Shown here: piece after piece, positions 1 to 52,650 of the stretch | Position numbering within the stretch: the first letter of the stretch is position 1 | How the letters are laid out: every line of letters begins with the position of its first letter | NCBI GenBank assembly: GCA_019912395.1 | Contig: JAIOIH010000050.1 | Span: forward strand, 1-52,650 | Direction of reading: 5' to 3' | Origin: Flavobacteriales bacterium | GTDB lineage: Bacteria > Bacteroidota > Bacteroidia > Flavobacteriales_F > PHOS-HE28 | Length of the DNA: 52,650 nt | The notes under the pieces: model-generated | The model's input: the letters and a program-made list of their open reading frames with translations, nothing else | Told to the model about the DNA's origin: nothing | The model's database searches: none | Translations under genes and position numbers: made by a program

Positions 1-74
1 CGTTTGAATTCTTCGCTGAAGTAGCGCATTTGACGTTCTGCAACTTCCCCCTTCACTTGGTCTCTTCGTGCCAT
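1..74 (-). CDS. N-terminal fragment of a putative transposase (OrfA-like)
   Basis: On the minus strand an ATG at 74 opens a frame that stays open to the window edge and encodes about 24 residues. The peptide is basic (MARRDQVKGE...) and ends in RYFSEEFKR. A (Y/F)(S/P)xEFK motif near the N-terminus is typical of the helix-turn-helix OrfA of IS3-like elements. Only the first codons are visible, so neither the family nor intactness can be judged. If right, an insertion sequence lies just left of the window. An unrelated DNA-binding protein is possible. Confidence 0.45.
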   Translation of the reverse strand, partial: MARRDQVKGEVAERQMRYFSEEFK

Positions 75-245
75 TTTTATCTAGGTTTGGGGAGTTGACA
101 TGTAACCTCCGAGCGGTCAATATATTCAGGCAAGCACAGGATGGTCCCTAATGCCTGTGGTCGTGGCTTGCTCGTGAACTCAGTGCAGACAGTGGGACTT
201 GGCTGCGAAGACCATGGATGCGCGAATGAATTGGCCAAGAGTCCT

Positions 246-270
246 GACAACGGACAACGGACAACGGACG
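246..270. repeat. Tandem GACAACG short repeat
   Basis: Three GACAACG units run head to tail and end two bases before the stop codon of the minus-strand permease gene. On the other strand the units read as TTGTC-CG-TTGTC. The same wording recurs at 5644-5666 inside the GT39 gene, so this is one copy of a dispersed repeat. The rest of 75-271 shows no gene. Confidence 0.6.
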
Positions 271-271
271 A

Positions 272-1939
272 CTAGCCAGCCCGCAGCTTACTATGCCTGC
301 GGCTATACAGGAAATACACCAGCAAGCCCAAGGCCATCCAGCCGAAGAAGACCTCCCAGCTGGCTGCGGGAATCTCTGTCATCAGGTAGGCGCAGCTGAG
401 CATGCCGATGCAGGGGATCAGCGAATAGCGCCTGCGGAACGTCTGCACCGCCGTGCCCAGCGCGAAAATGGCGAAGCCCGCCATCAGCACCGATTGTCGA
501 TCCAGATGCATGCTGCTGAAGGCCATCCACAAGCGCTCATGGTCGAGGTAATAGTAGGCCAAGACCAGCAGAGGTAGGAGGAAGCGGCCGTTGATGTAGG
601 GGATCTGGAAGCGCTTGCGGCCTTTGCTATCCAGCTTGCTCATCCGCGGGAGAAGAAGCACCCCACCGCAAACGAGCGTGAAGGCGAACAAGGTGCCGAT
701 GGACGTGAGGTCGGTGATGATGTCGCTCGGGGCAAAGAGCGCCGGAATACCCACGAGTACACCGGTAACGATGGTGGCGAAGGCCGGCGTGCCGAACTTG
801 CGATGCAGGTGCCCGAAGCGCGGCGGCAACAAGCCGTCGCGGCTCATGCTCATCCAGATGCGCGGTTGGCCCAGCTGGAACACCAGCAGCACACTGGTGG
901 CCGCGATCACCGCACCCACACTTATGGCAAATCCGAAGGCAGGCAGGTCCACCTTGTTGAATACGTATGCCAACGGATCCATCACGCCCTTGAACTCCGT
1001 GTAGGGCACCATACCTGTAAGCACCAGCGCCGTGATGCAGTATATCACCGTGCAGATCACCAGCGCATACATCATGCTTCGCGGCAGGTCCCGTTGCGGG
1101 TCCTTGCACTCCTCCGCCGTGGTGCTGATGGCATCGAAGCCGATGTAGGCGAAGAAGACCGCACTGACCCCGCGCAGTACACCGCCCATACCGTTGGGCA
1201 GAAAGGGCACATAGTTGGCCCCTTTGATGTACCACAGGCCCACCAACGCAACGGCACCAAGCAGCACCAGCTTCAGGATCACCATGCCGTTGGCGGCCTT
1301 CTTGCTTTCCTGAATGCCGATGTATACCAAGGCGGTCACGGCCACCACGATCAACAGTGCCGGAATGTTCATGATCACATGCCAGCCGCCGATCACCGGT
1401 GCGGTGGCCCAGGCCAGCCCCTCGGTGGATGCGCCCATCAGGGTCGCTTCGTCAAAGGCGGCCTTGGCGCTGAGCGGATCCGCCGTGAGCCATGTGGGCA
1501 GGTGGAGGCCGAACGCCGCCAGGATGTTGGTGAAATAGCTGCTCCATGAGATGGCCACCACCACGTTTCCGATGGCATATTCGAGGATCAATGCCCAGCC
1601 GATGATCCACGCCACCACTTCACCGAAGGCCACATAGCTGTACGTGTAGGCACTGCCGCTCACCGGTATGCGCCCGGCGAATTCCGCATAACAAAGTGCC
1701 GTGAAGCCACACACCACCGCCGTGATGATGAAGAGGAAGACCACACCCGGACCGCCCTCATAGGCCGCTGCCCCCACCGTACTGAAGATCCCCGCGCCGA
1801 TCACCGCCGCCACACCCATAAAGGTGAGGTCGCGCACGGTGAGGGTGCGTTTCATGCCCTGATGACCGTCCGCCTCCCGCTGCGCCTGGTCGCGCATGAT
1901 GCGTTCCACGGATTTTTTGCGGAAGAGAGGATTGGCCAT
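272..1939 (-). CDS. APC-family amino-acid permease (cationic amino acid transporter type)
   Basis: A 555-residue polytopic membrane protein of the amino acid/polyamine/organocation superfamily, predicted to move amino acids across the inner membrane by proton symport or exchange. The first helix carries VAAVIGAGIFSTVG, the unwound-helix substrate motif of the family, followed by the PGVV and Y-E-F-A-G-R-I-P segments and about twelve hydrophobic helices. FFAYIGFDAISTTAEE is typical of the CAT/YfnA subgroup. I start at the ATG at 1939 (MANPLFRKKS) because the 52 codons upstream in frame look like untranslated DNA. A TACTTTG box (1965-1959, minus strand) lies about 20 bp upstream. The substrate cannot be told from sequence. 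Confidence 0.9.
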   Translation of the reverse strand: MANPLFRKKSVERIMRDQAQREADGHQGMKRTLTVRDLTFMGVAAVIGAGIFSTVGAAAYEGGPGVVFLFIITAVVCGFTALCYAEFAGRIPVSGSAYTYSYVAFGEVVAWIIGWALILEYAIGNVVVAISWSSYFTNILAAFGLHLPTWLTADPLSAKAAFDEATLMGASTEGLAWATAPVIGGWHVIMNIPALLIVVAVTALVYIGIQESKKAANGMVILKLVLLGAVALVGLWYIKGANYVPFLPNGMGGVLRGVSAVFFAYIGFDAISTTAEECKDPQRDLPRSMMYALVICTVIYCITALVLTGMVPYTEFKGVMDPLAYVFNKVDLPAFGFAISVGAVIAATSVLLVFQLGQPRIWMSMSRDGLLPPRFGHLHRKFGTPAFATIVTGVLVGIPALFAPSDIITDLTSIGTLFAFTLVCGGVLLLPRMSKLDSKGRKRFQIPYINGRFLLPLLVLAYYYLDHERLWMAFSSMHLDRQSVLMAGFAIFALGTAVQTFRRRYSLIPCIGMLSCAYLMTEIPAASWEVFFGWMALGLLVYFLYSRRHSKLRAG

Positions 1940-1958
1940 GGGCGGTTCGGTGGACGGG

Positions 1959-1965
1959 CAAAGTA
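1959..1965 (-). promoter_or_regulatory. Putative -7 box of the permease gene
   Basis: TACTTTG on the minus strand matches the Bacteroidota -7 consensus TAnnTTTG and ends 19 bp before the chosen ATG. No well-spaced TTG -33 element is seen. Confidence 0.4.
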
Positions 1966-2138
1966 GGAAAAGGGCGGCAAGCCGAAACTTTTCCGGGCCG
2001 AACAAGGGGGGAGAAGCCCAGAAAGGAAGTTGGAGCCAGCTCACAAGTCGCCTACGCCTTCGGCAGGTCGCCCGGCTGGTTGCGGTTGCGGTCACATGCC
2101 GTATGGCCGGGAGGACCCACGCCAGCGGTGCGCTCGCC

Positions 2139-3689
2139 TTACTTCACCACTTGCACCGTAAGGCTTCCCTTGGGGGAAGAAATAGCGATGAGGTAGCTAC
2201 CCGATGGCAAGTCTTCAGCGAGAGCGATGGCTTGTTGATGCTCACCTGCTGCTTGCTTCTGCCCCTCAACGAAAGTCCTTATGGTCCTGCCCTGCATATC
2301 CAGCAGATGAATGGAGATGGTCTCGGCATGCGCCAACGTGTACTCCAGGGTTGCCAGCTTTTCGATCGGGTTCGGATAGATGAGTGGCGCGCTACGGGCG
2401 AGCGAGAGATCGATGATGCCGATGTCCAGGCCGGAGATATAACGGGCCACCGCGAAATCATTGGTGGTGCCGTCGTTCGATGATCCGGCCACTATGAGCT
2501 TCCCATCCGGCTGGATGGCGACTGAAGACCCGTATTCATCATCCGTTCCGAAGGCGGTGGTCACTTTGCCGTCATCGCTGAAGCCATTGTCGAGTGAACC
2601 ATCCGTGTTGTACCGGGCCAATGCGAGATCATAATTCGTGCCATTGAACGCGTCCCCGGCCACCAGGATCTTCCCATCCGGCTGAATGGCAACGGCATAT
2701 CCGTGGTCATCACCCGTTCCGAAAGCGGTGGTCACCTTACCGTCCATACCGAAGCTGTTGTCCAAGGTTCCATTCGTGTTGTAACGGGTCAATGCGAGAT
2801 CATCATCCGTACCGTTGGACGCGTATCCGGCCACTACGATCTTCCCATCCACTTGGATGGCGACCGCAGAACCGGACCCATCGCCCGTTCCGAAGGCGGT
2901 GGTCAGCTTGCCGTCAGCACTGAAGCTGTTGTCCAGGCTACCATCCGTGTTGTAACGGGCCAATGCGAGATCATCATCCGTGCCGTTGGACGCGTCTCCG
3001 GCCACCACGATCTTCCCATCCGGCTGGATGGCGACCGATCGTCCAATGTCATCACCCGATCCGAAGTCGGTGGTCACCTTGCCGTCACCACTGAAGCTGT
3101 TATCGAGCGTACCATCCGTGTTGTAACGGACTATGGCAAAATCAAGGTCTGTTCCGTTATCCGAGTTTCCGGCCACTACGATCTTCCCGTCCGGCTGGAT
3201 GGCGACCGACCGTCCGTAGTCATACAGCGATCCGAAGTCGGTGGTCACTTTACCATCAGCGCTGAAGCTGTTGTCGAGGGAACCATCCGTGTTGTACCGG
3301 GCTACAGCGAAGTCAAGGTCGTTGCCCGAGGCTCCAACTACTACGATCTTCCCGTCCGGCTGGATGGCGACTGCCTGTCCCCGGTCAGGATCCGTTCCGA
3401 AATCGGTGGTCACTTTACCGTCCACACTGAAGCTGTTGTCGAGCGCACCATCCGTGTTGTAGCGGGCCAACGCGAAATCAAAGTCCGAGCCGTTGGACGA
3501 GTGTCCGGCCACTATGGTCTTTCCGTCCGGCTGGATGCCGACCGACTGTCCTCGGTCATTTCCCGCTCCGAAGTCGGTGGTCACTTTGCCGTTGGTACCG
3601 AAGGTGCCATCAAGCGATCCGGGTTGCGCGAATGTTGTTGCTCCTAGTGCGAGGAACAGAGCGGTCAGGGTTGTAGTAACGTTTCTCAT
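2139..3689 (-). CDS. Secreted delta-60 repeat protein with T9SS type A sorting domain
   Basis: A 516-residue exported protein. A signal peptide (MRNVTTTLTALFLALGATTFAQ) is followed by seven copies of a ~57-residue repeat of the pattern DGKVTT(D/A)FG...(S/A)VAIQPDGKIVVAG...(A/V)RYNTDG(S/T)LDNSF. This is the delta-60/beta-propeller type repeat seen in large bacterial surface proteins. The last ~80 residues (LIYPNPIEKLATLEY ... GSYLIAI...VQVVK) are a T9SS C-terminal sorting domain, so the protein is expected to be secreted through the outer membrane and perhaps anchored there. Seven repeats would close one propeller-like ring. The ligand or role is unknown. The repeats are also alike at DNA level and could recombine. 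Confidence 0.88.
   Translation of the reverse strand: MRNVTTTLTALFLALGATTFAQPGSLDGTFGTNGKVTTDFGAGNDRGQSVGIQPDGKTIVAGHSSNGSDFDFALARYNTDGALDNSFSVDGKVTTDFGTDPDRGQAVAIQPDGKIVVVGASGNDLDFAVARYNTDGSLDNSFSADGKVTTDFGSLYDYGRSVAIQPDGKIVVAGNSDNGTDLDFAIVRYNTDGTLDNSFSGDGKVTTDFGSGDDIGRSVAIQPDGKIVVAGDASNGTDDDLALARYNTDGSLDNSFSADGKLTTAFGTGDGSGSAVAIQVDGKIVVAGYASNGTDDDLALTRYNTNGTLDNSFGMDGKVTTAFGTGDDHGYAVAIQPDGKILVAGDAFNGTNYDLALARYNTDGSLDNGFSDDGKVTTAFGTDDEYGSSVAIQPDGKLIVAGSSNDGTTNDFAVARYISGLDIGIIDLSLARSAPLIYPNPIEKLATLEYTLAHAETISIHLLDMQGRTIRTFVEGQKQAAGEHQQAIALAEDLPSGSYLIAISSPKGSLTVQVVK
2400..3640 (-). repeat. Seven tandem ~171-bp coding repeats
   Basis: Each unit carries nearly the same block encoding AIQPDGKIVVAG, separated by variable loops (GSGDDIG, GTDPDRG, GSLYDYG and so on). 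The variation sits mainly in the loops between strands, where repeat number or loop content could change by recombination. Confidence 0.75.
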
Positions 3690-3880
3690 GGTCTGTTACT
3701 TGATGAATGCTAATCTAAAGGAAAGTTGCCCTATATCGCTGAATACGCGGACAAGTTCATGTGGACTATGCGTGAGGTTTCCGTGCGACCAATTCTCCAC
3801 CAATTCTGGCGCGAACGTCACGCGCCCTACCGGCACACAAACTCGTAGACCAGGACGTGACCGTTCGCGTGATCAAAAGT

Positions 3881-4786
3881 TCATTGTTTTCCTTGATTCT
3901 TTTGATATCGCATCCTAAGATTCTCCGCGAGTGCTAAGAAAAGAGAATATTTTGTTCGATACTCCCAGTCCGGTTCCACTCCGGTGCTTCTTTCGAGCAC
4001 TGTGTATTTGTCACCTCTCCGCACTTCGATCAGAAAGGGCTTATTCAGGTTGGTCTTTGTGAAGTACGTGACCTCTTCATTCTCTGCAGCGTGCAGGGAT
4101 TCAATAAAGGCCTTGGCATCCCTCCTGTTCAACCTGAAGTCAAGATCGAGCGTGGTCCGACATTTCATTGAAGAGTCGATCATGGTTTCGATGTATCTGA
4201 TCTTCGGGTCGGCATCATCATCCAGGTCGATCTCATAGAACTGAATCTTAACAGGCCCGTGTAAACCTCCGTCGATCCGAGTTAATCTGATCACATCGCT
4301 CGCGGGCACCTTGGAAATGTCTTGGAGATGAAGGCTGTCCTGTGCCGTTGTATAGATCAGCTCGTTGACAAAAGGAGTCAGATCATATTCTTCCTCGTAC
4401 GTATTGATGAAGCTTTCCGGTCCGGTAATGAATGGCATGAACCTGCTCGTCGAGCGAATTTCATTGGCCGTCCAGTGGAAGGACGGTTTATAGGTTTTTA
4501 CTTCCAGCGTGTCTTTCCTTTTATGTTCGCCAACAATCGGGCTCATGACCATTGAAAGCGAATCATCTACATGGTCAAATCCTTGGCCGAAATAGAAGAG
4601 ACCATCCGGTTCCCTGAACAATGTATAGTCGTAGATTGAGTCGGCAATGTTGAAATAGACCCTTGTCATCATAACAGGCCAGTCGAAGATCTTTGGCTTG
4701 CCATTCTCTAACACTGCCCTGTACACCTGTCCCTCGGAGGAGAAGCAGATGCTGCAGAACAGCACACATGTGGTCAGCTTTCTCAT
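3881..4786 (-). CDS. Hypothetical secreted protein
   Basis: A 301-residue protein that I do not recognise. It starts at the ATG at 4786 with a short signal peptide (MRKLTTCVLFCSICFSSEGQ) whose cysteines do not form a clear lipobox. The mature part is acidic and mixed, with no membrane segment. The upstream 29 in-frame codons are probably untranslated. It lies between the delta-60 gene and the GT39 gene on the same strand, but the gaps (about 190 and 58 bp) do not force co-transcription. Codon use is AT-richer than its neighbours (runs such as TTTGATATC), which fits recent acquisition or weak selection. Confidence 0.7.
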   Translation of the reverse strand: MRKLTTCVLFCSICFSSEGQVYRAVLENGKPKIFDWPVMMTRVYFNIADSIYDYTLFREPDGLFYFGQGFDHVDDSLSMVMSPIVGEHKRKDTLEVKTYKPSFHWTANEIRSTSRFMPFITGPESFINTYEEEYDLTPFVNELIYTTAQDSLHLQDISKVPASDVIRLTRIDGGLHGPVKIQFYEIDLDDDADPKIRYIETMIDSSMKCRTTLDLDFRLNRRDAKAFIESLHAAENEEVTYFTKTNLNKPFLIEVRRGDKYTVLERSTGVEPDWEYRTKYSLFLALAENLRMRYQKNQGKQ

Positions 4787-4844
4787 CAGGACTGAATGAC
4801 AGCAATAAACTGAGACGTCATTGACATGACGGCAGCCCCGGTAC

Positions 4845-6611
4845 TCAAGGTGCTTCCCGCTTCCAGAAAACAAAGCCGTTCTTCCGCCCGATCTCCTTCA
4901 GCGTTGGTATCGCGGCCACTTCCTCCGCGCTGGTCACCTTGCACACCACATAAACCGGCCGGTCCACATCGCCATGCAGGAGCCATTCTTCATCATGCGC
5001 ACGCGGGTCCGTAATGGGCGGTACGCGGGAATAGAAAAGCTGCGCGTAGCTCTTGTAGTTCTTGGTGATCACGTAGCACTTCTCTCCTTGGCGCTGCTGG
5101 AAGAACTCCACGGCGGCGCGCTGGGAATAGCCTTCGATGTTGTTGATGAAGTAGTACAGCGTGATGGTGACGAAGAGCGCTGTGCCACCGAACAGGGAGA
5201 TGATGCCGCTCCGGTATTCTGCCCTGGAGAAAAAGCGGTGGCCGAGATAAAGGATCACCACCATCCATACGCCCGCCAGGGCTTCCCAGCCCGTCCAGTG
5301 TACGTCCGCCATCAGATTGCCCTGGGCGAAAGCATCGTTCTTCAGCAAAGGCGCAAGCAGTTCCGGGTGCATGCCGAGGTAGGGCAACAGTAAGGTGACC
5401 AGCGCGAAGAGCGTTCCGAGGCCGCCCATCAGCAATCGCGACCAGAGCGTGGCCCTGCCGCCGTTCCACAGGTGCTCCAGTTGCAGTGCGGCAAGGAAGG
5501 TGAGCGGGAAGTACGCGAGGCTGCTGTAGTGGACGATCTTGGTCTGGACGAGGCTGAAGAGGATGAGGACCACCCAGAAGAGAATGAGCATCCACTTTCT
5601 GTAGTTGTCAGCCCCCCCCGCCAAAGCGCTTTGGCGACGGCGGGTTGTCAGTTGTCCGTTGTCAGGCTGCTGCCGACCAGCTGCTTGCGCCCCCATGTCA
5701 GTTCGAGCGCAGTCGAGAACCGACGTGGGGGCGGATGCAGCTGGTTTCAACATCTCCTGCAAGGCGAAAACCGATGCCGGGAAGCAGCCGATCAGGAGGA
5801 CTACGAAGTGATAGCCGATAAAACCGCCGTGGCCGGCATCTTCCGAGGAGAGCATGGCCACTTGGCGCCAGAAGAAGGCCGTGATGAAAGTGGGTCCGTT
5901 CTGCAGCAGGTCCGCACCGAACCAGATACCGGGGACGATGAGCAGCACGGCGAACATCAGCAGGACGCGTGGGATGGAAACGTAGAGCCTGAACCGGTTC
6001 ATCACCCAATAGACCAGCGCACCGAGTGCTGGAATGAGGATGCCGACCGGGCCTTTGGTGAGCACGGCCAATCCGAGCCAGAGCCCGGCCAAGGCGGCGG
6101 CGATGTTCTTCTGCCGGGAGGAAAGACCTGCGCTGGCAGGCGTGTCGCTCATGCGGATGAAGGCCAGGAAACCAAGGAAGATGAAGAGGTTGAACCACGG
6201 GTCGATGATCCCGCTGCGGAAGTAGAGGTGCGGCAGGATGGAGCCGATGTAGGCCAGCACCCAGAGCAACCCGAACAACCGACCGCGCATGCGCATACCG
6301 ATCCGGAAGAGGACGAGCAAGGTGATGATGCCGCAGAGGGCGTTCGGTAAGCGCGCAGCGAACTCGTTCACGCCGAAAGCCGACATGCTGCTGGCCTGCA
6401 TCCACATGAAGAGCGGTGGCTTTTCATAGAAGGGTACGTAACCGATCTGCGGTTGCAGCCAGTTGTTCGTGGCCAGCATCTCCCGGGCGATCTCCGCGAA
6501 ATTGATCTCGTCCCAATCGAAGAGGTGTACGGCGCCCAGACCGGGGATGAAGAGCAGCGCGGTAATAAGCGCGATCAGCAGCTGGACCTGTAGCTTGGAT
6601 AGCTTCCGCAT
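4845..6611 (-). CDS. GT39/ArnT-like lipid-linked glycosyltransferase carrying an inserted repeat
   Basis: A 588-residue GT-C membrane glycosyltransferase. The first periplasmic loop has the family signature LFDWDEINFAEIAREM (acidic metal/catalytic residues) followed by YEKPPLFMWMQ (the KPP motif of ArnT/PMT_2 proteins), then about ten helices and a soluble C-terminal domain. It should move a sugar from a polyprenyl-phosphate donor to a lipid or envelope acceptor. The start at 6611 (MRKLSKLQVQL) is chosen because upstream codons lie in repeat DNA. Residues about 286-335 are low-complexity, hydrophilic and unlike the family; they coincide with palindromic repeat DNA at 5604-5744 that keeps the frame open. 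The flanking helices (FPASVFALQ and WMLILFWVVLILFSLVQTK) are normal, so the gene is probably still functional. Confidence 0.88.
   Translation of the reverse strand: MRKLSKLQVQLLIALITALLFIPGLGAVHLFDWDEINFAEIAREMLATNNWLQPQIGYVPFYEKPPLFMWMQASSMSAFGVNEFAARLPNALCGIITLLVLFRIGMRMRGRLFGLLWVLAYIGSILPHLYFRSGIIDPWFNLFIFLGFLAFIRMSDTPASAGLSSRQKNIAAALAGLWLGLAVLTKGPVGILIPALGALVYWVMNRFRLYVSIPRVLLMFAVLLIVPGIWFGADLLQNGPTFITAFFWRQVAMLSSEDAGHGGFIGYHFVVLLIGCFPASVFALQEMLKPAASAPTSVLDCARTDMGAQAAGRQQPDNGQLTTRRRQSALAGGADNYRKWMLILFWVVLILFSLVQTKIVHYSSLAYFPLTFLAALQLEHLWNGGRATLWSRLLMGGLGTLFALVTLLLPYLGMHPELLAPLLKNDAFAQGNLMADVHWTGWEALAGVWMVVILYLGHRFFSRAEYRSGIISLFGGTALFVTITLYYFINNIEGYSQRAAVEFFQQRQGEKCYVITKNYKSYAQLFYSRVPPITDPRAHDEEWLLHGDVDRPVYVVCKVTSAEEVAAIPTLKEIGRKNGFVFWKREAP
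5604..5744. repeat. Compound palindromic repeat inserted in frame in the GT39 gene
   Basis: Three parts can be read. Copies of GTTGTCAG lie at 5604, 5644 and 5658. A perfect 18-bp palindrome CGCCAAAGCGCTTTGGCG lies at 5619-5636. A ~68-bp imperfect palindrome at 5677-5744 is bounded by CCAGCTGC and GCAGCTGG, with a near-palindrome TTCGAGCGCAGTCGAGAA in the middle. The TTGTC units match the repeat at 246-270. The whole block lies inside one open reading frame without a stop. Confidence 0.8.
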
Positions 6612-6639
6612 GAGCGGCCCGAAGGTAGGGGTGGGATTT

Positions 6640-6850
6640 AACCGCAACGGCGCTACGACGCAAAGGGATCGCAACGGATCTTTACCGCAAAGGACTGCTC
6701 GCCGAGAGAGGCTGCCTTCGGCAGTTAAGCCCGCAAGGAATTTTAGGGAAGGGTTGACTGAGACGACGCTGGCCACGGATGCAATGCTCCTCCTGTACTC
6801 CTTTACCTCCTTCGCGCCTCCACCTCTGTGTCGCTGTGCCTCCGTGGTAA
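6640..6850. repeat. Intergenic mosaic of short repeats
   Basis: The gap between the GT2 and GT39 genes is built of repeat pieces. A CCGCAACGGCGC...GCAACGG block (6641-6677) resembles copies at 17355 and 47723. A small hairpin, CTGCCTTCGGCAG, is present. A block at about 6806-6850 reads on the minus strand as ACCACGGAGGCACAGCGACACAG and resembles blocks at 7641 and 49071. No gene is seen. Confidence 0.6.
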
Positions 6851-6863
6851 AAGCGCTTGTGGA

Positions 6864-7610
6864 TCACCGCTTCCCCAGCAGCTTCCACCCCATGATCCCC
6901 GTACGGGCCAGGAAGTACCGCCACGACACGTTGAGCACACCGAAACCATACGTCATGCTACGGCTGAAATTGATGGAGCTGGCCTCGTCAAAATACTTCG
7001 TTGGGCAGGTGACCTCGGCGATCTCGAAGCGGTTCCAGAAGATCTGGCCGATCATCTGGTTGTCGAAGACGAAATCATCGGAGCAGTGATGGTACTCGCA
7101 TTTCCGAAGCACATCAGCGGAGTAGGCACGGTACCCGGTGTGGTACTCGCTCAGCTTTTCGCCCATGAGGATGTTCTGCGTGAGCGTGAGCAGCCGGTTG
7201 GCGATGTACTTGTACATGGGCATGCCGCCTTTCAACGCACCGCCGCCAAGGATCCTGGAGCCGAAGACCACCGGGTAGACCCCGTTTCCAATAATGGACA
7301 CCATGCCATGAATGAGCTTCGGCGTGTACTGGTAATCCGGATGCAGCATCACCACGATGTCGCCGCCCAGTTCCAAGGCCTTGTCATAGCAACTCTTCTG
7401 GTTGCCGCCGTAGCCGGTGTTCACCTCGTGCACCACGATGTGCTTGATCCCGATGCGCGTCGCCTCCTCCACCGTGCCGTCCGGGCTCTTGTCATCCACC
7501 AGCACCACGTCGTCCACGATGTCGAAGGGGATCTCGTCGTAGGTCTGCTTCAGGGTGTGCTCCGCTTTGTACGCCGGAAGCACCACGATGACTTTCTTGC
7601 CTTGGAACAT
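6864..7610 (-). CDS. Family 2 glycosyltransferase
   Basis: A 248-residue cytoplasmic GT-A glycosyltransferase. The N-terminus MFQGKKVIVVLPAYKAE is the nucleotide-sugar binding start of GT2 enzymes. VDDVVLVDDKSPDGT gives the first conserved Asp pair, and VVMLHPDYQYTP occupies the position of the metal-binding DxD. GSRILGG and the YHTGYRAYS segment are typical of the dolichyl/undecaprenyl-phosphate sugar synthase-like branch. It probably charges a polyprenyl phosphate or adds a sugar to an envelope glycan. A GT39 enzyme that would use such a donor is encoded just downstream on the same strand. The 33 in-frame codons above 7610 overlap a CACGGAG-type repeat and are excluded. Confidence 0.88.
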   Translation of the reverse strand: MFQGKKVIVVLPAYKAEHTLKQTYDEIPFDIVDDVVLVDDKSPDGTVEEATRIGIKHIVVHEVNTGYGGNQKSCYDKALELGGDIVVMLHPDYQYTPKLIHGMVSIIGNGVYPVVFGSRILGGGALKGGMPMYKYIANRLLTLTQNILMGEKLSEYHTGYRAYSADVLRKCEYHHCSDDFVFDNQMIGQIFWNRFEIAEVTCPTKYFDEASSINFSRSMTYGFGVLNVSWRYFLARTGIMGWKLLGKR

Positions 7611-7640
7611 CCGGGCAAAGATGGCGATGAGGCGCTTTAC

Positions 7641-7676
7641 ACCACCGAGGCGCGGAGACTCCGAGGAACACGGAGA
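7641..7676. repeat. CACGGAG-type short intergenic repeat
   Basis: ACCACCGAGGCGCGGAG...AACACGGAG lies just upstream of the GT2 start. It belongs to the same loose family as 6806-6850 and 49071-49119. It produces a spurious N-terminal extension of the GT2 reading frame. Confidence 0.5.
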
Positions 7677-7736
7677 ATAATCCAAGCGGCACATTCGAGG
7701 AAGTCCCACAGACTCACCACTTGACCACGCAAGGCT

Positions 7737-8642
7737 TCACCTCGCCCGTGTGCCCAGGTTCACCATGTACACGCCGAGCAGGATCACGCCCACCATCAGT
7801 AGCTGCATGGGAAGCAATGTTTCACCGTCCAGCACACCCCAGCCAATGGCCACGATGGGCATGAGGTAGGTGACCGATGAGGCCCAGACGGCCGAGGTAC
7901 GCTTGATGAGCGCATTCCAGAGAATGAGCGAAATGCCCGTGCCGAAGGCGGCCAGCACCGCCACGTAGCCCAGAGCATGCCATGCATGGGGATTGGTGGC
8001 CAAGGTGTGCGGCAATCCGGTCACGAAGATCCCGATAAGCCCCAACGGCCCTACGATGCTGATGGCCAGGACCGAGGTGGCCGCAGCCGGGAGCATATAG
8101 AGCCAGTGCTTGATGATGTTCCCGCTGAACCCATAGCACAAGGCCCCCAGGATGGGTAATGCTGCATATACGCTCCACTGCGGCAGGTCGTCGCCATGGC
8201 GGTAGATGATGGTGCCCACCGCCCCGACCAGGCCGAGCACTACGCCCACCACATTGATGCCTCGTACTCGCGTACGGAACAGCAGCACGCCCACCACCAA
8301 GGTGAAGAGCGGTGCCAAGCTGTTGAGCATTCCGGCCAGGGAACTATCGATCCGGCTCTGCGCGAATGCGAACAGATAGGCCGGTATACCATTGCCCAAA
8401 AGGGCCGTCCCCACCAAGGGTTTCCAGTGGGCGAAGATCAACTTGGCATACTTGAACAGCAGCGGGCTGAGCACCAGCCATGCGATGAAGAGCCGGGCGC
8501 TGGCAAGCTGTGCCGGTGAAAGGGCGGGCTCACCGTGCTGGTACAGGCCGCGCTTCATCAGGATGAAGGAGCTGCCCCACACCAGGGATAGCACCGCCAG
8601 CAGGAGCCATTTGACCCGATCGTTGGTGGTGGTGCTTTCCAT
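7737..8642 (-). CDS. EamA/DMT-superfamily permease
   Basis: A 301-residue membrane protein with ten hydrophobic segments arranged as two EamA repeats. The first starts WLLLAVLSLVWGSSFILMKRGL, and the second begins near ALPILGALCYGFSGNIIKHWL. The WGSSF and GSLAPLFT-like (LNSLAPLFTLVVGVLLF) motifs are typical of drug/metabolite exporters of the RhaT/YdcZ-like group. The substrate is not predictable. The gene is followed 126 bp downstream by the GT2 gene on the same strand. Confidence 0.88.
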   Translation of the reverse strand: MESTTTNDRVKWLLLAVLSLVWGSSFILMKRGLYQHGEPALSPAQLASARLFIAWLVLSPLLFKYAKLIFAHWKPLVGTALLGNGIPAYLFAFAQSRIDSSLAGMLNSLAPLFTLVVGVLLFRTRVRGINVVGVVLGLVGAVGTIIYRHGDDLPQWSVYAALPILGALCYGFSGNIIKHWLYMLPAAATSVLAISIVGPLGLIGIFVTGLPHTLATNPHAWHALGYVAVLAAFGTGISLILWNALIKRTSAVWASSVTYLMPIVAIGWGVLDGETLLPMQLLMVGVILLGVYMVNLGTRAR

Positions 8643-8711
8643 GCCCGCTGGCGAAGGGCGCGAAGGTAGACGGCGGCGAAGCCCCTCCTGCTGCGGTCAA
8701 TGCAAAGCGGT

Positions 8712-8719
8712 TATTTTTG
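8712..8719 (+). promoter_or_regulatory. Putative -7 box of the HMA lipoprotein gene
   Basis: TATTTTTG matches TAnnTTTG and lies 17 bp before the ATG at 8737, giving a leader of about 10 nt. No TTG at -33 spacing is visible. Confidence 0.45.
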
Positions 8720-8736
8720 TACCAGAATTCCTCACC

Positions 8737-9240
8737 ATGAAAAACCAGCTTTTCATCCTATCCGTTCTTCTTCTTGTGGCGTGCGGTCAGGGTTCTTCCG
8801 CAGACCAGGCGGCCGTGGTGGCGGACCGTACCGTGAAGGAGGTGACCATCACCGAAGGTGAACCGATGGCCACGGCGGACATGAGCATCGGCGGGATGAC
8901 CTGCCAGATGATGTGCGCGAACATGATCAAAAGCACCTTGGCCAAGGTACCCGGTGTTACCAGCGCGGAGGTGGTATACGCCGATGGCGATGAGATCGGC
9001 CATGCCAAGGTGACCTACGACCCCGCGAAAGTGGATGATGCGCAACTGGTGAGCGCCGTGCAGGCCTTGGCGGACGGACAATACACGGTGTCGTCCATCG
9101 CCATTGTGAAGGAGGTGAAGCAGGCTCCCTCCGCGTCCAGGAGGGTGGTGAAGGAGAATGACGAGGTATCCGCCTCGATCATTCCCGAGGTGCCCATGCC
9201 CAACTTGGTGGCCACGCTGCTGGCCTTGGTGCGTATCTGA
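8737..9240 (+). CDS. Heavy-metal-associated (HMA) domain lipoprotein
   Basis: A 167-residue lipoprotein: signal peptide MKNQLFILSVLLLVACG with lipid-attachment Cys16, then an HMA ferredoxin-like fold. The metal loop is GGMTCQMMC (Cys56 and Cys60), so the spacing is CxxxC rather than the CxxC of copper chaperones. It is followed by KSTLAKVPGVTSAEV and HAKVTYDPAKVDDAQLVSAVQAL, the helix and strand expected of HMA domains. It probably binds a soft metal (Cu, Zn or Hg) at the periplasmic face; the spacing may change the preference. The long ORF upstream of 8737 in the same frame is excluded because it crosses the promoter. It converges with the thioredoxin-like gene. Confidence 0.85.
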   Translation: MKNQLFILSVLLLVACGQGSSADQAAVVADRTVKEVTITEGEPMATADMSIGGMTCQMMCANMIKSTLAKVPGVTSAEVVYADGDEIGHAKVTYDPAKVDDAQLVSAVQALADGQYTVSSIAIVKEVKQAPSASRRVVKENDEVSASIIPEVPMPNLVATLLALVRI

Positions 9241-9304
9241 TCCCGCTTCCCGCTCTACCGGATATTCCGCGTCGGCAATTGCCCCTCGGCTGCGGTTTGC
9301 CAGA

Positions 9305-9943
9305 TCATCGGCGCGCAATTCCTTCCAGCAGGGTCAGGAATTCCCGCTGCACGGAAGCGCCCCGGTCCTTGGCATACCAGGCATGCACCTGCGCGTAGAT
9401 CTCCTCCTTCGGAAGCTGCTGCGCTTCCGGCAATTCCTTGTTGCGCCACACCATGTCCTGGGCCGCTTGCGGGCGCGGCCCCCAGGTGAACAGCTCCTTT
9501 CCCCCGGGATCAAAGGCGATCAGCTTGGGGATGCTTCGGCCGCCATGCGTGAGGTACTGGTCGATCAGCGGCATTTGCTCATCGCGGAGCAGCACACGCA
9601 TGTGGATGTTCGGTGCAGCAGCCGCCATCATCCCGATCACGGTCATCAGCTGTGAACTGTCGCCACACCACGGCTCGGTGATCACCAGCCAGGTCATTTC
9701 AGTCGCTTGGGCCAATGCCTCGCTCACCTCGGGTAGCAGTTTAACCGTCTTCTCGTTCCGCACGGTCCGCGTCAGATTGAGCCTGGTGTACGCCACCATC
9801 TCCTCCCCTTGATCGGCACCGGTGGTGCGGCCCTCGCGCACCAAGCGCTCCAGCAACTCCCGGTAGTCCGCCGGGTCCATGGCGACCTCTGCCGCATGGA
9901 TAAGGTCTGCAGGTGTCGCGCCCTGACCGCTGGACCTGCTCAT
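9305..9943 (-). CDS. Thioredoxin-like protein with monothiol WCGDS motif
   Basis: A 212-residue cytoplasmic protein of the Thioredoxin_9 type. The strand WLVITEPWCGDSSQL holds Cys93 but Ser96 in place of the second Cys. SIPKLIAFDPGGKELFTWGPRP provides the cis-Pro (IPK) and the following strands. In this family the single Cys may act in glutathione-linked or structural roles; no direct function is established here. Its ATG at 9943 overlaps the TGA of the upstream lipoprotein gene (ATGA), so translation is likely coupled and it is the last gene of the def group. An internal start at Met22 cannot be excluded. Confidence 0.82.
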   Translation of the reverse strand: MSRSSGQGATPADLIHAAEVAMDPADYRELLERLVREGRTTGADQGEEMVAYTRLNLTRTVRNEKTVKLLPEVSEALAQATEMTWLVITEPWCGDSSQLMTVIGMMAAAAPNIHMRVLLRDEQMPLIDQYLTHGGRSIPKLIAFDPGGKELFTWGPRPQAAQDMVWRNKELPEAQQLPKEEIYAQVHAWYAKDRGASVQREFLTLLEGIARR

Positions 9944-10509
9944 GGAGCGCTGGACGCGTGGGCGTCCGTGCTGTCGGGGTTCATCTCCTCGAACCGCTTC
10001 ATCAGCTCCTCATCGCTGTACTTGAGGTTCTCGATCATCTGCTCGGCGTCCTTGGCGAAGGGATGGTCGGGGAACTTCGCGATCACCGTTCGGTATGCGG
10101 TCTCGGCCTCGCCTTTCTGCCGCAGGCCATTGTCGATGGTGAAGGCTTTCAGGTAGTACGTGTCGGGGATCTTGCGCCACTTGGAAAAATCGCGGATGAT
10201 GCGGTCGTACAGGGCGATGCCGCCTTGGGGATCGCCCAGTGTGCTCTTTATGTTGGCGCCCCGGAAGAGGTATTCGGCGCTGAGCGAGTCGCGTGGATGC
10301 ACCTTGGCATAGAGCAGGTACACGTCCAGCAGGGCCTGTGCGCCCTTGCGGTCCATGCCCGGCTTGGCATACAGGGAATCCTCCATGGCGCGGACGCGTT
10401 CCGCCGCGATGGCATCGCCGCCCTCACTTCCGTCCTCGTCCGTTCCGCCGCAGGCATACAGGAGGGCCAGGCTCAGCAAAGCGGCAGGGATCATCAGGTA
10501 CTTCCTCAT
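9940..10509 (-). CDS. TPR-type lipoprotein
   Basis: A 189-residue lipoprotein (MRKYLMIPAALLSLALLYACGG, lipid Cys20) with two to three TPR-like helical pairs, for example DVYLLYAKVHPRDSLSAEYLFRGANI and KGEAETAYRTVIAKFPDHPFAKDAEQMIENL. The pattern resembles the periplasmic part of BamD/YbgF-type proteins, but the size and order do not identify it as either. It overlaps def upstream and the thioredoxin-like gene downstream by 4 bp each (ATGA), making a tight three-gene unit. Confidence 0.8.
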   Translation of the reverse strand: MRKYLMIPAALLSLALLYACGGTDEDGSEGGDAIAAERVRAMEDSLYAKPGMDRKGAQALLDVYLLYAKVHPRDSLSAEYLFRGANIKSTLGDPQGGIALYDRIIRDFSKWRKIPDTYYLKAFTIDNGLRQKGEAETAYRTVIAKFPDHPFAKDAEQMIENLKYSDEELMKRFEEMNPDSTDAHASSAP

Positions 10510-11087
10510 TTCACGGGGGTAAATCTCATTTTGTATTTCACGTCCGTCTTGCCCATGCTGATGTCGCGGAGCTTGCCCTTCAACAGGCGCTTGCGCAAAG
10601 GTGGCAACAGTTCGGTGAAGAGGATGCCGTCCAAATGGTCATGCTCGTGCTGGAGCACGCGTGCGGCAAAGCCCTCGAACTCCTCTTCATGCTCCTTGAA
10701 ATCCTCATCCATGTATTGCATCACGATCCTCGGCTGGCGCTCCACGTCCTCCCGGATGCCCGGTATGCTCAGGCAGCCTTCCTCGAACAGCCACTGCTCC
10801 CCTTCCTCCTCCACGATGTAGGGATTGATGAAGACCTTCTTGAAATCCTTCAGGTGCGCATCCTCCGTGGGATTGCCGTCCTCATCCTCCGCGAAGGGCG
10901 CGCAGTCCACGATGAACAGGCGGATGCTTTCACCGACCTGCGGGGCGGCCAAGCCAACGCCGCTGGCGGCATACATGGTCTCGTACATGTCGGCGATCAA
11001 CTGCTTGAGGCCGGGATGGCCGGGTTCGATGTCCCGGGCCACTTTCTTGAGCACGGGATCACCGTAGGAACGGATGGGGAGGATCAT
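10506..11087 (-). CDS. def: Peptide deformylase
   Basis: A 193-residue enzyme that removes the N-formyl group from nascent proteins. All three metal-enzyme motifs are present: GVGLAAPQVG (residues 43-52), EEGCLS with metal ligand Cys105, and QHEHDHLDG with ligands His147 and His151 and catalytic Glu148. The length is usual for type I deformylases. The acidic stretch CAPFAEDEDGNPTEDAHL is a family-typical insertion in Bacteroidota. The stop overlaps the start of the TPR lipoprotein (ATGA). Upstream, a GATCAG-type repeat separates it from ruvX. Confidence 0.97.
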   Translation of the reverse strand: MILPIRSYGDPVLKKVARDIEPGHPGLKQLIADMYETMYAASGVGLAAPQVGESIRLFIVDCAPFAEDEDGNPTEDAHLKDFKKVFINPYIVEEEGEQWLFEEGCLSIPGIREDVERQPRIVMQYMDEDFKEHEEEFEGFAARVLQHEHDHLDGILFTELLPPLRKRLLKGKLRDISMGKTDVKYKMRFTPVK

Positions 11088-11123
11088 TAGAGAGCGCGAA
11101 TTTACGGCGGGAGCGCGGGGTGC

Positions 11124-11160
11124 CGATCAGATGATCAGAAAATGAGACGATCAGATGATG
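11124..11160. repeat. GATCAG-family repeat between def and ruvX
   Basis: The block reads CGATCAGATGATCAGAAAAT followed by GAGACGATCAGATGATG. The core GATCAGATGATCAGAAAATG recurs at 11674-11695, inverted at 11834-11880, and in parts at 31721-31790 and 14529-14551. Confidence 0.75.
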
Positions 11161-11258
11161 TTCGTCCGCCCGCGCTTGCAGCGCGAGGCGTGCGAGGTTC
11201 GCGCCTGTGGCGCAAACATGCCAGAAGCAGTGGTCGGACTTTCCGCACTCAATCCGGT

Positions 11259-11672
11259 TCACCGTCGGTGGCGGTCCATCCAACCTTGGAGCATGATCGT
11301 GGCGCTGATCCGGTCCACGGTGCCCTTGTCGCGACGAGCTTTCCTTCCGATACCGCTGTCCAGCATGGTCCGCTGGGCGATCACACTGGTGAAACGCTCG
11401 TCCACCGCCTCCACCCATTGCTTGGGGAATTGCCGCTTCAGCTCCGCGATGAACAGCCGCACGTTCGCGGTGACGTCCGTGGGCGTACCGTCGAGGTTGC
11501 ACGGCACGCCCACCACGAAGCCCTCCACGGATTCCTTGGCCGTGTACCGTTTGAGAAAGGTCATCAGCTCGGTGGAAGGCACGGTATCCAGCGCACTGGC
11601 GATGATGCCCGCCGGGTCCGTAACGGCGAGGCCGGTGCGCTTGAGGCCGAAGTCGATGGCGAGAACACGCAT
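11259..11672 (-). CDS. ruvX: Putative pre-16S rRNA nuclease / Holliday junction resolvase (YqgF)
   Basis: A 137-residue RNase H-fold protein. MRVLAIDFGLKRTGLAVTD carries the first catalytic Asp (D7) and the G-x-K-R-x-G motif. VVGVPCNLDGTP is the G-x-P segment, VDERFTS contains the second acid, and GTVDRISATIMLQ the last Asp. In E. coli YqgF matures the 5' end of 16S rRNA; Holliday resolution is an older proposal. It heads the minus-strand group leading to def. The next start on the plus strand is dapD, divergent across 225 bp of repeats. Confidence 0.93.
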   Translation of the reverse strand: MRVLAIDFGLKRTGLAVTDPAGIIASALDTVPSTELMTFLKRYTAKESVEGFVVGVPCNLDGTPTDVTANVRLFIAELKRQFPKQWVEAVDERFTSVIAQRTMLDSGIGRKARRDKGTVDRISATIMLQGWMDRHRR

Positions 11673-11673
11673 T

Positions 11674-11880
11674 GGATCAGATGATCAGAAAATGGAATGC
11701 CGTCCTCATTGGAGGGCGACAGGGAACGCTGATGACGCTGATTTGATCGTTGCCTGAAAGCTTTTCGGTTGCCGGCTTTGCATTGATTCGAACGGTTCTG
11801 CAAAGGTCGGTACTTATCGCAGAGTCGACCTACCGATCGTCCGATCTTCTGATCATCTCATTTTCTGATCGTCTGATCGG
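11674..11880. repeat. Inverted GATCAG repeats flanking the ruvX-dapD gap
   Basis: GGATCAGATGATCAGAAAAT begins right at the ruvX start (11674-11695), and an extended inverted copy ends 17 bp before dapD (11834-11880, TCTGATCATCTCATTTTCTG). Between them is an AACGCTGATGACGCTGATTT block related to 15121-15158. Both genes must therefore be transcribed from, or through, repeat DNA. Confidence 0.75.
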
Positions 11881-11897
11881 CTGCCCATCTTTGTACC

Positions 11898-12731
11898 ATG
11901 CACGAATTGATCGAAAAGGCTTGGGACGACCGCACGATGCTCGCGGATGAGGAAGTGGTACTCGCCATCGAGGGAGTGATCGAACAATTGGATCGCGGTG
12001 AGATACGAGTGGCGGAACCTGTACCCGGGATCCCGGGTCAGGCCCGGAATGACGAGGCGTGGCACGTGAACGAATGGGTGAAGAAGGCCGTGCTGCTGTA
12101 TTTCCCCATCCGCAAGATGATCACCATGGAGGCCGGTCCGCTGGAGTTCCATGACAAGATCCCCTTGAAGCACCGCTATGCCGAGCTCGGCGTGCGCGTG
12201 GTGCCCCATGCGATCGCACGCCACGGCAGCTACTTGGCGCCCGGTGTGATCCTGATGCCGAGCTACGTGAACATCGGCGCCTACGTGGACGAAGGCACCA
12301 TGGTGGACACCTGGGCCACCGTGGGCAGCTGCGCGCAGATCGGCAAGCATGTACATCTCAGCGGTGGAGTTGGAATCGGAGGCGTATTGGAACCCGTGCA
12401 GGCCGCGCCGGTGATCATCGAGGATGGTGCCTTTATCGGATCGCGGGCCATTGTGGTGGAAGGCGTGCGCATCGGTCGCGAAGCCGTGCTGGGCGCGAAC
12501 GTGGTGCTCACGGCCAGCACGCGCATCATCGATGTTTCCGGCCCCGAGCCGAAGGAGATGAAGGGCTATGTGCCTCCGCGCTCAGTGATGATCCCCGGGA
12601 CATTGCCGAAGCAATTCCCCGCCGGCGAATACGGTGTGCCCTGTGCGCTGATCATCGGCCTACGCAAGGAAAGCACGGACAGGAAGACCTCCCTGAACGA
12701 AGCCCTGCGTGAACACAATGTGGCGGTATAG
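11898..12731 (+). CDS. dapD: 2,3,4,5-tetrahydropyridine-2,6-dicarboxylate N-succinyltransferase with a loop insertion
   Basis: A 277-residue enzyme of the succinylase branch of lysine/meso-diaminopimelate synthesis, working as a trimer in the cytoplasm. The left-handed beta-helix is clear: VLMPSYVNIGAYVDEGTM, WATVGSCAQIGK and LSGGVGIGGVLEP are near-invariant, followed by the C-terminal IIGLRK region. The N-terminal helical domain ends EIRVAEP, and then VPGIPGQARNDEA (about residues 42-53) is inserted before WHVNEWVKKAVLL. E. coli DapD has only a short turn there. The insert is encoded by palindromic repeat DNA at 12024-12058. The rest of the protein is intact, so it is probably active. The CNNM gene begins 3 bp after the stop. 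Confidence 0.95.
   Translation: MHELIEKAWDDRTMLADEEVVLAIEGVIEQLDRGEIRVAEPVPGIPGQARNDEAWHVNEWVKKAVLLYFPIRKMITMEAGPLEFHDKIPLKHRYAELGVRVVPHAIARHGSYLAPGVILMPSYVNIGAYVDEGTMVDTWATVGSCAQIGKHVHLSGGVGIGGVLEPVQAAPVIIEDGAFIGSRAIVVEGVRIGREAVLGANVVLTASTRIIDVSGPEPKEMKGYVPPRSVMIPGTLPKQFPAGEYGVPCALIIGLRKESTDRKTSLNEALREHNVAV
12024..12058. repeat. Palindromic repeat inserted in frame in dapD
   Basis: A perfect palindrome, CCCGGGATCCCGGG (12024-12037), is followed by TCAGGCCCGGAATGACGAGG. This wording, read as PGIPGQARNDE, is one I know as a common dispersed repeat in many bacterial genomes. It adds about eight to ten residues to a loop of the protein. Confidence 0.75.
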
Positions 12732-12734
12732 CCG

Positions 12735-14018
12735 ATGGATTTCCTGATCATCGCGTTGCTTACCCTGTTGAACGGTTTTTTCTCGTTGAGCGAGATCGCA
12801 TTGGTATCGGTGAAGCCGAGCCGGATGCAGGCCCTTGCAGCCCAAGGGAGCAAACGGGCAAAGACCATCTTGAAGCTGTTGGCCGAACCCGAGGCCTTCC
12901 TCAGTTCCGTGCAGATCGGCATCACCCTCATCGGCATTGTCGCTGGAGCCTACGGTGGTGCTGCCCTCACCGGTGATCTCGAAACAGTAATGAGCCGCTG
13001 GCCCCTTCTGATGCCGTACGCACACACCGTGGCGTTGGTGCTGGTGATCGGCGGCATCACCTACTTCACCATCGTGGTGGGCGAACTGGTGCCCAAGAGC
13101 ATCGCGTTGAACAGCCCCGAGAAGGTCGCCTTGTTCGCGGCGCCCATCGTGCGGGTGTTCGCCCAGATCACCTTTCCGCTGGTGCGATTGCTCTCCGGTT
13201 CCACCTCATTGATCCTGAAATTGCTTCCGCTCGACGAGAACCAGGACGAACCGGTAAGCGAGGACGAATTGCGCGCCATGCTGCGCACCGCAAATCTGCA
13301 AGGAGTACTCGAGAAACAGGAGACTGAAGCACACCAGAACCTCTTCCGCTTCACCGATCAGGTGGCCAAGACCCTGATGACCCACAGCAGCGAGCTGGAA
13401 TGGATCGACAGTGAAAAGCCCCTGGCCGAGATCATCGAGCAGGTGAAGGAAAGTCGCCATTCCAAATTCCCCGTGTGCAAAGGCCGCATCGAGGAGGTTT
13501 TGGGGATCATCACCTTGCGCGACCTATTGGACCATTCCTCGGAACCCGGCTTCACGCTCCAAGAAGCTATCCGCCCAGCGATCTTCATACCTCTAAGCAC
13601 ACCCGCCTTCACCATCGTCAACCGCTTCAGAAAGCACAAACAGTACGCGGCCTTGGTCATTGACGAGCACGGTTCGCTCAAAGGCATGGTGACCCTGCAT
13701 GACCTCACCGAAGCCATCATGGGCGACCTGCCAGACGACGACGAGGACGCCATCCCGGAGATCGTGGAACGAGGTGACGGCACGTTCATCGTGGGTGGCC
13801 AAGTGCTCATCGGCGACCTCAACCAGCATATGGGGCAGCAGCTGATGGAGGAGAATACAAGTGCGTATGCCACGGTAGGAGGGTTCTTCCTCAACCGGTT
13901 GGAACGCTTGCCGATCGTCGGCGATATTGTCCGGGACGAACGATTCATCGGTGAAGTACTGGACATGGACGGCAACCGCATCGACAAGGTGCTGATCAAG
14001 GTCAACAACGATCAATGA
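12735..14018 (+). CDS. CNNM/CorC-type transporter (hemolysin family)
   Basis: A 427-residue inner-membrane protein. An N-terminal CNNM domain (about residues 1-180) has three to four helices and the signatures FFSLSEIALVSV and VVGELVPKSIAL. A CBS pair follows (about 195-325; the second contains YAALVIDEHGSLKGMVTLHDL), then a C-terminal CorC_HlyC domain (about 345-425; ATVGGFFLNRLERLPIVGD). Characterised members are Mg2+/Na+-linked magnesium exporters, and the CBS domains sense Mg-ATP. It lies between dapD and the GT9 gene and overlaps the latter by ATGA. Confidence 0.92.
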   Translation: MDFLIIALLTLLNGFFSLSEIALVSVKPSRMQALAAQGSKRAKTILKLLAEPEAFLSSVQIGITLIGIVAGAYGGAALTGDLETVMSRWPLLMPYAHTVALVLVIGGITYFTIVVGELVPKSIALNSPEKVALFAAPIVRVFAQITFPLVRLLSGSTSLILKLLPLDENQDEPVSEDELRAMLRTANLQGVLEKQETEAHQNLFRFTDQVAKTLMTHSSELEWIDSEKPLAEIIEQVKESRHSKFPVCKGRIEEVLGIITLRDLLDHSSEPGFTLQEAIRPAIFIPLSTPAFTIVNRFRKHKQYAALVIDEHGSLKGMVTLHDLTEAIMGDLPDDDEDAIPEIVERGDGTFIVGGQVLIGDLNQHMGQQLMEENTSAYATVGGFFLNRLERLPIVGDIVRDERFIGEVLDMDGNRIDKVLIKVNNDQ

Positions 14019-15130
14019 AGCACTTCCTCGTGATCCAGACCGCCTTCCTCGGCGATGCCGTGCTGGCCACCAGCATCCTGGAGAAGCTGCACGCCCACTA
14101 CCCCAATGCAGCCATAGACCTCGTGGTGCGCAAAGGCAACGATGGTCTCTTCAAGGGGCATCCCTTTCTGCGGAAGCTGCACGTCTGGGACAAACGCGAA
14201 GGCAAAAGCCGCGCCCTGTTCAAGCTGATCGGCACCATACGCAAGCAGCGCTACGACCATGTGATCAACGCCCAGCGCTTCTTCAGCACCGGCCTGATGA
14301 CAGCGCTTTCCGGCGGAAAGGAGACCATCGGATACGACAAGAACCCGCTGAGCTTTCTGTTCACCCGCAAGGTGAAACACCAGATCCCGAAGCCGAAAGC
14401 GCTGCGCGAACATCAGGTGAAAAGCGATGCGGCGGTCATCCATGAAGTGGACCGATTGAATGATCTGATCGCACATCTTACGGATACTTCGCGGCCATTG
14501 CCGAAGCTCTATCCATCGGATGGGGATCGGAGATCAGTTGATCATCTGATAACTCCCGCAGGGTCTCTCGTAGAGGACCCTGCGGCTCCTGGAGCTCCGC
14601 AGGTCCGATATGCATCGGACCCCGGGGCGGAGACCCTGCGGGAGCAACATGGGGTCTACATCACCATCGCGCCCGCCTCCGTCTGGTTCACCAAGCAATG
14701 GCCCGCCGAAAAGTGGATCGAGCTGATCAAGGTCCTACCCAAGGATCAGCGCGTATTGCTCATCGGCGGTCCCGGCGATGCCGGGCTGTGCGAGCGCATC
14801 GCCAAGGAAGCCGGTCGCGGCGAGGTGCTGGCCGGAAAGCTCTCGCTCTTGGGCACTGCCGCGCTGATGGAAGGCGCGACCATGAACTACGTGAATGACA
14901 GCGCTCCGCTGCACATCGCCAGCGCGATGAACGCCCCCGTCACCGCGATCTTCTGCAGCACAGTGCCCACTTTCGGCTTCGGACCACTGAATACCAACGG
15001 TGGTATTGTGGAACGCGTGGAGCCGCTGTACTGTCGGCCTTGCGGGCTGCACGGCTACAAGGCTTGTCCGGAGGGGCATTTCAAGTGTGCGTTGGAGATC
15101 GAAGTTGCCCAGGTGATGGAACGCGGATGA
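14015..15130 (+). CDS. GT9 heptosyltransferase-like glycosyltransferase carrying inserted hairpin DNA
   Basis: A 371-residue GT-B enzyme of the heptosyltransferase (RfaF/WaaC-like) family. The N-terminal half starts MKHFLVIQTAFLGDAVLAT, with the conserved GD that positions the acceptor. The C-terminal half has ITIAPASVWFTKQWPAEKW, LLIGGPGD and YVNDSAPLHIASAMNAPVTAIF, the ADP-sugar site. It likely adds heptose or a related sugar to LPS core. Residues about 169-212 are unlike the family and are encoded by hairpin repeats (14529-14643) placed between the two domains, where a flexible linker would tolerate them. It overlaps the CNNM gene by ATGA. Confidence 0.9.
   Translation: MKHFLVIQTAFLGDAVLATSILEKLHAHYPNAAIDLVVRKGNDGLFKGHPFLRKLHVWDKREGKSRALFKLIGTIRKQRYDHVINAQRFFSTGLMTALSGGKETIGYDKNPLSFLFTRKVKHQIPKPKALREHQVKSDAAVIHEVDRLNDLIAHLTDTSRPLPKLYPSDGDRRSVDHLITPAGSLVEDPAAPGAPQVRYASDPGAETLREQHGVYITIAPASVWFTKQWPAEKWIELIKVLPKDQRVLLIGGPGDAGLCERIAKEAGRGEVLAGKLSLLGTAALMEGATMNYVNDSAPLHIASAMNAPVTAIFCSTVPTFGFGPLNTNGGIVERVEPLYCRPCGLHGYKACPEGHFKCALEIEVAQVMERG
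14529..14643. repeat. Hairpin cluster inserted in frame in the GT9 gene
   Basis: A GATCAG-type piece (AGATCAGTTGATCATCTGAT) comes first. A 10-bp stem follows, CCGCAGGGTC (14556-14565) pairing with GACCCTGCGG (14576-14585). An 8-bp stem, GGTCCGAT/ATCGGACC, lies at 14602-14621. GAGACCCTGCGGGAG is a third copy of the first arm. The frame stays open throughout. Confidence 0.8.
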
Positions 15131-15158
15131 CCCTGATGGAACGGATCACCGCTGATGT
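15121..15158. repeat. GCGGATGA/CGCTGATG-type repeat at the GT9 3' end
   Basis: ACGCGGATGACCCTGATGGA then ACGGATCACCGCTGATG covers the last codons and stop of the GT9 gene. It is related to the block at about 11718-11745. Confidence 0.45.
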
Positions 15159-15220
15159 ACTCAATGCTCTTCGGCTTCAGACCCACGCTGATCAACCGGT
15201 TCCGTGTCAGCTACGATCCA

Positions 15221-15652
15221 TCACTCCCCAATATCCTCGTTCCAAAGCTCCGGCCTCGCCGCGATGAAGTCCTCCATCATCTTCACGCATTGGGGCAGGT
15301 CGAGGTCGATCACTTCCACGCCGTGCTCCTCCATGAACTTGCGTGCTCCCGGGAAGGTGCGGCTTTCGCCCACGATCACCTTGGGGATCTTGAACTGGAC
15401 GACGGTACCGGCGCACATGTAGCACGGCATCAGGGTGGAGTACATCGTGGTGCCTTTGTAGCTGCCGATGCGGCCTGCGTTGTTCAGGCAATCCATTTCG
15501 CCGTGGAGGATCGGGTTCTTCTCCTGCACGCGCTTGTTCCGCCCGCTGGCCACCAGTTTTCCGTCCTTCACCAATACTGAGCCGATGGGGATGCCACCTT
15601 CGGAAAGTCCCTTGTGCGCCTCGTCGATGGCGGCTTGCATGAATTCGTCCAT
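15221..15652 (-). CDS. Cytosine deaminase-like nucleoside/base deaminase (yeast FCY1 type)
   Basis: A 143-residue zinc deaminase. Ligands and catalytic acid are in ILHGEMDCL (His50, Glu52) and MPCYMC (Cys77, Cys80). Beyond the general CDA/TadA fold, the whole protein follows the plan of Saccharomyces Fcy1: EGGIPIGSVL, LHGE, PC-x-M-C, and a terminal PELWNEDIGE matching the yeast C-terminal helix (PQDWFEDIGE). This points to deamination of free cytosine to uracil (pyrimidine salvage) rather than tRNA editing. The start at 15652 (MDEFMQAAI) is chosen over 16 upstream codons that lack family similarity. Confidence 0.85.
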   Translation of the reverse strand: MDEFMQAAIDEAHKGLSEGGIPIGSVLVKDGKLVASGRNKRVQEKNPILHGEMDCLNNAGRIGSYKGTTMYSTLMPCYMCAGTVVQFKIPKVIVGESRTFPGARKFMEEHGVEVIDLDLPQCVKMMEDFIAARPELWNEDIGE

Positions 15653-15768
15653 GGTGTTCGATCTTCGGGGTGAACGCGCTTGGATGCTAGCGCAGTGCAA
15701 GTGTACCGGCTTTAAACTATTCCAACAGCCCTATTTTCGCGCCCCGTTCACCGGAACGCTTTTTCAAC

Positions 15769-17238
15769 GTGCCAGCGCAAACCGAACATACCGTGGACCC
15801 GGAACGTCTCGTTGGCGTATTGGACCAACCGCTCTTCCAAGCCGCAGAACGCGTGGCAGCTCGACTGGACGTGAAGTCGTACGCCATCGGCGGATATGTG
15901 CGCGACCTGCTGCTCGGACGGCCGTGCAAGGACATTGATATCGTGACCGAAGGAGACGGTATTGCATTCGCCGAGGCAGTGGCCAAGGAACTGGACGCGG
16001 GCCATGTACACGTCTTCAAGAATTTCGGCACGGCGATGTTCATGCTCGGCGATATCCAAGTGGAATTCGTGGGCGCGCGCAAGGAGAGCTACAGCCGCAA
16101 TAGCCGCAAACCCGAGGTGGTGCCGGGCAGCATCCGCGACGATCAGGAGCGCCGTGACTTTACCATCAACGCATTGGCCATCTCGCTCAATGCCGAGGAC
16201 CGCGGTGAATTGGTCGACCCGTTCGATGGTGTACACGATCTCGAGCGCGGCATCATCCGCACCCCCTTGGCACCGGATGTCACCTTCAGCGACGACCCGC
16301 TGCGGATGCTGCGCGCCATCCGCTTTGCCACGCAGCTCGGCTTCTCCATCGATACGCCCACCTTCGAGGCCATCCAACGCAATGCAGAGCGTTTGGACAT
16401 CATCAGCGCAGAGCGGATCCATACCGAGCTGAACAAGATCATCCTCGCACCGGTGCCCAGCATCGGTTTCAAGCTCTTGCTGGACAGCGGGCTGCTGGTG
16501 CGCTTCTTCCCGGAGATGGTGGAACTGCAAGGTGCCGAGGAGAAGTTCGGGGTCGGGCACAAGGACAACTTCTACCATACACTTCAGGTGTTGGATAACG
16601 TCGCGGAGAAGAGCGACGACCTCTGGCTGCGCTGGGCTGCGATACTGCACGACATCGCCAAACCGAAGACCAAGCGCTTTGAACCGGGCCACGGCTGGAC
16701 CTTCCACGGGCACGAGGACAAGGGTGCGCGCATGGTGCCGGGCATTTTCCGCCGGATGAAACTGCCCTTGGACGAGCAGATGCGCTTCGTAAAGAAGATG
16801 GTGCTGCTGCACCTGCGCCCCATCGCCCTCACCAAGGACATCGTGACCGATAGCGCCGTGCGTCGCCTGCTTTTCGATGCGGGCGATGATATCGACGCAT
16901 TGATGATCCTGTGCCAAGCCGACATCACCAGCAAGAACGAAGCGAAGAAGAAACGCTACCTCGCCAACTACGAGGTGGTGATGGAGAAGCTGAAGGAGGT
17001 GGAGGAGAAGGACCGCGTGCGCAATTTCCAACCTCCTATCACGGGTGAGGATATCATGCGTGCCTTCCATATTCCGCCGTGCAAGCTGATCGGTGACATC
17101 AAGACGGTGATCAAGGACGCGATCCTGGACGGGAAGGTCCACAACGACAAGGCCGCCGCTTGGCCGGTGATGCTGGAGGAAGGGGCCAGGCTGGGTTTGA
17201 CCGTGGTGGAGGGGATGGAGGTGCCACCTCGGGCGTAG
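15769..17238 (+). CDS. cca: CCA tRNA nucleotidyltransferase with HD domain
   Basis: A 489-residue class II nucleotidyltransferase that adds or repairs the 3'-CCA of tRNAs. The catalytic head has AIGGYVRDLLLG (40-50) and DIDIVTEGDG with Asp55 and Asp57, then ERRDFTINALAI (128-138) and the DPLRMLRAIRFA nucleotide-recognition helix. A C-terminal HD domain (about 263-300) has HKDNFYHTLQVLDNV and AAILHDIAKPKT and would give a metal-dependent phosphodiesterase/phosphatase activity. Neither tRNA gene in this window encodes its CCA, so such an enzyme is required. It is followed by a 380-bp gap filled with inverted repeats. Confidence 0.95.
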   Translation: MPAQTEHTVDPERLVGVLDQPLFQAAERVAARLDVKSYAIGGYVRDLLLGRPCKDIDIVTEGDGIAFAEAVAKELDAGHVHVFKNFGTAMFMLGDIQVEFVGARKESYSRNSRKPEVVPGSIRDDQERRDFTINALAISLNAEDRGELVDPFDGVHDLERGIIRTPLAPDVTFSDDPLRMLRAIRFATQLGFSIDTPTFEAIQRNAERLDIISAERIHTELNKIILAPVPSIGFKLLLDSGLLVRFFPEMVELQGAEEKFGVGHKDNFYHTLQVLDNVAEKSDDLWLRWAAILHDIAKPKTKRFEPGHGWTFHGHEDKGARMVPGIFRRMKLPLDEQMRFVKKMVLLHLRPIALTKDIVTDSAVRRLLFDAGDDIDALMILCQADITSKNEAKKKRYLANYEVVMEKLKEVEEKDRVRNFQPPITGEDIMRAFHIPPCKLIGDIKTVIKDAILDGKVHNDKAAAWPVMLEEGARLGLTVVEGMEVPPRA

Positions 17239-17243
17239 GTGAA

Positions 17244-17542
17244 CCGCCAAGACGCTAAGAGCGCCAAGGTCTTTTTCACAGCAGGCCCCGGCATTCCTAT
17301 GTACCGAGCAAACGCTATGGGCCCATGATCAACCGTGGATGGCAATGGTTTCTTACCGCAACGGACGCAACGTTCCAATAGATGTTGAAGTTTCTACGAG
17401 CTGGCTTTGGGGACACCTTTTTAAAGACCTGCGCCTATCGGGAACCATCCGGAGCAGCTTGCATTTCGTTGCGCACGTTGGGTCCGTTGCGGTTGCACCT
17501 TCAGGTCGTTGCGTATTCTTGGCGCTCTTAGCGTCTTGGCGG
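17244..17542. repeat. Nested inverted-repeat structure, about 300 bp
   Basis: A 25-bp arm at 17244-17268 (begins CCGCCAAGACGC, ends GCGCCAAG) has a perfect reverse complement at 17518-17542. Inside it, an inner arm at 17356-17372 (CCGCAACGGACGCAACG) has a 16-of-17 reverse complement at 17476-17492. The core between the inner arms (about 100 bp) holds no convincing ORF. The structure occupies nearly all of the gap between cca and the pRiA4b-like gene. It could be a small non-autonomous element, a pair of dispersed repeats in opposite order, or a structured RNA. Confidence 0.85.
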
Positions 17543-17618
17543 TGGAATAGAACAATGACTTCCTCGAACTCTCCGGTTACTTTCGCGTTCTCCGGAAACC
17601 CACCAAGTTCCATCCTGC

Positions 17619-18167
17619 ATGCTCATTTACCGCTTCCGTGTCCTGATCGACGATCCCAGCGAGGCTTTCCGCGATATCGAGATCGGCTCGGGCCAAACGT
17701 TCAAGGAGTTCCACCAGGCCATCAAGGAAGCGTTCGGCTTCACCAGTGATGAGATGGCCTGCTTCTACGTGAGCGATGCCGAATGGAGCAAGGGCATCGA
17801 GATCCCCTTGGCGGACATGGGCTTTGCGGAGGAGGGCAACATCCCCTTGCTGATGGACGACGTGGAGGTGGGCGATCACGTGCGCGATCCGGACCAACGC
17901 TTTGTTTATGCCTACGATTTCCTGCACATGTGGATGTTCATGGTGGAGCGCATCGGTACGGATGATCCGGTAGCGGACCTCACCTATCCACGGGTAAGCC
18001 TCAGCGTGGGCAAAGCACCCGCAGAAGCTTCCCGGGCAGGTCTTTTGGAACAGGATCCGCTGGAGGAGTCGAACGGTGAGCACACCGATCACGACCCGTA
18101 TGGGGATGATGATGACGACGAGCACTATGGCGGCAGCATAGACGACCTCGGCGAGGAGTATCTATGA
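17619..18167 (+). CDS. Plasmid pRiA4b ORF-3-like protein
   Basis: A 182-residue protein. MLIYRFRVLIDDPSEAFRDIEI, then TFKEFHQAIKEAFGF, FYVSDAEWSKG and VYAYDFLHMWMFMVERI follow the pRiA4b ORF-3 / IS1096 TnpR-passenger fold, whose function is unknown. The tail is very acidic (DDDDDEH...DDLGEEYL). In spite of the family name there is no sign of a mobile element: its stop overlaps the miaA start (ATGA), so it behaves as a chromosomal partner of miaA. Confidence 0.85.
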   Translation: MLIYRFRVLIDDPSEAFRDIEIGSGQTFKEFHQAIKEAFGFTSDEMACFYVSDAEWSKGIEIPLADMGFAEEGNIPLLMDDVEVGDHVRDPDQRFVYAYDFLHMWMFMVERIGTDDPVADLTYPRVSLSVGKAPAEASRAGLLEQDPLEESNGEHTDHDPYGDDDDDEHYGGSIDDLGEEYL

Positions 18168-19069
18168 GCACGAACGGCCTGCTTGTGGTGATCGGCGGCC
18201 CCACGGCGAGCGGCAAGACCAAGGTTGCGGCCACGGTGGCCAAGCACTACGGCACGGAGGTGATCAGCGGGGATTCCAGGCAGTTCTACCATGCGATGCG
18301 CATCGGCACGGCGCGGCCGCAGGAGGCGGAATTGCTGGGCGTGAAGCACCACTTCCTCGGGCACTTGGACCTGAGCGAGACCTGGAGCGCGGGTGAATTT
18401 GCGCGGCAGGCGGAGCCGGTATTGCAAGAACTACTTTCCAAGCATGGGATCGCGGTACTCGTTGGCGGCAGCGGACTATACCTGGACGCTCTGTGCAGCG
18501 GACTGGATCCCATGCCAATGGTGGACCATGCCGTGCGTGAAAAATTGCAGGTGCGCTTCCAACGGAACGGCCTTCCCGACCTGCTTGCGGAACTGGACCG
18601 TTTGGACCCCGCCATTTCCCACGTGATCGATCGCCAAAACCCGCAACGCGTGATCCGTGCCTTGGAAGTTTGCCTGGTAAGCGGCAGACCCTTCAGCGCG
18701 CAACATACCGGCCAGCGCCAACGCACGGACCTCCGTCTCCTGCGCATCGCCATGGATGTGCCCCGCGCCGAGCTCTACGCCCACATCGATGCCCGCGTGG
18801 ACCGCATGATCGCCGATGGTCTGGAGACCGAGGCACGTTCCCTCCTGCCCCACCGGGAGCGGAACGCCCTGCGCACCGTGGGCTACCGCGAGTTCTTCGA
18901 GCACTTCGACGGGAAGCTCTCCCGCGAGGAGGCGATCGACCTGATCAAGCAGCACACGCGCAACTACGCCAAGCGGCAAATGACCTGGTTGCGGCGGGAG
19001 AATGCTTGGAAGTGGATCAATCCCGCTGACCTGGAGAAGATCAAGCAGCACATCAATGAGGCGATCTGA
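18164..19069 (+). CDS. miaA: tRNA dimethylallyltransferase
   Basis: A 301-residue enzyme that transfers a dimethylallyl group to N6 of A37 in tRNAs reading UNN codons. The P-loop GPTASGKT is at 12-19. ISGDSRQFYHAMRIGTARP is the DSxQ substrate motif, HHFLGHLDLSETWSAGEFA the tRNA-binding segment, and VGGSGLYLDAL and the C-terminal RNYAKRQMTWLR complete the family pattern. tRNA-Leu(UAA), encoded at 31604-31688, would be a substrate. Its start overlaps the pRiA4b-like gene and its end overlaps the next membrane-protein gene by 14 bp. Confidence 0.97.
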   Translation: MSTNGLLVVIGGPTASGKTKVAATVAKHYGTEVISGDSRQFYHAMRIGTARPQEAELLGVKHHFLGHLDLSETWSAGEFARQAEPVLQELLSKHGIAVLVGGSGLYLDALCSGLDPMPMVDHAVREKLQVRFQRNGLPDLLAELDRLDPAISHVIDRQNPQRVIRALEVCLVSGRPFSAQHTGQRQRTDLRLLRIAMDVPRAELYAHIDARVDRMIADGLETEARSLLPHRERNALRTVGYREFFEHFDGKLSREEAIDLIKQHTRNYAKRQMTWLRRENAWKWINPADLEKIKQHINEAI

Positions 19070-20585
19070 CCTCGTAACGAAGGCTGTATTCTGGTGCATC
19101 ATCCTGCTGGGCCTGATCGATCGTGCACACCTCCTCCAGATCACCATCGGCTATGCGAGCGACGACCTCACGGTGGTGTGGATGGCCGCTCGGGACTACG
19201 CGAATGGCATCTTCCATGAACCATTCTTCTATGGCCAGGACTACGGTGTCATGCTGGAGGCCTTACTCGCCGCCCCGTTCGTGCATTTCGGTGCCGACCC
19301 CATCGTGGTCGTGCCCGTGGTGATGGCGTTTTTGGCCATGATGCCCTATTGGTCGTTCGCCTTCTTCCAATACATCCGTTCGAAGCCCGCCTCCGCCACC
19401 CTCATCGCCGCGATCCCCATCCTGCTGCCCGTGGAGCATGGCCTTCAATTCACGAACCTGAACGGCTTGGCCATCCTCGCTGTATATCCTTGGGTGGCGG
19501 GCATGCAGGTTTCCGTACGGAGGTCCGCGTTGATCGGTGCCGTACTTGCCGCGGCCGCATTCGTGAACATGAACGCGTCGGTGACCGTGGCAGCATTCGG
19601 CACGCTCTTTCTGATCAACCATGCAAAGGACCGTATTCATTGGCTTTGGGCAGTCTGCGGAGCGCTTCCCGTCCTGTTGTTGTGGTGGTGGTCCATGCAG
19701 TTCCACACGATCCGGGGCGAGCATTTGGTTCACACCGTCTTCGACTGGCGCATGGTCTTCCATCCCGAACTCATACCCGAGGCGCTCACTCGGCTGGATG
19801 CGCATTTCGCGTGGCTTTGTCCGCTGTGGTGGCCGAATGGACATCTGGTGCTCTGGCTTCTGGGCATCGTAATGGTGGCCTTGTTCCGGTTGGGCAGGAA
19901 GTCCGCGGCTTGGGCCATCCTCGCCGCGTTGTTGACGATCTTCTTCTCGTTCGGTTTCGCGAAGATCCATGATGGAACTTCGTCCATTCTCTTTCCGTTA
20001 TCGCGCATGTTCCTCGCCGTTCCTCTGCTCTTGGGTTGGTCGCTGGCGCAGTTGGAACCGTATGGGCGCATTCGCCCTTATTTGGTTCCGATCATTGGTG
20101 TGGCATCCGTGATAACCTTTTCACTGCGCTATGAGCAGGCCTTATCGGTGTGGGCGAAAACGCTCACGTATCCGGAAGGGGCTCCTATCCACATGAGAGA
20201 GATCAGTAAGGTCCGGCTCGAATGCAAAACCCTGATGCGCTACGCTCAGGAGACCTCAGCGGAGCTGCTGGTGGTCATCCGCAACCCCAATGTCGGTGAG
20301 GCCTTCTTCATGAACATGGGTTGTCCGGTCTGTGAACCGGGCCTGCCGTCCACCTACATGCCGGGCGGGGACTGGAGGGCTTGGCGCGTGCGGGAGGAAT
20401 CCAGCATGTCCAGGCAGCGGATCCTGGTCGTGGGAGGGGATCCGGCGATCTGGGCCAATGCGATGAACGGACCGTTCGATGTGCAAGTGACAGGTACCGG
20501 GAAACCGCTTGCCCACATGGTCACCGGGGCAGACCTCCCGGTGGACACGCTGATGCTGCGCCTTGGATTTACCGTGGGGCGATAA
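19056..20585 (+). CDS. Polytopic membrane protein, probably GT-C-like
   Basis: A 509-residue protein with about ten hydrophobic helices and a soluble C-terminal part from about residue 390. The first extracytoplasmic loop has an acidic pair, GYASDDLTVVWMAARDY, then FFYGQDYGVMLEALLAAP, as in membrane glycosyltransferases of the GT-C fold. I cannot assign a family, and the function as a glycosyltransferase is inference. The start at 19056 (MRRSDLVTKAV) puts the first helix right after a charged tip. The gene overlaps the end of miaA. The membrane protein at the right edge of the window has a similar plan but no obvious sequence identity. Confidence 0.75.
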   Translation: MRRSDLVTKAVFWCIILLGLIDRAHLLQITIGYASDDLTVVWMAARDYANGIFHEPFFYGQDYGVMLEALLAAPFVHFGADPIVVVPVVMAFLAMMPYWSFAFFQYIRSKPASATLIAAIPILLPVEHGLQFTNLNGLAILAVYPWVAGMQVSVRRSALIGAVLAAAAFVNMNASVTVAAFGTLFLINHAKDRIHWLWAVCGALPVLLLWWWSMQFHTIRGEHLVHTVFDWRMVFHPELIPEALTRLDAHFAWLCPLWWPNGHLVLWLLGIVMVALFRLGRKSAAWAILAALLTIFFSFGFAKIHDGTSSILFPLSRMFLAVPLLLGWSLAQLEPYGRIRPYLVPIIGVASVITFSLRYEQALSVWAKTLTYPEGAPIHMREISKVRLECKTLMRYAQETSAELLVVIRNPNVGEAFFMNMGCPVCEPGLPSTYMPGGDWRAWRVREESSMSRQRILVVGGDPAIWANAMNGPFDVQVTGTGKPLAHMVTGADLPVDTLMLRLGFTVGR

Positions 20586-20771
20586 CCCCCTCGGGACCGG
20601 TGCTCTGCACATCCATGCCCCGCCAGTAGGTCATCCACTGGTTCATGTTCAGCACATGGTGGACACTGCTTCCACGGCTCGGCCTTGATCCATCATCGAT
20701 TCGTTGCACGGAGCGCCTCAGCGCATGTCCCGGAAGATCCATTCCGGGGATATGGCACCAATGCGGGGTTG

Positions 20772-20779
20772 TAGGTTTG
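20772..20779 (+). promoter_or_regulatory. Putative -7 box of the TPR gene unit
   Basis: TAGGTTTG matches TAnnTTTG and lies 36 bp before the ATG at 20816. The rest of 20586-20815 shows nothing recognisable. Confidence 0.35.
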
Positions 20780-20815
20780 CACGCCAATTCGCCCAACTAG
20801 CGAGACCATCCACCG

Positions 20816-21139
20816 ATGTCCTCCAACCGCTTGGAACAGCTCCGCTCCATGCTCGCCGAAGAGCCGGGTGATCCCTTCCTGCGCTATGCCATCGCACTGG
20901 AACGATGGCGGGCAGGCGACCGGGAAGGGGCCGCTGCCGACCTGGAAAGCCTGCTGCGCGAAGACCCGACCTACGTTGCGTGCTACTACCAGTTGGCCCA
21001 AGTGCTCGCGGAACTGGGCCGCACGGAGGATGCCGTTCACACCTGCCATGCCGGTGCCTTGCAATGCTTGGTCACCGGGGACCGGAAAACGAGGGCGGAA
21101 CTGCTGAGCTTGAAGGAGGACCTGGAAGACACGGCGTGA
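20816..21139 (+). CDS. Small TPR protein
   Basis: A 107-residue cytoplasmic protein without a signal peptide. Two TPR units are readable: DPFLRYAIALERWRAGDREGAAADLESLLREDP and YVACYYQLAQVLAELGRTEDAVHTCHAGA. It probably mediates a protein contact; the partner is unknown. Its stop overlaps the start of the DUF218-like gene (TGATG), suggesting that the two are translated together. Confidence 0.82.
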   Translation: MSSNRLEQLRSMLAEEPGDPFLRYAIALERWRAGDREGAAADLESLLREDPTYVACYYQLAQVLAELGRTEDAVHTCHAGALQCLVTGDRKTRAELLSLKEDLEDTA

Positions 21140-22086
21140 TGCGGAGGTCTTCCGGAAGGCATTCCAGGTTCTGGTGGTGGATGGTGGCCGGGCCAGTGGT
21201 GGTATTGGGAGCGATCGTGCTGGAGGCCTTTCCCTATCTGGCGATCACCGAACCCAGTGGCGGCAAGGTTCTGGTGGTGGAAGGCTGGATGGAGCCGGGC
21301 GCGTTGAAGGAAGCCGCGAAACTGGCCTTGGACAGCGGATACACTACCGTGTACACCACCGGCACGATCCGTCCTTTCGCCCACTATCTGGGTCCTGCCG
21401 AAGGGGTCACCGTGGAACTTCAAGATCCCTTCCGCGGCGAAATGGCCGTCCATGTGAGCGGGACCACTGGCGCGGGCTTCCTGCTGATCGCCGGTGGGGA
21501 TACCCTGCTGAACCAGCTTGTTACGCCAGTGACCTTGCCGTACCACGGCAGCGTACATCAGCCGGTGGACCGCATCCGCGTCGTGGCGTGGGACATCGCC
21601 TTGGCTGAAGGCACTCCCGCGATCTTCGTCAGGTCCCTGACGATCGATGGCCTGAACATCAATTTCTTCCAGCAACGATCGTGGTTCACCTACCCGGACG
21701 ACGCTGCGGAACCAGCCTGGCCCACGTTCGCCCAATCCGCCCGCAGCCAACTGGTGGACCTTGGTGTTCCGGCCGAACGGATCATCGCGGTGCCCGCGTA
21801 CGGCATGCCCCGCAGCCGCAGCTGGGGCAATGCGCACGCCTTTGGGACCCAAGCCCGGCAGGACGGCATCACCGCGTTCGATGTGGCCACAGTGGGCGTG
21901 CATGCGCGGCGCTCGCGAGACCTGTTCCGAACAGCTTGTGGCCCTTCCGTTCGCGTAGGGGTGATCGCCCTGACCGATCCATTCTGCACCAGGGACAACT
22001 GGTGGCGCAGCTATCGCGGATGGCTCACCATGTTGAAGGAAGTGGTGGGGGCGTCCGAAGCACAGGCGGTGGAGTTCACCCGCTGA
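21139..22086 (+). CDS. DUF218/YdcF-like membrane-anchored protein with an inserted beta domain
   Basis: A 315-residue protein with an N-terminal membrane anchor (about 11-28). GGKVLVVEGWMEPGALKEAAKLALDSGYTTVYTTG matches the opening of DUF218 (YdcF/SanA-like) domains, and the C-terminal part (ARSQLVDLGVPAERIIAVPAYG ... VGVHARRSRDLFRTACG) matches the second half, including the H-x-R-R-S motif. Between them about 100 residues (GVTVELQDPF ... DGLNINFFQQRS) read as beta-rich and resemble a small carbohydrate-binding fold, a placement that is inference. Relatives are tied to envelope polysaccharide and peptidoglycan precursors (SanA, ElyC). Confidence 0.65.
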   Translation: MRRSSGRHSRFWWWMVAGPVVVLGAIVLEAFPYLAITEPSGGKVLVVEGWMEPGALKEAAKLALDSGYTTVYTTGTIRPFAHYLGPAEGVTVELQDPFRGEMAVHVSGTTGAGFLLIAGGDTLLNQLVTPVTLPYHGSVHQPVDRIRVVAWDIALAEGTPAIFVRSLTIDGLNINFFQQRSWFTYPDDAAEPAWPTFAQSARSQLVDLGVPAERIIAVPAYGMPRSRSWGNAHAFGTQARQDGITAFDVATVGVHARRSRDLFRTACGPSVRVGVIALTDPFCTRDNWWRSYRGWLTMLKEVVGASEAQAVEFTR

Positions 22087-22157
22087 AGGTTACCGGGATG
22101 CGACCGACTGACCGATCATTATTCATTCCGTGCATCCATCCGCTAACTTCATCCCCC

Positions 22158-22679
22158 ATGAAAACGATCCCAAGGCCGAGACCTGGTGATTATCCGGCCT
22201 ATCACGGTGCATACCTGCTTGCGGCACAGGGCGAGGACCTCGCCGCAGCCTTCCAGCACGCCACCGAACAGGAAAAAAACATCCGCGGCATGGTGCCCGA
22301 TGACCGATGGGAATACCGCTATGCCCCGGGCAAGTGGACTACCAAGGAGGTGTTCCAGCACATCATCGACACCGAGCGTGTGTTCGCCTACCGCGCCCTA
22401 TGCATCGCCCGGAACGAGCGTGCCGACCTGCCCGGCATGGACGAGGATGCCTACCAGGCCGAGGCCCGGACCGGGAAACGCGACATCGCGGACATCATGC
22501 GCGAGCTTCAGGCCGTACGCCGGTCCACCGTGGAATTGTTCAATGGCCTGGATGCCGAGGCCCTTGGGCGCAGCGGTACGGCCAACGGCAAGCACGTTAC
22601 CGTGCCGGCACTGGGCTGGATCATCGCCGGGCATTCCGAGCACCACTTGCGGATCATCCGCGAGCGCTACCTCACCTGA
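22158..22679 (+). CDS. DinB-family protein
   Basis: A 173-residue four-helix protein of the DinB_2/YfiT type. The metal-binding histidines expected of the fold are visible in KEVFQHIIDTER and IIAGHSEHHLRIIRERYL (HxxxH). Members include thiol-dependent S-transferases such as bacillithiol transferases; the substrate here is unknown. It follows the DUF218-like gene by 71 bp and precedes the Mpo1-like gene by 10 bp on the same strand. Confidence 0.88.
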   Translation: MKTIPRPRPGDYPAYHGAYLLAAQGEDLAAAFQHATEQEKNIRGMVPDDRWEYRYAPGKWTTKEVFQHIIDTERVFAYRALCIARNERADLPGMDEDAYQAEARTGKRDIADIMRELQAVRRSTVELFNGLDAEALGRSGTANGKHVTVPALGWIIAGHSEHHLRIIRERYLT

Positions 22680-22689
22680 ACCACGACCA

Positions 22690-23160
22690 ATGGCTGCACG
22701 CCTGATTCAGCAACTCTTCGATGAATACGGCGAGAGCCATCGCAACCCGGTGAACGTGGCTGTGCATTGGATCGCGGTGCCGCTGATCTTCTTCTCCGTG
22801 GTGGGCCTGCTCGCCTCCATTCCCAGGGTTCCTGTTCCATACTCGGGTTCAGTACCGGTGGTGAACGTGGCCTTGGTGGTGCTCTACATCTTCTACATCC
22901 GCCATTCGCTCATTCTCTTCGTGGGCATGGCGGTGTTCTCATCCCTGTGCTTAGGTGCCGCCATTTGGTTGGACGTGCATGCGCCTTGGCCACTTTGGGC
23001 CATTTGCTTAGTGGTATTCGTTCTGGCATGGATCGCCCAGTTCATCGGACACCACATCGAAGGCAAGAAGCCGAGTTTCCTCAAGGACCTGCAGTTCCTG
23101 CTGATCGGCCCCGCGTGGCTCCTCGCGAAGTTCCTGAAGAGGCTGGGGGTCCGCTACTGA
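22690..23160 (+). CDS. Mpo1-like (DUF962) membrane protein
   Basis: A 156-residue membrane protein with four hydrophobic segments. The motifs EYGESHRNPVNVAVHWIAVPLI and AWIAQFIGHHIEGKKPSFLKD contain the conserved histidines of the family. Yeast Mpo1 is an iron-dependent dioxygenase that acts in alpha-oxidation of 2-hydroxy fatty acids, so a related lipid-oxidation role is possible. Its last 7 bp overlap the end of the convergent substrate-binding protein gene. Confidence 0.87.
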   Translation: MAARLIQQLFDEYGESHRNPVNVAVHWIAVPLIFFSVVGLLASIPRVPVPYSGSVPVVNVALVVLYIFYIRHSLILFVGMAVFSSLCLGAAIWLDVHAPWPLWAICLVVFVLAWIAQFIGHHIEGKKPSFLKDLQFLLIGPAWLLAKFLKRLGVRY

Positions 23161-24284
23161 ACCGACCGGAAATAGACCGGCTCCCTGGGGTTGCCCGGAT
23201 CGGGGTGGAAGATGCCGATGAGGTCCAGCAGTACCACATCGGGTTCCAGGCCCGCTTGGCCGAAGAGGTCGCTCGCCTCGCTGTTGGCGTAGAAGCATCC
23301 ATGGTCCTTGAAGGCGGGAAGGTCCATGATCCGGCCATCGTCGCCCGCAACATCCGCCGCAAGCACAGGCCTGCCCAAGGCCAGGATACGCCCCCAGTGG
23401 TCGGCCTCGGCACCTACTTGAAGCACGGTCTCCAGATCGATATCAATATTGCCCGGGGCCGATCGGTCCGCGAAGAGGTAATGCCCGCCGGCATCGGCGA
23501 TCAAGCGTGCCATGTAGCTGTTCCCTGCGGGCACCGACCATGTTCCTTTCCACGAACTGCCAAAGAAGACGGCAGGCCTCCTGTCCTTCGGAACCCTCGC
23601 CACTGCCCACTGATAGCGTTCCTCAATGCCATGGAACAAACTGTCCGCCGCAGCCTCTTCCCCCAGCAGCAACCCGAAGGCACGCACCCATTCCGCCCGG
23701 CCGAGCGGATGTCGCTCCAAGTATTCGGCAATGGGTATCACCGGCACCTTCCCCAGGGTATTCGTCTGTCCCTGATTGCCGTAAGGATAGGTGAAGAGCG
23801 CTTCCGGGGCAAGCATCAGCACCCGCTCCCGGTCCACACCGTCGGCATGCGCGATCTCCACCACCTTCCCGGAACGCGCCCTGGCCGCGACAATGGGATC
23901 GCGCAACCGGTCGAGATAGGCACACCCCGCCACGGCATCCGCCCGGTGCAAGGCCGAGATGAACGAGGCGTGGGTGGTGCTCGTCAACGCTACGCGCCTC
24001 AACGGATGTCCGATCGGCACGGCACCCTTGGGCATGGTTCCCGGGATCCCGCCGGAACCGACCACGAAGATGCCCGTGGTATCCCGGGAACCACCGGGAC
24101 CGAAGGTGAGCAACAGGCCATCCCCGCCCCGGTGCCACAGTTGGAAGAACTCCGCCGATCGAAGTGGGGTGCGCTCCCATCCCTCCCATTGCCCGGCCGG
24201 CGAATGGCTCCCACAACCCCATAAGGCGAGGAAGGGGAGAACGGTGAACGGGATCCCTCTCAGGCCGCGAGCGGCGAAGGTCAT
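23154..24284 (-). CDS. BtuF/FepB-like substrate-binding lipoprotein
   Basis: A 376-residue lipoprotein (start MTFAARGLRG; lipobox LALWGCG). It has a class III periplasmic binding-protein domain: LRRVALTSTTHASFISAL is the first strand-helix, VLMLAPEALFTY the usual second motif, and a long helix around FGLLLGEEAAADSLFHGIEERY joins the lobes. Such proteins bind corrinoids or ferric chelates for import. No permease or ATPase is nearby; instead it follows an S41-like gene with an ATGA overlap. The 106 codons upstream of 24284 in frame are the shadow of that gene. Confidence 0.85.
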   Translation of the reverse strand: MTFAARGLRGIPFTVLPFLALWGCGSHSPAGQWEGWERTPLRSAEFFQLWHRGGDGLLLTFGPGGSRDTTGIFVVGSGGIPGTMPKGAVPIGHPLRRVALTSTTHASFISALHRADAVAGCAYLDRLRDPIVAARARSGKVVEIAHADGVDRERVLMLAPEALFTYPYGNQGQTNTLGKVPVIPIAEYLERHPLGRAEWVRAFGLLLGEEAAADSLFHGIEERYQWAVARVPKDRRPAVFFGSSWKGTWSVPAGNSYMARLIADAGGHYLFADRSAPGNIDIDLETVLQVGAEADHWGRILALGRPVLAADVAGDDGRIMDLPAFKDHGCFYANSEASDLFGQAGLEPDVVLLDLIGIFHPDPGNPREPVYFRSVQ

Positions 24285-25738
24285 CGCATTTCCCCGATCA
24301 GGTTCAGGAGCGCATCCCGCACCGTGTCCTTTCCCTGGGCAAGGTCCACTGCGCGCTGAGGCACCCGATAGTTGGGCATTTCCCCGCGATCGGCGGGACC
24401 GACCGGTGTGCCCTCGGGCACGTAGCGGGTTAGCGGCACATGGAGCACGCAACCGCTGCGCGGAAGGGTGAGCTCCAGAACCTTCCCACCGCAGAAGCTG
24501 CTGGCATTGGAACCCAGCTCCTCCCCCACGGTGCGCGCCCTTCCCGTGCGTTTCGCCATCATAACGAACGCCGCGGCCGCTCCGGTGGTGAGCCCGTCGC
24601 ACACCACATACACCTTTCCCTGGAACGCTTTGGAGAGGGGGAGCACGGGGGCCAAGCGGGGGTCGTCCGGTTTCAGCTCCCTGCGTCCCTTGGCCTCGGG
24701 CATGTACATGCCGCCCACGGAAGCGAAGAACTCCGGCGCAGGAGTGGCGTAGCGGTAGGAATCCGGAACACGCCCGCTCCGTATTGACATGGACTTCACC
24801 ACCCGATAAGGCACTTGGCCGATAAGGCTGAACACCTGCTCCGCAACTCCCAGGTCATTCCCGCTGGCACCCCGCACATCGATCACCAGGGTGCTCGCAT
24901 CCCCTTTGCGCAGTGCGTCGAGCACGCTGTTCAGGAAGCGTTCCGGCGCGATCCGTTGCCGCTCCAGCTCCGCCGGGTCCATGGTCCCCAAGGTGAGCCA
25001 CGCACTGCGATCCCCGGGAAATTCCTCCAAGCGCCACGGCAGCAGGTCGTAGCCCTTGGGCTTGTACGTCTGCCGCATTTCATCCTTGGTCAACGCGAAG
25101 AGTTCCTTCTCACCCACCGCTCCGACAGCGGTCCGGTATGCGATCACGAACTTGTCCGCACGTTCCACATGCCTGCGGTAGAGCACCGGGAAATCCTGTT
25201 CGATGCGTCGGTCCAGTAACGTGGTGTCCGCCCCTTCGGGCACTTGGGCGCTCCGCAGCTTTGCCAGCACCTGGGCGGCGGGGCGCTCGTTGATCTGAAG
25301 GATCTCGCAGGCCGTGGGGAGGCTGCGGAAACCCTTGAGCTCCTCGTTCAGGTACATGCGCCCGCCGATCACCGAAACGGTGATCGGCAGCAGCGGCTCG
25401 GAATGCTCATAGGCTGTTCGGAGCCCGACGGGGGGCATCAGCACGGTGCCTGCATCACCGATCACCCTGAAGGCGGGCAAGGTGGCCTGGATGAACTCCT
25501 CCGCTGACAGGGGAACGGTGAACGAGCTGGCGATGTCATCGAACATACGGTCCAGCTCAGCTTTGCTCCTGTACCGATAGGGGTCCGGATGGGCCTGCTC
25601 CAGCGTTTGCCGGACGATCGCCAGGTCTTCCCGGAGATCCTCCGGGTAATTCAGCTTCGTCAGCGGGTCCTCCTGTGCGCTCGCCACCAGCACGGCCAGC
25701 ACCAACCCAATCGCCGTAAACACGCTCCTCTTGATCAT
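24281..25738 (-). CDS. S41 peptidase-like secreted protein, catalytic residues missing
   Basis: A 485-residue exported protein (MIKRSVFTAIGLVLAVLVASAQ). An N-terminal S41 helper region (DLREDLAIVRQTLEQAHPDPYRY), a central PDZ-like part, and the C-terminal Tricorn/CTP-like core STLVIDVRGASGND ... VYVVCDGLTTGAAAAFVMMAK ... TVGEELG can be followed. The expected GDxHT histidine is Gly97 (IGDAGTVL), and the serine of (T)xSA(G/A) aligns with Gly386 (LTTGAA). Both active-site residues therefore appear lost and the protein is likely a non-catalytic S41 homologue. ATG at 25738 is preferred to the TTG at 25753. It is joined to the binding-protein gene by ATGA. Confidence 0.82.
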   Translation of the reverse strand: MIKRSVFTAIGLVLAVLVASAQEDPLTKLNYPEDLREDLAIVRQTLEQAHPDPYRYRSKAELDRMFDDIASSFTVPLSAEEFIQATLPAFRVIGDAGTVLMPPVGLRTAYEHSEPLLPITVSVIGGRMYLNEELKGFRSLPTACEILQINERPAAQVLAKLRSAQVPEGADTTLLDRRIEQDFPVLYRRHVERADKFVIAYRTAVGAVGEKELFALTKDEMRQTYKPKGYDLLPWRLEEFPGDRSAWLTLGTMDPAELERQRIAPERFLNSVLDALRKGDASTLVIDVRGASGNDLGVAEQVFSLIGQVPYRVVKSMSIRSGRVPDSYRYATPAPEFFASVGGMYMPEAKGRRELKPDDPRLAPVLPLSKAFQGKVYVVCDGLTTGAAAAFVMMAKRTGRARTVGEELGSNASSFCGGKVLELTLPRSGCVLHVPLTRYVPEGTPVGPADRGEMPNYRVPQRAVDLAQGKDTVRDALLNLIGEMR

Positions 25739-25770
25739 CTTTTGCTGTATCAACGGCCGGACGAAAATAC

Positions 25771-25801
25771 GAATGCCCGCACCGAAAGGGCGCGGGCATT
25801 C
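25771..25801 (-). terminator. Intrinsic terminator of pckA
   Basis: A 10-bp stem GAATGCCCGC (25771-25780) pairs with GCGGGCATTC (25792-25801) around an 11-nt loop. Read on the minus strand it is followed by a T-rich stretch (GTATTTTCG). That stretch also resembles a -7 box for the S41-like gene. Confidence 0.75.
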
Positions 25802-25821
25802 AAATGTCGGGCCGGAAAAGT

Positions 25822-27438
25822 TCAGGCCTTCACCCGGGCGGCAGGTTCCGCCTTGATGATCTCGGCACTGGCGTTATCGCGGTATTTGTTGAAGTTCTCC
25901 TGGAAGGCACTGGCCAATTCATCGGCCTGTGCATCGTAGGCGTGCTTGTCCTTCCAGGTGTTTCGCGGATCAAGGATCTCCGCCGGCACATCGGGACAAC
26001 TTGTGGGCATGCTCACCCCGAATACCGGGTGGACGGCATATTCCACCTTGTCCAATTCACCGTGCAGGGCAGCGCTGATCATGGCCCGGGTGTGGCGCAG
26101 CTTCATGCGTTCCCCCGTGCCGTACGCGCCACCGCTCCAGCCGGTGTTCACCAGCCATACGTGTACATCATGCTCCTTCATGCGCTTGCCCAGCATGTCC
26201 GCGTACTTTGTGGGGTGCAGGGGAAGGAACGGTGCACCGAAGCACGCACTGAACACGGTTTTCGGCTCGGTGATCCCGGCCTCCGTACCGGCCACCTTCG
26301 CAGTGTAACCGCTGAGGAACCAGTACATCGCCTGGCCTGGACTTAGCCTGCTGATCGGAGGCAACACACCGTACGCGTCGCAAGTGAGGAAGAAGATATC
26401 CTTCGGATGGCCGCCCATGCTGGGTACCGCATGGTTCTCGATGTGCTCCATCGGATAGCTCACCCGGGTGTTCTCCGTCTTGCTACTGTCGCTGAAATCC
26501 ACCTCGCTCTGGCTGTTCTCCTTGAAACTGACATTCTCCAGCAGGGCACCGAAACGCACGGCATTCCAGATCTCCGGCTCCTTCTCCCGGGAAAGATCGA
26601 TGCACTTCGCGTAGCAGCCGCCCTCGAAGTTGAACACGCCGTTCTTGCCCCAACCGTGCTCGTCGTCGCCGATGAGCTGGCGCTGCGGATCAGCGCTCAA
26701 TGTGGTCTTTCCGGTGCCGCTGAGGCCGAAGAACACGGCCGTATCGCCATCCTTGCCAATGTTGGCCGAACAGTGCATGCTCAGCACGTCGTGGTTCTGA
26801 GGCAGAATGTAGTTGAGCACGCTGAAGATGCCCTTCTTGATCTCACCGGTGTAGGCGGTCCCCCCGATCAGGATCATCTTCCGGGTGAAGTCCACCGCCG
26901 CGAAATTGTGCTGGCGTGTGCCGTCCACCTTGGGGTCCGCCAGGAAACCGGGTGCACAGATGATGTTCCACTCGGGACTGAAGCCCTTCAGTTCATCCTT
27001 CGTGGGCCGCAGGAACATGTTGTTGCCGAACAATGCGCCCCACGGAAGTTCCGCCACCAAGCGCAGGTTCAGCCTGAAGGCCGGGTCGGCACAGGCATAG
27101 GCATCCTGGACATAGGCATCGCGGCCCATCAGGTAGGCGCTCATGCGCTCGCGCAGCCGCTCGAAAACGGCGGGGGCCATCGGGATGTTGATGTCGCCCC
27201 ACCATACGGTGCTCTCCGTGGTGGCATCCTTCACGCAGAACTTGTCCTTCGGACTACGGCCGGTGAATTCGCCCGTGTCCACCGCCAAGGCACCGCTATC
27301 CGCCAGTACACCTTGCCCGTTGACGATGGTATGCTCGACCAGCTCAGCTGGTTCCAGGTTCCAGTAAATGTCACCCATGTTGCTCAGGCCGATCTTGGAA
27401 AGGTCTGCGTTCTTCGGTTTAAGTCCGAACTCGTTCAT
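25822..27438 (-). CDS. pckA: ATP-dependent phosphoenolpyruvate carboxykinase
   Basis: A 538-residue enzyme converting oxaloacetate and ATP to PEP, the entry step of gluconeogenesis. TGEFTGRSPKDKF (55-67) binds oxaloacetate, GGTAYTGEIKKG holds the metal lysine, and FFGLSGTGKTTLSADP (P-loop 238-247) and the IGDDEHGWG segment bind Mn-ATP. Length and motifs are those of the ATP (not GTP) type usual in Bacteroidota. Upstream a TACATTTG box gives a leader of about 20 nt. A strong terminator hairpin follows, so it is probably a single-gene unit. Confidence 0.98.
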   Translation of the reverse strand: MNEFGLKPKNADLSKIGLSNMGDIYWNLEPAELVEHTIVNGQGVLADSGALAVDTGEFTGRSPKDKFCVKDATTESTVWWGDINIPMAPAVFERLRERMSAYLMGRDAYVQDAYACADPAFRLNLRLVAELPWGALFGNNMFLRPTKDELKGFSPEWNIICAPGFLADPKVDGTRQHNFAAVDFTRKMILIGGTAYTGEIKKGIFSVLNYILPQNHDVLSMHCSANIGKDGDTAVFFGLSGTGKTTLSADPQRQLIGDDEHGWGKNGVFNFEGGCYAKCIDLSREKEPEIWNAVRFGALLENVSFKENSQSEVDFSDSSKTENTRVSYPMEHIENHAVPSMGGHPKDIFFLTCDAYGVLPPISRLSPGQAMYWFLSGYTAKVAGTEAGITEPKTVFSACFGAPFLPLHPTKYADMLGKRMKEHDVHVWLVNTGWSGGAYGTGERMKLRHTRAMISAALHGELDKVEYAVHPVFGVSMPTSCPDVPAEILDPRNTWKDKHAYDAQADELASAFQENFNKYRDNASAEIIKAEPAARVKA

Positions 27439-27466
27439 GATCGTAAGTGTTCGCTTTTAGGAAGCG

Positions 27467-27474
27467 CAAATGTA
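27467..27474 (-). promoter_or_regulatory. -7 box of pckA
   Basis: TACATTTG on the minus strand is a full match to TAnnTTTG and ends 28 bp before the ATG. No TTG at the expected -33 position is seen. Confidence 0.5.
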
Positions 27475-27510
27475 CTGAACGAGCTTGTTCGTCCACGGGA
27501 AATGCCCGGT

Positions 27511-27915
27511 TCAGGACTTGCGGAAGGAAGCCACCAGGATCACCGCCCAGCCAGCGATGAACATCAGGCCACCAAGGGGGGTGATGGGACCCAATACCCG
27601 TACAAGCCCCTGGATGCCCAGCAAGTCCCGCGCCGCCAACAGGTACAATGAACCACTGAAGCACAGGATGCCGAGCAGGAAGAGGATGCGCACGAAGCTC
27701 ACCACCCGGGAGGTCAGTCGGCCATCCAATGCAGCCAACCCCAACAAGGCCAACCCATGGTAGAACTGGTACTGCGCCGCCGTGCTCCAGTTGTGGTAGC
27801 CCTGCGCGTCCACACTGTCCCGTATACCATGGGCACCGAAGGCTCCCAACGCCACGGCCAACAAGAGAATGCCTGATGCCCAGGCCAAGGTGCGTTCGTT
27901 CGTGCGTGGTTCCAT
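27511..27915 (-). CDS. DUF423 membrane protein
   Basis: A 134-residue protein with four hydrophobic helices. ALGAFGAHGIRD, YQFYHGLALLGLA, FSGSLYLLAARDLLGI and ITPLGGLMFIAGW are the conserved DUF423 (YgdD-like) segments. Function unknown; the family is widespread and membrane-bound. ATG at 27915 (MEPRTNERTLAW) is chosen over a TTG three codons upstream. It lies upstream of pckA on the same strand, 73 bp away. Confidence 0.9.
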   Translation of the reverse strand: MEPRTNERTLAWASGILLLAVALGAFGAHGIRDSVDAQGYHNWSTAAQYQFYHGLALLGLAALDGRLTSRVVSFVRILFLLGILCFSGSLYLLAARDLLGIQGLVRVLGPITPLGGLMFIAGWAVILVASFRKS

Positions 27916-27973
27916 GCGGCGCAAAGTTGGTGAATGCTTTCGGAGCGAGATAGCGGTGCCGACCAGGACCCGG

Positions 27974-28711
27974 TCATTTCCCCCGAGACTTCCGCAGCCT
28001 GGCCTTGTCCGGGTCCTCGTGGAAGTAGTAGCGCAGGTCCGCGGTGAGGTAGCTTCCGCTTAACAGGGCGGACATCTTGTAGGGCCGATAGCCCGCATAG
28101 CGGTCCAGCCAAGTGACGTCCGCCTGTGCCATGTCCCCGAAGGGACGGTGGAAGGTGGCACCGAAGTAGAAATAGCCCGACTTCTCGGTCCTGTACTCCA
28201 CGCCGATATTGCCCACCACCCCGATCTGGGCCCAATTCCGCCGGAACAAATAGACCTGCGCGAACTCCAGTTCCTTCTTGGCATCGCCGGGGTATAGATC
28301 GATGCTCACGCCCAGGGCATTGTTCATCCAGGTGCGTTCGCCCAAGCGGATGTACACCAGGCAAGTGATCGGCACCTCATAGCCCACGAAGCGCAAGCTT
28401 CCCGAATCGGTGTAACCGCTGGTATCGTTCGCGATGCCGAAATCATAGCGGCGGGTGATCTGATCGATGCCCGCTTCAACGGATATGGACTTGCTGATCC
28501 CCGTGCGCACGGTCATCCCGAAGGCCAATCCGCCCTGCAGCTCCAAGGTGCCTGTGAGGTGCTCCTGCTGCAAGGTGGTCACGGGGTCGAAAAAGCCGAA
28601 CGGGATCACCGGCTTCACCTGCAGGCCGAAAGTGGTGACCCCGACCTGGGCGTGCGTGCCGTACAAGCCGAACTGGGCCAGGAGCAGGAGGAGCAATGCA
28701 CGCCAACACAT
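27974..28711 (-). CDS. Hypothetical outer-membrane beta-barrel protein
   Basis: A 245-residue protein with a signal peptide (MCWRALLLLLLAQFGLYGTHAQ). The mature part alternates polar and aromatic residues as in small outer-membrane barrels, for example GYFYFGATFHRPFG and SGSYLTADLRYYFHED near the end. No known family is obvious. The start at 28711 removes a 52-residue low-complexity extension that would cross the intergenic hairpin. It is divergent from the small lipoprotein gene at 28862. Confidence 0.7.
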   Translation of the reverse strand: MCWRALLLLLLAQFGLYGTHAQVGVTTFGLQVKPVIPFGFFDPVTTLQQEHLTGTLELQGGLAFGMTVRTGISKSISVEAGIDQITRRYDFGIANDTSGYTDSGSLRFVGYEVPITCLVYIRLGERTWMNNALGVSIDLYPGDAKKELEFAQVYLFRRNWAQIGVVGNIGVEYRTEKSGYFYFGATFHRPFGDMAQADVTWLDRYAGYRPYKMSALLSGSYLTADLRYYFHEDPDKARLRKSRGK

Positions 28712-28861
28712 GGGGGCCAAAGTTCGTCCATTGGTTCCGGTCCCCGGATACCGGTCGTGTCCCGTTGGCCACCTATCCTCCTCCGGGTTGTCCATGGTCG
28801 GTGGTTGATGACCTTTTGCCTCCGGCTTCGGAGGCGCATTTCCTGCGGGTAGTTTTCGGCT

Positions 28862-29446
28862 GTGCAACGCCCTGTCCGATACCTGCTCCCCGCCCTCGTT
28901 GTCCTCTCCGTGGGTTGCGCCGGAACGCGCAACGCCCCCAAGTACAGCTGGCTACGGAAGCAAGGGCCGGTGCAGGCCAGCGAACGTCCCTCCGTTCCCC
29001 TTCCCATGGCCATGGTGGCCAATGATGCCTCGATGCCGCCCGTGCGGGAACAGGACCCGGAACCCCTCAGCGCTTCTCGTTCCACGGATGCTCCCCCGGT
29101 CGATACCAGGATCAGCCTGAACGCTCCGCAATCACCCGTGATCGCCGATGAGCGCATCACCGCTGCCGCGCAGGACACTTCCTATTACGCACCCGAAAAA
29201 CGCAGGTGGAACGTGAAGGCCATCGCCGCCCTGCCCATTGCGCTCACCACCGTGATCTTCGGCATCGCTTCCCAAAGCATCTACTTGCTCCTGATCGGTG
29301 GGGCCATCGCCTTTGCCCTGGGCTTGATCGGCAGCCGCCAATGCCGCGACCGCGAGGACCGGGGAAAGGGCTTCGCGATCGCCGGCATGGCACTGGGTGC
29401 GGCAGCCTTGTTCTTCAGTCTGATGGTGCTGATCTGGGCTGCATGA
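28862..29446 (+). CDS. Lipoprotein with C-terminal membrane segments, unknown function
   Basis: A 194-residue protein starting at a GTG: MQRPVRYLLPALVVLSVGCAG has a lipobox with Cys19. A Pro/Ser-rich spacer follows, then three hydrophobic segments (IAALPIALTTVIFGIA, SIYLLLIGGAIAFALGLIG, GFAIAGMALGAAALFFSLMVLIW) like DUF4190-type membrane repeats. No ATG fits. A TAGTTTTC element (28850-28857) ends 4 bp before the GTG, so the message could be leaderless. Confidence 0.7.
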   Translation: MQRPVRYLLPALVVLSVGCAGTRNAPKYSWLRKQGPVQASERPSVPLPMAMVANDASMPPVREQDPEPLSASRSTDAPPVDTRISLNAPQSPVIADERITAAAQDTSYYAPEKRRWNVKAIAALPIALTTVIFGIASQSIYLLLIGGAIAFALGLIGSRQCRDREDRGKGFAIAGMALGAAALFFSLMVLIWAA

Positions 29447-29520
29447 TAAGCATTGGGTCAACGCCTGTGACGAGTGCCAGAGCGCGTTGCACGGACTGAA
29501 TCCCGTTTGCGACATCGGGA

Positions 29521-29619
29521 TGGACATTAGTCCGGACGATCCAATGGACATTATACTGTTCGTTGTTTGAGAAACCTTCTCAGTGGCATGTTGATATAAC
29601 GTCCATACTTTTGGACATT
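29521..29619 (+). promoter_or_regulatory. Promoter and possible operator of the Fic gene
   Basis: TGGACATT occurs three times (29521, 29545, 29612). At 29601-29616 GTCCA and TGGAC face each other around TACTTT, so the symmetric site covers the -7 box TACTTTTG (29606-29613). Another self-complementary GTCCGGAC lies near 29531. The ATG follows the -7 box by 7 bp, so the start is nearly leaderless. Autoregulation is inference. Confidence 0.5.
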
Positions 29620-29620
29620 C

Positions 29621-30760
29621 ATGCGGACCTCTGAGCAGACATATCCCTGGATAAACTTTCGGTTTGAGCCCGATCAAGTGCCTTTTCCGGTATGGATCCT
29701 CCTCGGTGAGGCGACCTTGGCTTCCCGGCACATCCAACAGGCGGCCTTGGCCGCTCGGGAAGGGGACCTCATCGGCTACATTTCAACACTTCAAGGCATC
29801 GTCGCAAATGCCGCTTTGGATGGCAACAGCCTCAGTGAAGATCAAGTGGATCGGCTCTTGGAAGGGAGCCTTCAACTGCCCCCTTCCCAGATGTTCCTGG
29901 AGCGCGAGATCCGGAACTTGGTGAAGGCCGTGAGCTGGACCCAGGCCCGGACCCGGTCGGGCGACAGGGATACCGGACCGTGGGTTATCCAAATGCTCAA
30001 TGCGCAGGTGCTGAAGGAGCTGCCGTCTTCCATTGGATCCGCCGGAGAATACCGGACGTCGGCTTCCCAAGGGAAGGTGCGCCCGGAGGATATCGCACCG
30101 CTGATGGAGCGCCTGCATACGTGGACGGAAAGTGATCTTTTCCGGCCTGAGAACGAAGCGGAACGGATGGCTTTCTCGACCATCCGCGCTATTCTAACCC
30201 ACCTCTACCTGCTGTGGATCGAACCTTTTGCCGAGGGCAACGGACGTACCGCACGGATGGTCGAGTTCCAGTTGCTCTTGAATGCGGGCATCCCCGCAGC
30301 CGCTGCCCACCGCATGGCCATGCATGTTGCCGCCACGCGGAACGAGTATGCCCGGCAGGTGGCCCGGGCAGCGGGGCCGGAAGGCGATGTGATCCCCTTT
30401 ATCGCCTACATGGTCCGTGGTTTTGCGGACGGCGTGAAGGCATTGCTCGCGGAGGTGTCCGAAGCCCAGTACCAGCTGCTCGCCGAAGAAGAGCTGCGGA
30501 ACCTCGTGGACCCCACGGCCTCCTCGAATGGAGAGCGGCTACAGCGCTTGGCCCTTGGCCTGCACGCCCATCGCGCGAAGATCGCCACCGCCCAAGTGCC
30601 GCAGCTTTCACCGGAACTCGCCCACGTGTATGCCCGGCTGAACGCCAAGACCCTGCAACGGGACCTGGTGCAATTGGAGGAGCTGGGACTGGTGGAACGA
30701 AGCCGGGGAGAGGTCCGCGCCAAGCCTCTGGCCGTCAGGCCGTTCGCAACTACCGGTTGA
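29621..30760 (+). CDS. Fic-domain protein with altered catalytic motif
   Basis: A 379-residue soluble protein with the COG3177 layout: N-terminal helical region, Fic core (about 110-270) and a C-terminal winged helix (ELAHVYARLNAKTLQRDLVQLEELGLVERS). Fic enzymes usually transfer AMP to a target hydroxyl through HPFx(D/E)GNGR. Here the motif is IEPFAEGNGRTAR, with Glu201 in place of the catalytic His; the anion-binding GNGR is intact. The usual inhibitory (S/T)xxxEGN helix is NAALDGN (63-69). The protein may bind nucleotide without AMPylating, or use another chemistry. The winged helix and the repeats over its promoter suggest DNA binding. Confidence 0.88.
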   Translation: MRTSEQTYPWINFRFEPDQVPFPVWILLGEATLASRHIQQAALAAREGDLIGYISTLQGIVANAALDGNSLSEDQVDRLLEGSLQLPPSQMFLEREIRNLVKAVSWTQARTRSGDRDTGPWVIQMLNAQVLKELPSSIGSAGEYRTSASQGKVRPEDIAPLMERLHTWTESDLFRPENEAERMAFSTIRAILTHLYLLWIEPFAEGNGRTARMVEFQLLLNAGIPAAAAHRMAMHVAATRNEYARQVARAAGPEGDVIPFIAYMVRGFADGVKALLAEVSEAQYQLLAEEELRNLVDPTASSNGERLQRLALGLHAHRAKIATAQVPQLSPELAHVYARLNAKTLQRDLVQLEELGLVERSRGEVRAKPLAVRPFATTG

Positions 30761-30767
30761 ACACTTC

Positions 30768-31592
30768 CTAAAGCGCCTCCCGCATCAGCCGGTCCGCCAA
30801 TTGATGGATCGATCGCGGGTCCTCCCCTGCCATTCGTGCAGCCCGCAGTGAACCCGCGCCTTGGGACTTTGAGCATTTCGCTCCGTTCGCGTCCAGCACC
30901 AAGGGATGGTGCAGGAAGCGTGTCCGGCCAAAAGCTTCCAGACCGATCAGCTTGGCCACGTACAGTTGTATCGCCGTGGAATCCAGAAGGTCCGCACCCC
31001 GAACAACGAGGTCGATGCCGAAGTCCACATCATCGGCCAAGGAAGCGATCTGGTAGGACGGTCGGCCGTTGCGCTGGTGGATCACCGGGTCCGGCATGTC
31101 CAGCGCGGCTTCGTGGAGCTTTCCGGCCGGCCACGTGCGCCAACTCACCGTCCCCGCCTCGGGCAGCTTCAACCGCCAAGCACATTCCCCTTCATCGAAG
31201 GGTAGGCCCAAGTGGCGGCAATGACCATCATAGTCGCCAGAGCCAGTGCGGTCTTGCACATCCTTTCTGGAACAGGTGCAGGCATACAGATGGCCGCCCT
31301 CACGAAGCTGCTCCACCAGCTCCCGGTAGCGTGCCATCCGCAGGTGCTGCGACCACGTGCATTGCAGTTCCTCCGCGTTCCGGGGGCCTTCATCCCAGTC
31401 CACGCCCAGCCAATGCAGGGTATCGAAGATGTCCGCCACGTATTCCGGTCGCACGCGCTCGGCATCCAGGTCATCGATGCGCAGCAACAGCTTTCCGCCC
31501 GCTTCCCGCGCCAGCTTCCACGCCAGCACGAAGGCCGCTCCGTTGCCCGCATGCAGATAGCCACTGGGGGTTGGGGCGAGGCGGGTTTTCAT
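30768..31592 (-). CDS. gluQ: Glutamyl-Q tRNA(Asp) synthetase
   Basis: A 274-residue truncated class I synthetase that attaches glutamate to queuosine-34 of tRNA(Asp). LAPTPSGYLHAGN is the HIGH-type motif, LLLRIDDLDAERV follows, and AKCSKSQGAGSL is the KMSKS-type loop. YACTCSRKDV with YDGHCRH provides the Cys/Tyr/Cys zinc site of the family. It lacks the anticodon-binding domain of full GluRS, in keeping with the enzyme. The ATG is only 11 nt after the 3' end of tRNA-Leu(UAA), so the two are likely on one transcript. Confidence 0.92.
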   Translation of the reverse strand: MKTRLAPTPSGYLHAGNGAAFVLAWKLAREAGGKLLLRIDDLDAERVRPEYVADIFDTLHWLGVDWDEGPRNAEELQCTWSQHLRMARYRELVEQLREGGHLYACTCSRKDVQDRTGSGDYDGHCRHLGLPFDEGECAWRLKLPEAGTVSWRTWPAGKLHEAALDMPDPVIHQRNGRPSYQIASLADDVDFGIDLVVRGADLLDSTAIQLYVAKLIGLEAFGRTRFLHHPLVLDANGAKCSKSQGAGSLRAARMAGEDPRSIHQLADRLMREAL

Positions 31593-31603
31593 GAAAACAA
31601 TAG

Positions 31604-31688
31604 TGCCCGGGGCGGGACTTGAACCCGCACGGCCCTTACGGACCAAGGGATTTTAAGTCCCTCGTGTATACCATTTCACCACCCGGGC
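31604..31688 (-). tRNA. tRNA-Leu (UAA)
   Basis: An 85-nt type II tRNA with a long variable arm. The acceptor GCCCGGG pairs with CCCGGGC, the discriminator is A, and the anticodon loop CTTAAAA sits in an AGGGA/TCCCT stem. The T-arm reads GCGGGTTCAAGTCCCGC. No encoded CCA. Confidence 0.97.
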
Positions 31689-31720
31689 GGGGAAGTGGGC
31701 AAAGAAACGCAATACACGGT

Positions 31721-31790
31721 CGATCAGACGATCAGACGATCAGATGCTTCCGCCGAAGCCTTGGCGAAGGTGGATGATCAGAAAATGACA
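31721..31790. repeat. GATCAG-family repeats between the two tRNA genes
   Basis: CGATCAGACGATCAGACGAT continues to 31747. After a CCGCCGAAGCCTTGGCGAAGG segment comes GGATGATCAGAAAATGACA (31772-31790). The core matches 11124-11160. An 82-codon plus-strand ORF across it is judged spurious. Confidence 0.7.
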
Positions 31791-31909
31791 CTCTTCGAGC
31801 TGAGCGCTTGGCATGATCGTGCCAACTTGCCCGCGGTTGCTTCAGGGCTGGGCTTGCGCTTTCGCGCCAGCCCGGGCCTTCGCTATGACCGTGCGTTGTG
31901 GCAAGGTCC

Positions 31910-31941
31910 AAAAAAAATGCCTCCCCGGAGGAAGGCATTTT
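31910..31941 (-). terminator. Intrinsic terminator after tRNA-Gly
   Basis: On the minus strand AAAATGCCTTCC...GGAGGCATTTTTTTT forms a GC-rich hairpin followed by eight T residues, starting 2 nt after the tRNA. Confidence 0.85.
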
Positions 31942-31942
31942 G

Positions 31943-32015
<73 letters not shown>

Positions 32016-32034
32016 TTGGGCGTTTTAGCGGCTG

Positions 32035-32064
32035 CAAATATAGCCGTCTCCCCGATCCATCCAA
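32035..32064 (-). promoter_or_regulatory. Promoter of tRNA-Gly
   Basis: A complete Bacteroidota-type promoter: TTG (32064-32062) then 19 bp then TATATTTG (32042-32035) on the minus strand. The tRNA 5' end lies 20 bp beyond the -7 box. Confidence 0.75.
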
Positions 32065-32088
32065 CATCAGCACAAAGTCAAACCGGTT

Positions 32089-35073
32089 TCACCACTTCGA
32101 AAGATCGCGCGGGATCAGGCGCACACGAAGGTCCCGGACCAGCACGCTGTCCGGTCCTTGGTTCCACAGGTACGCTCCTACTTCCTCATCCGGATGGCGC
32201 AGTTCCCGCAGGTTCCGCACGATATAAGCGGTGTGAACGGCCGCACCCGTGTCCGAAAGCGGAATGGCCTCATAGTCGGTGATGCGCTCCGCCCGCCTGC
32301 GCTCGATGACGATCGTCGGCCGGGGCCGCCCCGCTGCGGTGAAGGCCGCATCCACCACGATGGAGCCGGGAGCCTTCGCGAGCAGTTCGGCAGCGGACAT
32401 GCGCCATGCTGCGGTCCAAGGGCTGTCCCCGTGCAGCAGTTCGCCATCCTTGTTGGAACTATCGTACAGGTCCGTGCCCGGCACCTTGTCCTCACTGGGG
32501 ACCAACAAGGCCACCACCACCTCACCTTCCGTCAGGACCGTATCCACCCGGTAGCGGTCCAGCAATGCGGCACGGACGGCGGGGGCCACGGGCAGGCCGG
32601 CATCCATCCACCACAGCGGGGCGTTCCCGATGCGGTCCGTCGCTCGGAGAACGGTGCCCAAGCGAGAGGCTCGTTCCGCACGCACCTGTACTGCCTCGCG
32701 ACCTTCGAAGAGGCTGTCCAGCGCGGGATACCTGCCGGTGTTCACCACGATCGCCGCCTTCCCCTTCCCTGTTGCGTCCATTTCGCCCAGCAAGGCCTGA
32801 ACAGCGGCAGGCACGCGCTTCGCCTTGGGCCAGTGGCTGAACAAGGACCAGCGGACCGCAAGGAAGAACAGGGCCAGCAGCGCGATCAGCAGCCAAGTGG
32901 AAGGCCGCGGCGGAGCGGTAAAGGCCAGCGCGAAGCAGGTAACGAAAAAGGTGATCAGCGAGATCCCCAGCAACCATGGAATGGCGGGCTTTTCGAACCG
33001 GAAGGACACGGTGTGGCTCCCACTCGGCAGCGCGATGCCGAAGGCCGCGATGTTGGCGCGGACCAGTTCCACCGGTGTGCCGTCCACGGTGGCGGACCAG
33101 CCTGGGAACCACGCTTGTTGCAGCAGGAGGAACGCAGGGCCGGAGGTGCTCGTGTGGACGCTGATGCCGTCATGATCGAAACCGGCCACCGCGACCGTAT
33201 CGCTTCGCTCGCGGCGCATTGGCCCCGGCACGTTCGCCCCTTCCGCAAGCACCACCAGGGCGCTGTCCTTCGCGGGGTTCACCGTGGCGGGGTCGTACTG
33301 CTCCAGGGGCACGATGCTGTCCGCGAGGTAGACGAAGGGCTGTCGTTTCATGGCCGCATAGAGCCCGGCGTGTTGCGTCTCCAGGATGTTCGCATCCTTC
33401 AGCCAGAACGAGTTGAAGCCGTCGTGCGAGGGCCTGCCCTCGAAATTCTGCACGTTCTTCCAGATGTACTTGAGCGTGGCGGAACCGTCGGTGTTCTCCC
33501 CCATCGGCACCAGCTCCGGCCACACCGGCCCCCTCGGCAGCTCATCGATGCGCCCTTGCAGCATGGCGGGGGAATAGTCGCCGATGGCGGTGTTCCATTG
33601 CGCCATCGTGGTGGCCCAGCCCATTTCCAGCAGCACCAGTGCGAGCAATAGCCACCAACGGCGCCTTTCGCCAAGTGCCCACCAGCCGAGGCCGATCAAT
33701 GCCAGAAGGGTCACCGGTGCCACGAGCAGCACGCGGTGCCAACGCCACAGGCCCATCAGGCGTTCCGCGAGGTAATCCCCTTGGAAGAACGGCGGTTCCC
33801 GGTAGTGCATCGCCCACGCCCGGATGATAAAGACGAGCACCAGCAGACCGGCCACGCCGATCACAGCGACCACCACACGGCGCTTGGTGGCGATCAGCGC
33901 ATCCCACTGCGACAACGTGCCGGCCGCCAAGACCAAGGCTGCCAATGCGGTAAACCACAAATAGTAGCTGGGGAAACGGAAGAGGTCAAGCCCCGGCACC
34001 AGCGACCAAAGCCAGTGATGGACGGGCAAGGCGGCACCGAAGGACGCCAGCAGGCACAAGAGACCGAAAAGGCCGATGGTGTTCTCCACGGCCGTCCTTC
34101 GCCGGAAGAGCGCGAGCACGGCTAGGACCAGCACCAGCACGCCCATGTAGCCGTTGGCCATGGTGGGGTCGGTGCCGAGCCAGGTGCTGTCCGTGCCCAC
34201 GGCGTATGGAAAGAACCAGGACCAGGCCGCATGCGCGGTGAACGGATTGATGGCGGACTCGGCATAATCCATACCGGCGGCGCGGGAGAGGTAGGGCGAC
34301 ACCTCCCACCAGGCGTAGAGCGTGCCGCAGGCCATCACCAAGGCAAGCCCGGCGAAGAGCGCCTCGTAACCCACGATCCGTGCGACCAGGGAACGATCTC
34401 CGCTGGACCAGGCCCGAACGACATGGACCACGATCAGCACGAGCAACAGCCAGGTACCGATCAACGTAAAGGTGTGGTTGCCGCCAGTGAGCAGCAGGAA
34501 CTGGAACACCGCAGCGGCCGCTGCCGGTCGCCAGGAGGGCTGCTCCATCAAACGCAATTGCGCTGCCAACAGCCAAGGCAGCCAAGCCCCGCTGATCACC
34601 GCATAGAAGTGCATCTGGTGCCCGGTAAAGAAGCCACCGAGCGCGTATGCCAGCCCCATCACCAGCCCGATCCGCGCATCCGCGCCCAGCGTTCGCACAA
34701 GCTGCATGAAGCCGATGCCCCCAACGATGACGTATGCCAGAAAAAGTCCCTGCAACGTCCAGAGCGAAAGGCCCACGGTGCCGCCCAGCGCGATCACCAC
34801 GGGGTACCACGACGGGCCCTGCAGATCGGTGTAAATGGGATAGCCCATTTGCTGATAGGGGTTCCACAGCGGGAAATGTCCATCCTGAAAGGCGGAAGCG
34901 ATGAACCAGCGCCACGGCATCCAGCAGTCCAGCGTATCGCCTTGCACCAGCCCGTAGGTGAACGTGCTCAGCGGCCAATAGACCAACAGGACCGACAAGG
35001 CGATGACGGCCCAACCCCAGCGCCGTGCCCAGCGGTCCGCTGCGGTCGGCCCTCCCGGTAGGCCGTGCTTCAT
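32089..35073 (-). CDS. YfhO-like large membrane protein
   Basis: A 994-residue protein with about a dozen N-terminal helices, a large extracytoplasmic domain (about 500-680 and again after 740) and one or two further helices around 700 and 725. The first loop, YGLVQGDTLDCWMPWRWF ... GHFPLWNPYQQMGYPIYTDLQGPSWYP, is the signature of YfhO/GT-C proteins in Bacteroidota, with acidic residues near the membrane. Firmicute YfhO takes part in glycosylation of lipoteichoic acid; in this phylum the substrate is unknown. The ATG overlaps the mutS stop (ATGA), so it is the second gene of a mutS unit. Confidence 0.85.
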   Translation of the reverse strand: MKHGLPGGPTAADRWARRWGWAVIALSVLLVYWPLSTFTYGLVQGDTLDCWMPWRWFIASAFQDGHFPLWNPYQQMGYPIYTDLQGPSWYPVVIALGGTVGLSLWTLQGLFLAYVIVGGIGFMQLVRTLGADARIGLVMGLAYALGGFFTGHQMHFYAVISGAWLPWLLAAQLRLMEQPSWRPAAAAAVFQFLLLTGGNHTFTLIGTWLLLVLIVVHVVRAWSSGDRSLVARIVGYEALFAGLALVMACGTLYAWWEVSPYLSRAAGMDYAESAINPFTAHAAWSWFFPYAVGTDSTWLGTDPTMANGYMGVLVLVLAVLALFRRRTAVENTIGLFGLLCLLASFGAALPVHHWLWSLVPGLDLFRFPSYYLWFTALAALVLAAGTLSQWDALIATKRRVVVAVIGVAGLLVLVFIIRAWAMHYREPPFFQGDYLAERLMGLWRWHRVLLVAPVTLLALIGLGWWALGERRRWWLLLALVLLEMGWATTMAQWNTAIGDYSPAMLQGRIDELPRGPVWPELVPMGENTDGSATLKYIWKNVQNFEGRPSHDGFNSFWLKDANILETQHAGLYAAMKRQPFVYLADSIVPLEQYDPATVNPAKDSALVVLAEGANVPGPMRRERSDTVAVAGFDHDGISVHTSTSGPAFLLLQQAWFPGWSATVDGTPVELVRANIAAFGIALPSGSHTVSFRFEKPAIPWLLGISLITFFVTCFALAFTAPPRPSTWLLIALLALFFLAVRWSLFSHWPKAKRVPAAVQALLGEMDATGKGKAAIVVNTGRYPALDSLFEGREAVQVRAERASRLGTVLRATDRIGNAPLWWMDAGLPVAPAVRAALLDRYRVDTVLTEGEVVVALLVPSEDKVPGTDLYDSSNKDGELLHGDSPWTAAWRMSAAELLAKAPGSIVVDAAFTAAGRPRPTIVIERRRAERITDYEAIPLSDTGAAVHTAYIVRNLRELRHPDEEVGAYLWNQGPDSVLVRDLRVRLIPRDLSKW

Positions 35074-37736
35074 GCCTTCTTCAGCCTTGACCGGCCCGCC
35101 CCCGCCATACGCTTGATCTCGCTCAGCTTCATCAGCGCTTCCACGGGCGTGAGGTTGTTGATGTCCACGGCCTCCAGTTGGTCGCGGATGCCTTCCAGCG
35201 CGGGATCGTCCAGTTGGAAGAAGCTGAGCTGCGGCTCCCGGCCAAGGTTGGCAGTATCCGCGCGGCCCACCTTCGGGGCCTTGGTGTCCGGGGTTTCCTC
35301 GGGGAGCTCTTCGCCCAGGTCACCGGCATGGGTGCGTTCCAAATGCCGCAGCACCCGTTCGGCGCGTTCCACCACATGGTGGGGCATGCCGGCCATCCGT
35401 GCCACATGGATGCCGAAGCTGCGATCGCTGCCGCCGGGCACCAGCTTGCGCAGGAAGAGCACCTTGCCATCGGCCTCGCGCACGGCCACATTGGCGTTGC
35501 GGATGCGCGGGAAGGTCTCCGCCATGTCGTTCAGCTCGTGGTAGTGCGTGGCGAAGAGCGTCTTGGGGCGCATGGGATGCTCGTGCAGGTACTCGGCAAT
35601 GGACCATGCGATGGAGATGCCATCGTAGGTGCTGGTGCCGCGGCCGATCTCGTCCATCAACAGCAGGCTGCGCGTGCTGAGGTTGTTGAGGATGCTGGCC
35701 GTTTCGTTCATCTCCACCATGAAGGTGCTCTCCCCCGTGGTGAGGTTGTCGCTGGCACCTACGCGGGTGAAGACGCGGTCCACGATACCGATGTCGGCCG
35801 CGCGTGCCGAAACGAAGCTGCCCGCTTGGGCCATCAGCACGATCAACGCGGTCTGGCGCAAGAGCGCCGATTTACCGCTCATGTTCGGGCCGGTGATCAC
35901 CAGCAATTGGGCCTGTTCGGGATCCAAGGTCAGGTCGTTGGCCACATAGCTCTCGCCCGGTGGCAACTGTTGTTCGATCACCGGGTGGCGGCCATCGCGG
36001 ATCCGTAACACGGACCCATCGTTGATGGTGGGGCGCGCGTAGTTCCATGCGGCGGCATTGATCGCGAAGCCGCGCAGCACGTCCAATTGCGCCACGGCCG
36101 AGGCCACCCCCTGCAGGGCCGTGATGCCTTTACACACTTCCTGCACCACCTGTCCGTACAGTTGCGCCTCCAACGCGAGGATCCGTTCCTCGGCGCTGAG
36201 GATGCGTTCCTCCAGGGCCTTCAGCTCATCGGTGATGTAGCGTTCGGCACCGGTCAGCGTCTGCTTGCGCACCCATTCGGGCGGCACCTTGTCGCGGTGG
36301 GTGTGCCGCACCTCCAAGTAGTAGCCGAACACGTTGTTGTAGCCCACCTTCAGCGAGGTGATGCCGGTGCGTTCCACCTCGCGGCGCTGCACTTCCATCA
36401 GCAGTTCCTTGGCATGGGTGGTCACATGGCGCAGCTCGTCCAGATCGGTATCCACGCCCTTGCGGATCACCCCACCCTTTTGGATGTTCACGGGCGTTTC
36501 CGGCTCGATACCGGCCTCGATGTGCGCGGCGATGTCCACCGGCACTTTCCAAGTTCCGGCGGTCCGGGCCAATACGCCGTCGGCCTTCACCAAGGCGGTG
36601 CGCACCTGATCGGCGGCCCGTAGCGCGCGCGCCATCTGCAAAAGTTCCCGCGGATTGATGCGCCCCACGGCAGCCTTGGCGGTCAAGCGCTCGAGGTCGC
36701 CAACGGCGGAAAGATCCTCGCCCAGGCCATCGCGCACGGCGGATGCTTCCACCAGCGCCTGCACATGGTCCAACCGGGCTTCGATGGCCTTCTGATCCAC
36801 CAAGGGGGAAAGCAGCCAGCGCCGGAGCAAGCGAGCACCCATGGGCGTGGCACAGCGGTCCATGGCGGCAAGCAGAGTGCGACCTCCCTCATTCACTGGG
36901 GCCACCAGTTCGAGGTTCCGCACGGTGAAGCGGTCCAGCCAGACCTGGCCGTCGTTGGCGAGCTTGGAGATGCGGCTTACATGGCCCAAGCGATCATGAT
37001 GGGTTTCGCCGAGGTAGTGCAGCACGGCACCGGCGGCACGCTGGGCCAGCGGCAGTTCCTCGATGCCGAAGCCCTTCAGGCCGGCGGTATCGAACTGGCG
37101 CAACAGTCGTTCGCGGGCGAAGTCATCGGTGAAGGCCCAAGGCTCCAGTGCAAATCCGCGCCAGCGTTCCGCCTCCCCGGTAATGAAGGCATGCTTGGTG
37201 CCGCGCGGATACAGCAGCTCGCTGGGGCCGTGGCTTTCCAGGGCCTTGGCCACGGTGGCCCGGTCCCCTTCACCGGCGAGGAATTCACCGGTGGTGACAT
37301 CCAGGAACGCGGTGCCGAAGCGATCGCCCTCGCCGCAGATCGCGGCCAGCCAGTTGTTGCTGGGGCCGTCCACCACGCCATCGGCGAATGAAACGCCCGG
37401 CGTGACCACCTCGGTCACCCCACGCTTCACGATGGTCTTGGTGAGCTTGGGATCCTCCAGCTGATCGCAGATCGCCACGCGATGGCCGGCCCGTACCAGT
37501 TTCGGCAGGTAATTGTCAAGCGAATGGTGGGGGAAACCGGCAAGTTCGATCGTCCCTGCACCGTTGTTCCGCTGGGTGAGGGTGATCCCCAGCACGGCAG
37601 CGGCGGTAACGGCATCCTCCAGGAAGGTCTCGTAGAAATCGCCCACGCGGAACAGCAGCAAGGCATCCGGGTACTGGCCCTTGATGCGCATGTACTGCTT
37701 CATCAAGGGTGTTTCGGCGGGGGAAGCTTTGGTCAT
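35070..37736 (-). CDS. mutS: DNA mismatch repair protein MutS
   Basis: An 888-residue mismatch-recognition ATPase. The start at 37736 (MTKASPAETPLMKQYMRIK) places the mismatch-binding Phe and Glu of GDFYETF at 34 and 36. The connector, clamp (LRHVTTHAKELLMEVQRREVERTG) and ATPase domains follow in order: Walker A GPNMSGKS near residue 615, Walker B LLLMDEIGRGTSTYDG near 694 and the C-terminal FATHYHELND. Full length and motifs indicate a MutS1-type repair protein rather than MutS2. It overlaps the YfhO-like gene downstream and is divergent from the SpoU methyltransferase. Confidence 0.98.
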   Translation of the reverse strand: MTKASPAETPLMKQYMRIKGQYPDALLLFRVGDFYETFLEDAVTAAAVLGITLTQRNNGAGTIELAGFPHHSLDNYLPKLVRAGHRVAICDQLEDPKLTKTIVKRGVTEVVTPGVSFADGVVDGPSNNWLAAICGEGDRFGTAFLDVTTGEFLAGEGDRATVAKALESHGPSELLYPRGTKHAFITGEAERWRGFALEPWAFTDDFARERLLRQFDTAGLKGFGIEELPLAQRAAGAVLHYLGETHHDRLGHVSRISKLANDGQVWLDRFTVRNLELVAPVNEGGRTLLAAMDRCATPMGARLLRRWLLSPLVDQKAIEARLDHVQALVEASAVRDGLGEDLSAVGDLERLTAKAAVGRINPRELLQMARALRAADQVRTALVKADGVLARTAGTWKVPVDIAAHIEAGIEPETPVNIQKGGVIRKGVDTDLDELRHVTTHAKELLMEVQRREVERTGITSLKVGYNNVFGYYLEVRHTHRDKVPPEWVRKQTLTGAERYITDELKALEERILSAEERILALEAQLYGQVVQEVCKGITALQGVASAVAQLDVLRGFAINAAAWNYARPTINDGSVLRIRDGRHPVIEQQLPPGESYVANDLTLDPEQAQLLVITGPNMSGKSALLRQTALIVLMAQAGSFVSARAADIGIVDRVFTRVGASDNLTTGESTFMVEMNETASILNNLSTRSLLLMDEIGRGTSTYDGISIAWSIAEYLHEHPMRPKTLFATHYHELNDMAETFPRIRNANVAVREADGKVLFLRKLVPGGSDRSFGIHVARMAGMPHHVVERAERVLRHLERTHAGDLGEELPEETPDTKAPKVGRADTANLGREPQLSFFQLDDPALEGIRDQLEAVDINNLTPVEALMKLSEIKRMAGAGRSRLKKA

Positions 37737-37836
37737 CGGTGCGAAGTTCGCAATACCGTTCGGGCAGCCCGAAATGTACCTCCCATTTCCCGTCCTTTGC
37801 AGCATTCACCTTCCTTCCTTTATCAACAACCTCTTC

Positions 37837-38379
37837 ATGCCGCCACAGGACCGTAAGCTGACCATGGATGAACTGGGCCGTGTGGACCCCGCCGAATACA
37901 AGGCCATGCCCAAGCCCCGGCTCCGGTTCGTGCTGGACGATGTGCGCAGCCGCCACAACACCGGTTCCATCTTTCGCACCGCGGATGCTTTTGCCTTGGA
38001 TGGGCTGGACCTCTGCGGTTTCACCCCACTGCCTCCGCACCGGGAGATCGAGAAGACGGCCCTGGGTGCCACGCTCTCCGTGCCTTGGGAGCACCACGGA
38101 TCTGCACTGGACGCCGTGCGCCGCTTGAAAGCCATGGGCTGGGAGGTATGGGCGGTGGAGCAGACCGAGCAGGCGGTCCCGATCACCGATTGGCGGCCGA
38201 ACATGGAAAAAGGGGTGGCCTTGGTGCTGGGCAACGAACTGCACGGGGTGAGCGATGCCGTGGTGGCCGAATGCGATGGCGCGGTCGTGGTGCCGCAAGG
38301 CGGCACGAAGCATAGCCTGAACGTCTCGGTTTGCGCGGGGATAGTGGCCGCTTGGGCCGTTCTGGGCCGCAAAACATGA
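37837..38379 (+). CDS. SpoU/TrmH-family RNA methyltransferase
   Basis: A 180-residue SPOUT methyltransferase acting on a 2'-hydroxyl of tRNA or rRNA. The three motifs are present: HNTGSIFRTADAF (motif 1), GVALVLGNELHGVSD (motif 2, SAM site) and GTKHSLNVSVCAGI (motif 3, trefoil knot). There is no extra RNA-binding domain. The start at 37837 (MPPQDRKLTMDEL) avoids overlap with mutS. The exact target nucleotide cannot be given. Confidence 0.92.
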   Translation: MPPQDRKLTMDELGRVDPAEYKAMPKPRLRFVLDDVRSRHNTGSIFRTADAFALDGLDLCGFTPLPPHREIEKTALGATLSVPWEHHGSALDAVRRLKAMGWEVWAVEQTEQAVPITDWRPNMEKGVALVLGNELHGVSDAVVAECDGAVVVPQGGTKHSLNVSVCAGIVAAWAVLGRKT

Positions 38380-38455
38380 TCGGTACGGGCAACCGTTCAA
38401 CAATTCCTTCGTAAAAGGATTGCGCCTCGAACGCTCCGAGGCAGGCTCCTTCTTC

Positions 38456-38463
38456 TATATTTG
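38456..38463 (+). promoter_or_regulatory. -7 box of the first DUF6089-like gene
   Basis: TATATTTG is a full match. With the GTG start at 38482 it leaves a leader of about 12 nt. The second paralogue has the same box and spacing. A small GCCTCG/CGAGGC hairpin (38424-38442) lies upstream and may end the SpoU transcript. Confidence 0.6.
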
Positions 38464-38481
38464 GCACAGATCAAAACGGAA

Positions 38482-39438
38482 GTGCGCTCCACACTCACCC
38501 TCCCATTATTGGCCTTCCTGGCCGGAATAGGGCTGTCCTCCACGGTGAACGCCCAGTATTTCCGCAATTCCAGCTATTGGAAAACACATCGCTCGGAAAT
38601 CTCGGTAGGTTTGGGCATTACCAACTTTTTGGGTGAGCTCGGCGGTCGGGACCAGATCGGGTCCCCCTTCGTGTGGGACCTGGAGTTCAGCCAGACCAAG
38701 CCAGCCCTCAGTTTGGGCTACCGCTATTATTTGGCCAAGCGTCTTTCCCTGCGCGGCATCGGCACCTATGGCATCCTGGCCGGCAATGACAACCTGACCA
38801 AGGAGCCTTTCCGCGAGAACCGCAATTTGAGCTTCAAATCAAGCATCATCGAGGCCCAGGCCTGCCTCGAGTGGCATCCCTACCAGGAACAACCGGGCCA
38901 TTTATACGACCTGCGCGGGGTAAAGGGCATGGCTCCGAGCCGTGTGGGCTTGTACTTCTTCGGCGGAGTGGGAGTCTTCCACTTCAACCCGAAGGCACAA
39001 TTCGACGGCACATGGGTGGAATTACGTCCACTGGGTACGGAAGGCCAAGGTCTGCCGGACGGGCCGGATGAATACGCCCTCATGCAGATCTGCATCCCCA
39101 TGGGCGTAGGTATTCGCAAGGCACTGAACAAGACGATGACCATCGGTCTGGAACTCCAGTACACCAAGACCTTCACCGACTACATCGACGACGTGAGCGG
39201 CGTGTATTACGATCGCGCCGCACTGGAGGAGGCCCGGGGTCCGTTGGCCGCCTACCTCTCCGACCCTAGCTTGGGTGAGATCCCCGGTCAGACCAACACC
39301 GGCCAGCAACGCGGTTACTCCAACCACAACGATGGCTATATCTTCCTGAAGGCACAGCTCCACTACAAGCTCTTCAAGTACCGCTCTTCGAGCAAAAAGT
39401 ACCGCACGCGCGCCCGGAGACAGAAGATCGTCTTCTAA
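38482..39438 (+). CDS. Outer-membrane beta-barrel protein (DUF6089-like), copy 1
   Basis: A 318-residue exported protein. The GTG at 38482 gives a proper signal peptide (MRSTLTLPLLAFLAGIGLSSTVNAQ); the TTG at 38461 lies inside the -7 box and cannot be used. The mature part begins YFRNSSYWKTHRSEISVGLGITNFLGELGG, the typical opening of DUF6089-like barrels, and contains ALSLGYRYYLAKRLSLRG, MTIGLELQYTKTFTDYIDDVSG and a basic tail. DUF6089 function is unknown. A close duplicate follows. Confidence 0.82.
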   Translation: MRSTLTLPLLAFLAGIGLSSTVNAQYFRNSSYWKTHRSEISVGLGITNFLGELGGRDQIGSPFVWDLEFSQTKPALSLGYRYYLAKRLSLRGIGTYGILAGNDNLTKEPFRENRNLSFKSSIIEAQACLEWHPYQEQPGHLYDLRGVKGMAPSRVGLYFFGGVGVFHFNPKAQFDGTWVELRPLGTEGQGLPDGPDEYALMQICIPMGVGIRKALNKTMTIGLELQYTKTFTDYIDDVSGVYYDRAALEEARGPLAAYLSDPSLGEIPGQTNTGQQRGYSNHNDGYIFLKAQLHYKLFKYRSSSKKYRTRARRQKIVF

Positions 39439-39588
39439 TACCACTTCCAGGTCCAAAAGACCGGAAGGCATGGCAGCTCAGGCGTGCGCAGCATTCAACG
39501 CACGGAAAGGAGATGTTCCAAGCAACCAATCCCCGGTTGCTTCGTCAAGGGAATGTGTCATCCGCAGCCCTCGGTTGACTCTTCCTGC

Positions 39589-39596
39589 TATATTTG
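39589..39596 (+). promoter_or_regulatory. -7 box of the second DUF6089-like gene
   Basis: TATATTTG is followed 18 bp later by the GTG start at 39615, the same arrangement as in copy 1. Confidence 0.6.
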
Positions 39597-39614
39597 GGAC
39601 CGATCGAAACGGAA

Positions 39615-40571
39615 GTGCGCTCCACACCCACCTTACCCTTATTGGCCTTTCTGGTATGCTTCAGTGTGCCGGGCCTGTTGAACGCGCAGTATTTCCGGAA
39701 CTCCGACTACTGGAAGACCCATCGGAAGGAGGTCGCTGTTGGTATGGGCATCTCCAACTTCCTGGGTGAGCTCGGCGGTCGCGACAAGATCGGATCCCCC
39801 TTCATCTGGGACCTGGAGTTCAGCCAAACCAAGCCTGCGCTCAGCCTGGGTTTCCGCTACTATGTGGCCCAGTTGCTTTCCCTGCGCATCAATGGCACGT
39901 ACGGCGTCCTGGCCGGCAATGACAACCTGACCAAGGAGCCTTCCCGGCAGAACCGGAACCTGAGCTTCAGATCGGATATCATCGAGGCCCAGCTCTGCGT
40001 CGAGTTCCACCCCTTCCAGGAACAACTTGGGCACTATCATGACCTGCGCGGAGTGAAAGGGATGGCCTCCAGCCGCATGGGCTTGTACGTTTTCGCCGGC
40101 GTGGGAGGCTTCCGTTTCAACCCGAAGACAAAGTTCGATGGAGCATGGGTGGAGCTTCAACCGCTGGGCACGGAAGGCCAAGGACTGCCGGAGGGTCCGG
40201 AGGAATATTCCCTTACGCAATTCTGCATACCCATGGGTCTGGGTGTCCGAAGGGCCCTGAACAAGACGATGACGATCGGTCTGGAGTTGCAATACACGAA
40301 AACATTCACGGACTACATTGATGATGTGAGCGGTGTGTACTACGACCGGGATGCACTGGAGGAAGCCCGAGGTCCCTTGGCCGCCTACCTCTCGGATCCG
40401 AGCTTGGGCGAGGTAGCGGGGCAAACCACTGCGGGCCAACAGCGCGGCTTTTCCGATCACAACGATGGCTACCTTTTCCTGAAAGCACAGATCCACTTTA
40501 AGATCTACCAGTTCCGTTCTTCGAACAAAAAGTACCGCACGCGCATCCGCCGCCAGAAGATCGTATTCTAA
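39615..40571 (+). CDS. Outer-membrane beta-barrel protein (DUF6089-like), copy 2
   Basis: Also 318 residues, GTG start, signal peptide MRSTPTLPLLAFLVCFSVPGLLNAQ. It aligns with copy 1 without gaps over its whole length, with most residues identical (for example TKTFTDYIDDVSGVYYDR and ARGPLAAYLSDPSLGE in both). Differences cluster in short loops (EVAGQTTAGQQRGFSDHNDG against EIPGQTNTGQQRGYSNHNDG). The duplication includes the promoter, so each copy can be expressed alone. A strong hairpin ends the unit. Confidence 0.82.
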   Translation: MRSTPTLPLLAFLVCFSVPGLLNAQYFRNSDYWKTHRKEVAVGMGISNFLGELGGRDKIGSPFIWDLEFSQTKPALSLGFRYYVAQLLSLRINGTYGVLAGNDNLTKEPSRQNRNLSFRSDIIEAQLCVEFHPFQEQLGHYHDLRGVKGMASSRMGLYVFAGVGGFRFNPKTKFDGAWVELQPLGTEGQGLPEGPEEYSLTQFCIPMGLGVRRALNKTMTIGLELQYTKTFTDYIDDVSGVYYDRDALEEARGPLAAYLSDPSLGEVAGQTTAGQQRGFSDHNDGYLFLKAQIHFKIYQFRSSNKKYRTRIRRQKIVF

Positions 40572-40592
40572 GCGACTCCTTGATCCCGCTTA

Positions 40593-40625
40593 CAAGCCCC
40601 GATGAAGATCGCTCATCGGGGCTTG
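40593..40625 (+). terminator. Hairpin after the DUF6089-like pair
   Basis: A 13-bp perfect stem CAAGCCCCGATGA (40593-40605) with TCATCGGGGCTTG (40613-40625) around a 7-nt loop, followed by CGCTTTCC. The T-tract is weak, but the position, 21 bp past the stop, fits a terminator. The rest of 40626-40846 shows no gene. Confidence 0.65.
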
Positions 40626-40846
40626 CGCTTTCCCGGACACCTGTTGTTCAGTTGGGTGAAACCAAGCGCAAGTGCCTGCATTCCTATTGCGAGGAAGTGG
40701 ATTTCCGTCCCACATCGGGAACAGGAAGCCCACCGGGGATCGTCAGGTTTCCTATGTTTCCCGACAGACCTGCCATGCCGAACATTCACGGCACAGGCTT
40801 TGTCCGAAAGTTGAACCGATCGGTGGAGGTGACAGCTGCCACGAAA

Positions 40847-41641
40847 ATGAAAACCATGAAGACCCACCTCGCCTCGTTGGCCCTCCTCGGTGCGCTGGTC
40901 AGCGCCACGGCTCCGGAGGCCAAAAGGGAAAGCACCTCGCCCGCAGCGGGGGAAACAGCCACGGCGGCAACCATGCACAAGGCTTGGGACGAACTACTCC
41001 GGGCCCATGTGAAGAACGATCGGGTGGACTACAAGGGGCTACTGACTGAAAAGGCGAAGCTGCGGGCCTACTGCAACCTGTTGAGCAGCACCCCACCCAC
41101 CGGCGCGTGGAGCAAGAACGCCCGGCTCGCCTTTTGGATCAATGCCTACAATGCCTTTACCGTGCAGCTCATCGTGGACAACTATCCCGTGAAGAGCATC
41201 AAGGACCTGAACCCCTCGGTGAGCGTGCCCCTGTTGCACACGGTGTGGACGACCACCAAATTCAAGATCGGCGACAAGGAATACAGCTTGGACGATGTGG
41301 AGAACAAGGTGCTGCGCGGGGAATTAAAGGAACCCCGCATTCACTTCGCCATCAATTGCGCCTCGATGAGCTGTCCGCCGTTGCGCAATGAGGCCTTCAC
41401 CGAAGACCGGGTGCAAGCCCAATTGGACGATCAGGCACGCCACTTCATCAATGATCCACGCTACAACAACATCCGGAAGACAAACGCCGACCTCTCGAAG
41501 ATCTTTTCGTGGTTCAGCGGTGATTTTGAAATGAACGGAAGCGTCATTGATTTCATCAATCAATACAGCAAGGTGAAGATGGATGCTGACGCGGAGCTGA
41601 GCTACATGGACTACGACTGGAGCTTGAACGAGCGGAAGTGA
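40847..41641 (+). CDS. DUF547 exported protein
   Basis: A 264-residue protein with an N-terminal signal-like segment (MKTMKTHLASLALLGALVSATA). The DUF547 core is clear: DRVDYKGLL, LAFWINAYNAFTVQLIVDNYP, LDDVENKVLRGELKEPRIHFAINCASMSCPPL and FSWFSGDF. The conserved Cys and His resemble a papain-like active site and a peptidase or transferase role has been suggested, but the function is unknown. The first 89 codons of the longer frame (from 40580) cross the terminator hairpin and are excluded. Confidence 0.88.
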   Translation: MKTMKTHLASLALLGALVSATAPEAKRESTSPAAGETATAATMHKAWDELLRAHVKNDRVDYKGLLTEKAKLRAYCNLLSSTPPTGAWSKNARLAFWINAYNAFTVQLIVDNYPVKSIKDLNPSVSVPLLHTVWTTTKFKIGDKEYSLDDVENKVLRGELKEPRIHFAINCASMSCPPLRNEAFTEDRVQAQLDDQARHFINDPRYNNIRKTNADLSKIFSWFSGDFEMNGSVIDFINQYSKVKMDADAELSYMDYDWSLNERK

Positions 41642-42044
41642 CAACATGGCGGAACGCGGATCGCGCACATGAGGGCTGATCGCTGAGCGCCCGGGATCCC
41701 GGATGCAACCTTCGTCCGTGGAATGGGCCAAGGATGGAAATGCACACGGGGGTGAAAGTTAGTTCCGCAGGTGTCGAGCGATGGGTCCACAGCCATGGAC
41801 GCATGAAGCACCAGGAAGGTGATCGGCCACGGGTTGTCCGTCGTCCCGAAGGCTATCGCTCAATGCATCCCTTCGCGAGCCGGGTTTGCAGGTAGCTCCA
41901 GCACATTCCCAAGCACTCCGATCGATCCGGCACGGAAGCCGTGGTCGGGGGTGGAGAGATCACGGATTTCCATCGGAGAATTGCCCCGATCCGTCCGCGC
42001 ATGCCGCAGCTTCCCTGAACGATAATCGTGCAGCTGAACCCGAG
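41642..42044. other. Intergenic region without recognised genes
   Basis: About 400 bp between the convergent DUF547 and small secreted-protein genes. Short ORFs of 60-80 codons on both strands overlap each other and show no family motif or start signal. A CCCGGGATCCCGG piece at about 41690 resembles the palindrome inserted in dapD. Confidence 0.5.
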
Positions 42045-42071
42045 AAAAGACAAAGGGCCCGAAGGCCCCTT
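42045..42071 (-). terminator. Intrinsic terminator of the 148-aa protein gene
   Basis: On the minus strand AAGGGGCC-TTCG-GGCCCTTT forms an 8-bp stem (one wobble) with a stable UUCG loop, then GTCTTTTCTC. Confidence 0.75.
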
Positions 42072-42102
42072 GCTACTGCGATACTTGCTTGGACCGCAAG
42101 CA

Positions 42103-42549
42103 CTACTTCCGCATGCTGTTCATCACCGTGAAGATCTCGTCGCTGTGGTGAGGGTCCGAATAGCTGCCCAACTTCTTGAAGAAGGCCTTGCGCGCGGTCT
42201 CATCCGGCCAAGCTGCCTTTGCGAGTTCCTCGAACTCCTCGTTGAACTTGCCGAGGTCCTCCCACTTCTCGAACTCCATGGTGGTAACATACGAGGCACC
42301 GAGGCTGCCCCAGGCGTGTATGTACATGGAGTAGTGCTTCACCAAGGTGCTCTTTGCGATCACCTTGTCGTAGTACTCCTGGAACGTCTTCTGCACCTCC
42401 GCTCTCGTTGTGCCTTCGGGCATTACGAATTGGCTCGTGGTCTGTGCGATATAGCTGACCTCAGCCTGCTCTTGCGCAACAGCGCTGTTGCTTGTGGCGC
42501 AAGCAGCAGCAAGCACGGTTGAAAGGGCGAAGATCTTCAGCTTCTTCAT
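42103..42549 (-). CDS. Small secreted protein of unknown function
   Basis: A 148-residue protein starting MKKLKIFALSTVLAAACATS, with a signal peptide probably cut after SAVAQ. The mature part is alpha/beta and rich in aromatic and acidic residues (YYDKVIAKSTLVKHYSMYIHAWGS, VTTMEFEKWEDLGKFNEEFEELAKAAW). It may be a dimeric alpha/beta-barrel of the NIPSNAP/DUF1330 kind; this is inference. The longer frame upstream of 42549 is excluded because it lacks a start context and family similarity. It is followed by a clear terminator. Confidence 0.78.
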   Translation of the reverse strand: MKKLKIFALSTVLAAACATSNSAVAQEQAEVSYIAQTTSQFVMPEGTTRAEVQKTFQEYYDKVIAKSTLVKHYSMYIHAWGSLGASYVTTMEFEKWEDLGKFNEEFEELAKAAWPDETARKAFFKKLGSYSDPHHSDEIFTVMNSMRK

Positions 42550-42902
42550 GGTGTTGGGTTTTGGTGGTTGATCATTTTTATCCTGCGGTAAAGGTCCACT
42601 TGCCGATCGGCGTGGGAACTGGTGGAAATACCAGTTTATGGGATCAGGGGCCACTGCCATTTCCGATGGTCCGAAAGAAGGGGACAGTTGGCTACCTTCC
42701 TTGACCACCTCGCGCTGCAGGTCGCTCCAAGGCTTGAACACCGGGCGTGCGATAACACCTTGCCCGGCTTGCTGGGGATGGACACGAATGAACACCGGCA
42801 AAGAACTTCCCCCATCCGTGAGGAACCGTGTGGATCCGTGGTTTCAAACTTGGGCCAACCACACCGCAATGCGTGGCCGGTAGCCCCGATCAACCTGACG
42901 GA
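42550..42902. other. Intergenic region without recognised genes
   Basis: About 350 bp upstream of the 148-aa gene and after the hybrid kinase stop. I see no gene, RNA or clear promoter box. A CACGAATGAACACCGG / GTGTGGATCCGTGG stretch resembles the dispersed repeats but is too degenerate to class. Confidence 0.4.
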
Positions 42903-46627
<3,725 letters not shown>

Positions 46628-46631
<4 letters not shown>

Positions 46632-47278
46632 AACGGGATGTAATGTCCATGGGCCATCGCGTACACCACCAGCCCGGCGGTATTGCGAGCGCCTGTCTTC
46701 AGCAACAGATTATTCCGGTGGAATTCAACGGTGCGCGGGCTCACGAAGATCATTGCCGCGATCTCCGCGGTGGTGCGTTCCTGGCAGATGCCGCGAAGCA
46801 CTTCCAGTTCACGCTCGCTGAGCGGGTCGATGTCCGCGAAAGTGGGCTTCACCTTCTTGCCTCTGACAAGGCCGTGGAGCATGGCGTTGCTCACCGCGTC
46901 GCTGAAGTAGTAGCCCGTTTGCGCCACGGAGCGGATGGCCGTATCGATCTCGTCCGGCTCCGCGTTCTTCGGTATGAAGCCATTGGCGCCCAGCTCCATC
47001 AGGTGCTTGATCACGTTCTCGCCTTCATGCGAGCTCAACACGATCACCTTCACTTCAGGTTGCCCCTCCTTCAACCGGTGCATGGTCTCCACACCGTCCA
47101 TTACGGGCATTTCCAGGTCCAACAGCACGATGTCCACTTCGGCTGTCTTCAGCCCTACGAGCAGTTCTTCGCCATTGGCACACTCCAATACAATGCGCGC
47201 ACCCGCCATGTCACTCAGTAACATCACCAGTCCCTTGCGGAACAGAAGTTGATCATCAGCGAGCGCGAGTTTGATCAT
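46628..47278 (-). CDS. NarL/LuxR-family response regulator
   Basis: A 216-residue DNA-binding regulator. The receiver domain has Asp8/Asp9 (LADDQ), phosphoacceptor Asp54 (VLLDLEMPVMDG) and the FIPK lysine. The C-terminal helix-turn-helix is LSERELEVLRGICQERTTAEIAAMIFVSPRTVEFHRNNLLLKTG. Its stop overlaps the hybrid kinase start (ATGA), so the pair is translationally coupled. It is the most likely output of that kinase. The start at 47278 (MIKLALADDQ) is the first that fits the fold. Confidence 0.95.
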
Positions 47279-47339
47279 CGTGTAAAGGTCGTAAGGGCCG
47301 GGGCGGTCGCCTCCTCGTATTTCCACCGGTTCTTTTGGT

Positions 47340-47687
47340 TCAACCGCCAAGGACATCGGCTTTCAGTTCGGCCGTTATCCGGCGACCGAGCTCCAACAGT
47401 TCCCCCACAGCTACAGTACACGCGCTCGCACCTGCCCTACCTGCGCAGTTGCCGATCAGCCCGAGGAGTTCCAGCATGCGCGCCGAACCGAGATAGTGCG
47501 CTTGGGGCCGCAGTTCATGCGCCGCAGCCCTAAGTCCGTCCGTGTCTCCCTTGGCCAAGCACGCTTCCACTCGCTGGAAAAGACCGGGTGCCTCTTCGAG
47601 GTAGAGCTGCACCCATTGCACCACCTGTGCGCGGTTTCCCTTGAACAGACGGTCGAGGGTGGAGAGGTCGGTGTGGCGTTGTGGCAT
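47340..47687 (-). CDS. HPt phosphotransfer protein
   Basis: A 115-residue four-helix histidine phosphotransfer protein. AAAHELRPQAHYLGSARM carries the phosphoacceptor His57 in the HxLxxxAxxxG context. It lies 61 bp upstream of the LuxR-type regulator and supplies the missing step between the receiver of the hybrid kinase and that regulator. A TAGTTTTC element lies about 8 bp before the ATG. It is probably the first gene of the three-gene phosphorelay operon. Confidence 0.87.
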   Translation of the reverse strand: MPQRHTDLSTLDRLFKGNRAQVVQWVQLYLEEAPGLFQRVEACLAKGDTDGLRAAAHELRPQAHYLGSARMLELLGLIGNCAGRAGASACTVAVGELLELGRRITAELKADVLGG

Positions 47688-47720
47688 TGGGATGGAAAAC
47701 TACGAACGCCATCCTTTTTT

Positions 47721-47827
47721 TACCGCAACGGCGCAACGAACGCAACGGACCCGCCACGTAGTCCGTGGAACCGTATTTCGCCTTTGTGGTCAAAAGATAG
47801 CGTGGCGAAACCTTGGCGTTCGTTGCG
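47721..47827. repeat. CCGCAACGG-type inverted repeat
   Basis: ACCGCAACGGCGCAACGAAC at 47722 contains CGCAACGAACGC (47732-47743), whose exact reverse complement GCGTTCGTTGCG lies at 47816-47827. The arms resemble the inner arms of the nested structure at 17244-17542. It fills the gap between the HPt and flavoprotein genes. Confidence 0.65.
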
Positions 47828-47836
47828 TCGTCGAGG

Positions 47837-49045
47837 TCAACTACCAAGCTTCCCCGCCAAAAAGCCCGTGGTCCATGCCGCCTGGAAGTTGAAGCCGCCG
47901 GTGATGCCATCGATGTCCAGCACCTCGCCTGCGAAATGGAGGCCCGGCACTTTTCGGCTTTGCAGCGTATGCGGATCCACTTCTTCCAAGGCAACACCGC
48001 CCGCCGTTACGAATTCCTCCTTGAAGGTGGTCTTTCCGGCCACGGCATAGCGGTCGTTCGTCAAGAGGTCCACCAAGCGGTTGCGGTCCTTCTTGCCGAC
48101 GTCGCCCCAGGTCCTTTCCAACGGAATGGGTGCTTTGGCCAGCAGGAATTCCCAGAGGCGGCGGGGGATGGCGAACGGATTCGCGTTCTGCGCTTGCTTG
48201 CGTTGCAGGTCCTCATCAGCCATGGCTGCGCGTACTTCCTCTTCCCCTATTCCACCGAGCCAATGCAGTTGTAGCGTGAAGCGATAGCCCATGGCTTGCA
48301 CCTCGCGCGCGCCCCATGCGCTGAGCTTCAACACCGCAGGGCCGCTCATGCCCCAATGGGTGATCAACAGAGGGCCGATGCTCTCCAGCTTGGTTCCGAT
48401 GATGCGCGCCCGCACCGGATCGGCCACCACGCCCATGAGCGAGCGGACCTCCTCCCCGGGCATGTTGAGGGTGAAGAGCGAGGGGGCCGGTGGAATGATG
48501 GTATGACCAAGCGCCTTGAGCCATGTATAGCCCTCCGGTTTGGGATGCCCGCCGGTGGTGATGATCACGCGGTCGCCTTCGAGCGTTCCGCCGCTTTCCA
48601 TGTTCAGTGTGAAGCCGCCTCCGGGCCTTAACGCGATGGCCTTAACACCGGATTGCCGCATGATGCGCACGCCGCTGCGATCCACTTCATCCATCAGGCA
48701 TCGGATGATCGTTCCGGAATCATCGGAAACGGGGAACATGCGTCCGTCGGCCTCGGTCTTTAATTCCACGCCGCGTTGTGCGAACCAAGCCAGGGTGTCC
48801 TTCACGCTGAAAAGCTCGAACGACTTCCGCAGAAAACGCTCACCACGCGGATAGTTGGCCGCCAGCTTGCGGGCATTGAGTTGATCGTGCGTGACGTTGC
48901 ATCGGCCACCACCGCTGATGCGCACCTTGGCCAGTAGCTTGTCGCTCTTCTCCAGTAGGAGCACCTCAGCATCGGAGTGATGTTGCTTCACGCTCAATGC
49001 GGCGAAAAAGCCCGCAGCACCTCCGCCGATGATGATCACGCGCAT
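47837..49045 (-). CDS. HI0933-type NAD(P)/FAD-dependent oxidoreductase
   Basis: A 402-residue flavoprotein. MRVIIIGGGAAGFFAALSV is the N-terminal FAD Rossmann motif, KVRISGGGRCNVTH the family signature, VIITTGGHPKPEG the second GG, and VTAGGVALEEVD ... GLHFAGEVLDIDGITGGFNFQAAWTTG the C-terminal FAD-binding part. HI0933/YhiN proteins have no agreed substrate. The start at 49045 drops 27 upstream codons that fall in a CACAGAG-type repeat. It is in the same direction as the phosphorelay genes. Confidence 0.93.
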   Translation of the reverse strand: MRVIIIGGGAAGFFAALSVKQHHSDAEVLLLEKSDKLLAKVRISGGGRCNVTHDQLNARKLAANYPRGERFLRKSFELFSVKDTLAWFAQRGVELKTEADGRMFPVSDDSGTIIRCLMDEVDRSGVRIMRQSGVKAIALRPGGGFTLNMESGGTLEGDRVIITTGGHPKPEGYTWLKALGHTIIPPAPSLFTLNMPGEEVRSLMGVVADPVRARIIGTKLESIGPLLITHWGMSGPAVLKLSAWGAREVQAMGYRFTLQLHWLGGIGEEEVRAAMADEDLQRKQAQNANPFAIPRRLWEFLLAKAPIPLERTWGDVGKKDRNRLVDLLTNDRYAVAGKTTFKEEFVTAGGVALEEVDPHTLQSRKVPGLHFAGEVLDIDGITGGFNFQAAWTTGFLAGKLGS

Positions 49046-49070
49046 GGGGCAAAGATGGTGTGGGGATTTC

Positions 49071-49119
49071 ACCACAGAGACACCCCGTCTTTCGGCGGGG
49101 CAGGCTCCGACACGGAGGA
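49071..49119. repeat. CACAGAG/CACGGAG repeat interrupted by a hairpin
   Basis: ACCACAGAGACACC is followed by CCGTCTTTCGGCGGGG (a small hairpin) and CAGGCTCCG, then ACACGGAGG. The outer parts belong to the same family as 6806-6850, and the middle looks like a second repeat placed inside it. Confidence 0.55.
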
Positions 49120-49146
49120 ATGCCATGTTGGCGCTTGCTCGGATAG

Positions 49147-51105
49147 CTATGCACCTCGGCTCACGAAATACATCTCCATTTCCCCTTTCCCTTTCGCTTG
49201 GATCCTTCCACGGGAAGTGAATATGAACCCCGGCAAATCCTTCACCAGTGCGTATGTCGCCTCGCTGATGTTCACTTGGCCGACTTCTCCTGATGATTCC
49301 ATGCGGCTCGCGGTGTTCACTGTGTCGCCCCAGATGTCGTACTGGAATTTCTTCACGCCCACGATGCCCGCTACCACGGGACCGGTGTGAACGCCGATGC
49401 GGATCTCGAAGTACGGCTGGCCCGCCGCCATTTTCCCCGCCTTTCCTTCTGCGATGAAGTCGCGGATCTCGAGCGCGGCCTTCACCACATCCACCGCGTG
49501 CGTGTTGTTCGGTGTGGGCAAGCCACCGGCCGCCATATAGGAATCACCGATGGTCTTGATCTTCTCGATGTTGTGCTTCTCCATGATGTGGTCGAAGGCG
49601 CTGAAGCATTCGTGGATGTCCGCCACCAGTTCCTTGGCCGTGAGCTTTTCGCTCATCGCGGTGAAGCCCTTGAAGTCGGTGAAGAGCACGGTAACCTGAT
49701 CGATCTGTTTCGCATCCGCCTCGCCCTTCGTTTTCAGTTCTTCCGCTACCTGCTCCGGGAGAATATTGAGCAATAGTTCGTCGCTCTGATGCAGGGCCTT
49801 CTGGATGCGACCGCGTTGGCGGAAGATGATGACCCCGAAGATCAGCAATCCCAATCCCGAAAACAAGAAGATGTTCCTTCGCGTGCGTTCGCGTTGGATG
49901 TCCGCGTCCGCGGTCCGTCGTTCCAGTTCCCGTTCTTGGGCAGTGGTCAGGCTGTCCGCGAACTGCTGCTTGGCGAAATCCGCAGCGAGCAGGGCACCGG
50001 AAAGGTTTGCAGCAGAACTGTTGCTCCGTGTCGAATCCACCAATGCGTAGTACTGCTTCCAAGTGAGCAAGGCGTTGCGTTCATCGCCAAGGCCTTCATA
50101 AGCCAGGGCAAGGGGCTCAAGGTTGTCCATGGACTCTTTGATCGATCGCCCCTCCAGCGTTACGGCGAGTCCCTCCTTCGCGTATAACAGCGCCTTCTTG
50201 TACCGATGCGCGCAGAGGTGCGCTTTTGCCAACTGGGATAGCGTGTAACTGATCCAGGGGCGGTTCGGCGATGGCGCGTTGCGAAAGCGAAGGAGCTGCC
50301 GCTCCAATCGCACCAGCGCGCTGTCACATTGTCCAGCGTCGAGGAGGTTGTTGGCCTCCCATCCGTCCAGCTTCCCTTGGCCATGGGAGACCTTTCCGCT
50401 TGCCACCAGCGCTCTGGCCCGTTCGAGGCAGGTTTCAGCTGAAAGGGCCGACGGTTCCGTATCGGCATAATATGCAAGGCGCTGAAGAATATCGAACTCC
50501 CAATCCGCGTCACGACCCGCATCAAGCTCCAGGCATTGCCGGTAGACCTGTTGACTGAGCAAGCGTTCGCCCATCTGGGAATAGGAGTATGCGATGTCCC
50601 AAAGGGCTTGGAAGATGTTGGCCGTATCCCCGAGTGTTTCGTAACCCTTGAGCGTCTTGATCTGGTAGTTGGCGGCGGCGTTGAACTGACCGAGCCGAAC
50701 GAAGAGCTTACCGATCAACCGGTACGTGTGTGACTCGTAGCGGCGTTCGTTGATGCGGTGGAATCCTTCCGCAGCCTGACGCAGCACTGCGAATGCCTCG
50801 GCGTACCGTCCATGGTCGCCATGGTCCGAGCCTTCCGTGTAGCGAGCGAAGCCCGATTGCATGACGTAGGCACGCGACAGGGTATCGGTGGATCGGACCG
50901 GCATGATCCGCGACACGGCCTCAACGGCTGTAAGGCTGGTGTCGATCAGGAAGAGTTCACCCAGAGCTGTGCAGCGATCACCAACCGTACGGGTCGTGTC
51001 ATCCCAGACCCGCCAAAGCGAGTCCGCGTTCATAGCCTGGCCGGAACAGGGAATCCCCGAGACCACCAAGAGTGGCGCGAGCATGTAGCGGAAGACCTTG
51101 TTCAT
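49147..51105 (-). CDS. TPR-containing class III adenylate cyclase
   Basis: A 652-residue membrane protein: signal peptide (MNKVFRYMLAPLLVVSGIPCSGQ), periplasmic TPR-like helices (about 70-380), one helix (NIFLFSGLGLLIFGVIIF) and a cytoplasmic class III cyclase domain. VLFTDFKGFTAMSE gives the first metal Asp, EKIKTIGDSYMAAGG the second with the adenine-specifying Lys, and YDIWGDTVNTASRMESSG the Asp, Asn and Arg needed for ATP. All catalytic residues are present, so it should make cAMP. Its ATG overlaps the stop of a truncated cyclase remnant (ATGA). Confidence 0.93.
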   Translation of the reverse strand: MNKVFRYMLAPLLVVSGIPCSGQAMNADSLWRVWDDTTRTVGDRCTALGELFLIDTSLTAVEAVSRIMPVRSTDTLSRAYVMQSGFARYTEGSDHGDHGRYAEAFAVLRQAAEGFHRINERRYESHTYRLIGKLFVRLGQFNAAANYQIKTLKGYETLGDTANIFQALWDIAYSYSQMGERLLSQQVYRQCLELDAGRDADWEFDILQRLAYYADTEPSALSAETCLERARALVASGKVSHGQGKLDGWEANNLLDAGQCDSALVRLERQLLRFRNAPSPNRPWISYTLSQLAKAHLCAHRYKKALLYAKEGLAVTLEGRSIKESMDNLEPLALAYEGLGDERNALLTWKQYYALVDSTRSNSSAANLSGALLAADFAKQQFADSLTTAQERELERRTADADIQRERTRRNIFLFSGLGLLIFGVIIFRQRGRIQKALHQSDELLLNILPEQVAEELKTKGEADAKQIDQVTVLFTDFKGFTAMSEKLTAKELVADIHECFSAFDHIMEKHNIEKIKTIGDSYMAAGGLPTPNNTHAVDVVKAALEIRDFIAEGKAGKMAAGQPYFEIRIGVHTGPVVAGIVGVKKFQYDIWGDTVNTASRMESSGEVGQVNISEATYALVKDLPGFIFTSRGRIQAKGKGEMEMYFVSRGA

Positions 51106-51203
51106 TCGTCCGCGACAAAGTACATCTCCATTTCCCCCTTGCCCTTCGCTTGGATCTTGCCGCACGACGTGAATGTGGGCGCTGGTGCATGAATGTCGGA
51201 CAT
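51102..51203 (-). pseudogene. C-terminal remnant of a second adenylate cyclase
   Basis: A 33-codon frame ends TSCGKIQAKGKGEMEMYFVADE, almost the same as the last residues of the intact cyclase (TSRGRIQAKGKGEMEMYFVSRGA). The DNA is also alike (compare 51118-51160 with 49164-49206). Only the tail is left and the rest is absent upstream. Its TGA overlaps the start of the intact gene (ATGA), so a full cyclase once preceded it in the same operon. Confidence 0.8.
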
Positions 51204-51274
51204 AGTAAAAAGCCGTAACACGATCCATTCGAGAAGGGACCTGCTTCACCGGGATCCGCAACAGGCAATTTCAG

Positions 51275-52650
51275 CTAAAGTCCCCCGGTCGGAATGGAAG
51301 TGTAGATCCGGGCATGACCATTATCGAATACGGGCTTGTAGCGTTCCTTCAAAAGGCTGGGCCACGGATGCTTTCCAACGTTTTGCTCTATACCATCGCC
51401 AATGAACAACACTTGATCCACCTCCGGAGGTATTCCACGGCGCCAGTGACGCTGTACCCAATACGGGTCTCGTGCAAAACGACACCAACGCTCCTGGCCC
51501 GTCCATGCGTTCGGTTCAACAAAATTGAGCTGTTCATAGGGAGCGATCAGGATCCCGTTATGGCGAATGGCAACGTACGACACCACATGTTGCAGCAACC
51601 GGTCTGTTCGGGCCGGAACGGACAGCACCAGACTACCTGGGGCAAGGGCATCGCATGCTTCCATGGTGGCATTGTATGCTCCTTCGAAATGCGACAAGTA
51701 TGCTTCGGCCTGAACAAGTCTTACCACGTGCAATGGAAGCGCGCACAATGCCGCTCCACCGATAATGGATGCGACCCGACCGCGAGAGGCATCAGCAATG
51801 GCGACGACCCAAAGCACAAGCACTACAAGCACCAACCATTGCCCACGATCCGAAATTATCAGGCTGCGACCGTATGGCGTATTCCCCAAGAACGCAATTG
51901 CAAAAAAGGCAAAAAAGAGGACGGCAAGCATATCGTGCCAAAGCAATTTCCGCCCGAAGCGCCATCGACCGATAATACCGGCCACGATCGCGATCAAGAA
52001 AAGTATCCCGACCCACTGGACCAGCCACAACTCATCCGCGTGGTCCACCAGGAACAAGGGCCGCAACAAGAAGTCGCTGGTGAATGACGGTAGTTCCGCA
52101 GGGATCAGCAGCGGGAGAATTTGCATTCTCCGACCGAGAGCGAACGCACACGCAAGAAGCAGTACGATCCATATCACGATCCGTCCGTTACTGATCCCGC
52201 GGTCGCCCGGAGCAGCAGCGGTCCTGCCCAAGTACAATTCATGCAAGACTGCCGTAAAAAAGAACAAGCCCAGGAGGAACGGTGCGCCACGATGCGTGAA
52301 CACGGTGATGACAGCGCCGATCAGCAGGCCCGCCCAGCGTGCGCGTGGCGAACCGGCATGCCATTTCCACCAGGCCACCGATCCCAAGGCGATAGCGGTG
52401 CCGATCAGAAAGTGGAACATGCCCATGATCAAAAGTGTGTTGAACGTAATAGGAGCGAGCCACAAGATCGATGGCCCGATCCTGGTCCCGTAGGCCCGGA
52501 GAAAGGCGAACACGGAGAGCACGACAGCCCAGCTCGCCAGCACCACCATGAGCACATGTGCTTGTTCGGGTGCTGCGAAAGCCAACAACACCGTAAGGAT
52601 CCAGTCGCCGAGCAATGCATGCTGAGCACCGCTATCGTAAACGAACCCGT
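51275..52650 (-). CDS. Polytopic membrane protein, N-terminus beyond the window
   Basis: At least 458 residues are visible, with about ten hydrophobic helices, then a soluble C-terminal part (ALAPGSLVLSVPARTDRLLQHV ... VDQVLFIGDGIEQNV). The frame is open through the right edge (codons read GFVYDSGAQHALLGDW), and the first possible start, a TTG at 52615, falls inside what looks like a periplasmic loop, so the gene is truncated. The plan suits a GT-C-type or PMT-like glycosyltransferase, but I see no defining motif. Confidence 0.7.
   Translation of the reverse strand, partial: GFVYDSGAQHALLGDWILTVLLAFAAPEQAHVLMVVLASWAVVLSVFAFLRAYGTRIGPSILWLAPITFNTLLIMGMFHFLIGTAIALGSVAWWKWHAGSPRARWAGLLIGAVITVFTHRGAPFLLGLFFFTAVLHELYLGRTAAAPGDRGISNGRIVIWIVLLLACAFALGRRMQILPLLIPAELPSFTSDFLLRPLFLVDHADELWLVQWVGILFLIAIVAGIIGRWRFGRKLLWHDMLAVLFFAFFAIAFLGNTPYGRSLIISDRGQWLVLVVLVLWVVAIADASRGRVASIIGGAALCALPLHVVRLVQAEAYLSHFEGAYNATMEACDALAPGSLVLSVPARTDRLLQHVVSYVAIRHNGILIAPYEQLNFVEPNAWTGQERWCRFARDPYWVQRHWRRGIPPEVDQVLFIGDGIEQNVGKHPWPSLLKERYKPVFDNGHARIYTSIPTGGL

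Follow-up and report, generated by a model that had tools for sequence, protein, structure and literature searches.

A loop in a Flavobacteriales membrane glycosyltransferase probably built from three families of short dispersed repeats

How does a gene for a membrane glycosyltransferase come to encode some 50 of its residues in repeat DNA and still stay open from end to end? The question arises in the window, by which we mean the whole 52,650-nucleotide stretch of Flavobacteriales DNA analysed here; it stems from an uncultured organism related to Flavobacterium and lies on contig C19 of its own genome, G000 (4.13 Mb in 87 contigs). A sequence-only reading of this DNA had seen a single palindromic repeat in the gene; the repeat insertion stands, but it is a composite of three families rather than one element, with TTGTCNG heptamers (family B), an 18-bp palindrome lying between them (family A) and a 68-bp hairpin (family C). 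We consider it highly probable that the loop is a composite of these short dispersed repeats, which entered one after another.

Table 1. Coordinates in the window of the insert, its component repeats, a second heptamer array and the host gene.
Feature	Position	Strand	Remarks
Whole repeat-derived insert	5604..5744		residues 290-336; after helix 279-288; reaches into modelled helix 319-354
Family C, 68-bp hairpin	5677..5744	plus	head conserved, outer stem locus-specific; coding strand reads PAASAPTSVLDCARTDMGAQAAG
Family C, conserved core	5696..5724	plus	TGTCAGTTCGAGCGCAGTCGAGAACCGAC
Family B, three TTGTCNG heptamers	5645..5665	plus	antisense to host gene
Lone outlying TTGTCAG heptamer	5605..5611	plus	beyond palindrome A, on the opposite side from the array
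Family A, perfect 18-bp palindrome	5619..5636		CGCCAAAGCGCTTTGGCG, then ACGGCGGG
Second family B array	246..264	minus	right after the stop of minus-strand ORF 272-2095, sense as that gene
Host gene	4848..6611	minus	GT-C membrane glycosyltransferase, 588 aa; PMT in Pfam, ArnT-like fold

The TTGTC units, the perfect 18-bp palindrome and the imperfect 68-bp palindrome, bounded by CCAGCTGC...GCAGCTGG, were all recovered as previously described, and the frame stays open across the whole insert, in agreement with the claim that repeat DNA had entered the gene and its frame had survived. By coordinates, the repeat-coded residues are shifted from the suggested 286-335 to the span in Table 1. The insert's best inverted repeat reaches a score of 20; none of 2000 dinucleotide shuffles exceeds 14, and the best inverted repeats in the remainder of the host gene score 8 and 9. 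Folded as single-stranded DNA, hairpin C lies well beyond chance (z = -7.33, equalled by 0 of 200 shuffles), and the stretch 5604-5656, which holds the 18-bp palindrome, folds more weakly (z = -2.16, equalled by 8 of 200). No known RNA family reached its gathering score in positions 1-12000 of the window, and a search for plasmid or phage carriage of the repeats gave no match at E 0.001.

The host ORF runs on the minus strand from an ATG taken at 6611 to a stop at 4845-4847. Its product scores above the cut-offs of the Pfam profiles PF02366 (PMT) and PF13231 (PMT_2), and ArnT structures 5f15 and 5ezm are the top Foldseek matches to its AlphaFold model (E 6.6e-17 and 8.7e-17, respectively); profile and fold together place it among the PMT/ArnT members of GT-C. 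The previous designation of a GT39 enzyme is only a rough label, since the fold is nearest to ArnT, though Pfam gives PMT. The nearest named public records to the gene come from metagenome-assembled Flavobacteriales. Elsewhere in the window, a minus-strand ORF of 516 aa (2139-3689) carries tandem repeats of the type GKVTTDFG...IQPDGKIVVAG. The host model, built from 31 sequences, has a mean pLDDT of 89.2, and the proposed loop position between helices is borne out by it: the insert follows one helix and comes before the end of the next, the first part of which is itself insert. Values below 50 occur solely at residues 296-310; the ten-residue blocks spanning 291-330 average 54, 45, 53 and 58, and three further blocks stand at 66 to 70 (251-270 and 351-360). 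These low values are weak evidence of disorder, since a long loop is found in just 3 of the 31 aligned rows.

Alignment across the genus places the insertion among its relatives. The host gene has a match in 41 of 45 genus genomes, and loop lengths were read from 30 loci, that of G000 included. The loop region measures 16-19 residues in 20 of these, so that the insert is absent from most homologues read, and 24-60 in the other ten; at 53, the window loop is about 36 residues above the usual length. In a wider alignment of 30 homologues, clear expansion of the loop is seen in two (L088 and L089, apparently identical with G034 and G032). When the loop columns are left out of tree building, eight of the ten expanded sequences group in one clade (SH-aLRT 99) whose members are all expanded, with G040 and G037 placed elsewhere; the minimum is three changes. 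The frame is intact in all ten expanded loci, with no stops.

What fills these expanded loops differs from species to species. Of the eight clade members, all but G042 carry heptamer-like strings such as GACAACCAACAAC, and hairpin C is common to G000 and G023. Palindrome A occurs in G000 alone among the loci read, with CCCTGAGCGCAGTCGAAGGGG at the matching place in G023. A further palindromic sequence, read SGPCMHPLPQGPLRETAEG, is common to the loops of G033 and G042, and the loop of G030 contains a GGCCCCTCCCCC..GGAGAGGGG stretch (TPGPSPKERG). Close homologues with the same loop in different DNA had been thought to speak against an insertion; such homologues exist, and since their loops are expanded by different repeat DNA, we read the loop as a recurrent landing site rather than the insertion as imaginary. 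From the 30 loci read, we infer that a heptamer array would have entered first, in the ancestor of the eight-species clade, followed by hairpin C in the common ancestor of G000 and G023. The last arrival would have been palindrome A, in G000, with G023 taking a different repeat at that place. The composite would have survived in that the loop was a tolerant site and the frame was left open.

The three families are dispersed well beyond this gene, as the sequence-only reading had anticipated. A search of G000 with the 141-bp insert gave at least 60 matches among those listed at E <= 10, the weakest of them at chance level, with 40 of 78 candidates scored. The heptamer pair TTGTCNGTTGTC matches 77 times in G000 (37+40, overlapping matches and the window counted) against 3 for the reversed control, and three-unit heptamers are present in 24 of the 45 genus genomes. 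Palindrome A, allowing one mismatch, is found at eight places in G000 including the window (control 0) and in eight of the 45 genomes. The 20-mer of C, allowing two mismatches, has seven matches in G000 and is present in six of the 45; a looser pattern of the C head (up to three mismatches) has 25 matches in G000, the window included, against 3 for its control. A heptamer array adjoins A at four of the ten A-like sites printed (the window, C37:21122, C81 and C11), with none seen at the other six.

Many heptamer arrays share a place and an orientation. Of 52 arrays in G000, 25 begin in sense, no more than 25 bp past the stop of a coding-like ORF that shares their strand. The mirrored arrangement, with an antisense ORF ending no more than 25 bp from the far side, occurs at none; random positions drawn from these loci gave the sense arrangement 78 times in 4000. 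No such stop was found for the other 27. In this count, inverted pairs and one split array were treated as separate arrays, and arrays too near the start of a locus were excluded. A second set of heptamer loci, drawn with a single exception from other genomes, shows a weaker tendency (7 of 31 in sense and 1 in antisense, against a control of 76 in 4000). Sense heptamers after stop codons point to a strand-specific process or to selection on gene 3' ends. Four contigs of G000 (C29, C60, C62 and C66, at loci L197, L233, L234 and L239) terminate in a shared sequence, at least 70 bp long, that follows a heptamer array, which suggests a collapsed larger repeat.

The glycosyltransferase is one of several unrelated genes that carry these repeats in frame. 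Eight of nine C copies (at most one mismatch) lie in frame in ORFs, namely those of IleRS, PheS, TsaC, SufE, an A2M-like gene (twice), a 2-oxoacid oxidoreductase subunit and the window gene; the ninth (L203) sits in a short, poorly coding ORF. The names rest on NCBIfam matches at E <= 1e-10 (isoleucine-tRNA ligase, PheS, threonylcarbamoyl-AMP synthase, SufE/CsdE and 2-oxoacid oxidoreductase beta subunit). TsaC and PheS pass the curated NCBIfam cut-off, which is missed by IleRS (a partial ORF, 617 vs 621.4 bits), SufE and the 2-oxoacid subunit; in the last, C stands at the N-terminus. The two A2M-like copies, L200 and L204, are 1.9 kb apart, and the open frame at L204 runs for 2118 codons; we take the host to be A2M-like, and the NCBIfam scan of L200 gave no match. 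Heptamers are in frame in MiaB (two sites), FdhD and ArgS, all above an NCBIfam cut-off, and in a geranylgeranyl-reductase-like gene just below one. When PheS, SufE and TsaC are aligned with solved structures, their inserts coincide with gaps or with segments left unaligned; in ArgS the insert adjoins an eight-residue gap.

Relatives either lack these inserts or have other repeats in the same loops. At the first A2M-like site, C is present in one of 30 loci, that of G000 (38 genomes matched; 18 loci compared as DNA and 12 as protein only). In PheS, a recognisable C stretch is found in G000 alone among 30 loci, some of the others having longer loops; the stretch in G023, with CTTGTC...GACAAG ends, may be a decayed copy. 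G023 is without C at IleRS, SufE and both A2M-like sites, and its TsaC retains sequence resembling the left half of C, so that the TsaC site is not cleanly empty. By our reading of the printed sequences by eye, the IleRS loop is filled in six of 30 loci, with C in G000 and hairpins of other kinds in G034, G033, G018, G006 and G024. Read in the same way, the second MiaB loop holds inverted heptamer arrays or variants in nine of 30, one row (L333) stopping short of the loop. There, L324 (G042) and L339 (G030) have a TTCGTGG-like heptamer in both inverted arms, and pairing is thereby kept. In the first MiaB loop, L334, L325, L349 and others of several species have a period-8 tandem repeat, GATCAGAC, read RSDDQTIR.

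Family C gives the best view of how such a repeat might spread. All nine copies have TGTC to the left of the head, and their stems differ between loci and match within each locus: complementarity of a copy's own arms averages 5.8, compared with 1.7 for the 72 cross-pairs (highest 7), and 0 of 3002 permutations of the arms reach the observed own-arm sum, even though two copies score low (L205, 2; L206, 3). The minimum-energy fold of the head is a 4-bp stem with a 12-nt loop in most copies folded, and the centroid inner stem is 3 bp. Six other copies, folded with their surroundings, range from z = -0.97 (L206, equalled by 36 of 200 shuffles) through -1.89 (L203) to -3.64 (L201). By pattern matching, three of the nine copies (L199, L205 and L206) have a further 5' half of C next to them, and none has an additional 3' half. 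In the glycosyltransferase loop, the inner stem on the plus strand is CATGTC/GACGTG (with one G.T) in G000 and CTTGTC/GACAAG in G023; both sides have changed and pairing is retained. At the A2M-like site, the left arm consists of host codons for VLFP that are conserved in near relatives, and the right arm, GGGGGGAAAG, is the inverse of the left and is absent from the relatives printed as DNA. This is the one convincing and clean case of a host-derived arm. Host-derived arms at every C site were considered and rejected, given that neither arm is clearly host-derived at IleRS or SufE and that PheS gives no clear picture. In alignments of the C-bearing sites with G023, no target-site duplication was noticed by eye.

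On the strength of the matched locus-specific stems, the one arm copying host DNA and the duplicated 5' half-copies of C, we tentatively propose that movement might occur by replication-linked copying of single-stranded hairpins (template switching), possibly aided in trans by a tyrosine (Y1) transposase; other routes together are likelier. Somewhat more speculatively, the C head (about 18-20 nt, TTCGAGCG.AGTCGAGAA, with TGTC and GAC shoulders) might enter a gene and have its outer stem then written by inverted copying of the host flank, so that arms would match within each locus. Combined with heptamer arrays and further hairpins, this would turn the same loops of essential enzymes into lasting landing sites, at which the genus keeps generating and replacing repeat-coded loops. 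The repeats themselves would be non-autonomous passengers, neutral or slightly harmful. Selection after insertion, which had been suggested from the loop position, may have acted; what is seen are surviving positions only.

The alternative that survives best, though we regard it as rather unlikely, is a REP/RAYT system in the strict sense, in which A or C would be REPs mobilised by the genome's own Y1 transposases (seven Y1_Tnp matches, six above the cut-off). The coexistence of short palindromes and Y1 transposases in one genome does resemble REPIN/RAYT systems (PMC3116915). The TGTC at one end of all nine C copies likewise recalls CGTC-type REPs, which are on record from Bacteroidetes and other groups, TGTC variants included (PMC3733652). 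The same source gives CGTC REPs stems of 8-9 bp and loops of 4-5 nt, unlike C with its variable stems and, in most copies, its 12-nt loop. In REP/RAYT systems the transposase gene is flanked by the same palindrome, whereas the exact patterns of A, B and C are missing from the seven Y1_Tnp loci (about 3 kb each, about 1.5 kb on each side), and the clear REP-type transposase gene, L009 (G000:C35:28226-28567, Y1_Tnp), has CGACCCC..GGGGTCG palindromes of another family on both sides. On this exact-pattern search of seven loci, the Y1/RAYT genes were rejected as the mover of A, B or C.

Local slippage, by which native GACAAC-like codons at the loop end expanded into heptamers and hairpins arose by local inverted duplication, would dispense with dispersed elements altogether. 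Native-like ends such as GACAACTAC do adjoin the array, the extra 5' half-copies of C resemble local copying, and one C arm copies host DNA. The same heptamer, 18-bp palindrome and C head, however, turn up in many unrelated parts of the genome, where their reversed patterns give 0 to 3 matches, and these dispersed copies largely refute slippage as the whole explanation and leave it improbable, although arms and array length may still be shaped by it. We consider it equally improbable that the loop inserts were selected for an added function, for example as an interaction surface or a regulatory mRNA hairpin: expansion in all eight members of one clade and the compensated C stem of G000 and G023 are in keeping with function, but the variation of the repeats in sequence and length among relatives argues against a conserved one. 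An assembly or binning artefact of metagenome-assembled genomes, which the 87 contigs and the difficulty of assembling palindromes might invite, is very improbable given the unbroken frames of all ten expanded glycosyltransferase loci, the C insert in a second genome (G023) and expanded loops in genomes of few contigs, G033 (4) and G037 (7).

A composite of dispersed repeats, as we favour here, has precedents of several kinds, and in-frame intragenic insertion of REPs and Rickettsia palindromic elements (RPEs) is already published. RPEs are palindromic repeats present in many copies, in frame within unrelated conserved protein genes, and one RPE-bearing gene product was shown to be translated and active (PMC2229807; PMC10969869). 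The sequence-only reading had likened the insert to them. The behaviour agrees, with in-frame copies in unrelated conserved protein genes, and the TGTC end of C resembles the CGTC in which some short RPEs terminate (PMC3733652). The long RPE type, however, is 105-146 bp with terminal inverted repeats, whereas C is 68 bp and the 141-bp insert is a composite; what we describe, in a Bacteroidota genus, is a conserved-head hairpin with a locus-specific stem, plus heptamers and a second palindrome. The comparison, drawn by description, is thus right for behaviour, and membership in an RPE family would be putative at most. Intragenic GTAG/CGTC REPs (O. terrae, R. conorii, Thauera and others) are short hairpins within coding regions, including those of tRNA synthetases, and often occur as dimers or groups (PMC3733652).

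The heptamers in turn recall the TAACTGA repeats of Beggiatoaceae, Cyanobacteria and Bacteroidetes, tandem 7-mers treated in PMC4679880. Read from the opposite strand, TTGTCAG gives CAACTGA, which differs from TAACTGA by one base, and Table 3 of that paper includes the translations QLTTDN and SVVSCQL; the unit here is TTGTCNG rather than tandem TAACTGA. In the Beggiatoaceae genome most of the repeats precede start codons, unlike the 25 of 52 arrays here that begin just past stops and those that lie within conserved enzymes. The set from F. litoralis (Bacteroidetes) has the same heptamer placement and orientation as found here (PMC4679880).

A limited literature search found no earlier report on the repeats of this group. 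What is new is that unrelated repeats have recolonised the same loops across the genus, that C stems match within a locus and vary from one locus to another, and that heptamer arrays begin, in sense, directly past stop codons. Protein-coding palindromes, described so far in Rickettsia and in scattered cases of REPs, are thereby extended to a Bacteroidota genus, in which 45 comparable genomes make the gain, replacement and tolerance of repeat-coded loops traceable on a tree. The matched locus-specific stems provide a testable handle on the spread of tiny hairpins without a known transposase.

The small dispersed repeats (SDR) of Nostoc are reportedly hairpins of 21-27 nt, often lying within heptamer arrays and some nested in their own copies, and the insert is like them by this description. 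Among relatives of C in G000, intergenic arrays of iterated TGTCATGTCGAGCG half-elements, for which an integron-like reading may be entertained, occur at L388 (contig C42), L389 (C77) and L390 (C37), in which several half-elements are followed by a common stretch of the CGTTCAATGCAGGACCTTTCATG type. These arrays possibly represent a cassette-like or self-nesting repeat.
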